64,000 nt of DNA from contig NZ_JAMYDU010000007.1 in assembly GCF_024138395.1 (NCBI RefSeq), positions 124,001-188,000 on the forward strand, written 5' to 3'. Position 1 is the first letter of the stretch. Each line of letters starts with the position of its first letter. This document shows, piece after piece, positions 1 to 64,000 of this stretch. This DNA comes from Pseudomonas mandelii. GTDB taxonomy: Bacteria > Pseudomonadota > Gammaproteobacteria > Pseudomonadales > Pseudomonadaceae. The position numbers and the translations under genes are program-made. Under the pieces are notes generated by a model. It did not search any database, was not told the DNA's origin, and saw only the letters and a program-made list of their open reading frames with translations.

Positions 1-490
1 GCAGCGTGCGGATGTTGGTGTAACTCATCGGCACCCAAAACCGGATCTGCTCACCGCCTGCGGCAGCAAGCTCAGCCACTGCACCGAGGCTGGCCACCGC
101 CCCCATCGCCCAGGATGCGACCACAGGCATCTCACCAAAATTGTCGCGCGCCCATACAACCGCACCGAGGACTTCGTCTTTCTGGTCTTCGAGGGTGACA
201 TTGGTGATCACAATGTCACCCGCCTGGACGGTGTTTCGTATGTGCTTGTTGGTAAAAAAGCCCGCCACGTCGTAGGTCATGACTCGATAGCCCCGGGCCG
301 CCAGGGCACGACCGAAAAGCTGACCGTACATCGAGACCCCGCCCGTGAAGCCGGAGTTGAAGACTACGGGTGGAAGTTTGCGGGACGATGCGTCGATTTC
401 TTCTGGTTCGAATACCATTCCCTTGAGACTCAGCGTTTCGTCTCCGTACTTGACAGCAAAGTTGATTTCTTTAGTCGTAATGTTCGTCAT
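1..490 (-). CDS. Alpha/beta hydrolase family protein, 3' end outside window
   Basis: The reading frame starts at the ATG at 488-490 and runs off the left edge, so only about the first 163 residues are visible. The fold is suggested by a strand plus oxyanion-type loop around residues 41-51 (PVVFNSGFTGG), the helix RALAARGYRV and the strand MTYD that are usual in alpha/beta hydrolases. The nucleophile elbow should follow the strand at 122-125, but it reads SWAMG (126-130), with alanine where the catalytic serine of GxSxG normally sits. Either the protein is not a classical serine hydrolase or the active residue lies elsewhere. It reads in the same direction as the upstream amidohydrolase, with a gap of 35 bp, so the two are probably co-transcribed. 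No signal peptide is seen. Substrate unknown. Confidence 0.7.
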   Translation of the reverse strand, partial: MTNITTKEINFAVKYGDETLSLKGMVFEPEEIDASSRKLPPVVFNSGFTGGVSMYGQLFGRALAARGYRVMTYDVAGFFTNKHIRNTVQAGDIVITNVTLEDQKDEVLGAVVWARDNFGEMPVVASWAMGAVASLGAVAELAAAGGEQIRFWVPMSYTNIRTL

Positions 491-525
491 CGCTTGATAT
501 CTCGAAGTTTGGGTGCGGGCGTAGA

Positions 526-1419
526 TCAAATTACCAACTGGCCAGAGGCTCCACGGAGAAGCTGGTCAACAGGAATCCGGGTTTCTGTAGAAACATGATG
601 TGCAACGGCACTAACAAAATTAAAAGCCTGGGACCAATCAAACAGGTCGGAATACGGCACACCGTCGTTGTTGGTTCCAACATGAGGTGCATCGGTTGCT
701 TCCAGGAGAATCTTGTCTGCGCCAACTGTGCGAACAATCTGCACGACAAAACGCGCTGTTTCCTCGGGACTGACAGAAGTGCGATAGCCAGGGCCCTTGA
801 ACCACACATTGCCTCGTCTGCTCGCTTCAGTGAGTAGAGCGATATAAGCCGGCTCTGCGGTGCCCCGCTCGCTGTGACAGCTGCCTAGATGATCGATGAT
901 GACGCGCACATCGTCAGGGATCTGGCGCAGCACGCGCAGATTGGTCTCTGCTTCTTTCGCGTAGATGTGGAGGTGCTGATGCGGGAGCAGGCGAGCATAA
1001 AAGGCAGACCATTGCCCATCACTGAAGCGTGTATCAGCAACAGTTTCAGGCCTTGCATCGTGTAGAACGATTCGAGCGCCGACAACTTGCGGGTGCGCAA
1101 GACGTTCTTGTATGGCGTAGGCAGGATCCGCCTTGATCGTTCCTACCAGTTTGATTTCCCCGTAGCGCAGGGGGTTTGCAACCTGGAGACGCTTGAGCTC
1201 TTCAAACGAAGCGAATACGTTTTCCGAGTCCGGCAGGATACTGAGGTGCACATTATTGATCACCGCCGGGGCAACTCCGGCAGTGATCAGTTTATCCAGA
1301 TAAGCGGTAAGCGGATGCGGCTCCGGTAACACATAGGGCAGCGAGCCCGCTACCCGGCGAAGATCTTGCGAAGTGTAAAAATGAACGTGACTATCAATTC
1401 TTTTCGTCGAAGGCAGCAT
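526..1419 (-). CDS. Amidohydrolase family (amidohydrolase_2, TIM-barrel metal-dependent hydrolase)
   Basis: A 297-residue cytoplasmic protein. The N-terminal DSHVHFY (about residues 9-15) carries the HxH metal-binding pair of amidohydrolase-related TIM barrels. A further motif, VIIDHLGS (about 174-181), and the late EATDAPH (about 240-246) fit the second histidine and the final aspartate strand of the amidohydrolase_2 family, which includes decarboxylases such as ACMSD and lactonase-like hydrolases. The start is supported by AGGAAA about 10 bases upstream of the ATG. It lies directly upstream of the partial alpha/beta hydrolase on the same strand, which suggests a two-gene degradative unit. 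The specific substrate cannot be told from sequence. Confidence 0.8.
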   Translation of the reverse strand: MLPSTKRIDSHVHFYTSQDLRRVAGSLPYVLPEPHPLTAYLDKLITAGVAPAVINNVHLSILPDSENVFASFEELKRLQVANPLRYGEIKLVGTIKADPAYAIQERLAHPQVVGARIVLHDARPETVADTRFSDGQWSAFYARLLPHQHLHIYAKEAETNLRVLRQIPDDVRVIIDHLGSCHSERGTAEPAYIALLTEASRRGNVWFKGPGYRTSVSPEETARFVVQIVRTVGADKILLEATDAPHVGTNNDGVPYSDLFDWSQAFNFVSAVAHHVSTETRIPVDQLLRGASGQLVI

Positions 1420-1500
1420 GATTATTGTTTCCTGCTTTTGTGCGAAAACAATAATCGTCGTCAGTGCTTCGTCGCTCCCGCCAACTCGACGTGTAGTATC

Positions 1501-1581
1501 AAAATTTCGCCATGTGCGATTTGACAGGCATGCAGGATCTCAAGACTTTGCCAGTCGCCATTCAAGCGATGGCGAAATTTT
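1501..1581. repeat. 13-bp perfect inverted repeat with a 55-bp spacer
   Basis: AAAATTTCGCCAT at 1501-1513 is matched exactly by its reverse complement at 1569-1581. The pair lies between the amidohydrolase start (1419) and the stop of the small peptide (1611). It could form a large stem-loop in RNA or be a two-site operator. Nothing else marks it as a mobile element. Confidence 0.6.
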
Positions 1582-1610
1582 GTTGTCGCGACATTCGTCA
1601 GTCACCTCTC

Positions 1611-1694
1611 TTACACCGGAGAAATCGTGGCCAGCGCACCAATCAAAATGGTCAACACCAGAAATCCACCCAGGAAAAATGCCATCTTGCCCAT
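1611..1694 (-). CDS. 27-residue hydrophobic membrane peptide
   Basis: A 28-codon frame begins at the ATG at 1692-1694 after a very strong ribosome-binding site (TAGGAGG, 5 bases upstream of the ATG) and ends with TAA at 1611-1613. The peptide starts MGKMAFFLGGFLVL, continues with one uninterrupted hydrophobic stretch and ends ATISPV: a short positively charged N-terminus followed by one membrane helix. This is the usual look of a single-span bacterial small protein. Both flanks are otherwise non-coding. No family is recognised. The ribosome-binding site and composition argue for a real gene; expression is unproven. Confidence 0.55.
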   Translation of the reverse strand: MGKMAFFLGGFLVLTILIGALATISPV

Positions 1695-1879
1695 TGGGCC
1701 TCCTACGTTATGAGTTTGCGGTGCAGCGGCTACCGCCGCTGCTGACCGTACTGTCATTCTGAGTCGAAGGCTGATCCCATTACAGATGCAGATGGCAAAG
1801 GAAAAACCGTATCAGCCGTCCTCCAATGTCGCGGACATGGCGAAGGCTGCGATCTTTTGATCTTCAGCGTCCCTAGCTT

Positions 1880-2472
1880 TTACATTCCAGTGGAGAACTC
1901 TGGCGGGTGTTCAATTGCCGGGCGTACGGTGCGCAAGGCTGCCTCGTATTGACCAAGTATCTGCAACGCCCAGTCGGCACGTGCCCGAATGCGACTATCG
2001 TTTTCGTCTGAAGGCTTTTCGCTGTTAAGCATCGACTCTACGTTTCTTATGATGAGTTGTTCGGGCAAATACATGATCCGGCTATTTTTGTAGCTCGATG
2101 TGCGTAATTCAGCAATTGGGTAGGCGCCCCCAAGCCCTGCCGAAACGCCTACCAACAGTGCAGGCTTATGCCCAAGTTCGCCGAGCCCTGCGTACAAAAA
2201 GAAGTTTTTCAGGGCCGGGCAAGCCATGCCATTCCACTCAGGGCTGATCACGATCAGTCCGTCGCTTTTTTGAGGATGGATTGCTGGGCATTCCAGACTC
2301 TGTCGGTGTCTGCTTCTGGCCAAGGCGGTAGCCGACTGGAAGCCAGGTCAATCAGTTCGCTTGAGTCACACAGCTCAAGTTTCTCTAATCGATCGCGCAG
2401 ATACCTGGCGACCTTGACTGATTGACTGTTTGATCTGTTCGATCCAGACAGCAGAACGATATGACGACTCAT
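1880..2472 (-). pseudogene. NAD(P)H-dependent FMN reductase, frameshifted
   Basis: The N-terminal part starts at 2472 with MSRHIVLLSGSNRSNS, the FMN-phosphate loop of NADPH-dependent FMN reductases, and stops at 2254. The rest of the protein (SDGLIVISPEWNGM onward, the second flavin-binding segment, to the stop at 1880) is in the -1 frame. The two frames meet at a run of six A residues (coding strand CTCAAAAAAGCG near 2267-2277). One extra A would restore a single protein of about 197 residues, the normal family size. The start overlaps the stop of the upstream sterol-desaturase gene by ATGA. The break may be a true inactivating deletion, a homopolymer error in the sequence, or less likely programmed slippage. 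Confidence 0.75.
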
Positions 2473-3323
2473 CGCGCCACCTTCTGTTTAGCGTTTACCT
2501 TGGGTGCGGTGCGGCGGGAACGCACGATGGGCCAGAACAATTCTTCTTTCCAGCTTATCGGTGACAAGTGCTCGATCCCGTAGGCTGGCGGACGCCGACG
2601 GGTAATTTTTGCGGTACCGAACAGGATGTCCCAAAGAAATAACAGGTTGCCGAAATTGCCTTTGTAATGGGTAACGCCATCCTCGGCAGTCAAACCGTGA
2701 TGCGCAGAGTGAGTGGAGGGTGTGGAGAAGGTTCGCTCCAAAACCCAAACAAGTGGGCGTAACGCGCGGATGCGATAAAGTTTGTCGTCCCATGCAACGC
2801 TGCTGTGCGCTGCAAAAATTACCGTCATTTTTACAATCAAATAAACATAATAAATGGGAGCAAGACCCAGATAAATCAGCATGCCCGATAGCCAGATACC
2901 GGGCATCAGAAGATAGTAGAAGCTGTTGTTGCGATAGACGATGCGTACACTCATATAAGGTGCGGAGTGATGTGCACGGTGCAATGCATACAGTGCGGGA
3001 ACCCGGTGAGTCAGGCGATGCCACCAGTATTGGGTCATGTCATCCAGCAGTAAAAACAATACAAATCCTGCAATCCACGGGATTCCAGCCAACGCGTCTT
3101 TCATCTCCGGTACAGCCTGACTCAGCATCTTGCCACTTAGCCACATGACGAAAGGGAATGTGACCGCCAGTAGTATGCCGGAGCCGACGACTTCAATGAG
3201 TACGTCACGTTTGCCGCCTGACGACTGACGAAACGAGGAACAGGCAAGCTCTAGCAAAATGAAGGCAAGGAAAATCCCGGCCACTATCAACGCAGGGTTA
3301 TTGGCGAGCATTATTGTATTCAT
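2469..3323 (-). CDS. Sterol desaturase / fatty acid hydroxylase family membrane protein
   Basis: A 284-residue integral membrane protein with hydrophobic segments near 12-28, 45-62, 84-96 and 138-175. It has the histidine clusters of the di-iron fatty acid hydroxylase superfamily: HRLTH (102-106), HRAHH (115-119) and HSAHH (about 209-213). The family inserts oxygen into, or desaturates, lipid-like substrates at the membrane. It overlaps the downstream flavin reductase by four bases (ATGA); a flavin reductase could supply electrons, which is inference. It is divergent from the AraC-type gene with only 34 bp between the annotated starts, so control by that regulator is plausible. The substrate is unknown. 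Confidence 0.85.
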   Translation of the reverse strand: MNTIMLANNPALIVAGIFLAFILLELACSSFRQSSGGKRDVLIEVVGSGILLAVTFPFVMWLSGKMLSQAVPEMKDALAGIPWIAGFVLFLLLDDMTQYWWHRLTHRVPALYALHRAHHSAPYMSVRIVYRNNSFYYLLMPGIWLSGMLIYLGLAPIYYVYLIVKMTVIFAAHSSVAWDDKLYRIRALRPLVWVLERTFSTPSTHSAHHGLTAEDGVTHYKGNFGNLLFLWDILFGTAKITRRRPPAYGIEHLSPISWKEELFWPIVRSRRTAPKVNAKQKVAR

Positions 3324-3357
3324 GGCACTCTCGATTTAGGCCCTTGCGGGCAATGCC

Positions 3358-4353
3358 ATGTCATTAGAAACCCAGGAGTCAGTCCTCCCAATGCGCGAAA
3401 TGGACAAAATTGAGCTAGAACCGGCCAATCGCCCGCCCCAGCGCTTTCATCGAGGTCGGCTGGGCCAAGTGCTGGAGCGCTTCCTTGACAGCCAGGTTTC
3501 CCGAAAAAGCACGGATTACAGCCTGATCCAGCTGGATCAGCTGTGGCGCGAGGCGGCGCGCATTGATCCGGCGATCGGGTTAAAACTGTTCGCGCTGTTC
3601 ACGCCTCAGGACTGGCACGTCCTGGCTTATCTTTGCCTGTACAGCCCCGACGTTTTATCGGCTATGCAACTTTGGGCCCGGTACGCACCGCTTGCGTCGG
3701 ACACAGACAATGTGAAGTTGGTGAATGATGACAATGGCGTCGGAATGGAGTTATGCATCGACGCGCCAAAAGAGTTGGCGCGGTATGTCATCGAACACTA
3801 CGGCGTGATGGCCATCGCGCAATTGCGACGTGGAACGGGGCAGGATGTGCAGCCGACTCTCGCAAAATTCATGCATTCGCGTCCCTCGTATTACAAGCAA
3901 TACACCCAGTGGTTTGGCGACCGTATCGAGTTTGACTGCCCGGTGAACTGCTTCTATTTCCATGCGCAAAGCCTGAGCCTGCCGATGCAGACCCGTCATC
4001 ACGGGATGTTGGAGTTATTGACTCAGGAACTGGATCGACGGATTGCCGCGCATCGCAATTTCAGCGGTTGGTCAGCCAAGGTTGCCGAAGGAGCGCGACG
4101 ATCTCTGGCGAGAGGTGAAACTCCAAATCTGGACGATCTGGCAAAGGCGCTGCACCAGACACCCAGGACATTACGTAGACGCCTGGAAGAGCAAGGCACG
4201 ACCTTCAGGCAATTACTCGATCAGATTCGTGCAGAACTGGAACTGCATCTTGAATTGCAAGGCGAGTCGCTGACGGAGATCGCAGCCCAATTGGGATACG
4301 GCGATTTGACGGCTTATCTCCATGCCCGAAGTCGATGGCGCAACGCTAAATAA
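3358..4353 (+). CDS. AraC family transcriptional regulator, C-terminus short
   Basis: A 331-residue protein with the layout of OruR-type AraC regulators: an effector-binding (arabinose_bd-like) domain over about residues 40-215 and a C-terminal pair of helix-turn-helix motifs. The first HTH is around NLDDLAKALHQTPRTLRRRL (260-279); the second includes EIAAQLGYGDLTAYLHA. The protein ends at SRWRNAK, a few residues after the RW of the second HTH, whereas family members usually continue with a G-x-x-P-x-x-(W/Y)R segment, so the DNA-binding domain may be clipped. The start at 3358 leaves only 34 bp to the divergent sterol-desaturase gene; M12 (3391) or M15 (3400) are alternative starts. Confidence 0.8.
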   Translation: MSLETQESVLPMREMDKIELEPANRPPQRFHRGRLGQVLERFLDSQVSRKSTDYSLIQLDQLWREAARIDPAIGLKLFALFTPQDWHVLAYLCLYSPDVLSAMQLWARYAPLASDTDNVKLVNDDNGVGMELCIDAPKELARYVIEHYGVMAIAQLRRGTGQDVQPTLAKFMHSRPSYYKQYTQWFGDRIEFDCPVNCFYFHAQSLSLPMQTRHHGMLELLTQELDRRIAAHRNFSGWSAKVAEGARRSLARGETPNLDDLAKALHQTPRTLRRRLEEQGTTFRQLLDQIRAELELHLELQGESLTEIAAQLGYGDLTAYLHARSRWRNAK

Positions 4354-4428
4354 TTGGCATCTGCGAAACCGCTGAAAATCAAAAGATCGCAGGCTTCGCC
4401 AGCTCCTATGCCGACCGCATTTCTCCAT

Positions 4429-4983
4429 TTAAAAATTTTCTGCCTCGGGCGCACGGAAGGCCTTACTGTAGTAGCCAGACTGGTCGAAACAGCAAACCTG
4501 CTTCTTGCCGGATGCAAGCATATCGCAGGCATCACCAATTCGTTTTGCGCGCGTCTTAAGTTGCTTGGCTGAAGTAATCCAGTGTATCCAGTCTATTCGT
4601 GCGATGGTCGTCGTATTGTTCCAGACTTTATGAGCCTCAGGACTGGCTGCCAGTGCCTCCTGAAAATCTGGTGGGATGTCAGGCTCGGGTTCCTTCTTCA
4701 CAGGGGTTAGCTCTAGTGTAACGATATCCCCAACGGCCGCGCCTGCGGCTTCGTATAACTCTCTACTTACCTGCAGCCAATGGCTCAGCTGACCATCCGG
4801 CTCAAGGGTTGCCTGGAAATGGTGCCCATCGATTGTGCCTTCAACTGTCGTCCTTCCTCGCCTCGGAAGCTGTTCACTCGCGTCTCTTGGCAGTACTACG
4901 AACGCCCACGACGTATCATTACCAGGCTTTGCCGGACGAAGAAGCTTTGCTTCGAATCGGGATTTCACATCGATTGTTGTCAT
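4429..4983 (-). CDS. YdeI/OmpD-associated family protein with DUF1905 domain
   Basis: A 184-residue protein. The N-terminal half (about 1-95, with FEAKLLRP and VVLPRDASEQLPRRGRTTV) matches the DUF1905 beta-barrel type. The C-terminal part (PPDFQEALAASPEAHKVW onward) is like the YdeI/OmpD-associated family, which has conserved W and I-W-I segments. The function of the family is poorly known; some members are linked to resistance to bacteriocins or peptides. The stop is at 4429, convergent with the AraC gene. The sequence just upstream of its start on its own strand contains GTTAGGC and is followed by a 38-bp palindrome, which hints at a mobile boundary (see findings). Confidence 0.75.
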   Translation of the reverse strand: MTTIDVKSRFEAKLLRPAKPGNDTSWAFVVLPRDASEQLPRRGRTTVEGTIDGHHFQATLEPDGQLSHWLQVSRELYEAAGAAVGDIVTLELTPVKKEPEPDIPPDFQEALAASPEAHKVWNNTTTIARIDWIHWITSAKQLKTRAKRIGDACDMLASGKKQVCCFDQSGYYSKAFRAPEAENF

Positions 4984-5387
4984 TGCAACGCCTCCACCTA
5001 ATACGCCTAACTACTATTTGGCGACATCACTGTCGCGTTTAAACGCGACAGTGATGTCGTATAACGTTCCTTGTCGTCCTGCAAGCCCTTGTCTAGCCAG
5101 GAGGAATTGCAGCAAACGCGACATAGCCCAGGGAGAAACGCGACATGGATGACGCCAAGCTCAGTTGCGGTAAAGATCCAGTGTAGAAGGTTGACGCTAA
5201 CTATTTGCCACTAGTCTGTCCAGCGGCTGCTATCGGTCGATTAAAAGTCATCGGCTAATCGGTCCCGCTTTGCACATCACCGCAAACCCGTAGCTGTTGG
5301 CAAAACACGCTCTCTAGCGCGAAGCGGTGATCCCTTTGTTCATCCGTCGCGCTTCTACACCCGATAGCTGCCTCATAAGAGGATCTA
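4984..5387. other. Gene-free interval with palindrome and short direct repeats
   Basis: No convincing gene lies here. It holds the 38-bp palindrome (5022-5059) and further AAACGCGACA copies at 5114-5123 and 5136-5145. The rest (5150-5387) shows short open frames only, without good ribosome-binding sites. Confidence 0.6.
5022..5059. repeat. Perfect 38-bp palindrome centred on GTTTAAAC
   Basis: The left arm CGACATCACTGTCGCGTTT (5022-5040) is followed directly by its exact reverse complement (5041-5059) with no spacer. The inner decamer AAACGCGACA recurs in direct orientation at 5114-5123 and 5136-5145. Short repeats clustered near one end are typical of some insertion-sequence termini (for example the IS21 type), so this may be a remnant of element ends; that is inference. 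No transposase is nearby. Confidence 0.7.
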
Positions 5388-6461
5388 CTACGCTTGGAAG
5401 AATCGATCAGGACGGCATGGGCAAAGGGCACTGGACGCCTTGTCATCGATGATCTCCTCGCTGGCAAGACGCCCAACTACCGCCGCCAAAGTAATTCCAG
5501 GGTGCATTGCACAAACGTAAACGCCGCCCACTTTTGGTAGATAACCGATGACGGGGATGCCATCGGCAGGCATGGGCCTGAGTCCGACACAAGCCCATTC
5601 CGGATCTATGGAAACAACCCCATGGAGTTCGTTCTGGATTGTCTTGGCAGTTCGAAGCGCTATCGCTGCCGGCTGATTTTCCATGGCGTCGTCCAGGTAA
5701 TCTTCTGCCGCAATCAACGCACCGTCCGAACTTTGCCTCACTTCCATTTCAGGGCTGGAGATGAGGGTGTGCACGAGGTTGGGTTGTGACTTGTAACGGA
5801 TGAAAATGGCAGGCGAGGCCTCTATTGGCAGGGGCACTTCAAGCATGTCTGTCAGCTTCGTAGTGCCTGTCCCGGCTGCCAATACGACAATATCGGCATC
5901 GATGATGCCTATTGTTGTTTTGACTCCGGTCACCTTTGCATTCTGGGTTACAAAACCGAGAACTCGCGTCTGAGTGAGAATTTTCGCCCCACATGCCTCG
6001 GCACCTGCGATTAACGCATGCGAAACTGCCACTGCGTCCAGCGCCCCTTCTTCAGCCGCATATAAAGCAGACTGAGGAGGGTTTTTGAGATTTGGTTCAA
6101 GATCGAGAATCTGCGATCGAGACACCAGGTTTGCCGAAGCTTGGTTACCTGAAACCGGCAGCGCTCCACTCGACATCACGCTGTAAGACAAGGCGCCTGT
6201 CCATCGTATCTTCAGGCCAGACAGCTGCGTTTCGAGTCGGCGATACTCCTTGATTGCAGAACCGCGCAGTTGTGCAATTGGGTCAGGTTCGGGGTGAGAG
6301 GTATTGATCCAGGCGAATGAACTGCCAGTCACTCCCGAAGCTATATCTTCAGCCTCGACCAAGGTGACATTCGCGCCTTTACCGACCAAGTGATACGCCA
6401 ATGACGCGCCCACGATGCCTGCACCAACGACAACGACTCGTTTGCCCCGACCATTTTCCAT
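5388..6461 (-). CDS. FAD-dependent oxidoreductase (DAO / D-amino-acid oxidase superfamily)
   Basis: A 357-residue flavoprotein. The N-terminal VVVVGAGIVGASLAYHL (8-24) is the Rossmann GxGxxG motif that binds ADP of FAD, followed by the acidic VTLVEAED. The C-terminal GLRPMPADGIPVIGYLPKVGGVYV and the GITLA segment fit the second FAD motif of DAO-family enzymes (glycine oxidase, D-amino acid dehydrogenase, sarcosine oxidase-like). These oxidise amine substrates to imines with H2O2 or quinone reduction; which substrate is used here cannot be said. It lies downstream of the MFS pump gene on the same strand with a gap of about 105 bp and may be a separate unit. Confidence 0.8.
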   Translation of the reverse strand: MENGRGKRVVVVGAGIVGASLAYHLVGKGANVTLVEAEDIASGVTGSSFAWINTSHPEPDPIAQLRGSAIKEYRRLETQLSGLKIRWTGALSYSVMSSGALPVSGNQASANLVSRSQILDLEPNLKNPPQSALYAAEEGALDAVAVSHALIAGAEACGAKILTQTRVLGFVTQNAKVTGVKTTIGIIDADIVVLAAGTGTTKLTDMLEVPLPIEASPAIFIRYKSQPNLVHTLISSPEMEVRQSSDGALIAAEDYLDDAMENQPAAIALRTAKTIQNELHGVVSIDPEWACVGLRPMPADGIPVIGYLPKVGGVYVCAMHPGITLAAVVGRLASEEIIDDKASSALCPCRPDRFFQA

Positions 6462-6565
6462 ACCAACCTCCGTTCTGTCGATGTTCCGATGGTACGACAG
6501 CTGGATGATTTCATGACATGGGATCCTGATCGTTCAGGGCGCTTTTGGAGTGGGCCGGGAATGCC

Positions 6566-8161
6566 TCACGCTACTGCTCGTGAAGCGCGCACTTTCTCGT
6601 ATCGCGAGAATCCGATCTTGATGCCGACCAGAATGGGGGCAGCGATTACAAAAAGCAGGGCCACGGCGATGAACGCTGTGTCGAAGGCAATCACCGTGGA
6701 TTGACTTGTCACTAACCGACCCAGAAGGCTCGTCGCTGCCCGGCCAGCGGCCACTGCATCCATTCCTTTCCCCATCAGCATGGCGGTCGTGGTCGTCATC
6801 CGCTCGATGACCGCGGCCCCGCCTGGGGTGACGTTGGCGCCGAGGACCACAGCATTGGTGACGATGTTGTGGTCAATCAGTGTCTGGAGCCCTGCGACCC
6901 CAATAAGGCCACCTAACTGGCGCCCCGTATTGAAAAGGCCTATTCCACTCGCGAGGTTTCGGCTGTTGAGGTGGCTGAAAGCGATCAGCGTGATCGATAA
7001 AAACAGAAAGCCAAGCCCCAATCCGCGCAACAGGATGGCGGCCATCATGTCGTCCGCGCCGCTTTCGCTGGTCGAACCGGACAGCATCCACATCGCTACC
7101 ATAATCATCAGAATTCCAAAGGGCACGGTGGCAACCGGCGGAACGCGGCGGACCTGCATGAGCCAGGCTGAGATCAAGAGCCCACCGATAAAAAACCCAC
7201 CACTGGGCAACAGGAGCTGACCGGCATCGGTAGGCGTGAAACCGAGGACGGACAGAGCGAATGCCGGAATCAGAAACGCGCTGCCGAACAAAGCGGCACC
7301 GGCGACAAAACTGACGATAAAGGCGAAGGAGAAATCGCTCGATTTGAACAGGGTGAAGTCGAGCAGCCCCTGCTCTTTGGCCAACACTTGTTGGCCGAGA
7401 AATCCCAGCAGAGCGGCTGCGCCGATCACGGTTAGCCACAGGATGCGAGGCTCCTCGAACCAGTCCCATCGGCTGCCTTGGCTGAGAACGTAGGTGAAAC
7501 AGAACAGGGTGGCAGCGATCAGCGAGAAACCGATCCAGTCAAACGGACGGTGCCGGACCTTGGCGGGCAGCGGGCCGTCTGCGATCAGCAAAAGTCCGCT
7601 AGCCGCCAAGGCAATCGGGACAACGCTGAAGAAGATCCATGTCCAGGATTGGCTATCGATCAACCACCCTTGAAGCGCCGGGGCGAGCGTCGCGGGCGCG
7701 ACCACGGAGCCCATGGCAAACAGGGCCTGGAGGATTGGCTGTTGAGACCTCGGATAAGCGCGAAATATGATCGTTTGGCCCCCCACCAGCAGAGTGCCGC
7801 CGGCGAAGCCCTGAATCACCCGAAGTGCAATCAACAGATCCAGCCGAGCGGTGATGGCGGCCATGCCGCATGCCAGGCCCATGACCAGGGTTGAGCCGAT
7901 GATCACATGACGCGCAGCGAAACGGTTCATCAGCCAAGGGGCAGTCATGAAGCCGATCAGCTTGAGCGCGAGGTAGCCGATATCCAGCCAGGCAAACTCA
8001 TCGGGCGTTGCAGAGGTGTCGCCGATGATGTCGCTGCGCCCGAGCGACAGAACGGTGCTGGTGATCGCTTCCGTCAGCGTGGCAAGCACGATGCCCGCCA
8101 TGAGCAGAACACCGGTCGTAGCGCTGGCGTTACTCCGCCTGGCGGTGGCAACCGTGTTCAT
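6566..8161 (-). CDS. MFS transporter, DHA2 (EmrB/QacA) type
   Basis: A 531-residue protein with about 14 hydrophobic segments, the size and topology of drug:H+ antiporter-2 pumps. N-terminal landmarks include the motif-A region NRFAARHVIIGSTL and the motif-C-like stretch with MGSVVAPATLAPALQGWL. The start codon overlaps the stop of the upstream HlyD-type gene (ATGA at 8158-8161), so the two are translationally coupled. Together they are expected to form the inner-membrane and periplasmic parts of an EmrAB-TolC-like tripartite exporter. No outer-membrane partner is encoded next to them, so a chromosomal TolC-like channel elsewhere would be needed. The exported compound is unknown. Confidence 0.9.
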   Translation of the reverse strand: MNTVATARRSNASATTGVLLMAGIVLATLTEAITSTVLSLGRSDIIGDTSATPDEFAWLDIGYLALKLIGFMTAPWLMNRFAARHVIIGSTLVMGLACGMAAITARLDLLIALRVIQGFAGGTLLVGGQTIIFRAYPRSQQPILQALFAMGSVVAPATLAPALQGWLIDSQSWTWIFFSVVPIALAASGLLLIADGPLPAKVRHRPFDWIGFSLIAATLFCFTYVLSQGSRWDWFEEPRILWLTVIGAAALLGFLGQQVLAKEQGLLDFTLFKSSDFSFAFIVSFVAGAALFGSAFLIPAFALSVLGFTPTDAGQLLLPSGGFFIGGLLISAWLMQVRRVPPVATVPFGILMIMVAMWMLSGSTSESGADDMMAAILLRGLGLGFLFLSITLIAFSHLNSRNLASGIGLFNTGRQLGGLIGVAGLQTLIDHNIVTNAVVLGANVTPGGAAVIERMTTTTAMLMGKGMDAVAAGRAATSLLGRLVTSQSTVIAFDTAFIAVALLFVIAAPILVGIKIGFSRYEKVRASRAVA

Positions 8162-9249
8162 GAGCCGCCCCCTTGCGCAACCTCGACGCGCGCGGACAGG
8201 CCCGGCACGATGCGGCCCGGCAACGGGTTGTGGGCAAGCCGGATCTTTACCGGAACCCGCTGCACGACACGCACGAAGTTTCCTGTGGCATTGTCTGCGG
8301 GAAGCAAACTGAACGCCGACCCACTCCCCGGTGCAAAGCTGTCGACCACGCCTTCAAGCGCCTCGTTCGGGTAGCCGTCGACCGTGATGCGCACGCGCTG
8401 ACCGGGCCGGATATGTTCGAGCTGGGTCTCCTTGAAATTCGCCACGACCCACACATCATTGACCGGCACGATATCGAGCAAGGCTGCACCCGGCGTAACG
8501 TACCGGCCGACGCGGACCTGACGGTTACCGACAACGCCATCGACAGGCGCGTGTACCACGGTGCTGTCGAGATCGATCTGGGCGAGATCACGCGCGGCCT
8601 GTGCCTGAGCCACAGCAGCAACGGCAGCTTCTCGCTGGGCCACAAGGACGGCGATGCGTTGCTGTTGAGCCTCGACCGTGGCCGAAGCGGCCGATACCGT
8701 CGCCTCGGCTCTGGAGCGTGCCGTGCCGGTTTCATCGACGAGAGCCTGGCTGACCGCGTTGCTGACGATAAGTTTTTGGCTGCGATCATGGGTCTTGGTC
8801 GCCAGATTCATTTCGGCGCCGGCCGAGCGTCGCTGGGCTTCGGCCTGTCGAATCAGGCTACGCTGAAGCCGGGTTTCGGCATCGACATGGGTCAGGCGAG
8901 CCTCGGCAGCGCTGACATTGGCCACTGCCTGCGCGAGCCGTGCGCGATAGTCCCGATCGTCAATCCGGAACAGGACATCCCCCGCCCGGACGGTCTGGTT
9001 GTCCTCGACCTCTACCGCCGTGACATAGCCGGCAACCTTGGCCGCGAGCGAGGTGAGATCGCCGCGCACATAAGCGTTATCGGTGGAGGTCGCACCGCTC
9101 GACAACGCCATGGCCCAACCGCCAGCCAAGACCACCACGGCACCGATACACAGCAGAATGCCGATCATCTTTCTCTTGCTTTGCCGCGCCACCACGACAG
9201 GGGTCTCGTCGCTTGCGCCGGTGGCGACCTTGTCCTGAAGCGAGTTCAT
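8158..9249 (-). CDS. HlyD/EmrA-family periplasmic adaptor subunit
   Basis: A 363-residue membrane fusion protein. It has a short cytoplasmic N-terminus, a membrane anchor around residues 29-51, a first biotinyl-lipoyl half (SLAAKVAGYVTAVEVEDNQTVRAGDVLFRID), a long alanine- and glutamine-rich helical hairpin (about 105-215), the second lipoyl half (STVVHAPVDGVVGNRQVRVG) and a beta-barrel region (VVANFKETQLEHIRPGQRVRITVD). This is the EmrA/HlyD pattern. It couples the MFS pump to an outer-membrane channel. The gene sits in the middle of the unit that starts with the NmrA-like reductase gene at 10605. Confidence 0.9.
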   Translation of the reverse strand: MNSLQDKVATGASDETPVVVARQSKRKMIGILLCIGAVVVLAGGWAMALSSGATSTDNAYVRGDLTSLAAKVAGYVTAVEVEDNQTVRAGDVLFRIDDRDYRARLAQAVANVSAAEARLTHVDAETRLQRSLIRQAEAQRRSAGAEMNLATKTHDRSQKLIVSNAVSQALVDETGTARSRAEATVSAASATVEAQQQRIAVLVAQREAAVAAVAQAQAARDLAQIDLDSTVVHAPVDGVVGNRQVRVGRYVTPGAALLDIVPVNDVWVVANFKETQLEHIRPGQRVRITVDGYPNEALEGVVDSFAPGSGSAFSLLPADNATGNFVRVVQRVPVKIRLAHNPLPGRIVPGLSARVEVAQGGGS

Positions 9250-9347
9250 GTTCTCATTTCCTGTTCAATGCCAAGGACCTGCAACAACCGCAGGACGGCA
9301 GTGATCTGCCGCCCGGCTGTCGAGCGTCGATGAGCGCGTTGATCGGC

Positions 9348-9761
9348 TCACTTTTTAATAGGTGTAACGAGCTCCTTCTCGTTGGTGTCGAGGACAAACA
9401 CCGCCAGCAGGCGTGCGGGTTTCGTGTCGCTGGCGTTGGCGCTGACTTCGTGCACGGAGCCCGGCTCCTCTACGAAGTTTTCGCCGACGTTGTAGATCTT
9501 TTCCGGCTCGCCTTTGACTTTTATGCGAAACGAGCCCTCCAGGACCGTTGCATAAATGAAGGCCGTTTTCGGATGGGTGTGGGACGGCGACGCGGCGCCC
9601 GGCCCGTACTCGACCAGCACGCCCTTCATGCTCTTGCCCGAGATGTTGGGAATGGGACGGTCGAATACGACCGACACCTTGCCGGCGGGCGGCTCGGCGG
9701 CCGACGCTGCGCTGATCGACAGCGCTGCGAAGGCAGCGGCCAAGAGATATCGGGTAAACAT
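9348..9761 (-). CDS. Exported cupin-domain protein
   Basis: A 137-residue protein with a clear signal peptide (MFTRYLLAAAFAALSISAASA, cleavage near AEPP). The mature part is one cupin barrel: GPGAASPSHTHPKTAFIYATVLEGSF contains the HxH...E-like metal-binding first motif, and VEEPGSVHEVSAN the second motif with its histidine. Single-domain secreted cupins of this type are often annotated as cupin-2 proteins of unknown substrate; some act as oxygenases or isomerases. It lies between the NmrA-like reductase and HlyD genes, 82 bp after the former and 98 bp before the latter, and is likely in the same transcript. Confidence 0.8.
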   Translation of the reverse strand: MFTRYLLAAAFAALSISAASAAEPPAGKVSVVFDRPIPNISGKSMKGVLVEYGPGAASPSHTHPKTAFIYATVLEGSFRIKVKGEPEKIYNVGENFVEEPGSVHEVSANASDTKPARLLAVFVLDTNEKELVTPIKK

Positions 9762-9843
9762 GGCAATGCTCCTTTATGCGTATGTGTTGTGATGGCGCGG
9801 CCCGTTACCGAGCCGACGCTTGCCTGATGTGTCTTGGGGAGCC

Positions 9844-10605
9844 TCAGCGCCCCGCCTGGGCCGTCGACTGAGCGAGCCAGTCCTCGAAGCGGATCGCCCC
9901 CAGGCGCGGGTTCTTGCCGGGTGTCAGCGATTGATCGTCGAGCACCGAACCGAAGTAACGCGCGTGCACATCCGGCACAACTTTGCGCGTGTCCTGAGTG
10001 GCACGCAGGAAGCGCCGGACCAGTTCGTCGAGTGGCATCGCCTCGGGTCCCGCGACTTCGACCGTGCCATTGACCGGCGCTGCCAGTGTGACCTCGGCGA
10101 GCGCCGCCACCACGTCGTCGGACGCCATCGGCTGGATCAGCGCCGGCGACAGGTAAATCTCCTCGCCGACGGTGGCCGCCTGCGCGATGCCACCGACAAA
10201 CTCGAAGAACTGCGTGGCACGCAAAATGGTGTAAGGAATGCCGGACGCCTTGATGAGGTTTTCCTGCGCGACCTTGGCCCGGAAATAACCGTTTTCGGGA
10301 AGCCGCTCACTGCCGACGATCGACAGGGCAACGTGATGACGAACCCCGGCGGCCGCCTCCGCAGCCAACAAGTTACGGCTCGACGTTTCGAAGAAGTCGA
10401 GAACGGCCTGGTCCTCCCACGAAGGCGCGTTCGCCACGTCGACGACAATATCGGCGCCATCCATCGCCTGGGCCAGGCCCTCGCGGGTGATGCTGTTCAC
10501 GCCCGTGCTGGGGGCGGCTGCGAGTGCGTCATGGCCGCGCTCGCGGAGGATATTCACAAGTTTCGATCCGATGAGGCCAGTGCCTCCAATGACGACGATC
10601 TTCAT
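9844..10605 (-). CDS. NmrA-like / SDR-family NAD(P)-binding protein (copy 1)
   Basis: A 253-residue Rossmann protein. MKIVVIGGTGLIGSKLV gives the GGTGxxG dinucleotide-binding loop of atypical short-chain dehydrogenases (NmrA/NAD(P)H-binding group). The segment YFRAKVAQENLIKASGIPYTILRATQFFEF is the family's conserved helix-strand that often serves as a redox sensor or reductase core. It is the first gene of the four-gene exporter unit and is divergent from the winged-helix regulator. A close paralogue sits at 52528-53277 in this same window; the two share most of the N-terminal and central motifs. Function: probably an NADP-dependent reductase or redox sensor; the substrate is not known. Confidence 0.85.
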   Translation of the reverse strand: MKIVVIGGTGLIGSKLVNILRERGHDALAAAPSTGVNSITREGLAQAMDGADIVVDVANAPSWEDQAVLDFFETSSRNLLAAEAAAGVRHHVALSIVGSERLPENGYFRAKVAQENLIKASGIPYTILRATQFFEFVGGIAQAATVGEEIYLSPALIQPMASDDVVAALAEVTLAAPVNGTVEVAGPEAMPLDELVRRFLRATQDTRKVVPDVHARYFGSVLDDQSLTPGKNPRLGAIRFEDWLAQSTAQAGR

Positions 10606-10844
10606 GGTTTCTCTCCACTTCTCGACTGCACCATTGCTGTCGACATAGAGGAAGAGTGCCTGCGCGCGTCAGGCAAGTCCTTGTGCCGGCCTTGGGTTTG
10701 CCTTCAGGGAAGCTTGGTTTTTCGTCCATAAAAACAGCTATTCAATGGGTATCTCTTGCCGCGGGCGCTGCCGTATTATCGATACCACTTACCACCGCCA
10801 GCTCGGACACGGAGTCGAGGGCGCTCGACCAGGGGATCCTCATC
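10606..10844. promoter_or_regulatory. Divergent control region between exporter unit and its likely regulator
   Basis: This 239-bp stretch separates the start of the NmrA-like gene (10605, minus) from the preferred TTG start of the regulator (10845, plus). It must hold both promoters. No operator with clear symmetry was identified by eye. The placement suggests that the regulator controls the unit, which is inference from gene order. Confidence 0.45.
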
Positions 10845-12419
10845 TTGCAATTCGTGTTTGAAGACTACGTGCTCGATCAGGAGCGCCGGGAACTGACCTT
10901 GCGCGGGCAAGTCATGGCTGTCGGGCCACAGGTCTTCGATCTATTGCTGCAACTCGTCAGCAATCGCGATCGCGTCGTCAGCAAGGACGACCTGCTCAAG
11001 GCCGTGTGGGGCGGTCGGATCGTCTCGGAGTCGACCATCACCAGCCACATCAATGCGGTGCGCAAGGCCATCGGCGATACCGGCGAGGAGCAGCGCCTGG
11101 TGCGCACGGTCCCCCGCAAGGGATACCGCTTCGTCGGCGAGATCAAGGTCGGTGAGATCGGCGAAACGCGACAGCCTGACGGCCCAGGCATCGGTGAACG
11201 CGCGTTTGACCCGCTCGTCCTGCCGGACAAACCTTCCATTACCGTCCTGCCCTTCCACAACCTGAGCGGCGATCCCGAGCAGGAGTATTTCGCCGACGGC
11301 ATGGTAGAGGACATCATCGCCGCCCTGTCGCGTATCCGCTGGCTGTTCGTCATCGCGCGCAATTCGAGCTTCACCTACAAGGGTCGGGCCGTGGACGTCC
11401 AGGGCGTCGGCCAGACACTCGGCGTGCGCTACGTGCTGGAAGGTAGCGTGCGCAAGTCCGGGAACAAGATACGCATCACCGGGCAGCTCATCGACGTGAC
11501 GACCGGGACGCATATCTGGGCCGAGCGCTTCGAAGGCATGCTCCACGACATCTTCGAGCTGCAGGATCAAATCGCCGAAAGCGTCGTCGGCGCCATAGCG
11601 CCGCAGCTGGAACGGGCGGAAATCGAGCGCGCCAAGCGCAAACCAACGGAAAGCCTGGACGCTTACGACTATTACCTGCGCGGAATGGCGAAACTGCACA
11701 ACGGCACCCGCGAAGCCATCGACCAAGCGCTGCCGTTGTTCTACAAGGCCATCGAACTCGATCCAGAGTTTGCATCGGCCTACGGCATGGCAGCCTGGTG
11801 CCACTTCTGGCGCAAGTTGAATGGCTGGATGACCGATCGGCCTCGAGAAATCGCCGAAGGCGCACGACTCGCGCGTCTGGCGGTGGAACTCGGCCGGGAT
11901 GATGCGGTGGCGCTGACGCGAGGCGGCCATGCACTTGCCCACCTCGCCGGCGATATCGATGGCGGCATTGCCCTGCTCGACCGGGCACGCCTGCTCAACC
12001 CCAACCTCGCCCCCGCCTGGTTCCTCGGCGGCATCCTGCGCGCGCTGCGCGGCGAAACAGACGCCGCCATCGAGAATCTGACCCATGCCGTTCGCTTGAG
12101 CCCAGTGGATCCGGAAATGTTCAGAATGCAGGTCGGCATGGCGCTCGCGCACTTCTTCGCCGGGCGCTTCGAACCCGCTGCTGCCTGGGCGGAAAAGGCG
12201 CTGAGAAACCTGCCCTGCCTCCTGGTATCGGTTGCCCTGCTGGCGGCCAGTCACGCGCTCAGCGGACACATGGACAAAGCGAAACAGGCGATGCAGCGTT
12301 TGCATGAACTGGATCCGTCTTTGCGCGTTTCTAACCTGAAGGACTGGCTGCCAATCCAGCGTCCCGAGGATTTTGCGCGGTTCGCTGATGGGTTGCGGCT
12401 GGCTGGGTTGCCTGAGTGA
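10845..12419 (+). CDS. Winged-helix (OmpR/CadC-type) regulator with TolB-like and TPR domains
   Basis: The preferred start is the TTG at 10845-10847, 9 bases after AGGGG, giving MQFVFEDYVLD and about 524 residues; an in-frame ATG at 10656 would add 63 residues with no domain. An OmpR-type winged helix covers about residues 1-100 (recognition helix near SESTITSHINAVRKAIGD, then RTVPRKGYRFVGE). A TolB-like N-terminal segment follows (SITVLPFHNLSGDPEQEYFADGMVEDIIAALSR), as in adenylate-cyclase-like and CadC-like proteins, then TPR repeats to the end. No phospho-acceptor domain or membrane helix is seen. It is probably the transcriptional regulator of the divergent exporter unit. Its last 31 codons are repeated at 14152-14247. 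Confidence 0.85.
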   Translation: MQFVFEDYVLDQERRELTLRGQVMAVGPQVFDLLLQLVSNRDRVVSKDDLLKAVWGGRIVSESTITSHINAVRKAIGDTGEEQRLVRTVPRKGYRFVGEIKVGEIGETRQPDGPGIGERAFDPLVLPDKPSITVLPFHNLSGDPEQEYFADGMVEDIIAALSRIRWLFVIARNSSFTYKGRAVDVQGVGQTLGVRYVLEGSVRKSGNKIRITGQLIDVTTGTHIWAERFEGMLHDIFELQDQIAESVVGAIAPQLERAEIERAKRKPTESLDAYDYYLRGMAKLHNGTREAIDQALPLFYKAIELDPEFASAYGMAAWCHFWRKLNGWMTDRPREIAEGARLARLAVELGRDDAVALTRGGHALAHLAGDIDGGIALLDRARLLNPNLAPAWFLGGILRALRGETDAAIENLTHAVRLSPVDPEMFRMQVGMALAHFFAGRFEPAAAWAEKALRNLPCLLVSVALLAASHALSGHMDKAKQAMQRLHELDPSLRVSNLKDWLPIQRPEDFARFADGLRLAGLPE

Positions 12420-12531
12420 CTGCGGTACAGCGAGCTGCGAATTGCTTGCTAAAGCCAACGCGGGAATTCCCTACTGTAGGAGCTGCCGAAGGCTGCGATC
12501 TTTTGATCTTTCAATCTGAAAAACAAAAGCC
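12322..12531 (+). repeat. First copy of a duplicated segment (regulator 3' end plus downstream repeat)
   Basis: This stretch covers the last part of the regulator gene and continues through the non-coding motif GAGCTGCCGAAGGCTGCGAT plus CTTTTGATCTTTC. A diverged copy lies at 14151-14334. The non-coding part also occurs in shorter form near 1838-1866 and, inverted, near 4374-4407, so it is a dispersed repeat of this genome. The interval 12532-12834 beyond it shows no gene. Confidence 0.8.
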
Positions 12532-12834
12532 CCGCCCCACCTAATGGAGCAGAGCTTCTTACTGCACATCACAATGAACCAAAGCCCTCACCTACTCCTG
12601 CGGATCATCCTGATCCAGCAGGTATTTGGCGTCAAAAAACAGAAGTCGCGCGATTACAGCTGAGGGGGTGGGGCGTGAAATACAGGCCTATGATTTATAT
12701 GGATTTTTAAAAAAGTCGGAATTGGTAGCGCAGAGTTATCCAGAGACTTCTATTATTTCGTTATCGCCGAACTCGGTCTAATCACTGTTATGCGTCAGCG
12801 ACAAGCCCTTAATCAACAATTAAAGGAGCGTAAC

Positions 12835-13995
12835 ATGTCGATAAAAAAAATAATTGCCTTACTCGTGCTCACTTTTAGCTTTTTCGGAGTTACGAGTTGT
12901 GCCGACATAAGAAATTATTCAGAAATTTCAAGCGAAAGAAACAAGAGCATTGTATCTGATATTGACTATTATGACTTTGCATACAATATAGATATTATTG
13001 TGCTTCCCGCAGAAATAAAAACCAAAGGAAATATAGATATAGACAATAACGTTGGCGAATTACAAATTTCAAACTGGGGAACTGTTATCAAGGATGCGAC
13101 TCAGAAAGAAATTCACAACAGCAATCGCTTTATCGAGTTTGGGAAGTACAGTGGCCGCATTGAAATAAGCGCCGAAGTATCTTCAGTGTCTATAAGCAAC
13201 GCTTGGGGTGGCATTCGATCGAAGTGCAATGTTGTTTACACGTATAAAGATTTAGTGGCAGGAAAAATACTCTCCCAGCATGAGAGTGCCATTGAAGTAA
13301 TGGCGCTACCCATTGCCATACCAAAATCCGGAAACAGTTTTGTTTACAGCCTTGATCAACTTACATATGCTGTTGTTCGTGAGGCGATTATTGGTCTCAT
13401 TCGGTTGTCGCCTGTTGCTGATATTCAGCTAACACAGAGACAAGTGAAGTTTTATAATTTAAATATTAAAAATAAACCCAATCAAATTATTAGCTATATT
13501 CCGATCGACAATCTTATTCACAAGAATAAAAAAGAACTAAACTCTGCTTTTTCAACGGCTAAGAAAATGCAAAAAAACAGTAACAAATTGGCGAAGAAAA
13601 ATAAATCAAAAGCTAAAGTAGACGCCGTCTCTGCTCCCGCCACCCCTCCTCTGGAATCTAACATAGCTAGTGATACAGCCACCGCAAACACCGTTAAATC
13701 GAGTGAAAACTCTGTCAGTCAGAATTCTAAAAACGCTAAGACAAGTTATGACGACAGTGGATATATAGCCATTCCGGGGCACTATCAACCTCAAAACGAG
13801 GTATCGGCAGAGCAAGAAAGAGCAATGGATGAATGTTTAAAAAAGGAAAATTTAAAGTTACAAGAAGCGATTGACAATGCCGCTTCGCATACTGGATATA
13901 CAGCCGTTGCGGGACTCTATCAACCTCTAAACAAGATAGCGGCAGAGCAAGAAAGAGCAATGGACGAATGCTTGAAGGAGAAAAAAGCAATTTGA
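12835..13995 (+). CDS. AT-rich lipoprotein with C-terminal tandem repeats
   Basis: The start at 12835 is chosen over an upstream in-frame ATG (12790) because it follows TAAAGGAG with good spacing and begins MSIKKIIALLVLTFSFFG, a lipoprotein signal whose lipobox is GVTSC. The mature protein (386 residues in all) has a beta-rich first half, then a lysine-rich segment (AKKMQKNSNKLAKKNKSKAK), a Ser/Thr/Pro-rich linker and two C-terminal repeats, GYIAIPGHYQPQNEVSAEQE and GYTAVAGLYQPLNKIAAEQE, each followed by RAMDECLK. Base composition and codon use are clearly more AT-rich than the neighbours, a sign of horizontal transfer. It sits between two copies of the regulator's 3' end. No family recognised. 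Confidence 0.75.
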   Translation: MSIKKIIALLVLTFSFFGVTSCADIRNYSEISSERNKSIVSDIDYYDFAYNIDIIVLPAEIKTKGNIDIDNNVGELQISNWGTVIKDATQKEIHNSNRFIEFGKYSGRIEISAEVSSVSISNAWGGIRSKCNVVYTYKDLVAGKILSQHESAIEVMALPIAIPKSGNSFVYSLDQLTYAVVREAIIGLIRLSPVADIQLTQRQVKFYNLNIKNKPNQIISYIPIDNLIHKNKKELNSAFSTAKKMQKNSNKLAKKNKSKAKVDAVSAPATPPLESNIASDTATANTVKSSENSVSQNSKNAKTSYDDSGYIAIPGHYQPQNEVSAEQERAMDECLKKENLKLQEAIDNAASHTGYTAVAGLYQPLNKIAAEQERAMDECLKEKKAI

Positions 13996-14541
13996 CGTCT
14001 ACGATTCACTCGGGCTGTGTCCTTGTTCTATTGGTGTGTGTTCGCAACTATCACCGTAGACCAAGGCCAGCTTTTTTTTATTTTTTGCGGCCACATCAGC
14101 TAGTTAGCGGCTAAGTAAGTGCCATTCAAATCAGTCCCCTTTTTCCAGCGGCGTGTTTCCAACCTGAAGGAATGGCTGCCAATCCAGCGTCCTGAGGATT
14201 TTGCGCGGTTTGTTGATGGGTTGCGGCTGGCTGGGTTGACTGAGTGAGTGCGGTCTGGTGGATTGCGAATGGCTGACCGTAGGAGCTGCCGAAGGCTGCG
14301 ATCTTTTGATCTTTCGATCTGAAAAACAAAAAAGCCCCGTCACGCTGAAGCAACGCCCTCACCTGCGGATCAACCTGAATAAAGACCGTTAACGATGGAA
14401 AGCTATGCGCGGCGGTTCGAGTGTGGGCTTTAATGTCCGTGCTTATATGCAGCCACATTAGCTTCGACTCCCTACGAAGGCGGATGCGCCTAACGGCGGA
14501 TTCAGGTGGCTATGCACTTGTCTATCAAGGAAGAAACGACA
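13996..14541. other. Gene-free interval with decayed regulator remnant
   Basis: Apart from the regulator 3'-end copy (14152-14247) and the dispersed motif after it (14279-14320), no gene is evident. An AAAAAAGCCCCG half-arm near 14327-14338 looks like one side of a rho-independent terminator whose other side is missing. Confidence 0.5.
14152..14247 (+). pseudogene. 3' remnant of a paralogue of the winged-helix/TPR regulator
   Basis: The 32 codons from 14152 to the TGA at 14245-14247 translate as RVSNLKEWLPIQRPEDFARF followed by VDGLRLAGLTE. They match the last 31 residues of the regulator at 10845-12419 except for three substitutions (D to E, A to V, P to T). No upstream part of such a gene is present; the AT-rich lipoprotein gene occupies that place. 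It is therefore a leftover of a second, tandem copy or of a recombination event. Confidence 0.8.
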
Positions 14542-15594
14542 TTGAAAATAGCTTTTGGCGCCCTGCTGTTGACCTGGCTGACGACTATCGCACTCGCTGA
14601 CGAGAACCCTGTCGGCTTCCACTCTTCCACACTGGCGGACTCGCACAATGACCGCGCACTGGAGATGGTCGTTTGGTACCCCAGTGCAACTACCGCCGCC
14701 ACGCAATTGATCGGCGATGATGCGGTGTTCGTTGGTGCTTCTGCCGTTCGTGACGCGCCGCCCGCTGCTGGCAAGCATCCATTGTTGGTGCTCTCCCACG
14801 GGTACAGAGGTAACTGGAGCAACCAGATCTGGCTTGCCAGTGCTCTGGCCCATAGGGGTTACATCGTTGCCGCAATCAATCACCCTGGCACCACCACTCA
14901 TGACCGTAGCCCTCAAGCAGCGGCGCAGTTATGGCAGCGGCCCGTTGATGTGCGCCGAGCCATTGATAGGGTCACGACTCAACCTGAAAAATTCGGCTTG
15001 GTCGCTAATGATCGAATTGCAGTAGTGGGCCATTCACTCGGCGGCTGGACCGCTCTGGAGATCGCCGGTGCTCGTTTCGATCCAGACCGCTTCGCCCATG
15101 ACTGCAAAGCCCACCCGCAGTTATCAAGTTGCACCGTCTATGAAAAGATAAACCCCGCAAGCACCTCCGAATCAAAGGCTGCGTTGGCCGCCGATTTGCG
15201 CGATAAACGCGTCACTGCTGTGGTTACATTGGACTTGGGCCTTTCACGGGGCCTGACCGATGAAAGCCTGGCCGCGCTGCCGGTACCAGCGCTGGTGATC
15301 GCTGCCGGCGTACCGTCGCGCGAGCTTCCCGCTGAGTTGGAGTCTGCCAACCTGGCCAAACGCCTGCCGGCGGCGTCAAGCCGTTACGTCGAAATCAGCG
15401 ACGCAAGCCATTTCAGCTTCTTGTCGGTGTGCAAACCTGGCGCGCAGGTAATGCTCGAAGAAGAAGTACCAGGCGATGGCATCATTTGCCGGGATGGCGA
15501 CAGCGCTCGCCCGCGTGGGGTGATTCAACAGCAGATTACAACGCTGATAGCGGAGTTTCTTCAGTCATCTATCTACGAAGAAGACAGTTTGTAA
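14542..15594 (+). CDS. Exported alpha/beta hydrolase (dienelactone hydrolase / PAF-acetylhydrolase-like)
   Basis: The start is set at the TTG at 14542-14544, just after AAGGAAG, giving MKIAFGALLLTWLTTIALA, a signal peptide cut before DENP; an ATG at 14506 would add 12 residues ahead of this signal. The mature part has the oxyanion strand PLLVLSHGYRGNW, the nucleophile elbow GHSLGG and a late DASHFSF with the catalytic histidine, as in secreted dienelactone-hydrolase-like or platelet-activating-factor acetylhydrolase-like enzymes. It probably hydrolyses an ester or lactone in the periplasm. It stands alone. Confidence 0.8.
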   Translation: MKIAFGALLLTWLTTIALADENPVGFHSSTLADSHNDRALEMVVWYPSATTAATQLIGDDAVFVGASAVRDAPPAAGKHPLLVLSHGYRGNWSNQIWLASALAHRGYIVAAINHPGTTTHDRSPQAAAQLWQRPVDVRRAIDRVTTQPEKFGLVANDRIAVVGHSLGGWTALEIAGARFDPDRFAHDCKAHPQLSSCTVYEKINPASTSESKAALAADLRDKRVTAVVTLDLGLSRGLTDESLAALPVPALVIAAGVPSRELPAELESANLAKRLPAASSRYVEISDASHFSFLSVCKPGAQVMLEEEVPGDGIICRDGDSARPRGVIQQQITTLIAEFLQSSIYEEDSL

Positions 15595-15755
15595 ACTCGT
15601 GGTACGAGAACTGCCGCAGCTCAACAAAAAACTCGCTGGAGCAGTTTCAGCGCCCGCGCAATCTGTCAGATGAGTTGGCCAGGATGAGCGCTGTGGGTCG
15701 GAAGCGGTCGGTTGCGATTCTATTGCATAGAAAAACAGAAGGGGCAGATTTATTT

Positions 15756-16673
15756 TCATGTTTTTGTGCCGAAATTAATTTTTGCAGTTCGCTGAATGAT
15801 TATTGAGTCATTTGGAATCTCTAATCTGGTGGCTGTGTCTGCCGATCGCATTTCGATGAGAGTTGAATTTCCAACCCCTCTAAAAATCACAGTGGCACCC
15901 TCAAAAGCTTTGAAGTTTTCAACTTTTGAGTCTTTTGGGCTAGGCAATAAGTTTGAATATGGCGTCTTTACAAGGATGGTTGTATTTTCGATGCGGATTT
16001 TTGCTAGATTCATTGCGACTTTTAGCAAGTCTGACGTTACTCCACCCATAAAAATAGGAACTATTAAGATAATTCCAGCTAGCATAACTCTGTTCTTCCT
16101 TATTTTTTTTAGGTTGAACTGCGTTTCGCTTTCCTGCGGGACGGGAACAATGGAGGTCCTAGGCTGAGGCTGTGCTGACATTATTTTATTGCTTTGCTCC
16201 GCAAAGGCGGAATACATAATATATTGGAAGACTGGTAACAGAATTAAAGGCATGTGTTCAACAAAATTCCTTCGGGCGAGAAAATAAATCGTAGCTATTC
16301 CGCAGGCGCCAAAAAAAACTGATGGGAAGTTTATTTTTTGAAGGGTAAACGCCGGATCGCTATTTTTTATGTCGAGTTTTTTTCTAGCCCATGCGATCGA
16401 GTTTATAGCTGGTATAAGTATTGGTGATAGCAGAATCCCTGCGGCGGTAATAGATACTGAAAAATAAAGGCAAACGATGCCGAAACAAAAAGCTGCGACT
16501 AAAAATAGCAGGCCATCCCCAATTGATACACCTTGAGGGTAGTGTCCATTAATCAGTAGATAGCTAACAATAGCTCCCCCGCCCGTCAGAAGCCCGATTT
16601 TTGCTGATAGGGACAGTAATTTAGTTATAATATCTATTTGTTTTTCAAGTTCTGTTTGTGTATTTGTCATCAT
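15756..16673 (-). CDS. Multi-pass membrane protein of unknown function, AT-rich
   Basis: A 305-residue protein beginning MMTNTQTELEKQIDIITKLL. Hydrophobic segments occur near 27-45 (GLLTGGGAIVSYLLI), 52-72, 74-93, 118-140 and 190-210 (VMLAGIILIVPIFMGGV), followed by a C-terminal soluble part of about 90 residues. No known domain is recognised. Its low GC and T-rich codons resemble the neighbouring cassette at 16847-22257, and it reads in the same direction 173 bp after the nuclease gene. It may be a passenger of the same island, possibly a fourth member, but a repeat element lies between them, so co-transcription is uncertain. Confidence 0.6.
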   Translation of the reverse strand: MMTNTQTELEKQIDIITKLLSLSAKIGLLTGGGAIVSYLLINGHYPQGVSIGDGLLFLVAAFCFGIVCLYFSVSITAAGILLSPILIPAINSIAWARKKLDIKNSDPAFTLQKINFPSVFFGACGIATIYFLARRNFVEHMPLILLPVFQYIMYSAFAEQSNKIMSAQPQPRTSIVPVPQESETQFNLKKIRKNRVMLAGIILIVPIFMGGVTSDLLKVAMNLAKIRIENTTILVKTPYSNLLPSPKDSKVENFKAFEGATVIFRGVGNSTLIEMRSADTATRLEIPNDSIIIQRTAKINFGTKT

Positions 16674-16740
16674 TCATTCCTCAGCTTTAGTAGTTTGCAA
16701 GACTTGTGTATTGACTAGAAGCCTAAAGTTTGATCGATCC

Positions 16741-16786
16741 TAGAAGATGCCTTCGTGCGGCCGCTTCTGGCCGATAACGGCCCTTT
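16741..16786. repeat. Short copy of the dispersed CGGCC hairpin repeat
   Basis: Contains CGGCCGCTTCTGGCCGATAA followed by CGGCCC, the outer part of the dispersed hairpin seen again at 22898 and through 54.7-62.4 kb. It lies between the membrane protein and the nuclease gene. Confidence 0.5.
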
Positions 16787-16846
16787 CACTACTAAAATTG
16801 ATCCTATTTGTGCATCACCCATGACAGCCATTAATTGATGCATAGT

Positions 16847-17773
16847 CTAAACAAGACTGACCAGCTCGATTTTTTGAATTCTTTGAGCAGAGTTAATAGT
16901 ATCGAACTCGCGATCGATCGTTTGCGGTACGATGCCGTCAATAACCTCAATGCCAAGAAGATTCCTCAGCGGTATCAGTGATTGAGGAAATGTGGATTCC
17001 AACACAAGGATCGATCTCGCGATTTGAGGGCGTGCTTCAGCGAGCAAAACTGCGTCCATAACAGCTCTGTATTTAACGCATTGGAATAGCCCCCTTACAA
17101 TGTCAGATTCCGCAGAGACTGCAGATTTGACCTCCGCAGCTACCCAAACCGCTTTACTATTGAACGAGACGTCAAGGCTGTCACCAGATGGTAACCGGTG
17201 TTCGGTCACTCCCGCTGGGATGTTAGAGCTGAGCCCGATGACACGCGGGTTACATGCAACATAGTCTTTGAGCGCTTTATGATCCTCGCTCTCTCCAGCG
17301 CCGTAGCCCTCACTGGCTTTTTTTAAGACAGGTGAAAAGTCGCACGCTACTGGCTCAAGCGAAAGCGCTTTAAGAACTTCATCCCATCGAGAAAAGGAAA
17401 AAACGTGCGCAAGTTCTGCCTCAACAATGACACGCTTCTGGCGAAGCGGAAGTGCTGAAAAGTCCTCTTTTTTCACGAGAAACCAACCAATGCCCTCTCC
17501 TGGCAGGCCGGTGTTTTTGTTGATCACGAGACACTGAAGAGGTGGAACCTTTACCTCCCATATCTTTGAGAGACGTTCTAACGATTGGCCAATGCTCCCA
17601 AGGACATAATTAAGGTTGCGCGGGTTAGGCATCCCCAGTTCTTCGGCAAGATCGGAATAAAAAACTGGGACACCCGCCTGTGCTTGACGAACAAGCAGAG
17701 GAAGCGCGGCGCGGGCACGTATTTGGTAGGTCTTATCACCTGAAATTGGCTCAGAAATCTTCGCGGTACTCAT
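16847..17773 (-). CDS. PD-(D/E)XK nuclease-like protein, third gene of TrlF-type cassette
   Basis: A 308-residue soluble protein. Residues about 15-110 form a possible winged-helix region (ARAALPLLVRQAQAGVPVFY, SDLAEELGM). From about 160 on, the sequence has the PD-(D/E)XK restriction-nuclease pattern: helix ESEDHKALKDYV with an early acidic residue, D201 in SLDVSF, and E214-V-K216 in AAEVKSA, followed by the helix DIVRGLFQCVKYRAVMDA. This is the metal-binding core of type II/IV-like endonucleases. It is the last of three same-strand genes, 273 bp after the middle gene. A nuclease next to an SMC-like ATPase points to a defence or DNA-processing system. The exact target is unknown. Confidence 0.65.
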   Translation of the reverse strand: MSTAKISEPISGDKTYQIRARAALPLLVRQAQAGVPVFYSDLAEELGMPNPRNLNYVLGSIGQSLERLSKIWEVKVPPLQCLVINKNTGLPGEGIGWFLVKKEDFSALPLRQKRVIVEAELAHVFSFSRWDEVLKALSLEPVACDFSPVLKKASEGYGAGESEDHKALKDYVACNPRVIGLSSNIPAGVTEHRLPSGDSLDVSFNSKAVWVAAEVKSAVSAESDIVRGLFQCVKYRAVMDAVLLAEARPQIARSILVLESTFPQSLIPLRNLLGIEVIDGIVPQTIDREFDTINSAQRIQKIELVSLV

Positions 17774-17870
17774 TTCTCTCCTTGAATATATGGTTGGACG
17801 CCATGTCTCGGAAGACAGCTATGAGCGTATCTATCCAGGATCGAGAGTAGCCTATGGCTATCATTTGCAG

Positions 17871-17936
17871 CAAGGTCCGCTATAGATTGCAGCCCTTCAC
17901 GACAGACAGCTATCGACCAAAAGCAGCCATTACAGC
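17871..17936. repeat. Copy of the dispersed hairpin repeat
   Basis: GATTGCAGCCCTTCACGACA followed by GACAGCTATCGACCAAAAGC, a diverged copy of the family. It lies between the second and third genes of the TrlF cassette. The rest of 17774-18045 shows no gene. Confidence 0.6.
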
Positions 17937-18045
17937 TCATAGACGTCGCGGTACGCTTGGACTAGGTCTGTAATCAGCATTTTCCAAAGGGTCAAAATTG
18001 CAAGACGGAGCGTCATCAACACGACTAGCGCACTGGAGGAAAACT

Positions 18046-19143
18046 CTATGCACGTTCGAGAGGCTTCGCATCAAGTCGCTGTATTACATTGAACAAAAAC
18101 ATGTAAAGACCTAAATATCCTTGCTGGGCTTCGGCAAGCGTGACATCCGCGTGAACCCCTTTCGAAGCAATATCGTTAAGCTTTTTTGCAAATGTCAGTA
18201 GATGATCTAATTCAGCACGAAGGAGATCTGTCGATGTTGATCGTTTAAATTTGACATGGATAAACTCATGCAACCGATTCAAATACTGTTCATCTCCCAT
18301 CTTACGCTCAACACCATCATTGCATCTAACAACGCTATCAGTTGCTGGATAGAAGTAATCCGCGACAGATTTTAGCGCCCTCCTAACTTGCGTTAGTAGC
18401 AGTGAAAGATCTTCTGACGAGTCAGAACTTATTAGCTGATTCGCCTTATGAATTTTTTGATAAACCTCCTCTGATCTAGCCCGAAAATAGTTCATTACGT
18501 CATTTTGCGTTTTTTCCAGATAGCTCTTTGTCGTAGACTGAATGGCCAATTGACGCTCTATCTGAATGGCGAAGTTTAAGCATTTGTTCAGAACGCGAGT
18601 TTTAATTATATTGATAGATTTGATACGCAGCCGAAACTCACTTTTGATGGACTGATATCTATCTGTAAATGCAGCGCTGTCATATTCTCCCATAGAGGCC
18701 GGAAGAGCCAAATCATTGATAGATTTTTCACACTGGTCAAGCTCAACTGGGAAGTCTCCAACAGAAACAATTAGCACTCTCTTGTTGTCATCCCCAGTTG
18801 CCGGCGCGCCGTTTGGACCAAAAGGCAAAGTTCTAGAATCCAGCCATCTCTCTGCTGACTGCGACATCAAATAGCTGAAGGCTTCCTGTTTTAAATGGGA
18901 CACGTCCTCGTATAGAACGCGCGATACTTCAGCGCGGTCTTCAATGAGATCTCTCAAAAAAAGAGCCGTACTCATATGGTCGTTTAGATATCTAGACAGT
19001 CGCAGGCTCGCGCGTACAGCCTTATCCACATCCCCGTTTTCGATGTGATCAAATATGCGCGCAACTAATTCTGACGGAACCATGTTTTTTTCCAATTGTT
19101 TTTTGTTCTTGACACACCAACGAGATGCGCCCCCATTTAACAT
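18046..19143 (-). CDS. Helical protein of unknown function, second gene of TrlF-type cassette
   Basis: A 365-residue, mostly helical protein without signal peptide or membrane segment. An alternative start is M21 (19083). The C-terminal motif KLNDIASKGVHADVTLAEAQ and the following long helix resemble the helical C-termini of HEPN-like or abortive-infection proteins. An R-x5-H arrangement (R290-LHEFI-H296) would fit the loose HEPN RNase motif Rx4-6H, but this is weak evidence. The gene starts 21 bp after the stop of the large ATPase gene, on the same strand, so the two are almost certainly co-transcribed. Its likely role is partner or effector of the ATPase. Confidence 0.6.
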   Translation of the reverse strand: MLNGGASRWCVKNKKQLEKNMVPSELVARIFDHIENGDVDKAVRASLRLSRYLNDHMSTALFLRDLIEDRAEVSRVLYEDVSHLKQEAFSYLMSQSAERWLDSRTLPFGPNGAPATGDDNKRVLIVSVGDFPVELDQCEKSINDLALPASMGEYDSAAFTDRYQSIKSEFRLRIKSINIIKTRVLNKCLNFAIQIERQLAIQSTTKSYLEKTQNDVMNYFRARSEEVYQKIHKANQLISSDSSEDLSLLLTQVRRALKSVADYFYPATDSVVRCNDGVERKMGDEQYLNRLHEFIHVKFKRSTSTDLLRAELDHLLTFAKKLNDIASKGVHADVTLAEAQQGYLGLYMFLFNVIQRLDAKPLERA

Positions 19144-19164
19144 GTCGAGCTAATCCGTCAAACC

Positions 19165-22100
19165 CTAGTGCAAACCGATATATTTAGCATCTCGTTTATC
19201 AAATGCAGGTCTAGTACCCTCTAAAATATCAATAATCTTCTTGTTGATACCAGAATCCTCAATCGACCCGCTTATATATGTGATTTTATTTCCCGCTTCT
19301 TTCTGCATTTCAGCACAAATTACTTGCTCGGCGTCGCACACGACTGCAAGATTTGGATTGTGCGTAACCAGTATTATTTGGCGCCGCTTCTTGGCCTCTT
19401 TCACACAGGGTACCAGAATCTTATAGACAGTATTGTTGTCAAGGTTTTCTTCGGGCTGATCGATAATTAGCGGAATATCGTCCCGATCAATGAGCAGATA
19501 GAATATCAATAGCAAGTTGCCGCGCTCACCAGGGGAAAGTTGCTCTAACGTTTTTCCGTCCCAGCGTAAATTATAAACCGGCTGAAGATAACCCAAACCA
19601 AATATAAAATCATATATATCACTAGTGGATATACCGGCTGCCAGCTGCTCTTCCAACTCTACTGCGGCACCATTTCTTCCCTCTCGCTGGTCGCTATGTA
19701 TGGCTATTATCACGGACTTCAGGAAATCCACCACACTCGGCAACAAATCAAAATCAGTGACTTCTATAAGCTTTTTCAGTTGCTCAGTGCCATCTTCACT
19801 CCCTGAAAAACTACCGATTTTCCGTTGATTAATATATTTCAAAAAGAGGGCAGAAAACTTTTGCTCGGTAATCGCCACGTTGAAGGCAAGCTTAAACTGC
19901 TGGCTTTGTGCAAGGGGATGTTCCCCTAGAAATCGTTGAACTGCTCCGTAGTATTTGCCATAGTCGTTTCGTAAGGCCTCTTTAGCTGAAAAAATTTCCG
20001 ATGCCTTCAAAATCTGTTGCTCACGCAGGCCAGCTGCTTGCTCCTGAAGCTGCGGTAATAAAGCGATCTGATTCTCTATGTGAGCCAGCGAACCAGGCTG
20101 GTCAACAGATCCAACTAAATTTATCTTTTCCTGCTCCCACAACCGCACTGACGCCTTATATGCCTCGTAGGCACGTTCAGGCGCGCTAAGCTCTTGCGCC
20201 AGAGTCGATATATCCAGCTCGATCTTCGCTTTGGCAACATTCGGGCTGGCCGGGTTATTTTCATCCAGCATGGCGTTAATTTCGCTCACAGTTTTTACAG
20301 CTTCTGCTACGATTCTTTCAACCTTAAATTTTGTTATTTCAACCTTCACCAACTCTTGCCAATTTAAGCCAAGTTCTTCCAAATCTTGACGAGAATCCGC
20401 TTCGACAGCGGAAACTTGTCTTTCTAAATTTGATATTTTCCCTAAGAGCCTCTCCCCTACGACCCTTGTAGATGTGGCTTCACGTGTTGAGGTCGCAGCG
20501 ATTGCTATGACTTTATCCAACGCAACAATTGATTCCTGATGCTCTTTTATCTTTGTGGACACAGCAGCAGTTAATTCCGCATTCGCTGGATCAGCAGAGG
20601 GCTCGGTTTGGTCAGCTGGACGCAACAACTCATGAGCTTCGATCTCGCGCTTTTTGGCCAGAAGCAACTCCTTCAGGTGCTTTCTATAACTGCTTGCAAG
20701 TTGGCCTTCACAGCTAGCGAGTGCTCTATTGATGCCCTTCAGTTGCTCAACAAGAAGGTCGATGGTTTTATTGTTTTCTTCTGATCTATGATCCAATAAG
20801 AGATCTAATGTCGAAAATCCTTGTTGCTCCGCCACCGGCACGTGAGAAAAAATTACGTGCTGAAGCTCATCATAAAATTTGCTCCCTCGGCCCTTGCTCA
20901 CTTCATTGCATATTGATTCCAAATAATCTTGAGGAATATATTTTACAAGTTCTACCGCTCCCTCGGGCGGTAGGCTATCAAGAGATACTGGTCCCAGACG
21001 TTGGTCGTCGCCCCACAGAGCTGACGCTTCAAAATGCCGTGCTCTATTAGCTTTACGGTCACGAAACCTCTCAGTTGATAAGAAACTAAAGGTTTCATGT
21101 CTTGGGGTATTGCCTATCAGGCCTAGCACGTCCGCCAAAGCACTTTTGCCACTGCCTTTATTACCTATGATTGCTATTAATTCAGGATTTAGCGGCGTTA
21201 CTCCGTCGAACCAAACTTCTTCATAGGCAGAGCCAACTTTCTTACTTATCGAAATCTCTTTTAGGACCTTTGTGGGCCTACCTCGTATGGAAGTTAGGCT
21301 AGGTGGGCAAATGCCAATGTACACGCGACTATCTGGCTCATTGAGTACTTGGAGCAAACCTCTAAATGTGGGGTCCGCCTTAATCCAGGTATATCTATCT
21401 TGATCCGGCTCAAACATCTCTTCATATGTATGAGCGTCGGAGCTATGAATGCAAGGCTTTGGCTGACCGAATTCAGCAATAAATTCATCGGCCGAATTAT
21501 GGAGAGTTCCCAGAGCGAAGTCTCGAGTTTTCGCGTTGCTAGATACTAGCGCATGCGATTTCTGGATCATGACCTTTCTAGTCAGATGCCCTTGCCCATC
21601 CCAGTTGACCTTGGATAGGTCTTCATCGCACGGCACACAAAAAAAATGCTTATCTGAAAACTTTGACTTTTGGCGGCTTATCACATCAGTAACCTGAGTG
21701 TGATCGATAGTAGCCTGCATCATTCCAACGAATAAGTCGCTATGCTCGGCAAATTTAGCATGATGTGCTTTAAGTGACTTTCCTAGGCGCTCCAAATTTC
21801 TTCGCGTTAGCGACTCTTTCTGGTCTAATCCGCCTGCAATACCTTCACTTGTAAAACTCAATTGCGCCAAAAAGTCCTCCGCGATTTCGTCTGGAGAGAC
21901 CTCATCAGAGAATATGACGTGATAGTTAACTCGGTTTCCGTCGACTAGAACACTCGTACGCAGCTCGACGTTGGCAAAGAGCTTAACCAGCTTTGCTTTT
22001 TCGTAGAATTCTTCGCCGACTATCCTCTTCAATAGCTCATCATTGGCCTGAATATCCCGTAGATATTTATAACCATCTACTACGAAATAATCCGCCACCC

Positions 22101-22257
22101 CTACCACAGCTACATTTTTCTCTACAGCCTTCCGAAAAAACTGTTGAGCGTAATACTCAAGGTCGTCGCCAAATCCATTGTTCAGAATTGAAAAGGGTGT
22201 GTGCACCTGAAGGTCCCACACCCTCCATTCCGCACCTTTAGGAAAATTGATCTGCAT
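19165..22257 (-). CDS. TrlF-family AAA/ABC-like ATPase with N-terminal PHP domain
   Basis: A 1030-residue protein. The N-terminal 300 residues look like a PHP phosphoesterase: WDLQVHTPFS at the start, ADYF near 56, and HSSDAH near 270-275. The first metal motif reads QxH rather than HxH and the second lacks the usual TDH, so catalysis may be lost or changed. A P-loop follows (G365-NKGSGKS), then a long region with coiled-coil helices (about 500-760), the ABC signature LSPGERG (about 904), Walker B PLIIDQPEEN (about 923) and the H-loop THN. This SMC/Rad50-like split ATPase with a PHP head matches the proteins named TrlF-family AAA-like ATPases, often seen in defence islands. It is the first gene of the three-gene cassette. 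Confidence 0.8.
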   Translation of the reverse strand: MQINFPKGAEWRVWDLQVHTPFSILNNGFGDDLEYYAQQFFRKAVEKNVAVVGVADYFVVDGYKYLRDIQANDELLKRIVGEEFYEKAKLVKLFANVELRTSVLVDGNRVNYHVIFSDEVSPDEIAEDFLAQLSFTSEGIAGGLDQKESLTRRNLERLGKSLKAHHAKFAEHSDLFVGMMQATIDHTQVTDVISRQKSKFSDKHFFCVPCDEDLSKVNWDGQGHLTRKVMIQKSHALVSSNAKTRDFALGTLHNSADEFIAEFGQPKPCIHSSDAHTYEEMFEPDQDRYTWIKADPTFRGLLQVLNEPDSRVYIGICPPSLTSIRGRPTKVLKEISISKKVGSAYEEVWFDGVTPLNPELIAIIGNKGSGKSALADVLGLIGNTPRHETFSFLSTERFRDRKANRARHFEASALWGDDQRLGPVSLDSLPPEGAVELVKYIPQDYLESICNEVSKGRGSKFYDELQHVIFSHVPVAEQQGFSTLDLLLDHRSEENNKTIDLLVEQLKGINRALASCEGQLASSYRKHLKELLLAKKREIEAHELLRPADQTEPSADPANAELTAAVSTKIKEHQESIVALDKVIAIAATSTREATSTRVVGERLLGKISNLERQVSAVEADSRQDLEELGLNWQELVKVEITKFKVERIVAEAVKTVSEINAMLDENNPASPNVAKAKIELDISTLAQELSAPERAYEAYKASVRLWEQEKINLVGSVDQPGSLAHIENQIALLPQLQEQAAGLREQQILKASEIFSAKEALRNDYGKYYGAVQRFLGEHPLAQSQQFKLAFNVAITEQKFSALFLKYINQRKIGSFSGSEDGTEQLKKLIEVTDFDLLPSVVDFLKSVIIAIHSDQREGRNGAAVELEEQLAAGISTSDIYDFIFGLGYLQPVYNLRWDGKTLEQLSPGERGNLLLIFYLLIDRDDIPLIIDQPEENLDNNTVYKILVPCVKEAKKRRQIILVTHNPNLAVVCDAEQVICAEMQKEAGNKITYISGSIEDSGINKKIIDILEGTRPAFDKRDAKYIGLH

Positions 22258-22711
22258 TACGGCACTCCCTGCTCGTTGTGTTGGTCCCTGATGCTAGCGC
22301 CGATTCCATATAAACAACACGTGATTTCATAGCGACTGGGAATTTTTCAACTTCAGCAGCGCTGGCAAAAAATCTCGCTCGATTCTTGTCGACGCAACCA
22401 GCCTTGGCCCCACGGATACCAGCGCGTTCAACGCGCTAGGCATGTCACAAGAACATATCGTTCAATGCAAGATCCGATTGTCGCCTGCCATCCCGCTCGG
22501 TCGACCGGCACGGCCCGTGTGGGATTTAAGGTTTGGAAACCTACTATCGTCCTTTCTTGTATACACAACGGGTAACTGCTTGGGTTGATCGCTGCCGTTC
22601 GACAGGCAGCTATCGGCCAGCTTTGGGTTGCCAGTCGCGACCGGCAAAAATCGGCCAGAAGCGGTCGTTCAGACGTGACTAGGAAAACCGATCAGGAGAC
22701 ACGAGGATCAA
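22258..22711. other. Upstream region of the TrlF cassette and repeat block
   Basis: It holds the promoter region of the minus-strand cassette and, at 22578-22672, hairpin-repeat copies. A small perfect inverted repeat, AGCGCGTTCAACGCGCT, lies at 22421-22437. No gene is seen. Confidence 0.45.
22578..22672. repeat. Tandem or degenerate copy of the dispersed hairpin repeat
   Basis: GATCGCTGCCGTTCGACAGG, then CAGCTATCGGCCAGCTTTGG, and a second right arm AAAATCGGCCAGAAGCGGTC. One and a half copies of the family lie between the TrlF start and the small gene at 22712. Confidence 0.65.
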
Positions 22712-22897
22712 ATGGACTTCATTTTTGATTTAGTAGCTCATCGCATTGGCGTTTATGTACTGCGATTGCTGAGTGGCGGCCGTTTCAAGGGAGAGAGTGG
22801 TTTCGCCTGGGGCTGGGCAGTCGTCGTCGGCGGCCTGATTTTGCTCTCTCCATTAGCAGCGTTGATAACCTGGCTCATCTATACCAGCGGTCCATAA
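22712..22897 (+). CDS. Small membrane protein, 61 residues
   Basis: The ATG at 22712 follows CACGAGGATCAA with a usable ribosome-binding site. The protein has an N-terminal segment (MDFIFDLVAHRIGVYVLRLL), a polar loop with GGRFKGESG and one strong membrane helix (WAVVVGGLILLSPLAALITW). Small proteins of this type recur in Pseudomonas with no assigned role. Hairpin repeat copies flank it closely on both sides (22578-22672 and 22898-22952), the same arrangement as for the small genes at 54.8-59.5 kb. Confidence 0.6.
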   Translation: MDFIFDLVAHRIGVYVLRLLSGGRFKGESGFAWGWAVVVGGLILLSPLAALITWLIYTSGP

Positions 22898-22952
22898 ACT
22901 GACGTCTGCTTTTGGCCGATTGCTGCCTGTCACGAAGGTCAGCAATCGGCCC
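22898..22952. repeat. Copy of the dispersed hairpin repeat
   Basis: ACTGACGTCTGCTTTTGGCC then GATTGCTGCCTGTCACGAAG and GTCAGCAATCGGCC. The arms GATTGCTG and CAGCAATC pair. It begins at the stop codon of the small membrane protein gene. Confidence 0.7.
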
Positions 22953-23280
22953 ATACCAGCGAGTCATGACATTTCTGAAAAATATATCAGTTCCCTTTTT
23001 CCTCCCATTACCTACGTACAGTTGCCATCTTTTTTCAACCCTGCACGGCTCCATTCAAAAGGACCGACGTAGCGTTCAGCGTCATACCCATTCGCCGGTG
23101 ACTGATCCGGCATCGCCTACCAAAACCTCAATTAAACACCACGTCACCGCACACACGCCCGGATGGATTTCAAGCGGGCGGCAGATGCGGCCGCACCGCA
23201 ACACAACCCTAAAAATGTCAGACGCTTCCCTTTTTTTGAAAGCGCTCACACGTTTAACGATGCGTGTTTAAAGACACCCG

Positions 23281-23609
23281 CCGTTACGTCCTAACGGCTA
23301 CAACGCCTTGCGTCATTGCCTACGCGTGCGCCAGAATCCGCTGGCTTGTGCGGCTGTGGGGCAGGCTATATCGTTTCCCTGTCACTGAAAAACAGTGATC
23401 GGGTTTGGTAGCCCGCTGTGGTAGCCGTATGGCAACACCTTATGCAGTCTCTGTTTTGGACTCGCGTTTATATGGTGGTCATGCGTGGGGCTCCTTTGTG
23501 AGCGCCGGGTTTCCTACTGCAGCCGGTCTACCAACCCACGTATGGCCGCCACCCTTCGTTTGGTAGCGAGGGTGATGGCTCCTTAAAATCTGCGGAAGGA
23601 GTTTCATCT
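23281..23609 (+). promoter_or_regulatory. Long structured leader upstream of the DUF6124-like gene
   Basis: A 5' region with a hairpin TCACTGAAAAACAGTGA (23384-23400) directly followed by TCGGGTTTGGTAGCCCG (another short stem), repeated TTTGGTAG motifs (also near 23563), and a final AATCTGCGGAAGGAGTTTCA before the ATG. I recall leaders of this style before small Pseudomonas proteins, but no Rfam family can be named. A shorter relative lies upstream of the gene at 60355. The rest of 22953-23280 shows no gene. Confidence 0.45.
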
Positions 23610-23972
23610 ATGTTCAAAGTAACACCCAACCCGCCAGACACTGATCCGGCATCTCCCTACGAATCTAACGATTCAAAAAAATTTCACGAAGCCGCCGAAC
23701 GCGCTCTCAATTTCTACCTCAACCCGGCAGCGGTCATGAATAACACCCCACGCAAACCCAGTACCATGTACATGGTTGCGCCGGATGTCGGCCATGAAGC
23801 CTTGCTGGTTCAAACGTGTGAGAACCTGGCCTCGGCCAGTGTCATGGCCAGCGACCTTGCTGCATTGGTAGAGGGCACCCAGCGCCATACCCTGCTGGCG
23901 CTTCAGCAAGTCGTCATGCTGGCTGAACTGGCGGTGAATCGAATGCTGGATAACTTCGTTCCACCCAAGTAA
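23610..23972 (+). CDS. DUF6124-like small protein
   Basis: A 120-residue soluble protein starting MFKVTPNPPDTDPASPYES, the typical opening of the Pseudomonas DUF6124 group, followed by a helical domain (HEAAERALNFYLNP, then LLVQTCENLASASVMASDLA and TLLALQQVVMLAELAVNRML). It has no signal peptide or catalytic motif. The start is fixed by GAAGGAG about 8 bases upstream. The family is widespread and multi-copy in pseudomonads but has no known function. It is monocistronic, with its own long leader and a stem-loop just after the stop. Confidence 0.75.
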   Translation: MFKVTPNPPDTDPASPYESNDSKKFHEAAERALNFYLNPAAVMNNTPRKPSTMYMVAPDVGHEALLVQTCENLASASVMASDLAALVEGTQRHTLLALQQVVMLAELAVNRMLDNFVPPK

Positions 23973-23981
23973 ATCACTTAA

Positions 23982-24020
23982 CCCTTTACCGAGAGGCTTG
24001 CCCCTCGGTAAAGGGCTTTG
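23982..24020 (+). terminator. Stem-loop terminator of the DUF6124-like gene
   Basis: CCCTTTACCGAG (23982-23993) pairs perfectly with CTCGGTAAAGGG (24004-24015) around a 10-base loop. It is followed by only a short T-run (CTTTG), so it is a strong hairpin with a weak U-tract. Confidence 0.65.
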
Positions 24021-24081
24021 ATAGTTGCAACGCGAACCTGAACGAGCCTGGTAGTAAATGTGTATGTGGGTTTTCTGGGCT

Positions 24082-24234
24082 ATGTCCCACATTGAAGCGA
24101 TGCAGATTTACTACCACTTTCTGGGTTTCGGAACGTATCGAACCAAGTTCCCAGAGGACTCGGAGCCCTACCCGGAGGCGTGGATAGCAGAGCAGCATGC
24201 GTATCTGTCAGCGCTCAAAAACAGCCAAGATTGA
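24082..24234 (+). CDS. Possible 50-residue protein or gene fragment
   Basis: A frame of 51 codons starts at the ATG at 24082 (an in-frame ATG also at 24064) and ends TGA at 24232. It encodes MSHIEAMQIYYHFLGFGTYR and later EAWIAEQHAYLSALKNSQD. The content is protein-like (no long hydrophobic or low-complexity run) and it ends 29 bp before the next gene on the same strand, but no clear ribosome-binding site is seen. It may be the C-terminal remnant of a larger protein or a small partner of the downstream gene. Confidence 0.35.
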   Translation: MSHIEAMQIYYHFLGFGTYRTKFPEDSEPYPEAWIAEQHAYLSALKNSQD

Positions 24235-24263
24235 TTGGTAATCTCAAGGATCGAGGAGAGGGA

Positions 24264-24887
24264 ATGAGCATTTTCAGTCGCATCAAGACCTTCGTCAGGC
24301 GCGGTGCGCAAGAGCAAGTCGTCGGTTACTCCATTCCAGAGTTGAAGTCAGTTTTTACTGAGCATTTATCATGCCTCACTCTGCCGCTGACCGACTATCC
24401 GCAAGTGGTTTCTTTGGAGGATTTCGATGTCTCGGCCTATTACTCTGCTTTTTTAATCTGCGATGAAGACGTTCATAATTTTTCGGCGCTCATCGGATCG
24501 AATTTCGGATTCAAAACTGAAAAACCATTCAACGATCTTCCCGTAAAACGCTATTCCGACATCCGAGAAAACCACCACCTGATCTATTTCACATCCCACG
24601 GGGAATTTAATTCCGCAACGATCCGGATGGTTACGAACAGCGTTGAGTTCCTGAGCATCATTCAGAGCGAGAGACTGGCTGTTCCGCCACCCTGGGTAGC
24701 GTTTGAGGGATACAACCCTTCGTGGTGGGCAGGCGATATGCAAGGCGCTCAGGGCTATTACAACGACAATTACTTCGCCCCGTTTTTTACTAATTTAAGC
24801 GGAGCAGAAAGGGAAATTTATTACGAAAAATTCAACGCGACGAATGAATGGATAAAAAGCTTGGAATTGATGTACGACGTTGAGTGA
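24264..24887 (+). CDS. Hypothetical protein, 207 residues
   Basis: The start at 24264 is chosen because it follows GAGGAGAGGGA and begins MSIFSRIKTFVRRGAQEQVV; the open frame extends upstream without support. The protein is soluble and rich in aromatic residues (PPPWVAFEGYNPSWWAGDMQ), with an acidic C-terminus (SLELMYDVE). No domain is recognised. Such isolated single-domain proteins next to a small upstream frame are sometimes immunity-type proteins, but nothing here proves it. It is somewhat more AT-rich than core genes. It stands between the DUF6124-like gene and the convergent mqo. Confidence 0.6.
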   Translation: MSIFSRIKTFVRRGAQEQVVGYSIPELKSVFTEHLSCLTLPLTDYPQVVSLEDFDVSAYYSAFLICDEDVHNFSALIGSNFGFKTEKPFNDLPVKRYSDIRENHHLIYFTSHGEFNSATIRMVTNSVEFLSIIQSERLAVPPPWVAFEGYNPSWWAGDMQGAQGYYNDNYFAPFFTNLSGAEREIYYEKFNATNEWIKSLELMYDVE

Positions 24888-25012
24888 TCGTTCACCTTTC
24901 TGGGGCTGCTTCGCAGCCCAACAGGGCGATGCGGCGTTCCGACAAGCCCCCTCGCCACAAAAAATTCCTCAGCCTTAGCATTTCGTAATCTGCAAGATCG
25001 AATTCCAGACAC

Positions 25013-25052
25013 AAAAAAGCCCACTGACCGTCACCGGTTCAGTGGGCTTTTG
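25013..25052 (-). terminator. Rho-independent terminator, likely bidirectional
   Basis: AAAAAAGCCCACTGA (from 25013) pairs with TCAGTGGGCTTTTG (25039-25052) around a short loop. On the minus strand it ends mqo with a T-run; on the plus strand it can end the gene at 24264. Confidence 0.9.
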
Positions 25053-25065
25053 ACAAGCCTTCTAC

Positions 25066-26712
25066 TTACAAAGCCATATCAGTCGCAGCATTAGCCTTCG
25101 GCACTTTAGCCGGAGCAGCCGGAGCAGCAGCCGGAGCCGCTACCTGACCAATCACCGGCGGCGGAGTCAGCTGCAATACCTTGGAGGTATAAGCCCACTC
25201 TTCCGCAACTTTCGCAGGGTTGCTGTTCAGCTGAGTGCCATAGCTCGGCACGATCTGACGCAGCTTTTCCTGCCAGGCAGGGGTCGCAACCTTGTCCTTG
25301 AACACTTTCTGCAGCACGGTCAGCATGATCGGTGCAGCAGTCGAAGCGCCTGGCGATGCGCCCAGCAGACCAGCAATGGTGCCGTCAGCAGAAGCAACAA
25401 TCTCGGTACCCAACTTCAGCACGCCACCAGCAGCTTCATCACGCTTGATGATTTGCACGCGTTGGCCGGCTTGCCACAGGCGCCAGTCTTCGGCTTTGGC
25501 GTTGGGGAAGTATTCTTTCAGGGCGTTGAGGCGGTCTTCGTCAGACAGCATCAGTTGGCCTGCAAGGTACTCGACCAGCGGGTATTCCTTGATGCCGACC
25601 TTGGTCATTGGCCACACGTTGTGTGTGGTCGTGGTGGTCAGCAGGTCCAGGTACGAGCCTTCTTTGAGGAACTTGGTGCTGAAGGTCGCGAATGGGCCAA
25701 ACAGGATGACGCGCTTGCCGTCCAGCACGCGGGTGTCCAGGTGCGGAACCGACATTGGCGGTGCGCCAACGGAGGCTTTGCCGTAGGCCTTGGCCAGGTG
25801 TTGTTCGGCCAGGGTCGGGTTTTCGGTCACGAGGAACGAGCCGCCGACCGGGAAGCCTGCGTATTCCCGGGCTTCAGGAATGCCGGACTTCTGCAGCAGG
25901 TGCAGTGCACCGCCGCCCGCGCCGATGAAGACGAACTTGGCGTCGGTTTCGGTTTCGGTGCCGTCTTTCAGGTTTTTGTAGCTGACGCGCCAGCTGCCGT
26001 CTGCGTTCTTGGTGATGTCTTGCACTTCGCTAGACAGTTTCAAGTCGAACTTCGGTGTGGTTTGCAGGTGCGCGACGAACTGGCGGGTGATCTCGCCAAA
26101 GTTCATGTCGGTGCCGATCGGGCTCCAAGTGGCCGCGACTTTCTGGTTCGGGTCACGCCCTTCCATCATCAGCGGAACCCACTTCTTGATCACAGCTGGG
26201 TCTTCGGAGTACTGCATGCCGGCGAACAGCGGGCTTGCTTGCAGGGCTTCGTAGCGCTTTTTCAGGAATTTGATGTTGTCATCGCCCCACACAAAGCTCA
26301 TGTGCGGAGTGGAGTTGATGAACGAACGCGGGTTCTTCAGCACGCCTTGCTGAACTTGCCAGGCCCAGAACTGACGGGAGATCTGGAAGGCTTCGTTGAT
26401 TTCAACGGCTTTGGCAATCTGGACGTTGCCCTTATCGTCTTCCGGGGTGTAGTTCAACTCGGCCAGGGCGGAGTGACCGGTACCGGCGTTGTTCCAGCCG
26501 TTGGAGCTTTCCTGGGCGACGCCGTCGAGGCGCTCGACCATTTCCATCGACAGACCGGGTTCCAGCTCATTGAGCCAGACACCCAGCGTTGCACTCATGA
26601 TGCCGCCGCCAATGAGCAGCACATCGACTTTCTTTGCCTCTTCCGCGTAAGCGGACGTGATCCCCATCGACAAAGCCAGCCCCAGCAGGGCCGTGTTCAG
26701 TTTTTTAAACAT
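25066..26712 (-). CDS. mqo: Malate:quinone oxidoreductase
   Basis: A 548-residue flavoprotein that oxidises malate to oxaloacetate and passes electrons to the quinone pool, a membrane-associated TCA-cycle step. The ATG at 26712 is preferred (AGGTG ahead); a GTG three codons upstream is possible. It opens with a signal-like segment ([20 protein letters not shown]), then the FAD loop [19 protein letters not shown]. The motifs [20 protein letters not shown] and [13 protein letters not shown] are characteristic of Mqo. The C-terminus adds an alanine/proline-rich tail (about 515-545) beyond the catalytic domain. The signal-like N-terminus occurs in one of the paralogues usual in pseudomonads. Monocistronic, ending in the terminator at 25013-25052. 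Confidence 0.93.
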
Positions 26713-27029
26713 CTGTAGCACCTATGATAAACGTCATCCGCCTTCGATCCTCAATCATGAGCAACCCAGGTGTACGGGTACGCAGGCAGCGTGCCGTGGG
26801 TTTCTGCACTTACAAGGATTTGAAGGTGGGCACACAAGGCCGACGTGACTCCATCGACCTCAGTTATATGTCCCTCATGTGCTGATTTTTATCATTATTG
26901 GCTCAGCTACTTGAGCGACATTGATTCTGTCGGTACGTCTGTGGACGTACGAACTGAATAGTCAAACCAAGTTAGCGCGACAGAATATCACGCCTCGGCC
27001 AGCCTGCGCGCCCGAAAGGACTCAACAGT
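26713..27029. other. mqo upstream region
   Basis: It contains the promoter region of mqo and ends at the stop of the acetyltransferase gene. A near-palindrome GTACGTCTGTGGACGTAC lies at 26933-26950, with unpaired centre TCTGTGGA. No gene is seen. Confidence 0.4.
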
Positions 27030-27740
27030 CTAGACGGGACGAGGCCCGCGCACTGCGTTTTCGCCCAAACGATTCAGCACAAACGCCTGCGCGTTGCGCG
27101 TCATTTGGTCGAGATGGCGGTCACGTTGCTTTTCTGCATCGATCATTGCCCGCTTCCCGTGTTTTTGCAGCAAGTACGTATGTATCTGCCGCACCTCCAA
27201 AGAACTGTAGATCGACGTGACATCCAGTAATCCCATCAAACCTTCGGTGCCATGATCACGGGTATTCATCAGCACTTGAGTGCCGCGCACACCCAGCACT
27301 TGAAAGCCCATCGATTCGAACCAGGGCACCTTGGTAACGGTGCAGGTCAGTTCGGCATGCGGGTAGCGGACGAGCATGTCTTGCAGCATCGCCCGGGCGA
27401 CGCCGCGCCGCCGATGGCCGGCCTGCACCGCCATATACGCCACACCGCACGCTTCTGGATCGTCTTTGACTGGCAGGTACAGCAGAAAGCCGATGACCTT
27501 TTCAGGGTCTTCATCGTCCATTGCGACGATCAGTTCGACAGCGATGCTTTTGGCGCCACCAAGCGCTTCGAGGTAGAGATGAACCTCATAACCCACCGCG
27601 TATTGATACACGTTGTACAACGGGTTGCTCGGCGCGATGCCCACCATGCTGATGTCGGTTAAATTGTCGACGACCATCTGCAGGATCTGGCTGTTGATGG
27701 GCTCCGGGCACGGAGTGGCAAAGTGGGTGAGCTGGGGCAT
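27030..27740 (-). CDS. GNAT family N-acetyltransferase
   Basis: A 236-residue protein with a single GNAT domain over about residues 40-165. Motif A is seen as GVAYMAVQAGHRRRGVARAM (with the Q/R-x-x-G-x-G/A acetyl-CoA loop RRRGVA), preceded by the strand KVIGFLLYLPV. A later WFESMGFQVLGVRGTQVLMN is the usual C-terminal strand pair. The protein carries a C-terminal extension (about 170-236) of basic helices. The acceptor is unknown. It is read from 27740 and separated by 77 bp from the YceI gene on the same strand. Confidence 0.85.
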   Translation of the reverse strand: MPQLTHFATPCPEPINSQILQMVVDNLTDISMVGIAPSNPLYNVYQYAVGYEVHLYLEALGGAKSIAVELIVAMDDEDPEKVIGFLLYLPVKDDPEACGVAYMAVQAGHRRRGVARAMLQDMLVRYPHAELTCTVTKVPWFESMGFQVLGVRGTQVLMNTRDHGTEGLMGLLDVTSIYSSLEVRQIHTYLLQKHGKRAMIDAEKQRDRHLDQMTRNAQAFVLNRLGENAVRGPRPV

Positions 27741-27817
27741 TGCGTTTCTGACTCCGGGTTAAGGCTTACTGAGCATCAGCCCCGCTATTGTCACAGATCG
27801 AGCCCCCTACAGGAAAA

Positions 27818-28387
27818 TCACTGCTCGGGCGCGACGATGCGAAAGCGGATGCTGATGTCGTTGGAGACAACCTTGTCGCCCCACTCCCCTTCCCCGATAT
27901 TGAAGTCGCTGCGTTTCACAACGATGTCGCCATCGAAGATCCCGATGGCATGTTCCGGCTTCAACTGCACCTTCACCTGCAACTCGCGCGTCATGCCCCT
28001 GAGCGTGAGGTTGCCGGTGATCAAGTAGCGTTGGTCGCCCAGTGCTTCCACCCCGGTCGATTCAAAGGTCGCCACCGGATACTTCGCCGTGTTGAACCAG
28101 GCAGGTTTTTGCAGCTCATTGTTGGCATCGCTGCCCCCGGCTTCGATGCTGGCAAGGTCGATGATCATCTTGGCTTGGGCCGATTCGGGGTTTTGCGTAT
28201 CGAAATCGAGCGTGACGTCGAACTTGCCGAAGGTGCCGTACGCCCTGGAGCCGAACTGGTTATAGGTGAAAGATATCTTGCTAGCGGTGGTGTTGACTTG
28301 GGTGTATTCGACGGCGTGGGCGCTGGGCAAAGTGCCGACCAGGAGGATGGCGAGCAATGCGGCGAAACGCGGGAATCGAGGGGGCAT
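27818..28387 (-). CDS. YceI family periplasmic protein
   Basis: A 189-residue exported protein: signal peptide MPPRFPRFAALLAILLVGTL, cut after SAHA. The mature part has the lipocalin-like YceI barrel pattern: SKISFTYNQFGSRAYGTFGKFDVTLDFD, AKMIIDLASIEAGGSDANNE, and FESTGVEALGDQRYLITGNL leading to LTLRGMTRELQV. YceI proteins bind isoprenoid or amphiphilic ligands in the periplasm and are often induced by stress. Here it is not next to a cytochrome b561 gene, its frequent partner, so its role is not indicated by context. Confidence 0.88.
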   Translation of the reverse strand: MPPRFPRFAALLAILLVGTLPSAHAVEYTQVNTTASKISFTYNQFGSRAYGTFGKFDVTLDFDTQNPESAQAKMIIDLASIEAGGSDANNELQKPAWFNTAKYPVATFESTGVEALGDQRYLITGNLTLRGMTRELQVKVQLKPEHAIGIFDGDIVVKRSDFNIGEGEWGDKVVSNDISIRFRIVAPEQ

Positions 28388-28504
28388 GGGATTCTCCGGT
28401 TGAAGCGCCCTTCAGGGATTGAAGTACCACACCGACATGGCTGCGATAGCTGGACTTAAGCAAATAATTGCTGGTTACGCTAGGTGCGGGAATAAATGCG
28501 ATCT

Positions 28505-28673
28505 GTAGCAGCTGGCGAAGCCTGCGTTCGGCTGTAGCAGCTGTCGAGCCCCAGCGAGGCTGCGTTCGGCTGCGAAGCAGTCGTAAAATCAGAGATTGCG
28601 GTACGTCAGGCAGACCGCATTGGCCGGATTCACGACTGCTTCGCAGCCTCGCTGGGGCTCGACAGCTGCTACA
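28505..28673. repeat. Paired inverted REP element (REPIN-like), copy 1
   Basis: GTAGCAGCTGGCGAAGCCTG and GTAGCAGCTGTCGAGCCCCA on one side face GGGGCTCGACAGCTGCTACA on the other, with the core TTCGGCTGCGAAGCAGTCGT and its complement ACGACTGCTTCGCAGCC inside. It lies between the YceI and MocR genes. The same family occurs at 31839, 35886, 41688 and 52159. Confidence 0.85.
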
Positions 28674-28692
28674 AGGATTGCGTAGCGGCTTA

Positions 28693-30024
28693 TTACGAAT
28701 ACGCCCCAATCATCCACTTCACTTTTTCCAGCGCCTCCCGAAGCGCGCCCATTTCTACCGAACCCAGCGCCAGGCGAAACGCGTGCGGGACGTTGGCCGA
28801 AGTGGCAAACGGTTCAGCAGTTGAAACCGAGACATTTTCCCGCATCAACGCCATGGCGATCTGGTCGGCCCGTGCGTCTTCCGACAATGGCAGCCACAGA
28901 AAATACGACGATGGATGGCGAATGCAGCGCAGCCCCGCCAGTACCTCGCCGGCCACGACTTGCCTCGCTTGCGCGTCCTGACGCTTTTCAGCTTCCAGTT
29001 GCATGACGGTGCCGTCGTCGAGCCATGCAGTGGCGATCGCCGTCATCACGCCAGGGGTGTTCCAGGTGGTCGCTTTGATCGTGCGCTCCAGCGCGGGTAC
29101 GTGTTGAAGAGGCGCGACGACGAAGCCTACGCGCAAGCCGGTGGCCACACTCTTGGAGAGCCCCGACACGTAAACCGTCCTCTCGGGGGCGAGTACCGCC
29201 AGCGGTGCGGGCGGATTTTCCGCCAGGAAGGCGTAAGCGGCGTCCTCGATGATCAGCAGCTCATGCCGGCGCGCAATCGTCACCAGATACTCGCGTTGAT
29301 CGGCACTCATCACCCATCCCAGCGGATTGTGCAGGGTCGGCATTGTGTAAACGGCCCGCACGCGTCTATGCCGGCACAGGCTTTCCAGCGCCTCCAGATC
29401 AGGCCCGTGATCGAGCACCGGAATGGGCACGATTTCGAGGTGCAGTGAATCGGCCAGGGCCTTGAAGCCTGAATAGGTCAATGCATCCGCCGCAATCACG
29501 TCACCGGGTTGCAGCAGCGCCATCATTGTCACGGCCAGCCCCTGCTGGGCACCGGTGACGATCAGCACTTGGTCCGCCTCAACCGTCAAACCCCGGACTT
29601 GTAAATGGCGTGCCACAGAGGCGCGTTCGTGCGGGCGCCCCGCATGCGGCTGATAGCGCAGCAGCGATTCCAGATCGCCGGCCGCTGCGAGCTGGCGCAG
29701 GGCATTTCTCAATAGCTCTGCCTGCCCGGGAAGCGCCGGATAGTTGAAGTTCAGGTCGGTCATGCCAGCGGCAACCGCATGCTGGTCGATTGCCTGGTTT
29801 GGCGACCATGAGGTTTCCCGGACGAACGTCCCCCGCCCCGCTTCCCCGCTGACCAGTCCCATGGCTTCCAGCTCCGCATAGACCCGGGTTGCCGTCACCA
29901 GAGCCAGCCCTTCGGTTGCCGCCAACTGACGGTGGGGCGGCAAGCGCGTGCCCGGCAACAGTCGTCCTGAACGGATATCCGCCGCAAACGCATCCACCAG
30001 TGATTTGTAGCGTGAACGAGGCAT
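28693..30024 (-). CDS. MocR-type regulator (GntR DNA-binding plus aminotransferase-like domain)
   Basis: The start at 30024 (MPRSRYKSLVDAFAADIRSG) is chosen because it matches the usual opening of the GntR winged helix; the open frame extends upstream into the divergent promoter. The wHTH (1-70) contains LPPHRQLAATEGLALVTATRVY and GRGTFV. The rest is a fold-type I aminotransferase domain with the PLP lysine in VSGLSKSVATGLRVGF and the conserved YTMPTLHNPLG. MocR proteins sense PLP or amino compounds and often regulate a divergent gene. Here the divergent neighbour is the EamA exporter (89 bp between starts), so an amino-compound exporter under MocR control is likely. Confidence 0.88.
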   Translation of the reverse strand: MPRSRYKSLVDAFAADIRSGRLLPGTRLPPHRQLAATEGLALVTATRVYAELEAMGLVSGEAGRGTFVRETSWSPNQAIDQHAVAAGMTDLNFNYPALPGQAELLRNALRQLAAAGDLESLLRYQPHAGRPHERASVARHLQVRGLTVEADQVLIVTGAQQGLAVTMMALLQPGDVIAADALTYSGFKALADSLHLEIVPIPVLDHGPDLEALESLCRHRRVRAVYTMPTLHNPLGWVMSADQREYLVTIARRHELLIIEDAAYAFLAENPPAPLAVLAPERTVYVSGLSKSVATGLRVGFVVAPLQHVPALERTIKATTWNTPGVMTAIATAWLDDGTVMQLEAEKRQDAQARQVVAGEVLAGLRCIRHPSSYFLWLPLSEDARADQIAMALMRENVSVSTAEPFATSANVPHAFRLALGSVEMGALREALEKVKWMIGAYS

Positions 30025-30112
30025 GCGCAAGTGTATCCATGACAATATTTTGATTGTATTGAGTTTCGTCCATACGATGCCTCCCATGCAACCTGCATAA
30101 AGGGGATCCTCA

Positions 30113-31009
30113 ATGGAACGCACATCGAACCTGCAAACCCACACCACGGAAAAGACCGCGAGCGGCTGGCTCAACGGGTTCATTGGCGTGCTCATTTTCA
30201 GCGGCTCGCTGCCCGCGACACGGGTGGCCGTTCTGGAATTTGACCCGATCTTTTTGACGGTTGCCCGGGCCAGTATCGCAGCCCTTCTGGCGCTGTGCAT
30301 GCTGCTGCTTTTCAACGAGAAACGGCCGGCCAAAAGTCAGCTTGTTTCTCTGGCAATCGTGGCTCTGGGCGTTGTATTGGGGTTTCCGCTGCTGACGGCG
30401 CTGGCGCTGCAATATGTGACGTCCGCGCATTCCATCGTCTTCGTTGGCCTGCTGCCATTGGCCACCGCAGCCTTCGGGGTCTGGCGCGGTGGCGAACGTC
30501 CGCGGCCGGTTTTCTGGGTTTTCTCGGTGCTGGGAAGCCTGCTGGTGGTGGGGTTTGCCGTCTCCCAAGGCCTGACCGCCTCTCCTGCCGGAGACATCCT
30601 GATGTTGCTGGCCATCCTCGCCTGCGGACTGGGCTATGCCGAAGGGGCGAAGCTTTCGAGAACACTGGGCGGCTGGCAGGTGATTTCCTGGGCCCTGGTG
30701 CTGTCGTTGCCCGTCATGATCCCGCTGACCTGGTTCCTGGCCCCGCCTTCGCTCTCGGGAATCACCCCGACCGCATGGTTCAGCCTGGCTTATGTCTCAC
30801 TGTTCAGCATGTTTCTTGGCTTCGTGTTCTGGTACCGCGGGCTGGCTCAGGGCGGGATTGCCGCCGTCGGTCAGCTGCAACTGCTGCAGCCGTTTTTTGG
30901 CCTGGCGCTCGCGGCCACGCTGCTGCATGAGCACGTCAGCCTTGGCATGTTGGGTGTGACCGTTGCGGTGATCCTTTGCGTGGTCGGTGCGCGCAAGTTC
31001 TCGAGATAG
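30113..31009 (+). CDS. EamA/DMT superfamily transporter
   Basis: A 298-residue inner-membrane protein with about ten hydrophobic segments and the internal duplication typical of EamA (RhaT/YddG-like) transporters. The first half begins SGWLNGFIGVLIFSGSLPAT; the second repeats the pattern around LAILACGLGYAEGAKLSRTL and GITPTAWFSLAYVSLFSMFL. Members export amino acids, purines or other metabolites. The ATG at 30113 follows AGGGGAT. It is divergent from the MocR regulator, which probably controls it. Confidence 0.88.
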   Translation: MERTSNLQTHTTEKTASGWLNGFIGVLIFSGSLPATRVAVLEFDPIFLTVARASIAALLALCMLLLFNEKRPAKSQLVSLAIVALGVVLGFPLLTALALQYVTSAHSIVFVGLLPLATAAFGVWRGGERPRPVFWVFSVLGSLLVVGFAVSQGLTASPAGDILMLLAILACGLGYAEGAKLSRTLGGWQVISWALVLSLPVMIPLTWFLAPPSLSGITPTAWFSLAYVSLFSMFLGFVFWYRGLAQGGIAAVGQLQLLQPFFGLALAATLLHEHVSLGMLGVTVAVILCVVGARKFSR

Positions 31010-31153
31010 ACGATTCGCATCAGAAACCGACTGTTGGTCGGCCTGGGGGCCGCAGGAAGACTAATCTTTTAAGGCAAGGCCTGAATTTGTCGTGATGGAC
31101 CGGCCTCCAAGATGTTCCCGGTTCACCGTCGTACTCGATAGGAGGAATGAAAA

Positions 31154-31711
31154 ATGGCCAATGTCGAGAAAAAAATGCCGGTGCAAACCGGCACTGAAAA
31201 CGAGAACGAAAAAACCGATCAGCAACCGCTGGCAACAGACCCTTGGCGGCCCTTGGAAAAACTGCGTCAACAAGTCGATCACCTGTTCGAAGACTTCAAT
31301 CGCGGCTCGGCCCTGACGCCTTTTCGGCGTGGACTGTTCGATGTCGAACCGTTCTGGAGTCGGGAATTTATCGGTCGCAGCCTGCCTGCGGTGGACATTA
31401 CCGAGAAGGATGAGAGCTTCGAAATCACCGCTGAATTGCCAGGCATGGATCAGGAAAATATCGACATCAAATTGTCTAACGGCAATCTGATCATCAAAGG
31501 TGAAAAGAAAGAGGACAAGGAAGAGAAAAGAAAGGGCTATCACCTGTCAGAACGTCACTATGGCTCCTTCCAGCGGGCATTCAGCCTGCCCAAAGGGGTT
31601 GATGCCGACAAGATCGAAGCGAATTTCAGCAAAGGCGTGCTGAGCATTTCGCTGCCGAAGAAGCCCGAAGCCATGAATGCGGACAAAAAGGTGCAGATCA
31701 AATCCAGCTGA
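31154..31711 (+). CDS. Hsp20 / alpha-crystallin family small heat shock protein
   Basis: A 185-residue ATP-independent chaperone. The N-terminal 75 residues are charged (ENEKTDQQPLATDPWRPLEK); the alpha-crystallin domain covers about 77-178 (PAVDITEKDESFEITAELPG, QENIDIKLSNGNLIIKGEKK), with the terminal A-x-x-x-x-G-V-L motif ANFSKGVLSISLPK. The start is supported by GATAGGAGGAATGAAAA. It is followed by a terminator and then by an ftsH homologue and a sensor kinase on the same strand. It is longer than IbpA-type proteins (about 140-150 residues) and resembles the class found in Pseudomonas stress islands. Confidence 0.92.
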   Translation: MANVEKKMPVQTGTENENEKTDQQPLATDPWRPLEKLRQQVDHLFEDFNRGSALTPFRRGLFDVEPFWSREFIGRSLPAVDITEKDESFEITAELPGMDQENIDIKLSNGNLIIKGEKKEDKEEKRKGYHLSERHYGSFQRAFSLPKGVDADKIEANFSKGVLSISLPKKPEAMNADKKVQIKSS

Positions 31712-31733
31712 ATCCGAACAGTCCTCGCGAAAC

Positions 31734-31773
31734 AAAAAAGCCCCTTGTCGGGAAACCGGCACGGGGCTTTTTT
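31734..31773 (+). terminator. Rho-independent terminator after hsp20
   Basis: AAAAAAGCCCC (31734-31744) pairs with GGGGCTTTTTT (31763-31773) around a loop that itself contains CGGGAAACCGG. Confidence 0.92.
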
Positions 31774-31838
31774 CATGTGGTCTAAAAAATAACCGGGCGG
31801 GCCGGCTAATGCCTGTCAGTTGCCGCAACATATTCTCT

Positions 31839-31977
31839 GTAGCAGCTGCCGAGCCCGCGAGGCTGCGTTCGGCTGCGAAGCAGTCGTGAAACCAGAGATT
31901 GCAGTGTGTCAGGCAGACCGCGTCAGTCGGATTCACGACTGCTTCGCAGCCGAACGCAGGCTTCGCCAGCTGCTACA
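31839..31977. repeat. Paired inverted REP element (REPIN-like), copy 2
   Basis: TGTAGCAGCTGCCGAGCCCG faces GGCTTCGCCAGCTGCTACA, with TTCGGCTGCGAAGCAGTCGT and ACGACTGCTTCGCAGCCGAA inside. It lies between hsp20 and the ftsH homologue. Confidence 0.85.
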
Positions 31978-32035
31978 CGGCATCAGGGGCGCGCTCGTTA
32001 TGAACGCCCCTGCGTTCTCACGCTGAGCCAAGGCC

Positions 32036-33862
32036 ATGAAAAAGAACGAACAGTGGAACCTGTCCTACTTCGCGATCGCTTTTATCGTGCTGAGCCTCAT
32101 GCAGATATTTTTTGGCGAGCGCCAAGCGGTGCAGCCTCTCCCCTACAGCCAATTCCTGCAGTTGTTGAACGAGCAAAAAGTCAGTGATTTACAGGTCGAT
32201 AAAGACCAGATCAGCGGCAAGTTGCAAGAGCCCATTGACGGACGCGACCGGTTCTCCACGGTGCGGGTCGATCCGGCGCTGGCGACCGAACTGTCTCAAT
32301 CGGGCGTCGGTTTTACCGGAACCACCGAAAACACCTTTATGAGCAGCCTGTTGGGCTGGTTGTTGCCGTTTATTCTGATCATGGTGTTCTGGAGTTTCCT
32401 GTTGCGCGGGATGGCGGACAAACAAGGCCTTGGCGGGCTGATGAATGTCGGCAAGTCCCGGGCCAGGGTCTTTGTCGAGCGCGACACCGGGGTGACCTTC
32501 GCCGATGTCGCGGGCATCGACGAAGCCAAGGCTGAACTGGTGGAAATCGTCTCGTTCCTCAAGGACACGGCCCGATATGAACGCTTGGGCGCGCACATTC
32601 CCAAGGGCACCTTGCTGGTCGGCCCGCCCGGCACCGGCAAGACGCTGGTGGCCAAAGCCATCGCCGGTGAAGCCGGTGTGCCGTTCTTCTCGATCTCGGG
32701 GTCCGAGTTCGTCGAGATGTTCGTCGGGGTCGGGGCTGCCCGGGTACGCGACCTGTTCGAACAGGCACGCCAAGCGGCGCCCTGCATCATCTTCATCGAT
32801 GAACTCGACGCGCTGGGCAAGATGCGCGGCGTCGGTACGCTGGGTGGCAATGACGAAAAAGAACAGACCCTCAACCAGTTGCTGGCCGAACTGGACGGCT
32901 TCGATCCCCGTGAGGGCGTCGTGTTGCTGGCCGCGACCAACCGGCCGGAGGTCCTCGATCCGGCGCTGTTGCGGGCTGGCCGCTTCGACCGGCAGATTCT
33001 GATCGACCGTCCCGATCGCAAAGGGCGGGAAGCGATCCTTAAAGTTCATTTGCAGAAAGTCACCGTAGAGCCAGGGCTCGATGGCGCGCGTATCGCTGAA
33101 ATCACCACCGGTTTCACCGGCGCCGATCTGGCCAACCTGGTGAACGAAGCGGCCATCGTCGCCACCCGGCGCGGTGCCGAGGCGATCAACCTGAACGACT
33201 TCACCGCGGCGGTAGAACGCCTTATCGCGGGGCTCGAACGCAAGAGCAGCCTGCTCGATCCCGAGGAGCGCCGGGTGGTGGCCTATCACGAAATGGGGCA
33301 TGCCTTGGCCGCCAGCACGCTGCCGGCGATGGACCCGGTACATAAAGTGTCGATCGTGCCCCGCGCCATCGGCTCGCTCGGCTATACCCTGCAGCGACCG
33401 ACCGAGGATCATTTCGTCATCAGTTGCCAGACGCTCAAAGACCGGATTGTGGTGCTGATGGCCGGCCGCGCTGCCGAGTACCTTGCCTTTGGCCAGATCT
33501 CCACCGGGGCCGCCGATGATCTGGGCCGCGCGACCGATATCGCCCGGCAATTGATCACCCGGTTCGGCATGAGCGCCGAACTCGGGCAGTCGGTGCTGGA
33601 GCGGCAAAACGCAACGTACCTGGGAGATCGCATGGCCACGGTGGGCGAGAAGGATTATTCGGAACAGACCGCCCGGGAAATCGACCTGGGTATTCGCGCC
33701 CTGCTCGATGAAGCCTATCAACGGGCCAAGGCATTGCTGGAAAGTCGCCGGGCAGACCTGGATGAGGGGGCCCGCCTGTTGTTGGAAAAGGAAACACTCA
33801 CACCCGAGGAATTTCCGCCTCTGCTGCCGCTGAAACCAGCCCCGGCATTACCGCTACCGTGA
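32036..33862 (+). CDS. ftsH: ATP-dependent zinc metalloprotease FtsH (accessory copy)
   Basis: A 608-residue membrane protease. TM1 is near residues 9-23 and TM2 near 102-122, with the periplasmic domain between. The AAA domain has Walker A GPPGTGKT (196-203), Walker [12 protein letters not shown] and the second region of homology [20 protein letters not shown]. The zinc site is HEMGH (H418-H422). The third ligand is expected in the [11 protein letters not shown] region. All catalytic motifs are intact. The protein is somewhat shorter than housekeeping FtsH (about 640) and, unlike it, is not beside ftsJ/folP. Next to hsp20 it resembles the extra FtsH of heat-resistance loci; the grouping is inference. 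Confidence 0.9.
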
Positions 33863-34038
33863 CCGTGATCGATTGTGGGAGGGGAGTTCATTCAGTGTTT
33901 TTCCGACGCTGTCCGCCAACAACGCTAGGCTTACAAACAATGTGGTGATTATCGCCATTTTGCAGGGAGCGCAAAAATGGAAATCATTAACCGTTGGCAA
34001 GACCTCTCGCTCAGGATGGCCCAGGGAGGAATGTCGCA

Positions 34039-35859
34039 ATGAAGCGTTCCAATCATTACAAATGGACTGCCCTGGGCGTCATTGCGCTGACCCTTTTCAG
34101 CGTACTGATATTTTTGCTGATCAAATCCTATTCCTACGACACATCGACCTACTTCGAGTCGCGCGACTTCGTTCGCCAACTCAAGCAGTTCGATGCCAAT
34201 TGGAACGTGAAGATTCTAAGAGCAAAAATCGGCATGAACAACAACCTGCTTCTGGTGGCGCATCCTGAAGCAGAGCCGCGATGGGAACAACTCGACAACC
34301 TCAATGCTACCGGCCCACTTTCGACCCTTTGGCAATCTCGACGGCAGGGTTATCTGGATGCACTGGAAAACAAAACCCGATTGGTTGAGCAATTCAAACA
34401 GCACAACACCATGTTGCGAACTTCACTGGATGCCTTGCCTGAGATCGAAGATGACATTCAGGCATCGCTGAAAGACCTCAGCGACAAACAGCCATTGGAG
34501 CTTGTAACGGCGTCCGCCCAGGTGTTCGATATTACGTTGACAACACTCGAATACGCGCTCTATGTATCCCGTGACAAAGCTGAAGAGATCGCCCATCAGC
34601 TAAATGAACTCAGTGAATACGTCGAGCAACTGCCACCAGAACGACGCCTGCCTTTCACTGCATTTGTCGAGCATGTAAACGCCATCGTTCGAGAGCAGCC
34701 AATCGTCAATGACCTGCTCGATCGCATCAGTGTGATTCCGGTCGCACAGCAACTGGACAGCATCAACGAATTATTGAACGAGACCCAACGGCGCACCGGC
34801 GCGACAGACCGCCAATATCACCTTTATCTCGGGATATGCGCCGGCATCATGGCGCTGCTGTTGTTGTACCTGGCGGCCCGGCTGGTTCGCAGTTATGCCG
34901 TGATCAACAAGATGAACAACGAGTTGCAAACGGCAAACGAGCGACTGGAGCAACGCGTCGAGGAGCGCACCCGCGAGTTGATCGAGGCCGAACGTGAACT
35001 GGTCGATGCCGCGCGCATGGCCGGCATGGCGGAGATCGCAACCAATGTGCTGCACAATGTCGGCAATGTGCTGAACAGCGTTAACGTCTCGGCAGATTTG
35101 ATCACCCGCAAATTGGCGATGAGCAAAACCCTTGGATTGGGCAAAGCGGTAAACATGATGAACGAACATGCCGAAGACTTGGGGCAGTTCATGACCTTCG
35201 ATGACAAAGGCAAACTGCTTCGCGGTTACCTCAATCAACTGGTCGACTCCATCGCGACCGAGCAGGCGAGCATCGTCGACGAACTGTCACAACTCACCAA
35301 AAGCATCGATCACATCAAGGACATCGTTTCCACTCAACAGGCCTATGCCGGCGCGGCCAGGCTGGTCGAGCCGTTGAACGTCGTCGATCTGTTCGAGGAT
35401 GCGTTGCGCATGAATTCCGGCGCCTTGAGCCGGCACCATGTCGTCGTCACCAAGGACTATCAGGACACGCCAACGATCATCGGCGACAAACACCGGCTGC
35501 TGTTGATCCTGATCAATCTGATCAGCAATGCCAAATATGCGATGTCCAAGGTCAGCGACCATCAGCGGCATATGACGCTGGGCATCAAGGTTATCGATAA
35601 CGTAACACTGCGCCTCAGCGTAGAAGATCAGGGCGAAGGGATCGCTGCCGAGAACATCACCCGCATCTTCAATCACGGTTTCACCACGCGCAAGGAAGGT
35701 CATGGTTTTGGCCTGCACAGTTGCGCGCTCGCGGCGGTAGAGATGAACGGGCACCTGCGTGTCCATAGCGATGGACCGGGCCATGGCGCGGTTTTCACTC
35801 TGGAGATTCCGCTGGAGACTGCCGACGCGATGCCGACCGCTGGAATGTCAGTCAGTTAA
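34039..35859 (+). CDS. Membrane sensor histidine kinase, probable DAHL-type sensor
   Basis: The start at 34039 follows CCCAGGGAGG with good spacing; the protein has 606 residues. TM1 lies at about 8-28 and TM2 at about 260-283. Between them is an all-helical periplasmic domain of about 230 residues, consistent with the DAHL (double all-helical ligand-binding) type. A coiled coil (NKMNNELQTANERLEQRVEE) leads to the phosphoacceptor helix with H339 in NVLHNVGNVLNS, an unusual H-box. The ATPase domain has N-box LINLISNAKYAMSK, G1 VEDQGEGI and GHGFGLHSC. No receiver domain and no adjacent response regulator gene are present, so the partner is elsewhere. Confidence 0.85.
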   Translation: MKRSNHYKWTALGVIALTLFSVLIFLLIKSYSYDTSTYFESRDFVRQLKQFDANWNVKILRAKIGMNNNLLLVAHPEAEPRWEQLDNLNATGPLSTLWQSRRQGYLDALENKTRLVEQFKQHNTMLRTSLDALPEIEDDIQASLKDLSDKQPLELVTASAQVFDITLTTLEYALYVSRDKAEEIAHQLNELSEYVEQLPPERRLPFTAFVEHVNAIVREQPIVNDLLDRISVIPVAQQLDSINELLNETQRRTGATDRQYHLYLGICAGIMALLLLYLAARLVRSYAVINKMNNELQTANERLEQRVEERTRELIEAERELVDAARMAGMAEIATNVLHNVGNVLNSVNVSADLITRKLAMSKTLGLGKAVNMMNEHAEDLGQFMTFDDKGKLLRGYLNQLVDSIATEQASIVDELSQLTKSIDHIKDIVSTQQAYAGAARLVEPLNVVDLFEDALRMNSGALSRHHVVVTKDYQDTPTIIGDKHRLLLILINLISNAKYAMSKVSDHQRHMTLGIKVIDNVTLRLSVEDQGEGIAAENITRIFNHGFTTRKEGHGFGLHSCALAAVEMNGHLRVHSDGPGHGAVFTLEIPLETADAMPTAGMSVS

Positions 35860-35885
35860 GCCTTTTCAGCAGCGACGCGCTCCCT

Positions 35886-36018
35886 TGTAGCAGCTGGCGA
35901 AGCCTGCGTTCGGCTGCGCAGCAGTCGTAAAATCAGGCACCGCAGTCCGTCAGGCACACTGCGCATTCAGGGTTTACGACTGCTTCGCAGCCGAACGCAG
36001 CCTTCGGCAGCTGCTACA
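35886..36018. repeat. Paired inverted REP element (REPIN-like), copy 3
   Basis: TGTAGCAGCTGGCGAAGCCT faces AGCCTTCGGCAGCTGCTACA, with TTCGGCTGCGCAGCAGTCGT and ACGACTGCTTCGCAGCCGAA inside. It lies between two convergent genes, the kinase and the aldo/keto reductase. Confidence 0.85.
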
Positions 36019-36054
36019 GATTACGTTGCGGCCTAACGAAACCTGCCAACACGA

Positions 36055-36999
36055 CTACCCCACCAAGGCCATCAACTGTTGGCGCTGCGCATCCGTCAGC
36101 ATCGGGCCGAAACCGGCACCGGCGTTTTCCGCCATGTAACGCGGGTTACTCGTGCCGGGGATGACACAGGTCACCGCCGGATGAGCCAGCAGGAACTTGA
36201 GCGCCAGTTGCGCCCAACTGCTGACCCCCACTTGCGCGGCCCATCCCGGCAGCGGTGTGCCTTTCAATCGAGCGAGCAAACTGCCGCCGCCGAAAGGCCG
36301 ATTACAGATCACCGCCACACCGCGCTCGCGACACAGCGGCAGGATTCGCTTCTCGACACCACGGTCGTCCAGGGCATAGTTGATCTGCAAAAAGTCCATC
36401 GGCTCGGCTTTCAACACGGCCTCCACTTCGTCATAGGCCGACGCGGTGTAATGGGTGATGCCGATGTAGCGGATGCGCCCTTCTGCCTTCCATTCGCGCA
36501 GGGTGGGCAGGTGGGTTTTCCAGTCCAGCAGGTTGTGAATCTGCATCAGATCGATACGGTCGGTCTGCAGCAGCTTGAACGACTGTTCCATCTGCGCGAT
36601 GCCTTCTTCGCGACCACGGGTCCAGACCTTGGTGGCCAGAAACGCAGGCGAACGAGGTCGATGGATCGACAGCAATTCACCGGTCGTCTGCTCGGCGCGA
36701 CCATACATCGGCGAGCTGTCGATCACCGTGCCGCCCTTCTCGAACAACGCGATGAGCACGGCGGGCAGCTGCTTGTAGGCAGCGTCGGAAGGCGCGACAT
36801 CAAAGCCGCGATAGGTGCCCAACCCGACCATGGGTAACGGCTCGTTGCTGGAAGGAATGGCTCGGGTCAGCATGTTCTTGCCTCCTGTTTCCGTCGACGG
36901 CGCCGATGCAGCAAAGGCCGGATCGAAGGTGAAGACCGCCGAAACACCGGCAGCCAGCGTGAGTAGTCTTCTACGCGTGAAGACAGCAGGATCGGTCAT
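36055..36999 (-). CDS. Aldo/keto reductase with Tat-type signal
   Basis: A 314-residue protein. The N-terminus FTRRRLLTLAAGVSAVFTFD is a twin-arginine signal, suggesting export of the folded enzyme. The AKR barrel follows, with the catalytic tetrad seen as D-S-S-PMYG (Asp and Tyr), LATKVWT (Lys) and LMQIHN (His); NADPH-binding residues would be in VTCVIPGTSNPRYMAENAGA. Periplasmic AKRs of this type are uncommon but known. Its start overlaps the stop of the upstream transporter gene by ATGA (36996-36999), so both are translationally coupled. Confidence 0.87.
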   Translation of the reverse strand: MTDPAVFTRRRLLTLAAGVSAVFTFDPAFAASAPSTETGGKNMLTRAIPSSNEPLPMVGLGTYRGFDVAPSDAAYKQLPAVLIALFEKGGTVIDSSPMYGRAEQTTGELLSIHRPRSPAFLATKVWTRGREEGIAQMEQSFKLLQTDRIDLMQIHNLLDWKTHLPTLREWKAEGRIRYIGITHYTASAYDEVEAVLKAEPMDFLQINYALDDRGVEKRILPLCRERGVAVICNRPFGGGSLLARLKGTPLPGWAAQVGVSSWAQLALKFLLAHPAVTCVIPGTSNPRYMAENAGAGFGPMLTDAQRQQLMALVG

Positions 37000-38279
37000 G
37001 GAATTCCCCCTGACTGTTCATTCATGGTCGCCTTTTGCTCCTGTCGTCTGGCCAGCCACAGGCATAACCAGCCCCACAGCCCGGCGAACGGCACAATCAT
37101 CACCGCCACCAGCCCAAACCCCGCGCCCAGCGCCGTCAACCCGGCGGAGAGCCAGCCACTGGCGGCATCGCCGCCGCGATACACCAGGGTTTCGATCACA
37201 TTCTTGGCCTTGTACTTTTCCTCGCGGCTCACCACCGTCCACAGCACTTCTCGCGCCGGGCGCACGATGGCGAACTCGACGGCGCGACGCAGCCCTTGCG
37301 CCAGCGCGACGGTTGCAGGCACGGGCGCCAAGGCCATGGCGCTGAACGCCACAATCGTCGCCAACGGCAATGCCACCAGCGCCCCGCCGATACCGATCAG
37401 GCGGATCAACGGCGCGGTCAACAGCAGTTGAAATAGCAACGTCAGCGCCGACACGATCAAATCGACCACAGCGAAGAATTGCGTCCTGCTGGCCACATCA
37501 GCATAGCTGCCAGCCACAATCCGTCCCTGTTCGAAATACAGCAAGGTCGCGGCACTGGTGTGCAACAGCATGAACAGCACCAGCCCCATCAGATAGCGCG
37601 AGCGCAGGATCAGCGTGATCCCGGCCAGCATGCTGCCGCCCATGCGCCGCTCATCCAGCCAGTGGCTGCCGGACTGCGACGCTGTGCGCGACAACAGCGC
37701 CCGATAGCAACGCACCGCACATTCCAGCAACACGGCCGCCGCAATGGTCAACGCCACCGGCCCAAGATTCGTGGCCATGGTCGCCGCCAGCAACGGCCCG
37801 ATGAACGTGCCCAGGGTGCCGCCCGCCGCAATGAAACCGAACAGCCGCCGCCCTTGCTCGCTGGAAAAGCGGTCGACCAGCACGCTCCAGAAAATCGACA
37901 CGATGAACAGGTTGTAGATGCTGATCCAGACGAAAAACACCCGCCCCACCGCCACCGGCGCAATGTGATTGGCGATCAGCACACCAAACACCAGCATCGA
38001 CAAAGCAATCACGCGATAAATCAACGGCACGAAACGCATGGCAGGCAGCCGCGAAACCAGCGCGCCGAACAGCGGCACCATCACCAGCATCACCACAAAA
38101 GTGGCGGTGAACAGCCACTGCAACTTGTCGGCACCGCCCTCCAGGCCCAAGGCGTCGCGCAAGGGTCGCACCAGGTAATAACTGGCGAGCACGCAGAAAT
38201 GGAAGGCGAAACCCAGCATCAGGGCCGTTCGTTCGGACGGCAGAACCTTGACCCATTTCAGCGCGCCGGTGGCTGTCAT
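36996..38279 (-). CDS. MFS / NTP-exchanger-like transporter
   Basis: A 427-residue inner-membrane protein with about 12 hydrophobic segments. The opening LMLGFAFHFCVLASYYLVRPLRDAL and the following LQWLFTATFVVMLVMVPLFG resemble the ADP/ATP-translocase-like branch of the major facilitator superfamily, which several bacteria use for unknown substrates. The C-terminal EEKYKAKNVIETLVYRGGDA is also typical of that branch. It is coupled to the exported aldo/keto reductase downstream, so the pair may handle a common metabolite. Assignment to real nucleotide exchange would be over-interpretation. Confidence 0.75.
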   Translation of the reverse strand: MTATGALKWVKVLPSERTALMLGFAFHFCVLASYYLVRPLRDALGLEGGADKLQWLFTATFVVMLVMVPLFGALVSRLPAMRFVPLIYRVIALSMLVFGVLIANHIAPVAVGRVFFVWISIYNLFIVSIFWSVLVDRFSSEQGRRLFGFIAAGGTLGTFIGPLLAATMATNLGPVALTIAAAVLLECAVRCYRALLSRTASQSGSHWLDERRMGGSMLAGITLILRSRYLMGLVLFMLLHTSAATLLYFEQGRIVAGSYADVASRTQFFAVVDLIVSALTLLFQLLLTAPLIRLIGIGGALVALPLATIVAFSAMALAPVPATVALAQGLRRAVEFAIVRPAREVLWTVVSREEKYKAKNVIETLVYRGGDAASGWLSAGLTALGAGFGLVAVMIVPFAGLWGWLCLWLARRQEQKATMNEQSGGIP

Positions 38280-38401
38280 GGCGCATCGCCCGGATACAAG
38301 CGTCGAACCTCAGGCATCGGTGCGCTCCCCGTATGGCAACTATCGATGTACTACACTCTGACAGCGCTCAAGCGATAGCCGTCGTCAGGCCAGAGCAGTC
38401 C

Positions 38402-39190
38402 ATGTCGTCCACTAAACTTAGCCGAATGTCGCGAACCCTGATGTCTCTCTTCGCATTCGTTGCCGTTGCGTATCTGATGCTCTGCGCGGCGCTGTTCGTG
38501 TTTCAGCGCGCCCTGATCTACTACCCGCAGCCACGCGCCATCGACGCGCCCGAAACACTGCTGACGCTGCAAGTCGCCGATGCACAGGTGCGGGTGACCG
38601 TCAGGCCGCACGACGGCCCGAAGGCGTTGATCTACTTCGGCGGCAATGCCGAAGACGTTTCCCGTAATCTGCCCGACTTCTCGCAAGCCTTTGCGGATCA
38701 TGCGATCTACTTGCTGCATTACCGAGGCTACGGTGGCAGTTCCGGGTCGCCGTCCGAGGAAGCGATTCAGCGCGATGCCATGACCCTGTTCGACATGGTC
38801 TACAACACCCATCCCTCCATCGCCGTGGTGGGTCGCAGCCTGGGCTCGGGCGTCGCCGTGCGCCTCGCCAGCCAGCGCCCGGCTTCGCGGCTGATTCTGA
38901 TATCGCCTTACAGCAGCCTTGAAGACCTCGCCGTACGCCAGTTCCGCTGGTTCCCGGTGAAGTGGCTGCTTCAGGACAAATACGAATCGTGGAAATACGC
39001 CGCACACATCACCATACCGACGCTGTTGATCGCCGCCGAGCACGACGAAGTCATACCGCGCTCAAGCACGGAACGGCTCTACATGCATTTCGCCAAGGGC
39101 GTGGCCACGCTGCAGGTGATACCGGGCACGGGCCACAATTCGATATCCGAGAGCCCTCTTTATCTAAAGATGCTGGGTGCTGCGTTGTGA
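38402..39190 (+). CDS. Membrane-anchored alpha/beta hydrolase (BEM46/YqkD-like)
   Basis: The start is set at the ATG at 38402; an in-frame ATG at 38333 has no better ribosome-binding site. The 262-residue protein has an N-terminal anchor (SLFAFVAVAYLMLCAALFVF), then the usual FQRALIYYP of this group. The hydrolase core shows the oxyanion loop IYFGGNAEDVSRN, the nucleophile elbow GRSLGSG (serine in GxSxG), the aspartate in IPTLLIAAEHDEVIP and the histidine in PGTGHNSI. All triad residues are present. The substrate is unknown; the family includes lipases, peptidases and thioesterases anchored in the inner membrane. Confidence 0.85.
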   Translation: MSSTKLSRMSRTLMSLFAFVAVAYLMLCAALFVFQRALIYYPQPRAIDAPETLLTLQVADAQVRVTVRPHDGPKALIYFGGNAEDVSRNLPDFSQAFADHAIYLLHYRGYGGSSGSPSEEAIQRDAMTLFDMVYNTHPSIAVVGRSLGSGVAVRLASQRPASRLILISPYSSLEDLAVRQFRWFPVKWLLQDKYESWKYAAHITIPTLLIAAEHDEVIPRSSTERLYMHFAKGVATLQVIPGTGHNSISESPLYLKMLGAAL

Positions 39191-39191
39191 G

Positions 39192-39704
39192 TCAGGTGTA
39201 GGCCAATAGACGGCCGCAAAACACCACGGTGACCCATAACCCCATCGAAAGCACTGCCTGCACTTTTGCAATGGCCGGTGCCGCGACGCCTGTGTTCCAT
39301 CGGCTGACTGAACGGTATACACCCACGTGGAAAAGCGCTGCATTGACCCCCGCCGTAGCTATCAGGCTCAGTTTCAAAATGAAAATATTATTGGTAGCGA
39401 AGTCATGGGGATGGGCGGTAAACATCATCAGCCCAGCCGGCACGATCAATAGCAGGGCAGCGAGGGACCATCTCAGCAGATGGCGAGCCAGGGCCGTCAC
39501 CGCAATGTCCTTGGACAGCCCAAGCACCCGCAGATCGAACATGAAGACCGAGCCCACAAGCACCACGAAGCCAATGATATGAACCACCTCGACGATCGGG
39601 TACAGCCACAGCTCGCCGCGCATGGCCAGCCCAAGCCGCGAGTCATCCAGACAGTCCAGCCAGCTGTCCGGACCTGTTCCCGCGCGGGCACTTGTGGTGT
39701 CCAT
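39192..39704 (-). CDS. Four-helix membrane protein, DUF6644-like
   Basis: A 170-residue protein with four hydrophobic helices (around YPIVEVVHIIGFVVLVGSVF, HLLRWSLAALLLIVPAGLMM, FILKLSLIATAGVNAALFHV and VQAVLSMGLWVTVVFCGRLL). Histidines lie within or at the ends of helices (VVHIIG, RHLLRW, ALFHVG), a pattern also seen in small haem-binding membrane proteins, though haem binding is not shown. The start overlaps the stop of the upstream DUF6152-like gene by one base (TGATG), so they form a coupled pair. In other bacteria similar pairs occur with copper or catalase-like genes; context here gives no more. Confidence 0.65.
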   Translation of the reverse strand: MDTTSARAGTGPDSWLDCLDDSRLGLAMRGELWLYPIVEVVHIIGFVVLVGSVFMFDLRVLGLSKDIAVTALARHLLRWSLAALLLIVPAGLMMFTAHPHDFATNNIFILKLSLIATAGVNAALFHVGVYRSVSRWNTGVAAPAIAKVQAVLSMGLWVTVVFCGRLLAYT

Positions 39705-40054
39705 CAGCGCAACTCGGTGGTTTTATCGCCGATGGTGATGCGTTCGGCTCGCAGTTCTTCAGGTTTGTTTCGATTCGGATAGCCGACCACAGTAGCCGTC
39801 GTACCGACATTCAGCATGTCCTTCGACAGCCCACGGTTCTCCATCCGCGATGGCGGGGCCAGAACGATGACCCACGTCTTGTCGGCTGTTTTGAGACGCA
39901 AGAGCCCGTGCGGATGGGAATAACCGGATTCCTCGATGGTTCCGTTCAGCTGCATGGAGTTGCTGGAGTCGTATTCACTCCAGCCGTGATGAGCGAACGC
40001 CGCAGTGGCCACCAACAGCGATGACAGTCCGATGCTTCTGAGCAAGGCTTTCAT
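39704..40054 (-). CDS. DUF6152-like small periplasmic protein
   Basis: A 116-residue protein with a signal peptide (MKALLRSIGLSSLLVATAAF, cleavage before HHGW). The mature form starts with the HHGWSEYDSSN motif typical of DUF6152, followed by an OB-like beta barrel (MQLNGTIEESGYSHPHGLLR, TWVIVLAPPSRMENRGL, TATVVGYPNRN). The N-terminal histidines and the HPH pair suggest metal binding, which is inference. It has a ribosome-binding site AGGAGG before the ATG and is coupled to the membrane protein gene downstream. Confidence 0.78.
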   Translation of the reverse strand: MKALLRSIGLSSLLVATAAFAHHGWSEYDSSNSMQLNGTIEESGYSHPHGLLRLKTADKTWVIVLAPPSRMENRGLSKDMLNVGTTATVVGYPNRNKPEELRAERITIGDKTTELR

Positions 40055-40124
40055 GATGCGGTCCTCCTGTTGCAGTCATTGATTAACATCAGTCATGCGA
40101 GAACAGCGTAGCCCGAACAACCGA

Positions 40125-40442
40125 TCAATCGTCGTCGCATTTGACCTCTTTCTTGTACTCATCCCGCTTGGCTTCGATCTTGACCTTGCAGCCACGCTCC
40201 CGGTATTCGTCTTTCCACTCGCCACGACGCCAACTGGCGCCGCGGCCATTCGGGCATTTGATCTCTTCCTTGTATTCATCGTTTTTGGATTCGATCTTTA
40301 CCTTGCATGGCCCGTCCCAGTACTCGTCCTTCCACTCGCCCCCTTCGCGCCCGCCTCGCCAGTGATCCGCTGACGCCGGCGTCAACATGACTGAGCCCAT
40401 CGCAGCCAACATCCACACGCCCAGCATGGGTCTCGCGCTCAT
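40125..40442 (-). CDS. Small exported protein with two charged repeats
   Basis: The start at 40442 is chosen because it follows AGAGGAAGTGAA and opens a signal peptide (MSARPMLGVWMLAAMGSVML, cleavage after SADH region). The mature 80 residues hold two near-identical units: GEWKDEYWDGPCKVKIESKN DEYKEEIKC and GEWKDEYRERGCKVKIEAKR DEYKKEVKC, each with two cysteines that could form a disulphide. The unit is short, charged and beta-prone. Relatives with this repeat are known in pseudomonads as hypothetical proteins. The function is unknown. Confidence 0.7.
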   Translation of the reverse strand: MSARPMLGVWMLAAMGSVMLTPASADHWRGGREGGEWKDEYWDGPCKVKIESKNDEYKEEIKCPNGRGASWRRGEWKDEYRERGCKVKIEAKRDEYKKEVKCDDD

Positions 40443-40629
40443 TTCACTTCCTCTGCAATTGAAGGCGATATGCCTGCTGCTGATACGACAACGCTTTGCG
40501 GCAGGTTTCTCCGTTGGCGAGACGAAACTGTGGGCTGATCGTCGGAAAGGAAACACGTTATCTACATCGCTGACTGGGCTCTGGGCGAGACTTAATCTCA
40601 CTTTGGTTTTGTGCTGGAATGACTGGCCT

Positions 40630-40731
40630 CATCGCGGGCAAGCCCGCTCCCACAGGTATCTGCTTTGACCAAAAGATTTGTGAACGACACCGATCACTGT
40701 GGGAGCGGGCTTGCCCTCGATGAGGCCCGCA
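40630..40731. repeat. Inverted pair of the common Pseudomonas REP
   Basis: GGCAAGCCCGCTCCCACAG (40637-40655) faces CTGTGGGAGCGGGCTTGCC (40697-40715). These are the well-known palindromic repeats of fluorescent pseudomonads. They lie after the small exported protein gene and before the decayed nuclease gene. Confidence 0.85.
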
Positions 40732-40758
40732 AGAACACCCTCAAATATAACCGCTGGT

Positions 40759-41680
40759 TTACTCGTCAGCATTCAGCGCATAAAACTCATGCAACTTGGC
40801 CTGCAACAGTTTCTTGTCAGGCAGTTGAGTCTGATATTCCGCGATCAATGCCGGTGAAAGTGAACGGTTCAGGGCGTACTCGACGACTTCGTCATCTTTG
40901 CTGGCGCACAGCAAGACCCCCAAGCGCCGGGTTTTCATGGGGTTTGCGGACATTGCGATCCAAAGCTTCAAGATAGAAGTCCAGCTTGCCGAGGTATTCT
41001 GGCTCGAAGCGCCCGACCTTGAGCTCAATCGCCACCAGGCAATTGAGCCCGCGATGGAAGAACAGCAGGTCCAACGCAAAATCACGACCGCCAACCTGCA
41101 ACGGATTGAGAACCAATGAAACAAAAGTCACGCCCCAGCTCGATCAGAAAATCCCTGAGCCTGCGCAGTAACCCGCCATGCAAATCAGCCTCGACATGAC
41201 CGTGCGCCAAATCGAGAAACTCGACCATGTAGGTGTCCTTGAACACGCTCAAGGCTTCGGGATGCATTTGTCTCACCAGTGGTGAGACTTTTAGGGGACT
41301 GATGACGCTACGCTCGAATAATGCGGCTTTGAATTGGCGCTCCAACTCCCGGCTCGACCACTTCCTGAATCGCCATGCGCAGGTAAAACTCACGCTCTTC
41401 CGGGCGTTTGCTTTGGTTGAGAATGATCAGGTTTTGGGTCCAGGGCAATTGTCGCAGCAGTGCTGCGACAATTGCCTCATGCCTGTATGCCTCGTAAAAC
41501 TTGCGCATGCGAAAGAGATTAGCCCTGGTAAAACCACGCAATCCCGGCTGAGTACGCGCGAGGTGAGTAGCCAGCTGAGCGACCACTCCATCCCCCACTC
41601 CGCCGCTTCGATCTTCCGGCTGATGTAAGCCCCGACCTGCCAGTGCAATTCAATCAACTCGGTATTGACTGCCTGCACCG
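40759..41680 (-). pseudogene. Decayed DUF1016 / YhcG-type PDDEXK nuclease gene
   Basis: Pieces of one protein are spread over three frames. In order they are AVNTELIELHWQVGAYISRK (start, 41680 side), VAALLRQLPWTQNLIILNQS with KRPEEREFYLRMA, then KDTYMVEFLDLAHGHVEADL, FVSLVLNPLQVGGRDFALDL with HRGLNCLVAIELKVGRFEPE, and CASKDDEVVEYALNRSLSPA to the stop at 40759. These match the order of the DUF1016/YhcG family (PDDEXK nuclease). At least three frameshifts separate them, and the N-terminal residues are missing where a REPIN-like element (41688-41827) begins. The gene is dead unless the sequence is badly in error. Confidence 0.85.
41444..41476. repeat. Perfect palindrome with core GTCGCAGCA-G-TGCTGCGAC
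   Basis: GGCAATTGTCGCAGCA and its exact complement are separated by one base. It lies inside the decayed nuclease gene. The same 19-bp core recurs at 41871-41897. Confidence 0.75.
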
Positions 41681-41687
41681 CTCGCCT

Positions 41688-41827
41688 TGTAGCAGCTGGC
41701 GAAGCCTGCGTCCGGCTGCGAAGCAGTCGTAAAATCAGGCAACTGGTTCTTTCAGGAGGACCGTGTACCCCGCATATGCGAGGACTTCGCCCTCGAACGC
41801 AGCCTCGCGGGCTCGGCAGCTGCTACA
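41688..41827. repeat. Paired inverted REP element (REPIN-like), copy 4
   Basis: TGTAGCAGCTGGCGAAGCCT faces GGGCTCGGCAGCTGCTACA. The inner arm on the right is diverged (ATGCGAGGACTTCGCCCTCG). It abuts the truncated 5' end of the decayed nuclease gene. Confidence 0.8.
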
Positions 41828-41870
41828 GATTGGGTAAAGTCTGCCAATTTTGATTTGCCTGGCCCAAGCC

Positions 41871-41897
41871 AATAGTCGCAGCACTGCTGCGACTATT
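41871..41897. terminator. Palindrome overlapping the magF stop codon
   Basis: AATAGTCGCAGCA and its complement TGCTGCGACTATT are separated by one base. The TAG of magF (41895-41893) is within the arm. It may act as a transcript-end stem-loop but has no T-run. It shares its 19-bp core with 41444-41476. Confidence 0.4.
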
Positions 41898-42717
41898 TCA
41901 TTCTCGGATAACTAAACCCCTTAACCAACGTCAACTCCCCCACCGCCCGCATCGGCACCAGGAACGTTTCCATCTTCTCGTTCGGCGTCCCCTCCTCCGT
42001 AATCACCGTGATGTGCGCAGTGGTCAGCGCCTGCTGTGCCTCTTCCTGCCCCTCCTCATCACTGCGATACCCACCACCGTAGTAGTTCACGTACACCTGA
42101 TACTGCCCCTTGATCGGAACAGGCATGGCGAAGATTTCCGGGCCGTAGCCGGTGGTGACGTCGACGTCGAGTGCGCCGCCGTTGGCCGCGACGCGGTCGC
42201 CGTACCAGATGTGGCCGCCGTCGGGCGTGACGACATGCAGGTCGAGGTCGGTGCCGTCGCTGTCCCAGGCCAGCAGCACGCGCAACTTGGCCGGGGTGGC
42301 GCCGCCGCTGGTGTTGAGGAACTGGGTGCGGTGGCGTTGTTGCCCATCGGGGCTGCGGACCTCAACGCTGTTGCTGCCGTTGGGGAATGAGAACGGGCGA
42401 TCGTAGCGGCCGGCGGGGTCGATTTTCAGCGGCATGCTGACGCCGTTGACGATGAGTTTTCCGGGCTCATTGCCCTTGGGGGCGGATTTGATCTGGCCGG
42501 TGATGCGAGCAGTCTTGGCCTGCCCCACCGGTGTGTTGACCGAGGACGCCGGGTAATTGACTGGCTGACGGAAGTTTTCGCCTTCACCTTCGGGCGCGCC
42601 CGTGTGCCAGCCGCCGACGGGCGTGTCGAGTTTGACCGCGCTATCGGCGGCGAACGTGGTCGGCCATACGCAAAAAGAACAAAGGAACAGGAGGACCTGT
42701 GGGTAACGGAGTTTCAT
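41893..42717 (-). CDS. magF: MagF, DUF2135 protein of the alpha-2-macroglobulin operon
   Basis: A 274-residue exported protein: signal peptide MKLRYPQVLLFLCSFCVWPT, cut near TTFA. The core carries the DUF2135 signature LRVLLAWDSDGTDLDLHVVT followed by PDGGHIWYGDR and later the repeat YQVYVNYYGGGYRS. It is homologous to MagA at the other end of the operon; both share the layout TPVGGWH, the IDPAGRYDRPF region and the C-terminal FLVPMRAVGELTLVKGFSYP. In P. aeruginosa the MagF homologue interacts with the macroglobulin MagD (known from published work on that operon). It starts 3 bp after the magE stop. Last gene of the operon. Confidence 0.9.
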   Translation of the reverse strand: MKLRYPQVLLFLCSFCVWPTTFAADSAVKLDTPVGGWHTGAPEGEGENFRQPVNYPASSVNTPVGQAKTARITGQIKSAPKGNEPGKLIVNGVSMPLKIDPAGRYDRPFSFPNGSNSVEVRSPDGQQRHRTQFLNTSGGATPAKLRVLLAWDSDGTDLDLHVVTPDGGHIWYGDRVAANGGALDVDVTTGYGPEIFAMPVPIKGQYQVYVNYYGGGYRSDEEGQEEAQQALTTAHITVITEEGTPNEKMETFLVPMRAVGELTLVKGFSYPRMK

Positions 42718-42720
42718 GGC

Positions 42721-44340
42721 CTATTCCAGCAAGAGGTGGCGGGCGAGCCCTTCGATGTAGGTTTCATCCTGGCCGTTGGGGTGTGCTTCGAAGGCCAGGT
42801 GCAGGTATTCGTGGGTCAGGTCGAGGCGGTCTTGCAGCGACAGCACGCCGCGCACGTAGATGCGCTGGCGTTCGCGGTCGACAAAAGGACGGCCGAAGGC
42901 CAATCGGCAGACGGCGAAAGTGCCGACTTCGTTGTAGCCGATCTCACTTTCGAGGCGTTGACGCCAGCCGCGGCGTTGGCTGAGCAGCCAGTCTCGGGCG
43001 GCGGGCAGCGCTTCGCAGGAAGCGACGGGATTGTCCCAGCGGCTGAGGCTGGCGCGCGGATAAGCGTGCAGCAGGATGGCGTCGTAGCGTTGACCGGCGT
43101 TGGCCTGTTCGACGGCTTGCTGCCAGGAGAGTTTGTCCGGCCCCGGTTGGTCGGAGTGATAGGTGACGGTGCTGCCGGCGAGGACCAGATCGCTGGTCCA
43201 CGCAGCGATGTTGCGCGACTCAGGCGCGGCCGGGCGTGGGGCGACGCGCTGTCGACTGCTGCTGTCATCGATGCTCAGGCAGTCGCCGTTGCGGGTAGCG
43301 TTTTGCAGCAGGTAGGTGCGGATCGCGACGCTCAGGGCTTTGGCGGCTTCGGCAGGTTCCGGTCTGGCTTCGCGCTGCAGGACGCGGGCGACGTATTCTT
43401 CGCGGTCGAGGCGAGCGACCAGTTTGTCTTTGAGCAAGAACAACTCGCCGTCGCTGTGAATATCCAGTTGATTGCCGTTGGTGAACTCGACGCGATAGTC
43501 GCCTTGCAAGGGCCCGGGCGCTAACACGCGATCCCCCGACAGCACGCGTTTCAGCGGATAACGCGCGAACAGGCCGACCTCGACGCACTTCCCCGCCTCG
43601 GCGGGCCAAGACGAAGGCAACACCGTCGCCAGTGCCTGACCGTAATTGCGCAAGACCATTTGACTGGTGCCGCGCCCACCGGCCCAGATCGGTGTGCCAT
43701 CCGCCGTCCAGCCAGCAAATCCGCCCTGACGCGATGAAGGATCCTGATCCCCCAGCCAGCTCCAGGTTTTCACCCGCAACCGGCCACCGAGTTCGCCCAC
43801 AACATTGCCGTCAGCAGCATTCAGCACCACATCGAGCAACACCCTTCGGGCCTGATCCTGCGCCGGCATCACGGCCAATACCTTCAGCAACTCAGCCACC
43901 GAAACCCGGGTCTGCGGTTGCAACGACGGCAAATCCAGCAACCACTTCGGTGCTTGTCTCGCCTGCCAATACTCGCGCCACTCAGCGCCAGCAATGCCCA
44001 GACGCGCAGGCTCAAAGTACAAGCCGCAGGACTTCACCAACGCCTGATCGCGATCGATCTTGCCGCCCGCGGTGCAGCAATAAACCTCTTCCTTCGATTG
44101 CCCGCGACATTCATAAGCCGGTTCACGCGCGCCGGTGTCCACTAGCCAGCCGTAGACAAACAGCTTCCACAAACTGCCCAGCGGCGTCTGCAGATCAGCT
44201 GGCAATGGCTCGCGCGCGATCACCTGAGTCCGGCTCAATGAAAGCCATTCACCCTTGAAGCCCAGGCGCAACGGCTCGTCCTGCGCTGTCGCTAGCGCAG
44301 GCATCAAACACAGCAACAACCAGACCAAACGCCGAGGCAT
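42721..44340 (-). CDS. magE: MagE, DUF2300 protein with PBP-like, SpoIID-like and HEXXH segments
   Basis: The start at 44340 lies one base after the magD stop (TGATATG). The 539-residue exported protein (signal to about ATAQ, residue 20) is classed as DUF2300. Its N-terminal part looks like a penicillin-binding transpeptidase: S56-LWK-59 (SxxK), S104-CG (SxN place), and K191-TWS followed by GGFAGWTADGTPIWAG, as in the KTGT region. Residues about 311-346 (LDREEYVARVLQREARPEPA EAAKALSVAIRTYLL) follow the SpoIID pattern. The C-terminus has H510-EYLH-514, an HEXXH zinc-protease motif, with DETYIEGLAR after it. Activity is unproven. The mix suggests peptidoglycan work beside the macroglobulin. Confidence 0.88.
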   Translation of the reverse strand: MPRRLVWLLLCLMPALATAQDEPLRLGFKGEWLSLSRTQVIAREPLPADLQTPLGSLWKLFVYGWLVDTGAREPAYECRGQSKEEVYCCTAGGKIDRDQALVKSCGLYFEPARLGIAGAEWREYWQARQAPKWLLDLPSLQPQTRVSVAELLKVLAVMPAQDQARRVLLDVVLNAADGNVVGELGGRLRVKTWSWLGDQDPSSRQGGFAGWTADGTPIWAGGRGTSQMVLRNYGQALATVLPSSWPAEAGKCVEVGLFARYPLKRVLSGDRVLAPGPLQGDYRVEFTNGNQLDIHSDGELFLLKDKLVARLDREEYVARVLQREARPEPAEAAKALSVAIRTYLLQNATRNGDCLSIDDSSSRQRVAPRPAAPESRNIAAWTSDLVLAGSTVTYHSDQPGPDKLSWQQAVEQANAGQRYDAILLHAYPRASLSRWDNPVASCEALPAARDWLLSQRRGWRQRLESEIGYNEVGTFAVCRLAFGRPFVDRERQRIYVRGVLSLQDRLDLTHEYLHLAFEAHPNGQDETYIEGLARHLLLE

Positions 44341-44341
44341 A

Positions 44342-47300
44342 TCAGTGAACCGTGACCTGACCGAGCGCCGGTTTCTGTTCCTGAGCCTGGTTCTGCGGTG
44401 CGTAGACCTGAGTGAATCGCACCGGCGGCAGATTGAACTGACCCTTTTGCGAGAAGCGCACCAGATGACGCAGGCGCAACTCACCGCTCAAGGCATCCAC
44501 CGGGATCGCGTAGGCCATTTGCCCCGGTTCGAAACGGGCCTTCTCCAGCGCAGTCGGCTCAGTGCCGGTCTTGCCCATCAGCTTGATGCCCCACGTGGTG
44601 CGCTCGACGTCCGCGCCCGGTGGCAGCGGCACTTCGAGCATGCCGTAGCGCAGCGGCTTCGCGGCTTTGCTGGTGATGATCAGTTCGTCCAGGTACAGGC
44701 TGTCGCTGGACAACGGTTTGCTGCCGACCGCTTCGAGTTTGAATTCGAACGCTTCGTCACCCGGCACCAATCGCGACAGGCGACGGGTGATGGTCACGGC
44801 CATCGGGGCCACCGGCGGTTGCTTGCTCTGGAAGCTCAACGCGGCGCGAAGCGGGCGTTCTTGCTCCCCGGTCAGCGACAACATCGTCGGCACGGGCGCA
44901 GAACCCTGCCACGTCCAATACATCTCACCGGTATCACCGTGCTCTTTCTTCCAGCCTTCACCCGGTGCCAGTGCGATGGTCGGTGAGGCCTGTTCGATGC
45001 TGCGTTGCAGCCAGGTCAGCGCCAAGGCGCGTTCCAGGGTCGATTGCTGCGGCAACAGACGTTGCAGCAACGCTGGCGCATGCGCCTGATCGAAGGCTTG
45101 CAGCGACAGGTTCAGCGCTTCGACAAACGGTTGAGAGCTGGCGGCCACGTGTTGTTGCGCAGCCTCCAATTGACCATTGAACGCCGACGGCAGATTGACC
45201 TTGGCCTGACGCGCCAAGGATGCAGTCAGCACTCGAGCGCTGGCCAGTCCCAATGCCGAATCCGGATCGTTCATGACCAGGCTCTCTGCGCCGTCGTCCA
45301 TCATGCTCGCCGCATGGCCTTCGCCGGCTTTCACCAGGTCGTCGATCAAACCGCTGAGCAGTGTGTTCACCGGCAATTGCATCTGTTTGGCAAACGACAG
45401 AATCAAGGCCCGCTGCAACAGCGGCGTGTTCTGCGACTGCTTGGCGTACACCTCCAGCACCCGCTGCCAATGCTCCGGCGGCAAGCTCAGTTCCAGTGCT
45501 TTGCTGGCGTGCCAGTCGGCGTAATAGGCATACGCGGTGAGGAACGCATCTGGCTCACCGTCATAGCCCCACCAGGTGAAGCTCGCCGATGGGCCGGCCA
45601 TTTGCACCAAGCGCAGGCGGCTGTTTTGCATGGTCAAACGCAAGCGATCGCGGATCTGCGGGTTCGACGACAAGGTCGGATAAGCGATGCTCAGCGGCAG
45701 CAAACGGCTGGCGGTTTGTTCGACGCCGCCGTACGGATAGCTCAGCAGATCATCAAGCGCCGAACGGAACAGCGCTTGCGGACTGTCATCCAGACGCAGA
45801 CGAATATCCGTGGCGTCTGCCGGCAAGGTCAGCGGCGTATCACCGCTGGCCACGTCCAGACTTTGACTCTGAGTCACCTGCCAGCCTTCGCCGGTCGCGG
45901 TCAGACGCACGGCCAGGGCATCCGCGGTTTTGCCGTCCTGCACCAGCTCGGCGGTCCACTCGCCATTGGCCACTGTGAACGCTGGCAATGCGATGTAGTT
46001 GATGCCGTTGTTCAACGTGACCGGCACACGTTGTTCGGCGCCAGCGTAATGAATCACCAGCTCAGCCTTGACCGGTTTCTCGGCCTGACTGAACGCGAAC
46101 ACACCGAGATCCGGTTTGTCGCCGTTGCGGAATTTGCTCGGGCCGCTCCACTTCAGGTACAGCGGTTTTTCCGAGCGAACGAACTGCTTCTTCTGCCCGA
46201 CCTGGCCGTCATCGGCGATGGCCCGGGCGGTGATGCGCCAGCGGGTCAGAGAGTCCGGCATTTTGAAGGTAAAGCGGGTTTTGCCATTCGCATCGGTGAT
46301 CAATTCAGGCTGCCACGCGGCGGTGTCGACGTCTTCGCGACGCGGCCGCTCCAGCACTTTCACGCCACGCTCGCTGCGATTGGCTTTACCCGGCGCGCCA
46401 GGGCTGCCCGGCAATGCCACGTCGTAGCTGATGAACGATAAACTGGCGCTGGTGCGCACGTTGTTGCGGCGCGGGTGATAGAAGAATTGATCGATGGTCG
46501 GGGCGACTTCCGGTTGCAGCGCGTAGACCATTTCATCGACCACGCTGACCGTCAGGTGCGCCGGAATCGGCTTGCCGGCGAACTGAGTGGTCAGGTCAAC
46601 CGACACGGTATCGCCGGGCTGATATGCCTCTTTGTCGGTGGTGATTGCCACGTCGATTTGCGGCGCGATCACCTTGATGCCAGCGTTCTGGAAGCTGTAT
46701 TGGCCACCCTTGGTGTAAAGAACCGAGAACGTCAGGTTCGGCGCGAAGTTGTCCTTCACCAGGATGCGCGCGCGGTATTGGGTGTCGCTGATTTTTTCCA
46801 TCTTCAGCCAGTCGCTGCCCTTGGACAGCAGCGCGGTGGCCTCGACCTTGTCACGCTCAAGCGACAACAGCGCATCAATGATCGGCTCGGGGAAAGTGAT
46901 CAATGCGAGGGCTTCTTCGCCGGCCTTGTACTCGGGCTTGTCGAGGACGATTCCCACGGTACCGGGCACGGCTTTGACGCCATCACCAGTGACCGAATGA
47001 CCGGTCGCGCCAAGTACGCGGCCATGGTCATCCTTCAGTGTCAGGTTGTAAGTGCCCGGGCGGTCGAAGGCCAGAGTGAAGCCTTTATCTTTGGCGCCGA
47101 GTTTACCTTCGCCAGTGGTTTGATCTTCGAGTCGCACCCAGCTGTAGCTGCTCGGGTTGACCGCTTTGCTCTGCTCGCTGCCACCTTCGTTGGCATAGCT
47201 GAATGCAACCTTGCCGCCCACCGCGCTGAACCGTTGCGGCGCGCTCAAGCGGAAGCTCGCAGCACCGCGGTCGATGAGGATTTCCTTGGTGGTCTTGACC

Positions 47301-48916
47301 CGATACGCCGCGCCGTCACTGGCGAACACGGTGAGCATGTAGCGGCTCGGTTTCTCGGCGGCGGGCAGATCGAGGCTCGCGTTGCCCTTGGAATCGGTGG
47401 TCAGTTCGGCGCTGGTCAACTCCACCGGGAATTGCCCGAGGTATTGCAGTTCGTTATCGACCATCGACAATTGTTGGGCGCGCAAGCTCAGGCTCACCTT
47501 GGCATTGGCCACCGGCTTGCCGTCCGGGTACAGCAACACCAGACTGCCCTTCACCGGTTCGCCGGTGCGGTAATCCTGCTTGGCCAGGTTCAGGGAAATC
47601 TCGAAGTGCGGCTTGATGTATTCAGCGACACGGAAGGCACTGCTGTAGGCCTGATCCTTGTAGCTGAAACGCAGTTCATAACCGCCCGCCACCGCGTTGT
47701 CCGGCAACTGGAAACGGCCCTGGGTACCGGCCTTGGAATCGAGTTTCAGCGCCAGCGATTGCAGCGCAGTGCCAGTGGCGTCGAGTATGGTGACGTTGAC
47801 GTCGGCAGCGCTCGGTGCCACGGAGTCCCGCGCATTCTTGAACTCGCGACCGACGATTTTCAGCGACACCCAATCCCCTGGCCGATACAGCGGGCGGTCG
47901 GTGAAGGCATAGAGTTTGGTGTCGTAGATTTCGCTGTCGTAATAGAAGTTCTCGGAGACGAACACCCCGCCCTCTTCGTCTTCGCCGATCACGAACGAAC
48001 GCTCCGGGCTCACGTGTTTCAGACGCAGCAAACCGTCGACGTCAGTCGCGCCACTGCTCATCACGCCCAGGCCGTCGGTCCACAGCACATTGACCTTGGG
48101 CACCGAACTGCCTTCGTGTTTGCGCGCGGCCCACACCAGCAATTCATCGCCGGCAATCTTGCTCACGGCCACGGTGTTAGAGACGAAAACCATGGTGGTC
48201 GCGCGGTATTTGCCGATCAACGCTTCCACCAGATACAGGCCCGGTTTCAGGTTGCCCAACGGGATGTACACGTTGCCCGGCGAGACACTGACGAACTCGC
48301 TGGAAGAGCCGGCCAGGTTCACACCCTCAGGCGGCTGGATCGGTTTGGCTTGCCACAGCGGATAACGGAATTGACTGACCACCGGCAGGCCCGGAATCAA
48401 GGCGAATTGCGGCTGAGCGTCGTAGGGCGTTGGCGCGGCGATGGCGGTGCCCATCTTCAGCTCCGGCACTTCCTCGGTAACTTGTTTGCGCGACTCGTAG
48501 GAAAACGCCCGTTGCATCACCCGACGGGATTTGCGATACCAGTTGTCCCACAGGTACGCGAGAGTGTTCGACAGGCCTTCGCCCTTGAACTGGCCATCGC
48601 TGACCACGCGGTGCAGGTTCTTCTGGCGCTTGAGAAAATCCAGCGGCTTGTCGATGCGATACACACGAATGTCCGCGCCGCCGTAAGGCTCCATGCGAAA
48701 CCGGCGATAGTCACGGCCCGGCGCTTCGAGGCGAACCATCGCCTGTTCGTCGCTGGCGAAACTGCTGTCGGCCAGCAGGAAGAAACTCTCACCGGCCACC
48801 GGTGTATAGCCGCTCGGCTCGACAGTGTCTTCGGCATTGACCGTGGTTAAAGGCGCCAGCAGCGCCAGCAGCAGTGGAATTCGAGAGCAAATGCGCAGCA
48901 TGCGGGCACCGATCAT
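44342..48916 (-). CDS. magD: MagD, bacterial alpha-2-macroglobulin homologue
   Basis: The start at 48916 overlaps the magC stop (ATGA) and gives 1524 residues, close to P. aeruginosa MagD. The long open frame upstream of this point is only an extension over magC. After a signal peptide ([16 protein letters not shown]) come macroglobulin MG domains ([40 protein letters not shown]), the A2M domain ([20 protein letters not shown] with KMPDSLTRW) and the helical thioester-domain region. The thioester motif CxEQ is replaced by GVEQ (1064-1067), so covalent trapping by a thioester is not expected. MagD is thought to trap proteases in the periplasm; in P. aeruginosa it is reported to interact with MagA, MagB and MagF. 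Confidence 0.93.
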
Positions 48917-49551
48917 TGGGAGAGGAAGTTCAATCGATAGACGCCGATGAAGTTGGGGTTGGCTGCGTCGGGTATCCATCGGGTGTCCTTCCATGTCATG
49001 AGTTGTTGCAGGCTTGCGGAGCGCATGCCGTTGTCGGTGGGGGTGGTGGTGCCGGTGTGATAGGCGATGAAACGGCCCATCCAGATCATCAGGTGCTGGT
49101 CGTCGCCCTGATCGAAAAACATCAAGTCGCCGGGCCGGGCCTGGGCCAGATCGCGACCGACCAAGTGACTGTTGAACTGAATCAGTTTGATCGCGTTGAC
49201 GTAGGGCCCGACCTTGCCGCCGCCCTGCTGCCATTGCTGGGCGAGGCCGCGTTGGGCGTCGCTCAGTTGCAGTTCCGGCGGCAAGTAGCGATTGGACAGG
49301 CCATTGCTGCGCAGCCATTTGTCGTCATGGACTTTCAGCGCTTCGTTGGCGGCAAACCGCACCAGCCCGGCGCAGTCCTGCTGATACCAGCGCGGGCTCG
49401 GGCCTTGGGTCAGTTGTTCCTGGGCGATGCGCACGAACCAGGCGCGGAATACCTGGGATTGCTGCGGGTCGAGCGCCGGGGCTTCGCTGGCAAAGGTGCG
49501 AGTCCCCAGCAACAACGCCAACAGGCCGAGGCCTCGGATGAGTGCGGTCAC
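48913..49551 (-). CDS. magC: MagC, DUF1175 (NlpC/P60-like) protein
   Basis: The preferred start is GTG at 49551, overlapping the magB stop as GTGA; it opens a signal-like segment ([20 protein letters not shown]). The 212-residue protein is DUF1175. The mature part has the layout of papain-like NlpC/P60 proteins: a cysteine in [18 protein letters not shown], then [28 protein letters not shown] with the candidate histidine, and a final VYRL strand. Enzyme activity is not established. The stop overlaps the start of magD. The E. coli equivalent is yfaT. Confidence 0.88.
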
Positions 49552-51260
49552 AGGGCTTTCCACTCCAGCGGCAGCCACTGCCAATGGCCGTCGGGCTCGC
49601 TGCCTTTGGGCAAGGTCAGAGCATATTTGCCATAGCCGCCGAGGGTGCGCAGTTTCGGGATCAGGTAGGTTTGCGCGGCGTTGTAAAACACCGGCTCCAT
49701 GTCTTGCGGCAGGCTGTCGAGGGTTTCCTGCTGCATCAGTTGCGCCATGGAATCCGGGCCGAAATAGATCGGCATCAGCAGGTCTTTCGGCAGCACGTCA
49801 GCCAGCGGAGGGAAGCGTTTGTCGAGGGTGCCGAGGGCTTTGTCGACCAGTTTGTCGTCGAGGGAGAACAACAGCGTCGAACCGTGGCGAGCCAGGCTTA
49901 CGCGCATAAAGGCTTTGCCGGTGATCGCGTCCGGTTGCTCGGCATCCTTGGCCTTATAGGGACCGAAGTTGGAGCTGACCTGGCGCTGCCACTGATGGGT
50001 CTGACCTTCCTGTTTTTCGACCACCGGGAACGCCTGATCAGGGACTTTGCCTTCATAGGCACCCACCATCGAGCCGAACAGGTTGCCCAGGTCGCCGTCG
50101 AGTTTGGCGCTCTCATCGTCGTTCAAGCTGGCCACCAGCAGCGGCGTGTACAGCCGCGAATCGGCGTACCAGCACAAGCCCGCGGCACCGGCCATCTGTT
50201 CGGTCAGGGCTTGGGCCACGGCGTCGTCGGCACCAAGTTTCACCAGCAGCGGTTTCTGTTGCTCGGCGGCCAATGGCAAGGCCACGCAGGCGCTGGCGCC
50301 CATCGGCATGGCTTGCCAGATCGGTTTGAAGTCGAAGTCTGGCTGATTTTCCAGTTCGTCCATGGCGAGGAAGCTGTGCCAGCCCTTGTCGTCCATGTCG
50401 AAACGCAGGCCGGCGAAGTTCGGGATGAAGCGCTGGTAACCCATGGCGAGAACGCTGGAATTGACCGAGAGGCGCTGTTTTACCTCGGGCGTACGCGGTG
50501 GCAGGCCGAAGGCTTCGGGGAACAGTTTGTCGCCGTTGAGCAAGGCGGCGATGGCTTTGGTCGAAACGCTGCCGGTGTCCTCCGAGGCGCCGTTTTCCGG
50601 ATCGTAGAGCTTGGCCGGATTGGACAGCACCACCAGTTTGTCGCCATGGGAGGCGAACACCAATGACTTGCTGGCGTTGTAGTTGAGCTGATAAAGCGTG
50701 ACGGCATCGGTGCCGACTTTTACCTCGCTGAGTTTGCTCAGCTGCGTATCACCCAGCGCCACTTTCGCCAGCGGCTCCAGCACCTTGGCCAGCCCGCCGC
50801 GATCCATCACCAACAGGAAATCCTTGAGACGCCCATCCGCCCCGCGCCACAGCGCCACATCCGCCGGTTGATCGAAGAGTTGCTCGATCAGGCTGTCCTG
50901 CAACTTCAGGTCATGCTCGTAAATGATCCGCCGCAGACTGCCAATCAAGCCGAGACGGTCGGCGTGGGCTTCGTAATAGAAGACGAAATCTTCGGTGAGG
51001 GTTTCCTTGAGAAACGGCACCGCCAGCAGATCCTTGGGCAGTTGGCTCAGGGAATGGGTTTCGAGCAAACCGTCCGGCCGGCTCATGCCCAGTTTGTCAC
51101 TCGCCAGTTGCGCAGGCGGAGCCTTGGGTTTGTTCAGGAACCACCCTAACCCGCCTGCCACCCCGGCCACCAGGCACAGCCCGATCAGCAGCGCCGGCCA
51201 ACGACGAGGAGTTTTGGCAGCAGGTGCGTCGGCGGCCGGGGAAACAGTCTTATCACTCAT
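49548..51260 (-). CDS. magB: MagB, DUF2138 membrane-anchored protein
   Basis: A 570-residue protein; start at ATG 51260 (a GTG two codons upstream is the alternative). One N-terminal membrane helix ([20 protein letters not shown], about 21-40) anchors a large periplasmic part. DUF2138 features include [55 protein letters not shown] and [10 protein letters not shown]. The E. coli equivalent is yfaA. In P. aeruginosa MagB was reported as a partner of MagD, so it may tether the macroglobulin complex to the inner membrane. Lies 27 bp after the end of magA and overlaps magC by GTGA. Confidence 0.88.
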
Positions 51261-51295
51261 GTTCACAAACCCAATTCATCCGTGGTGCGGGATGT

Positions 51296-52087
51296 TTAAT
51301 AGTTGAAAGTCTTGACCAGCAGCAGGTCGCCGATCGCCCGCAAAGGCACGATGAAGGTCTCGCGTTTTTCGTCGACGGTATTTTCGTTGAGCACCAGATT
51401 GATTTGCGAGGTGATCACCTCGTTCTGGTTGCTGGTCTCATCGAAGTTATAGCCGCCGCTGCCGAAGTTGCCCCAATAGTTCACGTAAACCAGGTAGGTG
51501 CCATGCATCGGCGCGGTCATGGTGAACATTTCCGGGCCGGGGCCATCGACCCCGTCCGGGTCCAGCCCGCCGCCATTGCTCATCGCCGGGCGAGCCCAGA
51601 ATGCATGCTGGCCGTCGGGGGTAATGATGTGCAGATCGAGTTCGGCCTTGGGATCGTCCCAACCCAGCACCACGCGAATTCGCGCCGGCGTGCGCAGGTT
51701 GTTGGCTTCATAGAATTGAACGCGCTTGAGCGACTTGCCCTCGGAACTGCGTACTTCGACGCTGTTGGACCCGGCGCCGAACGCATACGGCCGGACAAAA
51801 CGCCCTTGGTCGTCGGTGTACAAATTCAGGGGATTGCCGTTGACCGCCAGGCTGTGGGGCGGACGAAGCGTGCCGAGAGCCTTGAGCTGGCCTTCGATCA
51901 TCGTGCGATTGCGCTGCACACCCCGGTCGATGGGCGGCGTGGGATAGGCAACTCGAGGATTTTCACTGCGGTCCAGCAGGCCGTGATAACGCCAGCCGCC
52001 CACCGGTTCCGACAACTCAGCCGTGGGCTCGGCCCATGCGACTTGGACGCAGACCAGCGTGATCAGCAGTGAAAGAACACAACGCAT
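51296..52087 (-). CDS. magA: MagA, DUF2135 protein, first gene of the mag operon
   Basis: The start at 52087 is chosen because it follows AGGAGGCGTTAC and opens a signal peptide (MRCVLSLLITLVCVQVAWA); an ATG 7 codons upstream is less likely. The 263-residue protein has the DUF2135 core RIRVVLGWDDPKAELDLHII followed by TPDGQHAFWARPA and later TYLVYVNYWGNFGSGGYNFD. It is a paralogue of MagF. First gene of the six-gene unit magA-B-C-D-E-F. The E. coli relative is yfaP. In P. aeruginosa the operon is under Gac/Rsm-type control; no such site was identified here. Confidence 0.9.
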   Translation of the reverse strand: MRCVLSLLITLVCVQVAWAEPTAELSEPVGGWRYHGLLDRSENPRVAYPTPPIDRGVQRNRTMIEGQLKALGTLRPPHSLAVNGNPLNLYTDDQGRFVRPYAFGAGSNSVEVRSSEGKSLKRVQFYEANNLRTPARIRVVLGWDDPKAELDLHIITPDGQHAFWARPAMSNGGGLDPDGVDGPGPEMFTMTAPMHGTYLVYVNYWGNFGSGGYNFDETSNQNEVITSQINLVLNENTVDEKRETFIVPLRAIGDLLLVKTFNY

Positions 52088-52158
52088 GTAACGCCTCCTG
52101 CCATGCATAACGAAACCTGACGCCCGATCCTCGGCGCGGTGTTTGATCTGACTGAACC

Positions 52159-52303
52159 GTAGCAGCTGCCGAGCCTGCGAGGCTGCGTTCGGCTGCGTAG
52201 CAGTCGTAAAATCAGAACTTGCAGTCTCTCAGGCCGACCGCATCTGCCGGACTCACGACTGCTTCGCAGCCGAACGCAGCCTCGCAGGCTCGGCAGCTGC
52301 TAC
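52159..52303. repeat. Paired inverted REP element (REPIN-like), copy 5
   Basis: CGTAGCAGCTGCCGAGCCTG faces CAGGCTCGGCAGCTGCTACG, with TTCGGCTGCGTAGCAGTCGT and ACGACTGCTTCGCAGCCGAA inside. It lies between the magA start and the NmrA-like paralogue. The rest of 52088-52527 shows no gene. Confidence 0.85.
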
Positions 52304-52527
52304 GTAGAGTGCGTCGCGGCTGAAATTGCTTAACTGACTGGCATTACGCCACAGGCCGGCAATATAACATCGCCAGCAGTCCATTTTGCCGATCTTTTTG
52401 TGAACAGGGCGGGGTTTTTCCGATAACCCGATCGTCGCCCCCGTCACCCTCTCACGTATTCCGGGTCTTTAATGGTTGCAGGATTTAAAGCCACCGCAAC
52501 CTCTGCACACGCATCGGAAGACTGGAC

Positions 52528-53277
52528 ATGAAAATCGTCGTCATTGGCGGTACCGGGCTGATCGGCAGACACCTCTGCAAAAACCTGCAAACCCTGGGAC
52601 ATGAAACCCTGGCCGCATCACCCAGCACCGGCGTCAACGCCCTCACCGGCGAAGGATTGCAAGACGCCCTGCAAGGCGCCGACGTGGTGGTCGACGTGGC
52701 CAACTCGCCCTCTTTCGAAGACGCCGCCGTGCTCGAATTCTTCGAAACCAGCGGGCGTAACCTGCTTGCCGCCGAGAAAACCGCAGGCATCAAACACCAT
52801 GTCGCCCTCTCGGTGGTGGGCACCGAGCGCATGCTCGACAGCGGTTACTTCCGGGCGAAAATGGCGCAGGAAACACTCATCAAAAACTCAGGCATCCCTT
52901 ACACAATCCTGCGGGCCACGCAGTTCTTCGAATTCATCGGAGCCATTTCTTATTCAGGCGTGCAAGAAGGCGACACCGTGCGTTTGACCTCCGCCGAGCT
53001 ACAACCGATTGCCGCGGTCGATGTCGCGACGGCGCTGGCGAAAGTGGCCGTGCAAGCGCCGAGCAACCAGACCCTGGAAGTGGCCGGCCCTGAGCGCTGG
53101 CCGCTGGTGGAATTCGTGCGCCTGTTTTTGCAACACACCAACGACCCGCGCCAGGCCCAAGCGGACGACACCGTCCCCTACTTCGGCGCACCGATCGATG
53201 ACCACTCGCTCACGCCGGGAGAGCACCCCATCATTGGGCCGACGCGCTTCGAGACCTGGCTCAAGAGCAGCGTTTGA
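52528..53277 (+). CDS. NmrA-like / SDR-family NAD(P)-binding protein (copy 2)
   Basis: A 249-residue paralogue of the protein at 9844-10605. MKIVVIGGTGLIGRHLCKNL holds the dinucleotide loop; FFETSGRNLLAAEKTAGIKH, GYFRAKMAQETLIKNSGIPY and TILRATQFFEFIGAI run nearly colinear with copy 1. The C-terminal GAPIDDHSLTPGEHP also matches. It stands alone on the plus strand, not in an exporter unit, and ends 9 bp before the convergent MATE gene stop. Probably an NADP-dependent reductase or redox sensor; the substrate is unknown. Confidence 0.87.
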   Translation: MKIVVIGGTGLIGRHLCKNLQTLGHETLAASPSTGVNALTGEGLQDALQGADVVVDVANSPSFEDAAVLEFFETSGRNLLAAEKTAGIKHHVALSVVGTERMLDSGYFRAKMAQETLIKNSGIPYTILRATQFFEFIGAISYSGVQEGDTVRLTSAELQPIAAVDVATALAKVAVQAPSNQTLEVAGPERWPLVEFVRLFLQHTNDPRQAQADDTVPYFGAPIDDHSLTPGEHPIIGPTRFETWLKSSV

Positions 53278-53285
53278 CGCTCCAT

Positions 53286-54644
53286 CTATACCAAGCGCTC
53301 GATCTTCTGATGCTGCCAGACCATTTTGTAATACAGCGTCTGCAGCATCAGCATGCCCAGATAGGCCACCGGAAACGCCATCCACACCCCTTGCAACCCA
53401 AACCGCGCATCCAGCAGATACGCCACCGGCAACTGCACGCCGACCACGCAAACGATCGAAATCGCCACCGGCACCAACACCGTGCCGCTGGCGCGCATGA
53501 TGCCGCCGACAATCGCCTGAAAGCCAAACACCAACAGACTCCAGAGCATGATGTGCAACAAGTGTTCGGCCATCGCCCGCGTGGAATCATCCGTGAGGAA
53601 CAACCCCAGCAACCAGTGCGACAGCAGGTAACCCAACACCACCAGGCCACCGGTCAGGCACACGTTGATCAACAGCCCTGTGCGCAAAATCGGCCCCATG
53701 CGCTCGATGCGCCCGGCGCCGATGGCCTGCGCACCGAGGATCGACGCCGTGATCGCGATCGACAACGCCGGGAACTGCACGTAATTGACGATCTGCGTCA
53801 CCGCCCCGTACGCCGCCGTCGCCTGAGAACCGTGCTGGTTCACCAGTGCCAGAATCACCAGTTCCGACAACGACAGCACCACCATCTGCAACCCGGTCGG
53901 CAGCCCGATGCGCAACACCTTGCCGAGGATCTCCAGATCCAGCCGCATCGCCGCCAACATCTCCCGATCCGGCGCCAACGGATGCCCCTTGCGAATCAAC
54001 CGCCACGCCAGCCACCCCATCGCCGACAAGTTACCCGCCAACCCCGCCCACGCCGCACTCTGAATCCCCATCGGCGGCAACCCCAACCACCCGAGAATCA
54101 ACGCCGGCGTCAGCGCCAGCCCGACACACGTCGACACCACCAGCGCCAACAATGGCGACAGTGTATCGCTCACCCCACGCAGCAATTGCGTGAACAACAC
54201 AAACACCAACAGCGACGGCAAGATCCACATCATCACCTGCGCATACGCCACCGCATCGTCCAGCACATCCACCGGCGTCCCCAAACCCTGCAACGCCGGC
54301 CGGGCAAACACACTGCCCAACACCGCCGCCACCAACCCGATCATCGCCCCCAACAGCAACGTCGAACCAGCAATCGCCTTCACCAAATGCAACTCGCGAG
54401 CGCCCCAGGCTTGCCCGATCAACACCCCAGCGCCCGCGCCGAGCCCGATGACCAGGGCGATGAAGAAGAACACCACCGGGAACATGCCCGATACCGCCGC
54501 GAGGGCTTGGGTGCCGAGCATTTGGCCGATGTAGATGCTGTTGATGGTGCCGGACATGGATTGGAGGAAGTTGGAGAGGACCATGGGGGCGAGGAATAGG
54601 AGGTAGGTTTGCCAGAGGGGGTGTTGGGAGGTGGGGGTTTGCAT
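53286..54644 (-). CDS. MATE family efflux transporter
   Basis: A protein of about 452 residues (start ATG 54644 with MQTPTSQHPLWQTYLLFLAP; an ATG 10 codons upstream is possible) with 12 predicted membrane helices. The two homologous halves are seen in PMVLSNFLQSMSGTINSIYI (first helix with the N-x-x-D-like region) and LEILGKVLRIGLPTGLQMVV (seventh helix), the pattern of NorM/DinF-type Na+ or H+-coupled exporters. Substrates of such pumps are drugs, dyes or metabolites. It is convergent with the SDR gene. No regulator is adjacent. Confidence 0.88.
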   Translation of the reverse strand: MQTPTSQHPLWQTYLLFLAPMVLSNFLQSMSGTINSIYIGQMLGTQALAAVSGMFPVVFFFIALVIGLGAGAGVLIGQAWGARELHLVKAIAGSTLLLGAMIGLVAAVLGSVFARPALQGLGTPVDVLDDAVAYAQVMMWILPSLLVFVLFTQLLRGVSDTLSPLLALVVSTCVGLALTPALILGWLGLPPMGIQSAAWAGLAGNLSAMGWLAWRLIRKGHPLAPDREMLAAMRLDLEILGKVLRIGLPTGLQMVVLSLSELVILALVNQHGSQATAAYGAVTQIVNYVQFPALSIAITASILGAQAIGAGRIERMGPILRTGLLINVCLTGGLVVLGYLLSHWLLGLFLTDDSTRAMAEHLLHIMLWSLLVFGFQAIVGGIMRASGTVLVPVAISIVCVVGVQLPVAYLLDARFGLQGVWMAFPVAYLGMLMLQTLYYKMVWQHQKIERLV

Positions 54645-54741
54645 TGAGGTTCCGTCTCGGATGGGGGCTGGCATTTTGGAAATTCTACGCTACGGAACTG
54701 GGAATAACGTGATCCTATTTTGTGGATTTGGGGAGCAGAAG

Positions 54742-54773
54742 TAATGTCTGCTTTCGGCCAAAAGCGGACATTA
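54742..54773. repeat. Short near-perfect hairpin, outer arms of the dispersed repeat
   Basis: TAATGTCTGCTTTCGG is followed by CCAAAAGCGGACATTA, pairing with only three mismatches and no loop. It equals the outer arms of the dispersed hairpin repeat with the middle missing. It lies between the MATE start and the nucleotidyltransferase gene. Confidence 0.7.
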
Positions 54774-54833
54774 AATAATTCACCCAAGGCCTCGGTCAGG
54801 TAAGCTCACCTCCAGTCACCATGGAGGGTATTG

Positions 54834-55394
54834 ATGCATTCACTGACCAACGAGCAAGTACTGGCGATCGCCAAAGGAAATGTCATCAACCAGCAATTGC
54901 TGACGCTCCTGCCGACGCTGGAAGTCCCTCACTGCATGCTGACAGCGGGATGTCTGTTCCAGACCTTCTGGAATCATCAAGCAGGACAGCCTGCCGAATG
55001 GGGAATCAAGGATTACGACATCGCTTATTTCGATGAGGATCTTTCATGGGAAGCCGAGGATCGAGTGATCACACGGGTTCGCCATGCCTGTTCCCATCTC
55101 AACGTCCACGTAGAGGTACGCAATCAGGCCCGCGTTCACTTGTGGTACGAATCCAAATTCGGCGTTGCCTATCCTCAAGTGAGAAAGGTAACCGATGGCA
55201 TAGATCGCTATCTGATCAACTCGACCTGCCTGGGAGTTGATGTCTCCACAGGGGAGTTGTACAGCACACACGGCCTGGACGATCTTCAGAACAACCTGCT
55301 CAGACTAAACGAACTGAACCCTCTGCCTAGCTTGTTTAACCAAAAAGCGGCTAGCTATCGGGAGCGCTGGCCATGGTTGACACTAGTCAGCTAA
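54834..55394 (+). CDS. Nucleotidyltransferase-family protein (DUF925-like)
   Basis: A 186-residue soluble protein; ATG 54834 follows GGAGGG and is preferred over the TTG just before it. The segment GIKDYDIAYFDEDLSWEAED carries the D-x-D motif (after the strand) of the minimal nucleotidyltransferase fold found in the YbjN/DUF925-type group, and HVEVRNQARVHLWYESKFG is the next conserved strand and helix. The target of nucleotidyl transfer, if any, is unknown. A hairpin repeat copy begins just after its stop, as with several small genes downstream. Confidence 0.75.
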   Translation: MHSLTNEQVLAIAKGNVINQQLLTLLPTLEVPHCMLTAGCLFQTFWNHQAGQPAEWGIKDYDIAYFDEDLSWEAEDRVITRVRHACSHLNVHVEVRNQARVHLWYESKFGVAYPQVRKVTDGIDRYLINSTCLGVDVSTGELYSTHGLDDLQNNLLRLNELNPLPSLFNQKAASYRERWPWLTLVS

Positions 55395-55396
55395 AC

Positions 55397-55463
55397 GTCC
55401 GCTGCGGGTCGTTGCAGCCTCTCGCGACAAGCAGCAGTCAGCCAAAAGCGGTCCACTCGGCGT
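55397..55463. repeat. Copy of the dispersed hairpin repeat
   Basis: CGTCCGCTGCGGGTCGTTGC, then CTCGCGACAAGCAGCAGTCA and GCCAAAAGCGGTCC. The outer arms GTCCGCT and AGCGGTC face each other. It follows the nucleotidyltransferase stop directly. Confidence 0.75.
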
Positions 55464-55516
55464 TGCGCCGTTGGGAGTGTAAAATGGTGGCCTCACCCCT
55501 CTCAAAGGACTGACCA

Positions 55517-55822
55517 GTGATTACTTGCCATGTCAGGTATGCCATTGACCCATACCAACTCCCGGCTTTCGAAAGCTATTCCCGCCAGTGGATCGGTGTT
55601 GTGACCCGCATGGGCGGCCAGCATCACGGCTACTTTCTACCGGCTGAAGGTGCCAACAACATTGCTTACTGCCTGTTCAGCTTTGCCAACCTCGCTGAGT
55701 ACGAGCGCTATCGCAAAGAAAGCGAGCTGGACGAGGAGTGCATCAGATTGGTGGCGGAGGCTACCCAGCAAAGATTTATCTTGAGCTATGAACGCACTTT
55801 TCTGCGCCCCGTACTGGATTGA
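55517..55822 (+). CDS. NIPSNAP family protein
   Basis: A 101-residue ferredoxin-like (dimeric alpha/beta barrel) protein. The GTG start at 55517 follows AAAGGACTG with suitable spacing. The sequence MITCHVRYAIDPYQLPAFES then GQHHGYFLPAEGANNIAYCL and FSFANLAEYERYRKES is the usual NIPSNAP pattern. Members have unclear roles (some act on small organic molecules). A hairpin repeat copy follows its stop. Confidence 0.82.
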   Translation: MITCHVRYAIDPYQLPAFESYSRQWIGVVTRMGGQHHGYFLPAEGANNIAYCLFSFANLAEYERYRKESELDEECIRLVAEATQQRFILSYERTFLRPVLD

Positions 55823-55855
55823 GTTAATTAACCTTTCGGACGTTGGTCGGTTGCA

Positions 55856-55942
55856 CCCTTTTCCGCTATGGGTCGATTGCAGCACTTCGCGACAGGCAAG
55901 AATCGGCCAAAAGCAGCCAGTTGCGATCGGCTGCAAACGGTC
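55856..55942. repeat. Copy of the dispersed hairpin repeat
   Basis: GGGTCGATTGCAGCACTTCG, then CGACAGGCAAGAATCGGCCA and AAAGCAGCC, plus a further GCGATCGGCTGCAAACGGTC. It follows the NIPSNAP gene and precedes the convergent membrane protein gene. Confidence 0.7.
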
Positions 55943-55971
55943 AGCGACTTGCTGCTTGGCCATGGCAGAGT

Positions 55972-56544
55972 TCAATTACGTGTTGGCGACCTCCGGCCCA
56001 GCAAGTTAGAAAACTCAAATAAAATCCACACCCAAAACGTCAAAGAGAGCAGAAAATACGCAACGCTCCCACCAGTTATCAATAATCGATTTCCCGACAT
56101 CGTCTTAAGCACATGATATGAGTAACGTAAATCGCTACTTGGCAACACTTGAAACAGCGGGACCAACAAAAGCATTAGCATGAACCCGACGCTCAAAACC
56201 CTTACGAGATAGCTTTTACTCTCAATAGGTTGTAATGCATACATATGAAGACGAGTCAATGACATCACAATAGCAGCAATCCATGACAAAATAATCGCCA
56301 TAGAAAAACTAACCATTATTACCAATGGATACCTTGAGCCTTCACTAATGCTCCCAATATCCTTGTAACAAACTAAAATCATCTGCTGGACCAGCAACCA
56401 CCCGCCCTCAGCCGTATCGGGCACAAGGGCGCTGACCATTACCAGTAAAAGGAGAAGCAACACAATCACCAGTTTTGCCTGCCCTATGCTGAAAACTGGA
56501 AAAAAAATACTTTCCCTGCTGCGTCCATAGCCGTCATCGGACAT
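55972..56544 (-). CDS. Membrane protein of unknown function, 190 residues
   Basis: The protein has an N-terminal soluble start (MSDDGYGRSRESIFFPVFSI) and four hydrophobic segments: LVIVLLLLLLVMVSALV, LVIMVSFSMAIILSWIAAIV, YLVRVLSVGFMLMLLLVPLF and GSVAYFLLSLTFWVWILFEF. No catalytic motif or known family is recognised. Codon use is more AT-rich than in core genes. It is flanked by hairpin repeat copies on both sides (55856 and 56771) and reads against its neighbours. Confidence 0.6.
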   Translation of the reverse strand: MSDDGYGRSRESIFFPVFSIGQAKLVIVLLLLLLVMVSALVPDTAEGGWLLVQQMILVCYKDIGSISEGSRYPLVIMVSFSMAIILSWIAAIVMSLTRLHMYALQPIESKSYLVRVLSVGFMLMLLLVPLFQVLPSSDLRYSYHVLKTMSGNRLLITGGSVAYFLLSLTFWVWILFEFSNLLGRRSPTRN

Positions 56545-56770
56545 AACCTAACCTCAGTTGATACTTGTGTATTGTGATCGAGATATGCTAATGCGAGTGT
56601 AGACCAGAAAATTCCGGTAAATTAGAAACGCTTAGATCAAGGCACTATCGCGCATGTCGGGACGAAGACCTGCCGCTCGCCAAATTGTAGAGCTCATGGA
56701 TCGCACCATTGCGCGTATCGAGAGTTGGCATCGAAAATAAGAGAGCAAACTTGCAAGAGCGACTCTACGA

Positions 56771-56835
56771 ATGACCGCTTCGGGTCGTTTTCAGCCCTTC
56801 CCGACAGGCAGCAACCGGCCAAGAGCGGACATATA
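56771..56835. repeat. Copy of the dispersed hairpin repeat
   Basis: ATGACCGCTTCGGGTCGTTT, then CAGCCCTTCCCGACAGGCAG and CAACCGGCCAAGAGCGGACA. A near full-length copy. An open frame runs through it, which is a consequence of the repeat lacking stops in that frame. Confidence 0.75.
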
Positions 56836-56873
56836 GAATGTCATTACCCTCCATCAATCAATGCGACCGACGT

Positions 56874-57213
56874 CATGCCACAATCCACGAGTAACCTGTT
56901 TGCTTATGTCAGGAAAATCAGCGACTTCCGACCAGATGTAACCGCTATCGTGCTTTTCGGTCTAAAGGTAGAAGGTGATGATCCGGTGTATCTGGAGATT
57001 CGCTTTCGGGACTACAAAGAACTCCAGATTGAAGGTGACCACTTGATGCTCGGATTGGAGGACGCACTGGAAAGCGCCGAGTTCGAGTACGGTATTTTGT
57101 CAAGTGACTGGCGAGCAATGAGCGAGGCGGAAATTCAGCGGATTCCCATTCATTGTCGGTGGAGCGCGCGTTTAGCGAGTTGTCCGCTAAGGGTCGCTTT
57201 CTGCCGGTCTCAG
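56874..57213 (+). pseudogene. Hypothetical protein, 3' end probably replaced by a hairpin repeat
   Basis: From the ATG at 56874 the frame encodes MPQSTSNLFAYVRKISDFRP, IVLFGLKVEGDDPVYLEIRF and EYGILSSDWRAMSEAEIQRI, a plausible small alpha/beta protein of about 100 residues. It then enters hairpin-repeat sequence at about 57180 (TTGTCCGCTAAGGGTCGCTT) without meeting a stop and continues into the acetyltransferase frame at 57307. The natural C-terminus may thus have been overwritten by the repeat. Whether the read-through fusion protein (290 residues) is made is unknown. No domain family is recognised. Confidence 0.45.
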
Positions 57214-57306
57214 TCACCAAGAGTGCTGGTTAAGTCCGATGCAAACGACAGGTCAAGTCGAATAAAAATGGTGGGCAAGCCTGTGCAATATCCAGTTGAG
57301 AACAAT

Positions 57307-57744
57307 ATGAAAGTTCGAAAAGCCTTACTAACCGATGCAGAATCGGTGTCCAAACTCCTGGGCCAGTTAGGCTACCAAGCCTCGCCAAAGCTAATCCGAG
57401 ATAAGCTTGAGGCTTTAGAATTTAGCGCTCGCGATACCGTGCTGCTGGCACAAGACGGTAAAAATATTATCGGCGTCATAAGTTTACACGTACTTGAACT
57501 GTTTCATCAGCCGGGTAGGCTCGGACGCATTACCTCCCTTGTCATTGAGGATGACTTCCGAGGGCAAGGAGTAGGGGCAATGCTAGTTTCCGCTGCTGAC
57601 GCGTTTTTTACAGAGCAACTTTGCGTCCGGGCTGAGGTGACTAGCAGTGACCACCGAATACAGGCTTACACTTTTTATCAGCGGCAAGGTTACGCGGTCG
57701 ACGAGCGTCGGTTTGTCAAACGGTATGATTCTTCCGGGGCATAG
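57307..57744 (+). CDS. GNAT family N-acetyltransferase
   Basis: A 145-residue protein if begun at the ATG at 57307 (MKVRKALLTDAESVSKLLGQ), the usual GNAT opening. Motif A is clear in GRITSLVIEDDFRGQGVGAM (R/Q-G-x-G-V/A), motif B in HRIQAYTFYQRQGYAVDERR. The acceptor is unknown. The frame is open far upstream, through a half hairpin repeat into another small protein, so a longer product starting at 56874 cannot be excluded, but the domain is complete without it. Confidence 0.82.
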   Translation: MKVRKALLTDAESVSKLLGQLGYQASPKLIRDKLEALEFSARDTVLLAQDGKNIIGVISLHVLELFHQPGRLGRITSLVIEDDFRGQGVGAMLVSAADAFFTEQLCVRAEVTSSDHRIQAYTFYQRQGYAVDERRFVKRYDSSGA

Positions 57745-58139
57745 TAAGTTTAAATTCGGCGAGCACGTCACCTTGATCAAAATATAAAACTGGTGAGCAG
57801 CGTGTATTGCCCGAACGCTTACAGATCAACGACTAGGGGCGGCGTTGGATGGGAGCCGGGCGGCGGCCCTAGACTGGTAGAAACATCATCGCGTGCTCTA
57901 TCTGCCCGCCCGGATGTCAGCCGCTAGAACCATTGGCTTCGTCGTCTGGTGTCATCCAGTATCCGACCATCACAGGATCTCCGGACTGGCGAGCAGATAA
58001 AAGTCGATCACCACATCCTTCAGTACAGAACCCACATCGGTCCCCTCCGCGACAGGCCGCAATCGGCCAGGAGCGGACGTTCGACTGATCAGATTAAGGT
58101 GGTTAAGCTGACGTCTTTTCCAGCGACAGGGACGAACGC
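57745..58139. other. Gene-free interval with a hairpin repeat
   Basis: It contains a GC-rich inverted-repeat-like stretch near 57836-57882 (TAGGGGCGGCGTTGGATGGG with CGGGCGGCGGCCCTA), with end arms TAGGG and CCCTA, and the right part of a dispersed hairpin at 58036-58085. No gene was seen. Confidence 0.5.
58036..58085. repeat. Copy (right half) of the dispersed hairpin repeat
   Basis: GGTCCCCTCCGCGACAGGCC, then GCAATCGGCCAGGAGCGGAC. It lies 54 bp upstream of the GFA gene. Confidence 0.7.
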
Positions 58140-58541
58140 ATGACAGAGATCTATCAGGGAAGCTGCCTTTGCACAGCCATCAGTTATGAGCTCCTGATTA
58201 CGCCAAAAGCAGTGAGTCATTGCCACTGTAATCAATGCCGCAAAGGGCACGGTGCAGCATTCGCTTCGTATGGTAGCGTGCCGCGTAGCGCACTTCGGAT
58301 ACTTAACGGTGCTAGCCACATCACTACGTATTCTTCTTCAGAATCGGTGCTACGAGAGTTCTGCGCGCAATGTGGTTCGACTTTGTTCTGGTCACGCACT
58401 CAAGGCGAATTTTCCGATTGGGTTTCGATAGCACTGGGCACACTCGACACCCCGTTCACACCTCAAAAGCAAAAACACGTTTATGTCGACTCTAAAGTTC
58501 ATTGGTATACACCATCCAACTCATCGCCTCAGAAAGATTGA
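58140..58541 (+). CDS. GFA (glutathione-dependent formaldehyde-activating/CENP-V) family protein
   Basis: A 133-residue zinc protein. The zinc ligands are visible: C9 and C11 in GSCLC, C28 and C30 with C33 in HCHCNQC, and the later pair CAQCGST. The fold pattern (AISYELLITPKAVSHCHCNQ, EFCAQCGSTLFW, SDWVSIALGTLD) is typical of GFA/CENP-V domains. Few members act as real glutathione-formaldehyde enzymes; most are of unknown function. A hairpin repeat copy follows the stop after only a few bases. Confidence 0.88.
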   Translation: MTEIYQGSCLCTAISYELLITPKAVSHCHCNQCRKGHGAAFASYGSVPRSALRILNGASHITTYSSSESVLREFCAQCGSTLFWSRTQGEFSDWVSIALGTLDTPFTPQKQKHVYVDSKVHWYTPSNSSPQKD

Positions 58542-58544
58542 CCG

Positions 58545-58597
58545 CAAGGGGGCGGTTGCTGCCGACAGGAAGATAGCGGCCAGAAGCGGACGTGCAG
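58545..58597. repeat. Copy of the dispersed hairpin repeat
   Basis: CAAGGGGGCGGTTGCTGCCG, then ACAGGAAGATAGCGGCCAGA and AGCGGACGTGC. It lies directly after the GFA gene stop. Confidence 0.7.
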
Positions 58598-58699
58598 CAA
58601 TGGACGTAAGAGGCTGCCTAATACGCCTTTAAATTGCCTTCACGTCAAATCACGATCTATGCATTAGCCTCTCAAATTCCTGTCGGCAAAAAGGGCTGA

Positions 58700-59305
58700 C
58701 TATTTTCTGGGGAGCAATGCGATCATTTGATCAAAGGACGTTACCGAATATCTCCCCTCAAGCTTTTCTACGGTGGGCATTTTGGAAGGAAACCCAAATC
58801 GCACTCTGCCGGGAAGCACTTCATCCATAGATGCGTACCAGGTCAGCAAAGCCTGTTGGAGGCGCACATGTAGCTCGAACTTACTCCGTCGGCGGGTGGT
58901 GTCTGCTTTGGCTCGTTCTCGCGCGAGCAGAGGATCTATGCGGCCAACAATGTAACAGTCAGCAAAGCCAATACGTTCTTGTGCGATCGTTTCTCTTGTG
59001 GCGTCCAACTCTATTCGCCAATCGTGTTCGCTCGCCTCGCCGATCTGCCAAAGACACCATATGTAGTGGAGCTTGAGGGGGTCACTGTCACACAAAGCCC
59101 ACGATGAAATGTCTTCCATGGCCAGCGCCGTTTGCCAGCGATCCACGTTTCGCTCTGCCCAAAAAGCTGCTGCTCCAAATGAATCGTTTATCCGATCCGG
59201 CTCGTTTTCAAAACGACCGTTTTCAGCAATAACATGTTGCCCTCCATGCTTAGCACACCAGGTGGTTTTCCCGCTGGCACTGATACCCTCGACAACCAAA
59301 ATCAC
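58700..59305 (-). CDS. P-loop NTPase, kinase-like (AAA family)
   Basis: A 201-residue protein beginning MILVVEGISASGKTTWCAKH, a Walker A loop (GxxxSGKTT) right at the N-terminus as in small-molecule kinases and zeta-toxin-like or AAA_33-type proteins. A possible Walker B or lid segment is IGFADCYIVGRIDPLLARER with RAKADTTRRRSKFELHVRL, where the arginines would serve as lid residues. The substrate is unknown. It is read against its neighbours; hairpin repeats lie on both sides (58545, 59426). Confidence 0.75.
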   Translation of the reverse strand: MILVVEGISASGKTTWCAKHGGQHVIAENGRFENEPDRINDSFGAAAFWAERNVDRWQTALAMEDISSWALCDSDPLKLHYIWCLWQIGEASEHDWRIELDATRETIAQERIGFADCYIVGRIDPLLARERAKADTTRRRSKFELHVRLQQALLTWYASMDEVLPGRVRFGFPSKMPTVEKLEGRYSVTSFDQMIALLPRK

Positions 59306-59425
59306 CGTTTGACTACTCCGTTAGTTGCGCATCCTTGTAGTCTCAAACATCTGGGGCTGGATACTCTTGATCATTTGCACATTATGACTGGCAGGAGCCT
59401 TAGGCGGAAATCTACCGTTGCTGAC

Positions 59426-59477
59426 CGGCAGCTAAGGGTCGATTGCAGCCGTTCGCGACAGGCCGTTGGACGGTGCG
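59426..59477. repeat. Copy of the dispersed hairpin repeat
   Basis: AGCTAAGGGTCGATTGCAGC, then CGTTCGCGACAGGCCG. A left half with loop; the right arm is cut short at 59466. Confidence 0.65.
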
Positions 59478-59588
59478 ATGACAAATGAGTAGCTATGTTT
59501 GGTCTGATGACGGAATTGATCGGGCACAGTGGGCTTTGCGCCCCTCTCAGCAGTTTACCGACTGGAGTCCATTTAGGCAGGTAGCGTC

Positions 59589-60041
59589 ATGAAAAGTGCG
59601 TTGATCTTCATACTCGCGACTCTGATCGCTGGATGCTCGACTTCAGGAACATCGATCAAGATCGGTGAGGATGGGCATTACCCCCCGACAAGCCCGGACT
59701 CAATATCTCTACTGCTGGAAGCACCTCAAAAGAAGTATCAGATCATCGCTCTAGTTGAGGGCGTCGCTGCAACCGACGACTACTTCACAAAGGCTCGAAC
59801 TGAGACCGCTGCCATTGAGGCCATGAAGGAGGAAGCCGCCCGAATCGGGGCCAACGCCATCGTTCTAACTGGAAAGAACTCTGTACCGTACGGCCAGGCT
59901 GGCTTTGCAACCACGACCGGTTCAGCAATCGCCGCCGGTAACCATTTAAACGGTTACGCCACTACTATTTCCTCGGGGCTTGGCTGGGAAAAAATCACGT
60001 TTTCTGGCACCGCTATCAGGTACATAGATAAAAGTGAGTAA
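59589..60041 (+). CDS. Lipoprotein of unknown function, apparent integron-cassette cargo
   Basis: A 150-residue protein with a lipoprotein signal, MKSALIFILATLIAGCSTSG (lipobox LIAGC). The mature part contains EAPQKKYQIIALVEGVAATD and the helix AAIEAMKEEAARIGANAIVL, the pattern of small surface or periplasmic lipoproteins related to the DUF4156 group, followed by a glycine-rich segment (TTTGSAIAAGNHLNGYA). The ATG comes 10 bases after TTAGGC (59573-59578), and an attC-like site (60048-60121) starts just after the stop. This is the layout of an integron gene cassette: short 5' lead, one gene, attC. No integrase or second attC is in the window. Confidence 0.72.
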   Translation: MKSALIFILATLIAGCSTSGTSIKIGEDGHYPPTSPDSISLLLEAPQKKYQIIALVEGVAATDDYFTKARTETAAIEAMKEEAARIGANAIVLTGKNSVPYGQAGFATTTGSAIAAGNHLNGYATTISSGLGWEKITFSGTAIRYIDKSE

Positions 60042-60354
60042 CGTCGTGCCTAACAAACGGTTCAAACCGTTCGCTTCTCTCACTGGGACCGCGTACGCGC
60101 CCCTTAACCTAAACGTTATGAATATCTGTATAGGGTCGAAAGCAGACACGCGACGCCACGTGTTCCGGATTTCAATGCTTCCGGCCAAAGTAATCACGCC
60201 TGCTTTACATACAGATCCTACACCAACCTCGGAAATAGCCCCTATCCCCACTGGAGCGAATAAACCTATAGTCACCCCATCGCCCACGAAGCGACCAGGT
60301 TTGGCGACCTGCAGATCGGATCAGTCCCTTTAAATCTGATTCGGAGTTTCACCT
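60042..60354. other. Interval after the cassette-like gene
   Basis: It holds the attC-like site (60048-60121) and, from about 60296, a leader related to that of the gene at 23610. The middle (60122-60290) shows no gene. Confidence 0.5.
60048..60121 (+). other. attC-like integron recombination site
   Basis: The R'' box GCCTAAC (60048-60054) is followed by AAACGGTTCAAACCG, and the site ends CCCTTAACCTAAACGTTATGA, in which GTTATGA (60115-60121) is the R' box. The L boxes pair as GGTTCAA with TTAACC, leaving one extra base unpaired, which is the extrahelical-base hallmark of attC. The spacing (74 bp) is within the known range. The R' box departs from GTTRRRY (GTTATGA) as expected if the bases after the first G derive from the host target. 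Confidence 0.68.
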
Positions 60355-60627
60355 ATGGATAGATACATGCCCCTCACCGGAATCGACCTGATCCCGGCCT
60401 CCCTGCTCATCGACACCCAAGCTCCACTCGACGTCCTGCACGCCATGGCTGACTACCGCATTCGCACGGTCACGCAAGTGCTGGAAAACATCGCCTTCCG
60501 CGCCGAGGTCGGTTGCGACACGGTGGTGCTGTCGGACTTTGCCAAACTGCTGGCCATTCCGTTGCGCGATGGCTGTGACTTGATGGACGTGATCGGCCGG
60601 CGCTTGCGGGCGCAGGCGGCGGAATAA
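60355..60627 (+). CDS. Small protein of unknown function, 90 residues
   Basis: The ATG at 60355 follows TTCGGAGTTTCACCT, a conserved-looking ribosome-binding site. The protein (MDRYMPLTGIDLIPASLLID, TQAPLDVLHAMADYRIRTVT, CDTVVLSDFAKLLAIPLRDG) is soluble and alpha/beta. I do not recognise a named domain. Its leader resembles that of the DUF6124-like gene at 23610, so both may belong to the same class of Pseudomonas small proteins with leader-controlled expression. A strong terminator follows. Confidence 0.65.
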   Translation: MDRYMPLTGIDLIPASLLIDTQAPLDVLHAMADYRIRTVTQVLENIAFRAEVGCDTVVLSDFAKLLAIPLRDGCDLMDVIGRRLRAQAAE

Positions 60628-60630
60628 ATG

Positions 60631-60661
60631 AAAACGGGTGCCTTGCGGGCACCCGTTTTTT
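60631..60661 (+). terminator. Rho-independent terminator
   Basis: AAAACGGGTGCC pairs with GGCACCCGTTTT around the loop TTGCG, followed by further Ts. It ends the gene at 60355. Confidence 0.93.
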
Positions 60662-60727
60662 GTCGGAGAGCGTGCAGAGGCATAGAATCCATCGCTCACC
60701 ATGCCCCTCATTTCGCAAGGACAGTGA

Positions 60728-61135
60728 ATGCCTTCCCATAAACGCCTTGGTAGCGTGTGTCATAGCCTCGCTCACCATGCCGCCAGTTCGCTGTCCTATG
60801 TCCATCCCCATCTCAGCGTGGCGCTGCGACCGTTGGGCGTCAGGGCTGCGGCGGTTGATCTGACGAAACAAGACCCCTGCCCTCCGGAGCTGAAAAGTCA
60901 TTTTTATTTGTCCAACGCGCTCAATGCCCTGAGAGCGCGATTCGAGGAAATCCTTGAGCGGGAAGGATTCACACCGTCAGAGCTTCAAGAGGCGACGGTA
61001 CTGTTTAACTACGATCAGAACGGCCTCGATGACTATTGCTGCGAGTGCCACGCTAGGCTGGTGAGCCTCAATGGCCGACAGTACGTGGCAGCAGTCAATT
61101 ATCTGGGAAAATCCATCGTTCCGCAGTTTGGGTGA
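60728..61135 (+). CDS. Hypothetical protein, 135 residues
   Basis: The ATG at 60728 follows AAGGACAGTGA. The protein starts MPSHKRLGSVCHSLAHHAAS and has a central helical part (FYLSNALNALRARFEEILER), then EATVLFNYDQNGLDDYCCEC and VSLNGRQYVAAVNYLGKSI. The middle is conserved-looking and contains three cysteines, two of them adjacent (CCEC). No named family is recognised. It is not obviously exported. It overlaps the possible upstream extension of the next frame by a few bases. Confidence 0.6.
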   Translation: MPSHKRLGSVCHSLAHHAASSLSYVHPHLSVALRPLGVRAAAVDLTKQDPCPPELKSHFYLSNALNALRARFEEILEREGFTPSELQEATVLFNYDQNGLDDYCCECHARLVSLNGRQYVAAVNYLGKSIVPQFG

Positions 61136-61236
61136 CTTCAAAAATGGGACCAAAGACCAAACAGCTGATTTGCGTGCTTGATCAGCTCGCCGTCCGCATA
61201 CCACGAGTCGAAGGAAATATGGTTTTGGAAGGTCAT

Positions 61237-61470
61237 ATGAAGATTGTTAAAGGGGCATTGTTCGTCACGCTGATTGTTGCCTTGGCTATCGGGGCATTTA
61301 ATTTGATATTCGTGGCAGTGTCTGGCTACTTTGGGCCGTTCTACGAGGGGGATGCGGACCAAAGTCGGAACTTTGCAATTTGGCTTTTGGGTAATGCGGG
61401 GGTTGGGTTGCTTTCGGTTGTCATGGGTGTAGTTTTGTATCGGCGATATCTGCACAGGGCCCGTGTTTGA
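61237..61470 (+). CDS. Small two-helix membrane protein
   Basis: The start at 61237 is chosen because it follows TTTGGAAGG and begins with a membrane helix (MKIVKGALFVTLIVALAIGA); the open frame extends 35 codons upstream without support. The 77-residue protein has a second helix (LLGNAGVGLLSVVMGVVLYR) and a basic tail (RRYLHRARV). No family is recognised; such proteins are often annotated as hypothetical membrane proteins. Confidence 0.6.
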   Translation: MKIVKGALFVTLIVALAIGAFNLIFVAVSGYFGPFYEGDADQSRNFAIWLLGNAGVGLLSVVMGVVLYRRYLHRARV

Positions 61471-61582
61471 ACGACACGATGCCAAGTAGTAGATTTCGTC
61501 GTACAACCCGTTTACCTGCCGCATCTGTCGATTATCTCCCAGGCGATACAACGCTTGAACCAGGATGCGATCAGACCGTCGA

Positions 61583-62281
61583 TCACTCGTTCAAGTCTTT
61601 CACCAGATAGCTATCTACGATTTGCGAAACGCCCGTCAACGCAGTACGCAGCAACTCCGGTTCAGTGCGATACCGCAACGGCGTGTAGCCATAGGTGTTG
61701 GCGCCGTTGAATGCGGTGATCGGCTCGTTGCGCTGCCAGATCAGTTCCTCGCCGCGTTTCATGACACCGCTCACGGCAATCGTCGGATACACCACACTGC
61801 TGAAGCCTTGAGTCAGCGCGAATCCCCAGTTCAGGATGGTCAACTCGATCTGCGCATCGGCTGGTTCGTTTTCACCCACGATCTTGAAACGGCCGGTGGC
61901 GGTCAATTGCTCCTCGAAACTTTTTTTGACCAACTCGCCCAAATTGATATTCGCCGTTTCCATGTTGTAAAGAATCGCATCAACTGTCGACATCGAAGCC
62001 AGGTCGCCTGCCTTCAGACCTATGGCAAATCCGGCCCCTCCCAAAGCAGCTTTGGACAAGTTCGATGCACCAGCTGCCATTCCTACGCCAGCGCCGACTC
62101 CTGCGCCCAATGCAGCGCCCCATGCCTGTTCACGTCCCATGTAACTCATTTCCTTGGGTTTCCATACGACCGGGAGAATTTTCACCGTATGGATCTGTGT
62201 ACGATACTCGGGCTTGAATTTCTGGTTGGCGCATCCGGCAAGGAAAAGAACGGCAAATATCAGGACAGCAATCTTCTTCAT
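61583..62281 (-). CDS. Lipoprotein with glycine-zipper segment
   Basis: The start at 62281 opens a lipoprotein signal (MKKIAVLIFAVLFLAGCANQ, lipobox LAGC); the open frame upstream has no support. The 232-residue protein has a glycine-zipper region (GAALGAGVGAGVGMAAGASN) that may insert in a membrane, then VKKSFEEQLTATGRFKIVGE and IELTILNWGFALTQGF, a pattern seen in outer-membrane lipoproteins with a LPS-assembly-like or CsgG-like fold. The C-terminus ends SQIVDSYLVKDLNE. The exact family is not recognised. Confidence 0.72.
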   Translation of the reverse strand: MKKIAVLIFAVLFLAGCANQKFKPEYRTQIHTVKILPVVWKPKEMSYMGREQAWGAALGAGVGAGVGMAAGASNLSKAALGGAGFAIGLKAGDLASMSTVDAILYNMETANINLGELVKKSFEEQLTATGRFKIVGENEPADAQIELTILNWGFALTQGFSSVVYPTIAVSGVMKRGEELIWQRNEPITAFNGANTYGYTPLRYRTEPELLRTALTGVSQIVDSYLVKDLNE

Positions 62282-62382
62282 AAACAACTCACGACACCAA
62301 AGGAATGTGCGGAGTTTGTCGTCACCAGCAGGAAATTCTGAAGAGGAATGAGGAGCGCTGGTCGCGAGTGCTATTGCGGCAG

Positions 62383-62430
62383 GCAGCAGGCAGCTACCGG
62401 CGAACGCCCGCTTTTGGCCGTTCTGATGTG
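62383..62430. repeat. Copy (partial) of the dispersed hairpin repeat
   Basis: GCAGGCAGCAGGCAGCTACC, then GGCGAACGCCCGCTTTTGGC followed by CGTTCTGA. It lies upstream of the lipoprotein gene. Confidence 0.55.
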
Positions 62431-62573
62431 GACACAATCCACCCTAAACCCTTGTTACTGTCGCAATGCGCGCCTTAGGGTTTGCCCCCCCAACGACCCA
62501 TCTTGACGTCGTTGTTTGCTCGGCGCGCATCACTCTTCGTTTTAGATATGGACAGTTAACTTTTGTCGATACG

Positions 62574-63017
62574 TTATCTCCGAACGGTATCGTAATCGAA
62601 CGGTTTGGTTCCATAGAACGAATGGATTTCTGTTGCCCAGGTTTCGTCGGCCATATTAGGCCAATTATCCTTGTCAAAACCTGGTGCATTTTCCAAGCGT
62701 TCTTTCTCTACGTTTAATACGAAACGCTTATTTACTGTATCGAGTGTCAATGCATTCCAGGGTACCGCAAACAGTTTTTCTCCCATGGTAAGAAAGCCAC
62801 CAAAAGATAGAACCGCATAACTCACTCTACCGCTGCGAACATCCAACATGATTTCCTTGATATCTCCCAAGTCTTCTTCATTATGGTTATAAACATCATT
62901 TCCAATGAGTGTGTCCGCCCCCATCAGGTCGGGGCCAGGCCCCTGTTCGTCGGAGTCGGCATCTCGCAGGAGGTTGGTTTTGTATATGCCATAGGTATCG
63001 CGGTCTTCGTAGTTCAT
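62574..63017 (-). CDS. PRC-barrel domain protein
   Basis: A 147-residue soluble protein. The PRC-barrel lies over about residues 32-115: MGADTLIGNDVYNHNEEDLG then DIKEIMLDVRSGRVSYAVLS and FGGFLTMGEKLFAVPWNALT, with the conserved D-x-x-G-x-I and AVPW motifs. Proteins of this type associate with membranes or bind metal-like cofactors and are often stress-inducible. The C-terminal part (PGFDKDNWPNMADETWATEI) is also conserved in relatives. Monocistronic. Confidence 0.88.
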   Translation of the reverse strand: MNYEDRDTYGIYKTNLLRDADSDEQGPGPDLMGADTLIGNDVYNHNEEDLGDIKEIMLDVRSGRVSYAVLSFGGFLTMGEKLFAVPWNALTLDTVNKRFVLNVEKERLENAPGFDKDNWPNMADETWATEIHSFYGTKPFDYDTVRR

Positions 63018-63523
63018 TACTATCTCCTATCAGCAATCGCCAATCAATTAGAAAATGTACCCATTGACTTGATGGCTGTATTAGTGGGAGTCACCCGCTC
63101 TCGAAAAGGTTGAATTTTTTTTCTGCATGACGACGAATGGCAAGTGGAAGCAAAAGTAGTTAATCAGCTTTTAATTAGCGCGCTAAGCATGTGTGATGTT
63201 TTGTTTTTATTTTGAACAATAATTAGATCGATATCGTAGATTCCTGGATGAAGTGATTTCCCCTTCATGGCAACTACGTCGCCGGCCTGCATATGACTTC
63301 ATAAATATGAAGATTAAGTTTTGGTTCCCACTACAAACAAACTACTTTTTTTGGTGTGCCTATCCGCCTGAAAAAATACAGAAAAACCTGGTACGCAGTG
63401 AATGCCGTAACCAGGTGATATAAAGCGTGTATTGTTCTGATCCGTTTGTCTCTGTTACGAGATAAAAAGCCACCTAAATGAGATCAGAAATTTATATGTC
63501 GCAGCAGACAAAATCCGAGGACT
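63018..63523. other. Gene-free interval
   Basis: An AT-rich stretch between the PRC-barrel start and the LysE-type stop. No gene, terminator or clear repeat was seen. Confidence 0.4.
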
Positions 63524-64000
63524 TCACACGCTTTCGATCATCAAGCTAAAGTTGATGGAGAAAATAAGGGCTGCCGAGAAGCAGATAAACACCACACCCC
63601 CAATTCTATTGACGATCAAAAAGCCCCTGCCAAGAGAAACTTTTTGTCGTGCTGAGGTGGCGATATAGCCATAGGTGAAGTGAATCAAGCACACCAGTGC
63701 GCAAAACGTCGACGCCAACAATGTGAATTGAGGAACGAACGGTTGGTCTGCCTTTATGAATTGCGGAAAAAGAGCCATGAAGAAAACGATTGGCTTGGGA
63801 TTAAGCATCGAAATGAAAAAACCCTGCCTGAATCGGGCTATTACACTGGGGGTGTATTCAGAGTGTGTTATTTCATTGAGGTTATTTTGAAGTTTCGGCT
63901 TGGATCGCAGGAGCTTTAATCCAAGGTAGATCAGGTAAGCCGCACCCATTAGTTTAACGACGTTCATCATCCAGGCAGAGCTGGAAATAATCGCTCCTAC
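63524..64000 (-). CDS. LysE family amino-acid exporter, 5' end outside window
   Basis: The frame is open to the right edge (…SSAWMMNVVKLMGAAYLIYL), so the N-terminal part is missing. The visible part has the LysE/RhtB-type central region: LMGAAYLIYLGLKLLRSKPK, a polar loop (LNEITHSEYTPSVIARFRQG), then FISMLNPKPIVFFMALFPQF with the conserved NP(K)P, and two more membrane helices (TLLASTFCALVCLIHFTYGY, VNRIGGVVFICFSAALIFSI). LysE-type proteins export amino acids or homoserine lactone-like compounds. The substrate is unknown. Confidence 0.88.
   Translation of the reverse strand, partial: VGAIISSSAWMMNVVKLMGAAYLIYLGLKLLRSKPKLQNNLNEITHSEYTPSVIARFRQGFFISMLNPKPIVFFMALFPQFIKADQPFVPQFTLLASTFCALVCLIHFTYGYIATSARQKVSLGRGFLIVNRIGGVVFICFSAALIFSINFSLMIESV

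Follow-up and report, generated by a model that had tools for sequence, protein, structure and literature searches.

We asked how a gene resembling a single integron cassette came to lie, without an integrase, at positions 59573 to 60115 of the DNA analyzed here. This DNA, called the window below, is a whole stretch of 64,000 nucleotides from Pseudomonas mandelii (assembly GCF_024138395.1, contig NZ_JAMYDU010000007.1, positions 124,001 to 188,000; G000:C67:124001-188000 in our numbering), and the source genome comprises 6.3 Mb in 80 contigs. The initial annotation had described the locus as one mobile cassette that carries an attC-like site, has no integrase within view, and was inserted at a secondary site. 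Two questions follow from this description, namely, whether the segment is a genuine cassette and by which route it reached its present place.

The segment opens with TTAGGC (59573 to 59578), behind which come a ribosome-binding site and the start codon of the gene (ATG, 59589); on the forward strand it extends to position 60115, the G in the last GTT. Its attC site (60048 to 60121, forward strand) contains the boxes GCCTAAC (60048 to 60054), GGTTCAA (60059 to 60065), TTAACC (60104 to 60109), and GTTATGA (60115 to 60121), and the crossover would fall at 60115|60116; all these motifs were found at the window positions where the initial annotation had placed them. TTAGGC is the exact complement of GCCTAA in the R'' box, and since a cassette circle demands such a match, the segment counts as a cassette.

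The attC site was then scored with a covariance model (R1) built on 45 attC sites at 13 loci in the genus. These had been gathered with blast for their similarity to the window site, which was itself excluded from the model, and four further blast matches were left out, their outer box not having been found. Integrase matches over the cut-off were present at 11 of the 13 loci, contributing 38 of the 45 sites (the match was split in L038), and the other 7 sites came from two stretches without an integrase match (L039 and L014). Across the 45 sites, 91.9% of cells kept the model structure; with slid partners the figure was 21 to 52%. The window site scored 64.9 bits (E 2.4e-18), far above threshold, which confirms the attC-like site; it was the sole R1 match in the window at E<=10 and the best of six in the genome at the same level (best 150 of 2882 candidates scored), one of the six, on C19, lying inside a coding sequence as judged by eye.

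The bottom strand of the window site folds at -10.8 kcal/mol (DNA energies), and 29 of 300 shuffles were equally low. With a fold that is unexceptional when taken alone, the attC-like letters might have arisen by chance in ordinary intergenic sequence; an E value of 2.4e-18 from a model excluding the site, together with a complete integron that contains a homologous gene with an attC 85% identical to this one (see below), makes this reading hardly credible. The 45 model sites fold at a median of -15.0 kcal/mol (range, -19.0 to -4.3), and in the window site 4 of 19 model pairs are nonstandard and three model positions are missing from the distal hairpin. The site thus appears somewhat decayed, the broken pairs and a fold weaker than the median of its relatives speaking against full function.

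The gene of the cassette (59589 to 60041, forward strand) encodes a putative lipoprotein of 150 amino acids, with a lipobox judged by eye and weak domain matches below the cut-off to DUF4156 (E 0.001) and YbjQ_1 (E 0.0017). Homologues turned up in two other genomes among the 398 genomes of the genus searched. The nearest, 65% identical, is a cassette between attC sites (G279, locus L036), 2.1 kb from a full-length integron integrase and hence in a complete integron, and the attC of this gene is 85% identical to that of the window. A viral contig (L168) encodes a 61% homologue, for which R1 found no attC. When the five best candidates per genome were scored, an integron integrase over the curated TIGR02249 cut-off was present in 47 of the 398 genus genomes and absent from the genome studied here, which extends the lack of an integrase from the view of the initial annotation to the whole genome at that cut-off. 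The single cassette is likewise supported, by the exact complementarity of its start to the R'' box, the one attC, and the homologue residing as a cassette in a complete integron. Judged by these sequence features, the window gene is a genuine integron cassette without its integrase.

Cassettes of this kind have names. According to an excerpt of PMC12690207, SALIN denotes a single attC and CALIN an attC cluster, both lacking an integron integrase. The window holds one R1 match rather than two or more clustered sites and therefore differs from a CALIN, whereas its single attC, with no integrase nearby or genome-wide over the cut-off, agrees with a SALIN. It resembles a SALIN in having one attC with a gene and no integrase near and differs from it in being bounded by repeats and in a putative left-end remnant common to units found elsewhere, both described below. 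Downstream of the cassette lies a gene for 90 amino acids (60355 to 60627) with no Pfam match, whose DNA has relatives on C43, C1, C3, and C23 of the same genome and in other Pseudomonas.

On the right, the junction of the cassette reads G|TTATGAAT, and the bases past the crossover, TTATGAATATCTGTATAGGGTCG, form the edge of a repeat, here called PR, that is about 68 bp long, dispersed, and imperfectly palindromic. In fuller units the PR starts three bases past the G|TT crossover. At the window cassette the PR edge adjoins the attC crossover directly, differing in 2 of 15 bases from the attC|PR junction of other loci, and the repeat itself (60116 to 60196) is degenerate, with a weak R2 match over 60117 to 60196 in the window scan (13.8 bits, E 0.16). 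Pairing of the PR with itself held in 71.3% of cells (24 singly oriented copies), against 28 to 44% with the partners slid. A perfect palindrome was considered and rejected, the consensus profile from which it arose having taken both strands of each copy.

In the source genome, 42 PR matches at E<=1 fall into about 23 places (best 150 of 3921 candidates scored), with C67 accounting for 11 of these (141.8 to 209.2 kb) and C1 for 6 (485.0 to 501.2 kb). Further copies in the window lie at 54739 to 54776, 55390 to 55460, 55854 to 55923, 56766 to 56837, 58048 to 58085, and 58533 to 58598 (R2, E from 1.1e-14 to 0.87). Between 54739 and 60196 the PRs separate single small genes, giving a gene-repeat-gene run composed of NTP_transf_6, NIPSNAP, a minus-strand open reading frame of 190 amino acids, GNAT, GFA, a weak AAA_33 match, and the lipoprotein cassette. 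An impression, gained by eye, that the PRs across 54.7 to 60.2 kb share one orientation was dropped, as both strands score nearly alike. For five PR loci, Rfam returned six matches at E<=1, all below the gathering scores of the families; the sole Rfam match of the window at the gathering threshold is a C4 antisense RNA at 23468 to 23556 (RF01695, 71.9 bits). PRs were also seen outside Pseudomonas (L120, L121, L122, L127, and L131), in gammaproteobacteria such as Methylophaga and a Solemya symbiont, with no attC detected by R1. In three loci (L126, L115, and L085) the PR is interrupted by an identical sequence, GATTCTGTTGAAAAAGTCGG, presumably the end of an insertion sequence, suggesting that other elements also target the PR.

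The position of the PR edge behind attC sites was examined in two collections that overlap in their genomes. A scan for the edge only gave 13 loci in the species-genome collection; an attC-like site lay directly upstream in 5 of the 6 Pseudomonas loci (two detected by R1, one of them at only 17.0 bits, and three by eye) and in none of the 7 loci outside Pseudomonas. The same scan of the 398 genus genomes gave 17 loci within one mismatch, 6 of them exact, with an attC upstream in 4 of the 6 exact ones. The exact sequence GTTATGAATGTCTGC occurred in nine distinct fetched loci, each time behind an attC-like site (six by R1, two of these weak, and three by eye). G350, G290, and G265, which are among the nine, had first been retrieved with a query that contained an attC.

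Such a fixed position behind attC-like sites of varied types would also be expected if the PR were an element that inserts into attC sites and arrived after the cassette. This seems improbable, given that PRs border the left ends of units as well, where attC is absent, that ten cassette-array loci, nine of them with an integrase match, contained no PR at E<=0.1, and that most PRs of the genome lie away from the attC sites detected by R1. Within the best 150 of 3921 PR candidates, just one of the six R1 matches of the genome, at C1:497547, has a PR within 100 bp, and colocalization of attC and PR in this genome is weaker than it first appeared. The nearest listed PR to the window attC is 3.3 kb away because its own PRs score under the genome-wide threshold.

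Several arrays that end in a PR also open with one, followed by about 50 bp absent from complete integrons, a cut-off intI start, and attI. The intact intI frame matches these unit loci only in the first 44 of its 346 residues, of which the first 25 probably precede the true start, and complete integrons match the left-end query from about base 77 on. With the best two candidates per genome considered, the query matched in 65 of 364 genus genomes, and matches starting within its first 25 bases and reaching base 85 or beyond, across the portion absent from complete integrons, occurred in 20 genomes at 23 places. A profile of 17 left ends, made without any window sequence, recovered loci outside its building set and matched the window itself at 5241 to 5103 (E 3.5e-38). 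Here lies a second integrase-less unit, whose left end, cut-off intI start, and attI occupy 5011 to 5241 (minus strand; crossover 5011|5010) and which is 87% identical to the G290 unit across 243 bp. Its first cassette is a DUF1905/OmdA gene (4429 to 4983, minus strand) with no attC left and no R1 match there; the units of G350, G265, and G246 have the same gene as their first cassette.

Outside the left PR, 22 flanks, that of the window cassette included, turned out to be unrelated except for two pairs sharing 34 and 52 bases, which shows the units to occupy different places. PRs on both sides, with an attC against the right one, were found in G290 (L083), Pseudomonas sp. BN102 (L123), and P. 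frederiksbergensis DM22 (L125). One or both PRs were partial or interrupted in G196 (L115), G233 (L140), G264 (L147), plasmid pAd12 of P. fragi, G256 (L150, no attC by R1), and G150 (L141, no left PR detected). R1 found an attC in 7 of the 17 left-end loci, directly followed by a PR in three (L140, L141, and L147); in the others the attC was damaged (L134 and L139) or had no PR behind it (L137 and L142).

Outside the Pseudomonas genomes, the right-junction pattern, a looser version of it, and the left-end pattern all matched the same contig, L169 of IMG/VR, which is classed as viral; it was the one match of the right-junction pattern among 2.9 million viral contigs, and the left-end pattern matched no other. 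In the reverse complement of 4284 to 6205 of this contig, the order is PR, left end (E 7.1e-23), gene, attC (64.7 bits), PR, second left end (E 8.1e-11), second gene, and PR. The two units thus stand head to tail with one PR in common, from which it seems that the segment from PR to PR behaves as a module. The left end of G290 had no match at E<=0.001 in the plasmid and phage collections, despite the diverged unit on pAd12, and among the matches listed for the pAd12 flank (31 further records lie beyond these) there was no plasmid relative with an empty site.

The source genome holds other remains of integrons. A second stranded cassette lies on C1 at about 497.2 to 497.6 kb (L042, G000:C1:496500-498700, about 692 to 1129), with an R1 score of 28.6 bits and the same PR edge at its end; CCCG precedes its TTAGG, which is an exact left G|TT, and a left-end remnant was sought there and was absent. 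Near 39.6 kb of C4 there is an integron relic with an attC (42.8 bits), a left end, and an intI stub (L100, C4:34000-46000, about 4870 to 6260), adjoining phage- or island-like genes. Two degenerate attC-like sites (22.5 and 18.9 bits) about 450 bp apart, with a PR upstream, lie on C1 at about 474.1 to 474.8 kb (L051 and L053). A paralogous region on contig C43, examined as a possible empty site, proved to be none.

We then turned to the left side of the window cassette. A PR with a shortened right arm lies at 59420 to 59478, weak by R2 (16.6 bits, E 0.027) and matched by nhmmer over 59422 to 59465 (31.0 bits, E 3.2e-8). Overlapping its end, 25 of the 33 bases at 59461 to 59493 (forward strand) equal, without a gap, the left end of the Pseudomonas sp. 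BN102 unit. This likeness was spotted by eye ahead of testing. No shuffle equaled it in sets of 100 and 400, while five stretches behind other PRs of the window matched at 17 to 20 of 33 bases, the best of them being equaled by 5 of 100 of its own shuffles. The left-end profile score at 59461 to 59493 was exceeded by none of 1,000 shuffles, though the profile gave only E 2.5 in an open search and a stricter local alignment was exceeded by 10 of 500 shuffles. On this sequence likeness, the case that 59461 to 59493 is what remains of a left end from a PR-bounded integrase-less unit is good but short of conclusive. Between it and the cassette (59494 to 59572), neither an intI stub nor attI was matched, both of which are present at 5241 to 5011.

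These findings bear on the route by which the cassette arrived. Insertion at a secondary site, as the initial annotation had it, is poorly supported: the right flank is a recurrent PR edge, a probable left-end remnant lies between the PR and the cassette, and the base before TTAGGC is a T. We consider it probable, instead, that the window locus is a true cassette surviving in a decayed integrase-less integron unit between two PRs. The fuller form of such a unit consists of a PR, a conserved left end of about 50 bp, a cut-off intI start, attI, one or more cassettes, the last attC, and a PR. The units may have originated when an ancestral Pseudomonas integron had its attI crossover placed against a PR and then lost intI. 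Descent from one integron is suggested by the PR edge occupying the place of the right half of attI and staying near-identical whatever the last attC. The short PR-bounded segment would then have been relocated to many places, by recombination between PRs or by a transposase of an undescribed kind, giving rise to a family of units, and gain or loss of cassettes would have required an integrase acting in trans. The window locus would represent a late stage, with a damaged left PR, about 33 bp of the left end, and unrecognizable sequence, in which attI is gone and the attC is weakened, and would recombine weakly or not at all.

Several observations speak against this decayed-unit origin. The cassette starts exactly at TTAGGC, where a deletion from attI would land only by luck; both window PRs are weak (E 0.027 and 0.16), and the C1 cassette has no left-end remnant. 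The remnant at the window cassette has the E value of 2.5 and the 10 of 500 better shuffles given above. R1 detects an attC in only 7 of 17 left-end loci, the right end elsewhere being truncated or without a PR.

Some of these observations are what would be expected if a circular cassette had been inserted by a trans-acting integrase at an attG-like target on the edge of a preexisting PR, with PR edges as preferred targets. This amounts to the mechanism of the initial annotation, with the target now specified. Cassettes at attG sites were reportedly described by Loot et al. in 2024. Cassette integration at attG is generally established, according to excerpts of PMC12901181 and PMC12444791, and the window locus resembles those cases in being a cassette outside an integron with a right G|TT. 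Its exact boundaries, from TTAGGC to G|TT, fit such an event, as does the C1 cassette, and P. vancouverensis has a PR edge with CCG|TTATGAATG and no attC. At the window cassette, however, a G|TT crossover would need a G before TTAGGC, and the letter there is T, so that the junctions are G|TT on the right and T|TT on the left rather than G|TT at both ends as in an attG cassette. It further differs from the attG cases in that its junction recurs at one PR edge and a putative left-end sequence precedes the cassette. That TTATGAATGTCTGCAAAGGGT is near-identical behind differing attC types points to common descent more than to independent events, and units with attI and an intI stub on their left cannot have come from cassette insertion. 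Originally ranked first, this idea moved to second place on discovery of the left end; as an explanation of the window locus we now hold it to be possible though unlikely, the exact TTAGGC start, the free P. vancouverensis edge, and the fit of the C1 copy preserving for it something like a quarter of our belief.

A broader reading, which we regard as doubtful, holds that short gene units in Pseudomonas are moved by an undescribed system, for which the PR itself is the site of recombination or transposition. The cargoes of this system would be the integrase-less units on the one hand and further single genes on the other, and runs of genes and PRs, such as that at 54.7 to 60.2 kb and the two joined L169 units, would be arrays built by it.

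Short repeats around integrons have precedents in class 1 integrons. The integron mobilization unit was reportedly described by Poirel in 2009. Short repeats (MITEs) flank class 1 integrons, as stated in an excerpt of PMC3410848. These systems and the Pseudomonas units have in common short repeats on either side of an integron-derived segment. The Pseudomonas units are unlike the MITE-flanked integrons in being of the chromosomal type and integrase-less, in having a palindrome of about 68 bp instead of a 439-bp MITE, in carrying cassettes of unassigned function and not resistance genes, and in having no known transposase. REP/REPIN and other intergenic repeats of Pseudomonas are dispersed palindromes (excerpts of PMC2718517 and PMC3733652), and the PRs share with them a dispersed, palindromic character and a location, in the window, largely between genes. 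The PR, with its roughly 23 genome places at E<=1 among the best 150 of 3921 candidates, may equal one of these families, e.g., R178. Among the matches listed in the open-access literature we saw no account of PR-framed integrase-less units of chromosomal-type Pseudomonas integrons, and queries with pieces of the PR sequence gave, among the matches listed, papers of unrelated fields only. As far as we saw, the PR-framed integrase-less units are new, stranded cassettes and repeats around class 1 integrons being already known.

The findings offer a testable role for the dispersed PR, for which the open-access literature searched showed no description. They also provide sequence marks, namely, the PR edge behind the last attC and the left end before attI, that allow a count of these units in any genome. 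Stranded cassettes are usually explained as off-target insertions or as local remains of integrons. In Pseudomonas, a third route is indicated, in which cassettes reach unrelated places on short, PR-framed integrase-less units with a retained attI, and such a route would explain the presence of cassettes in integrase-free genomes.
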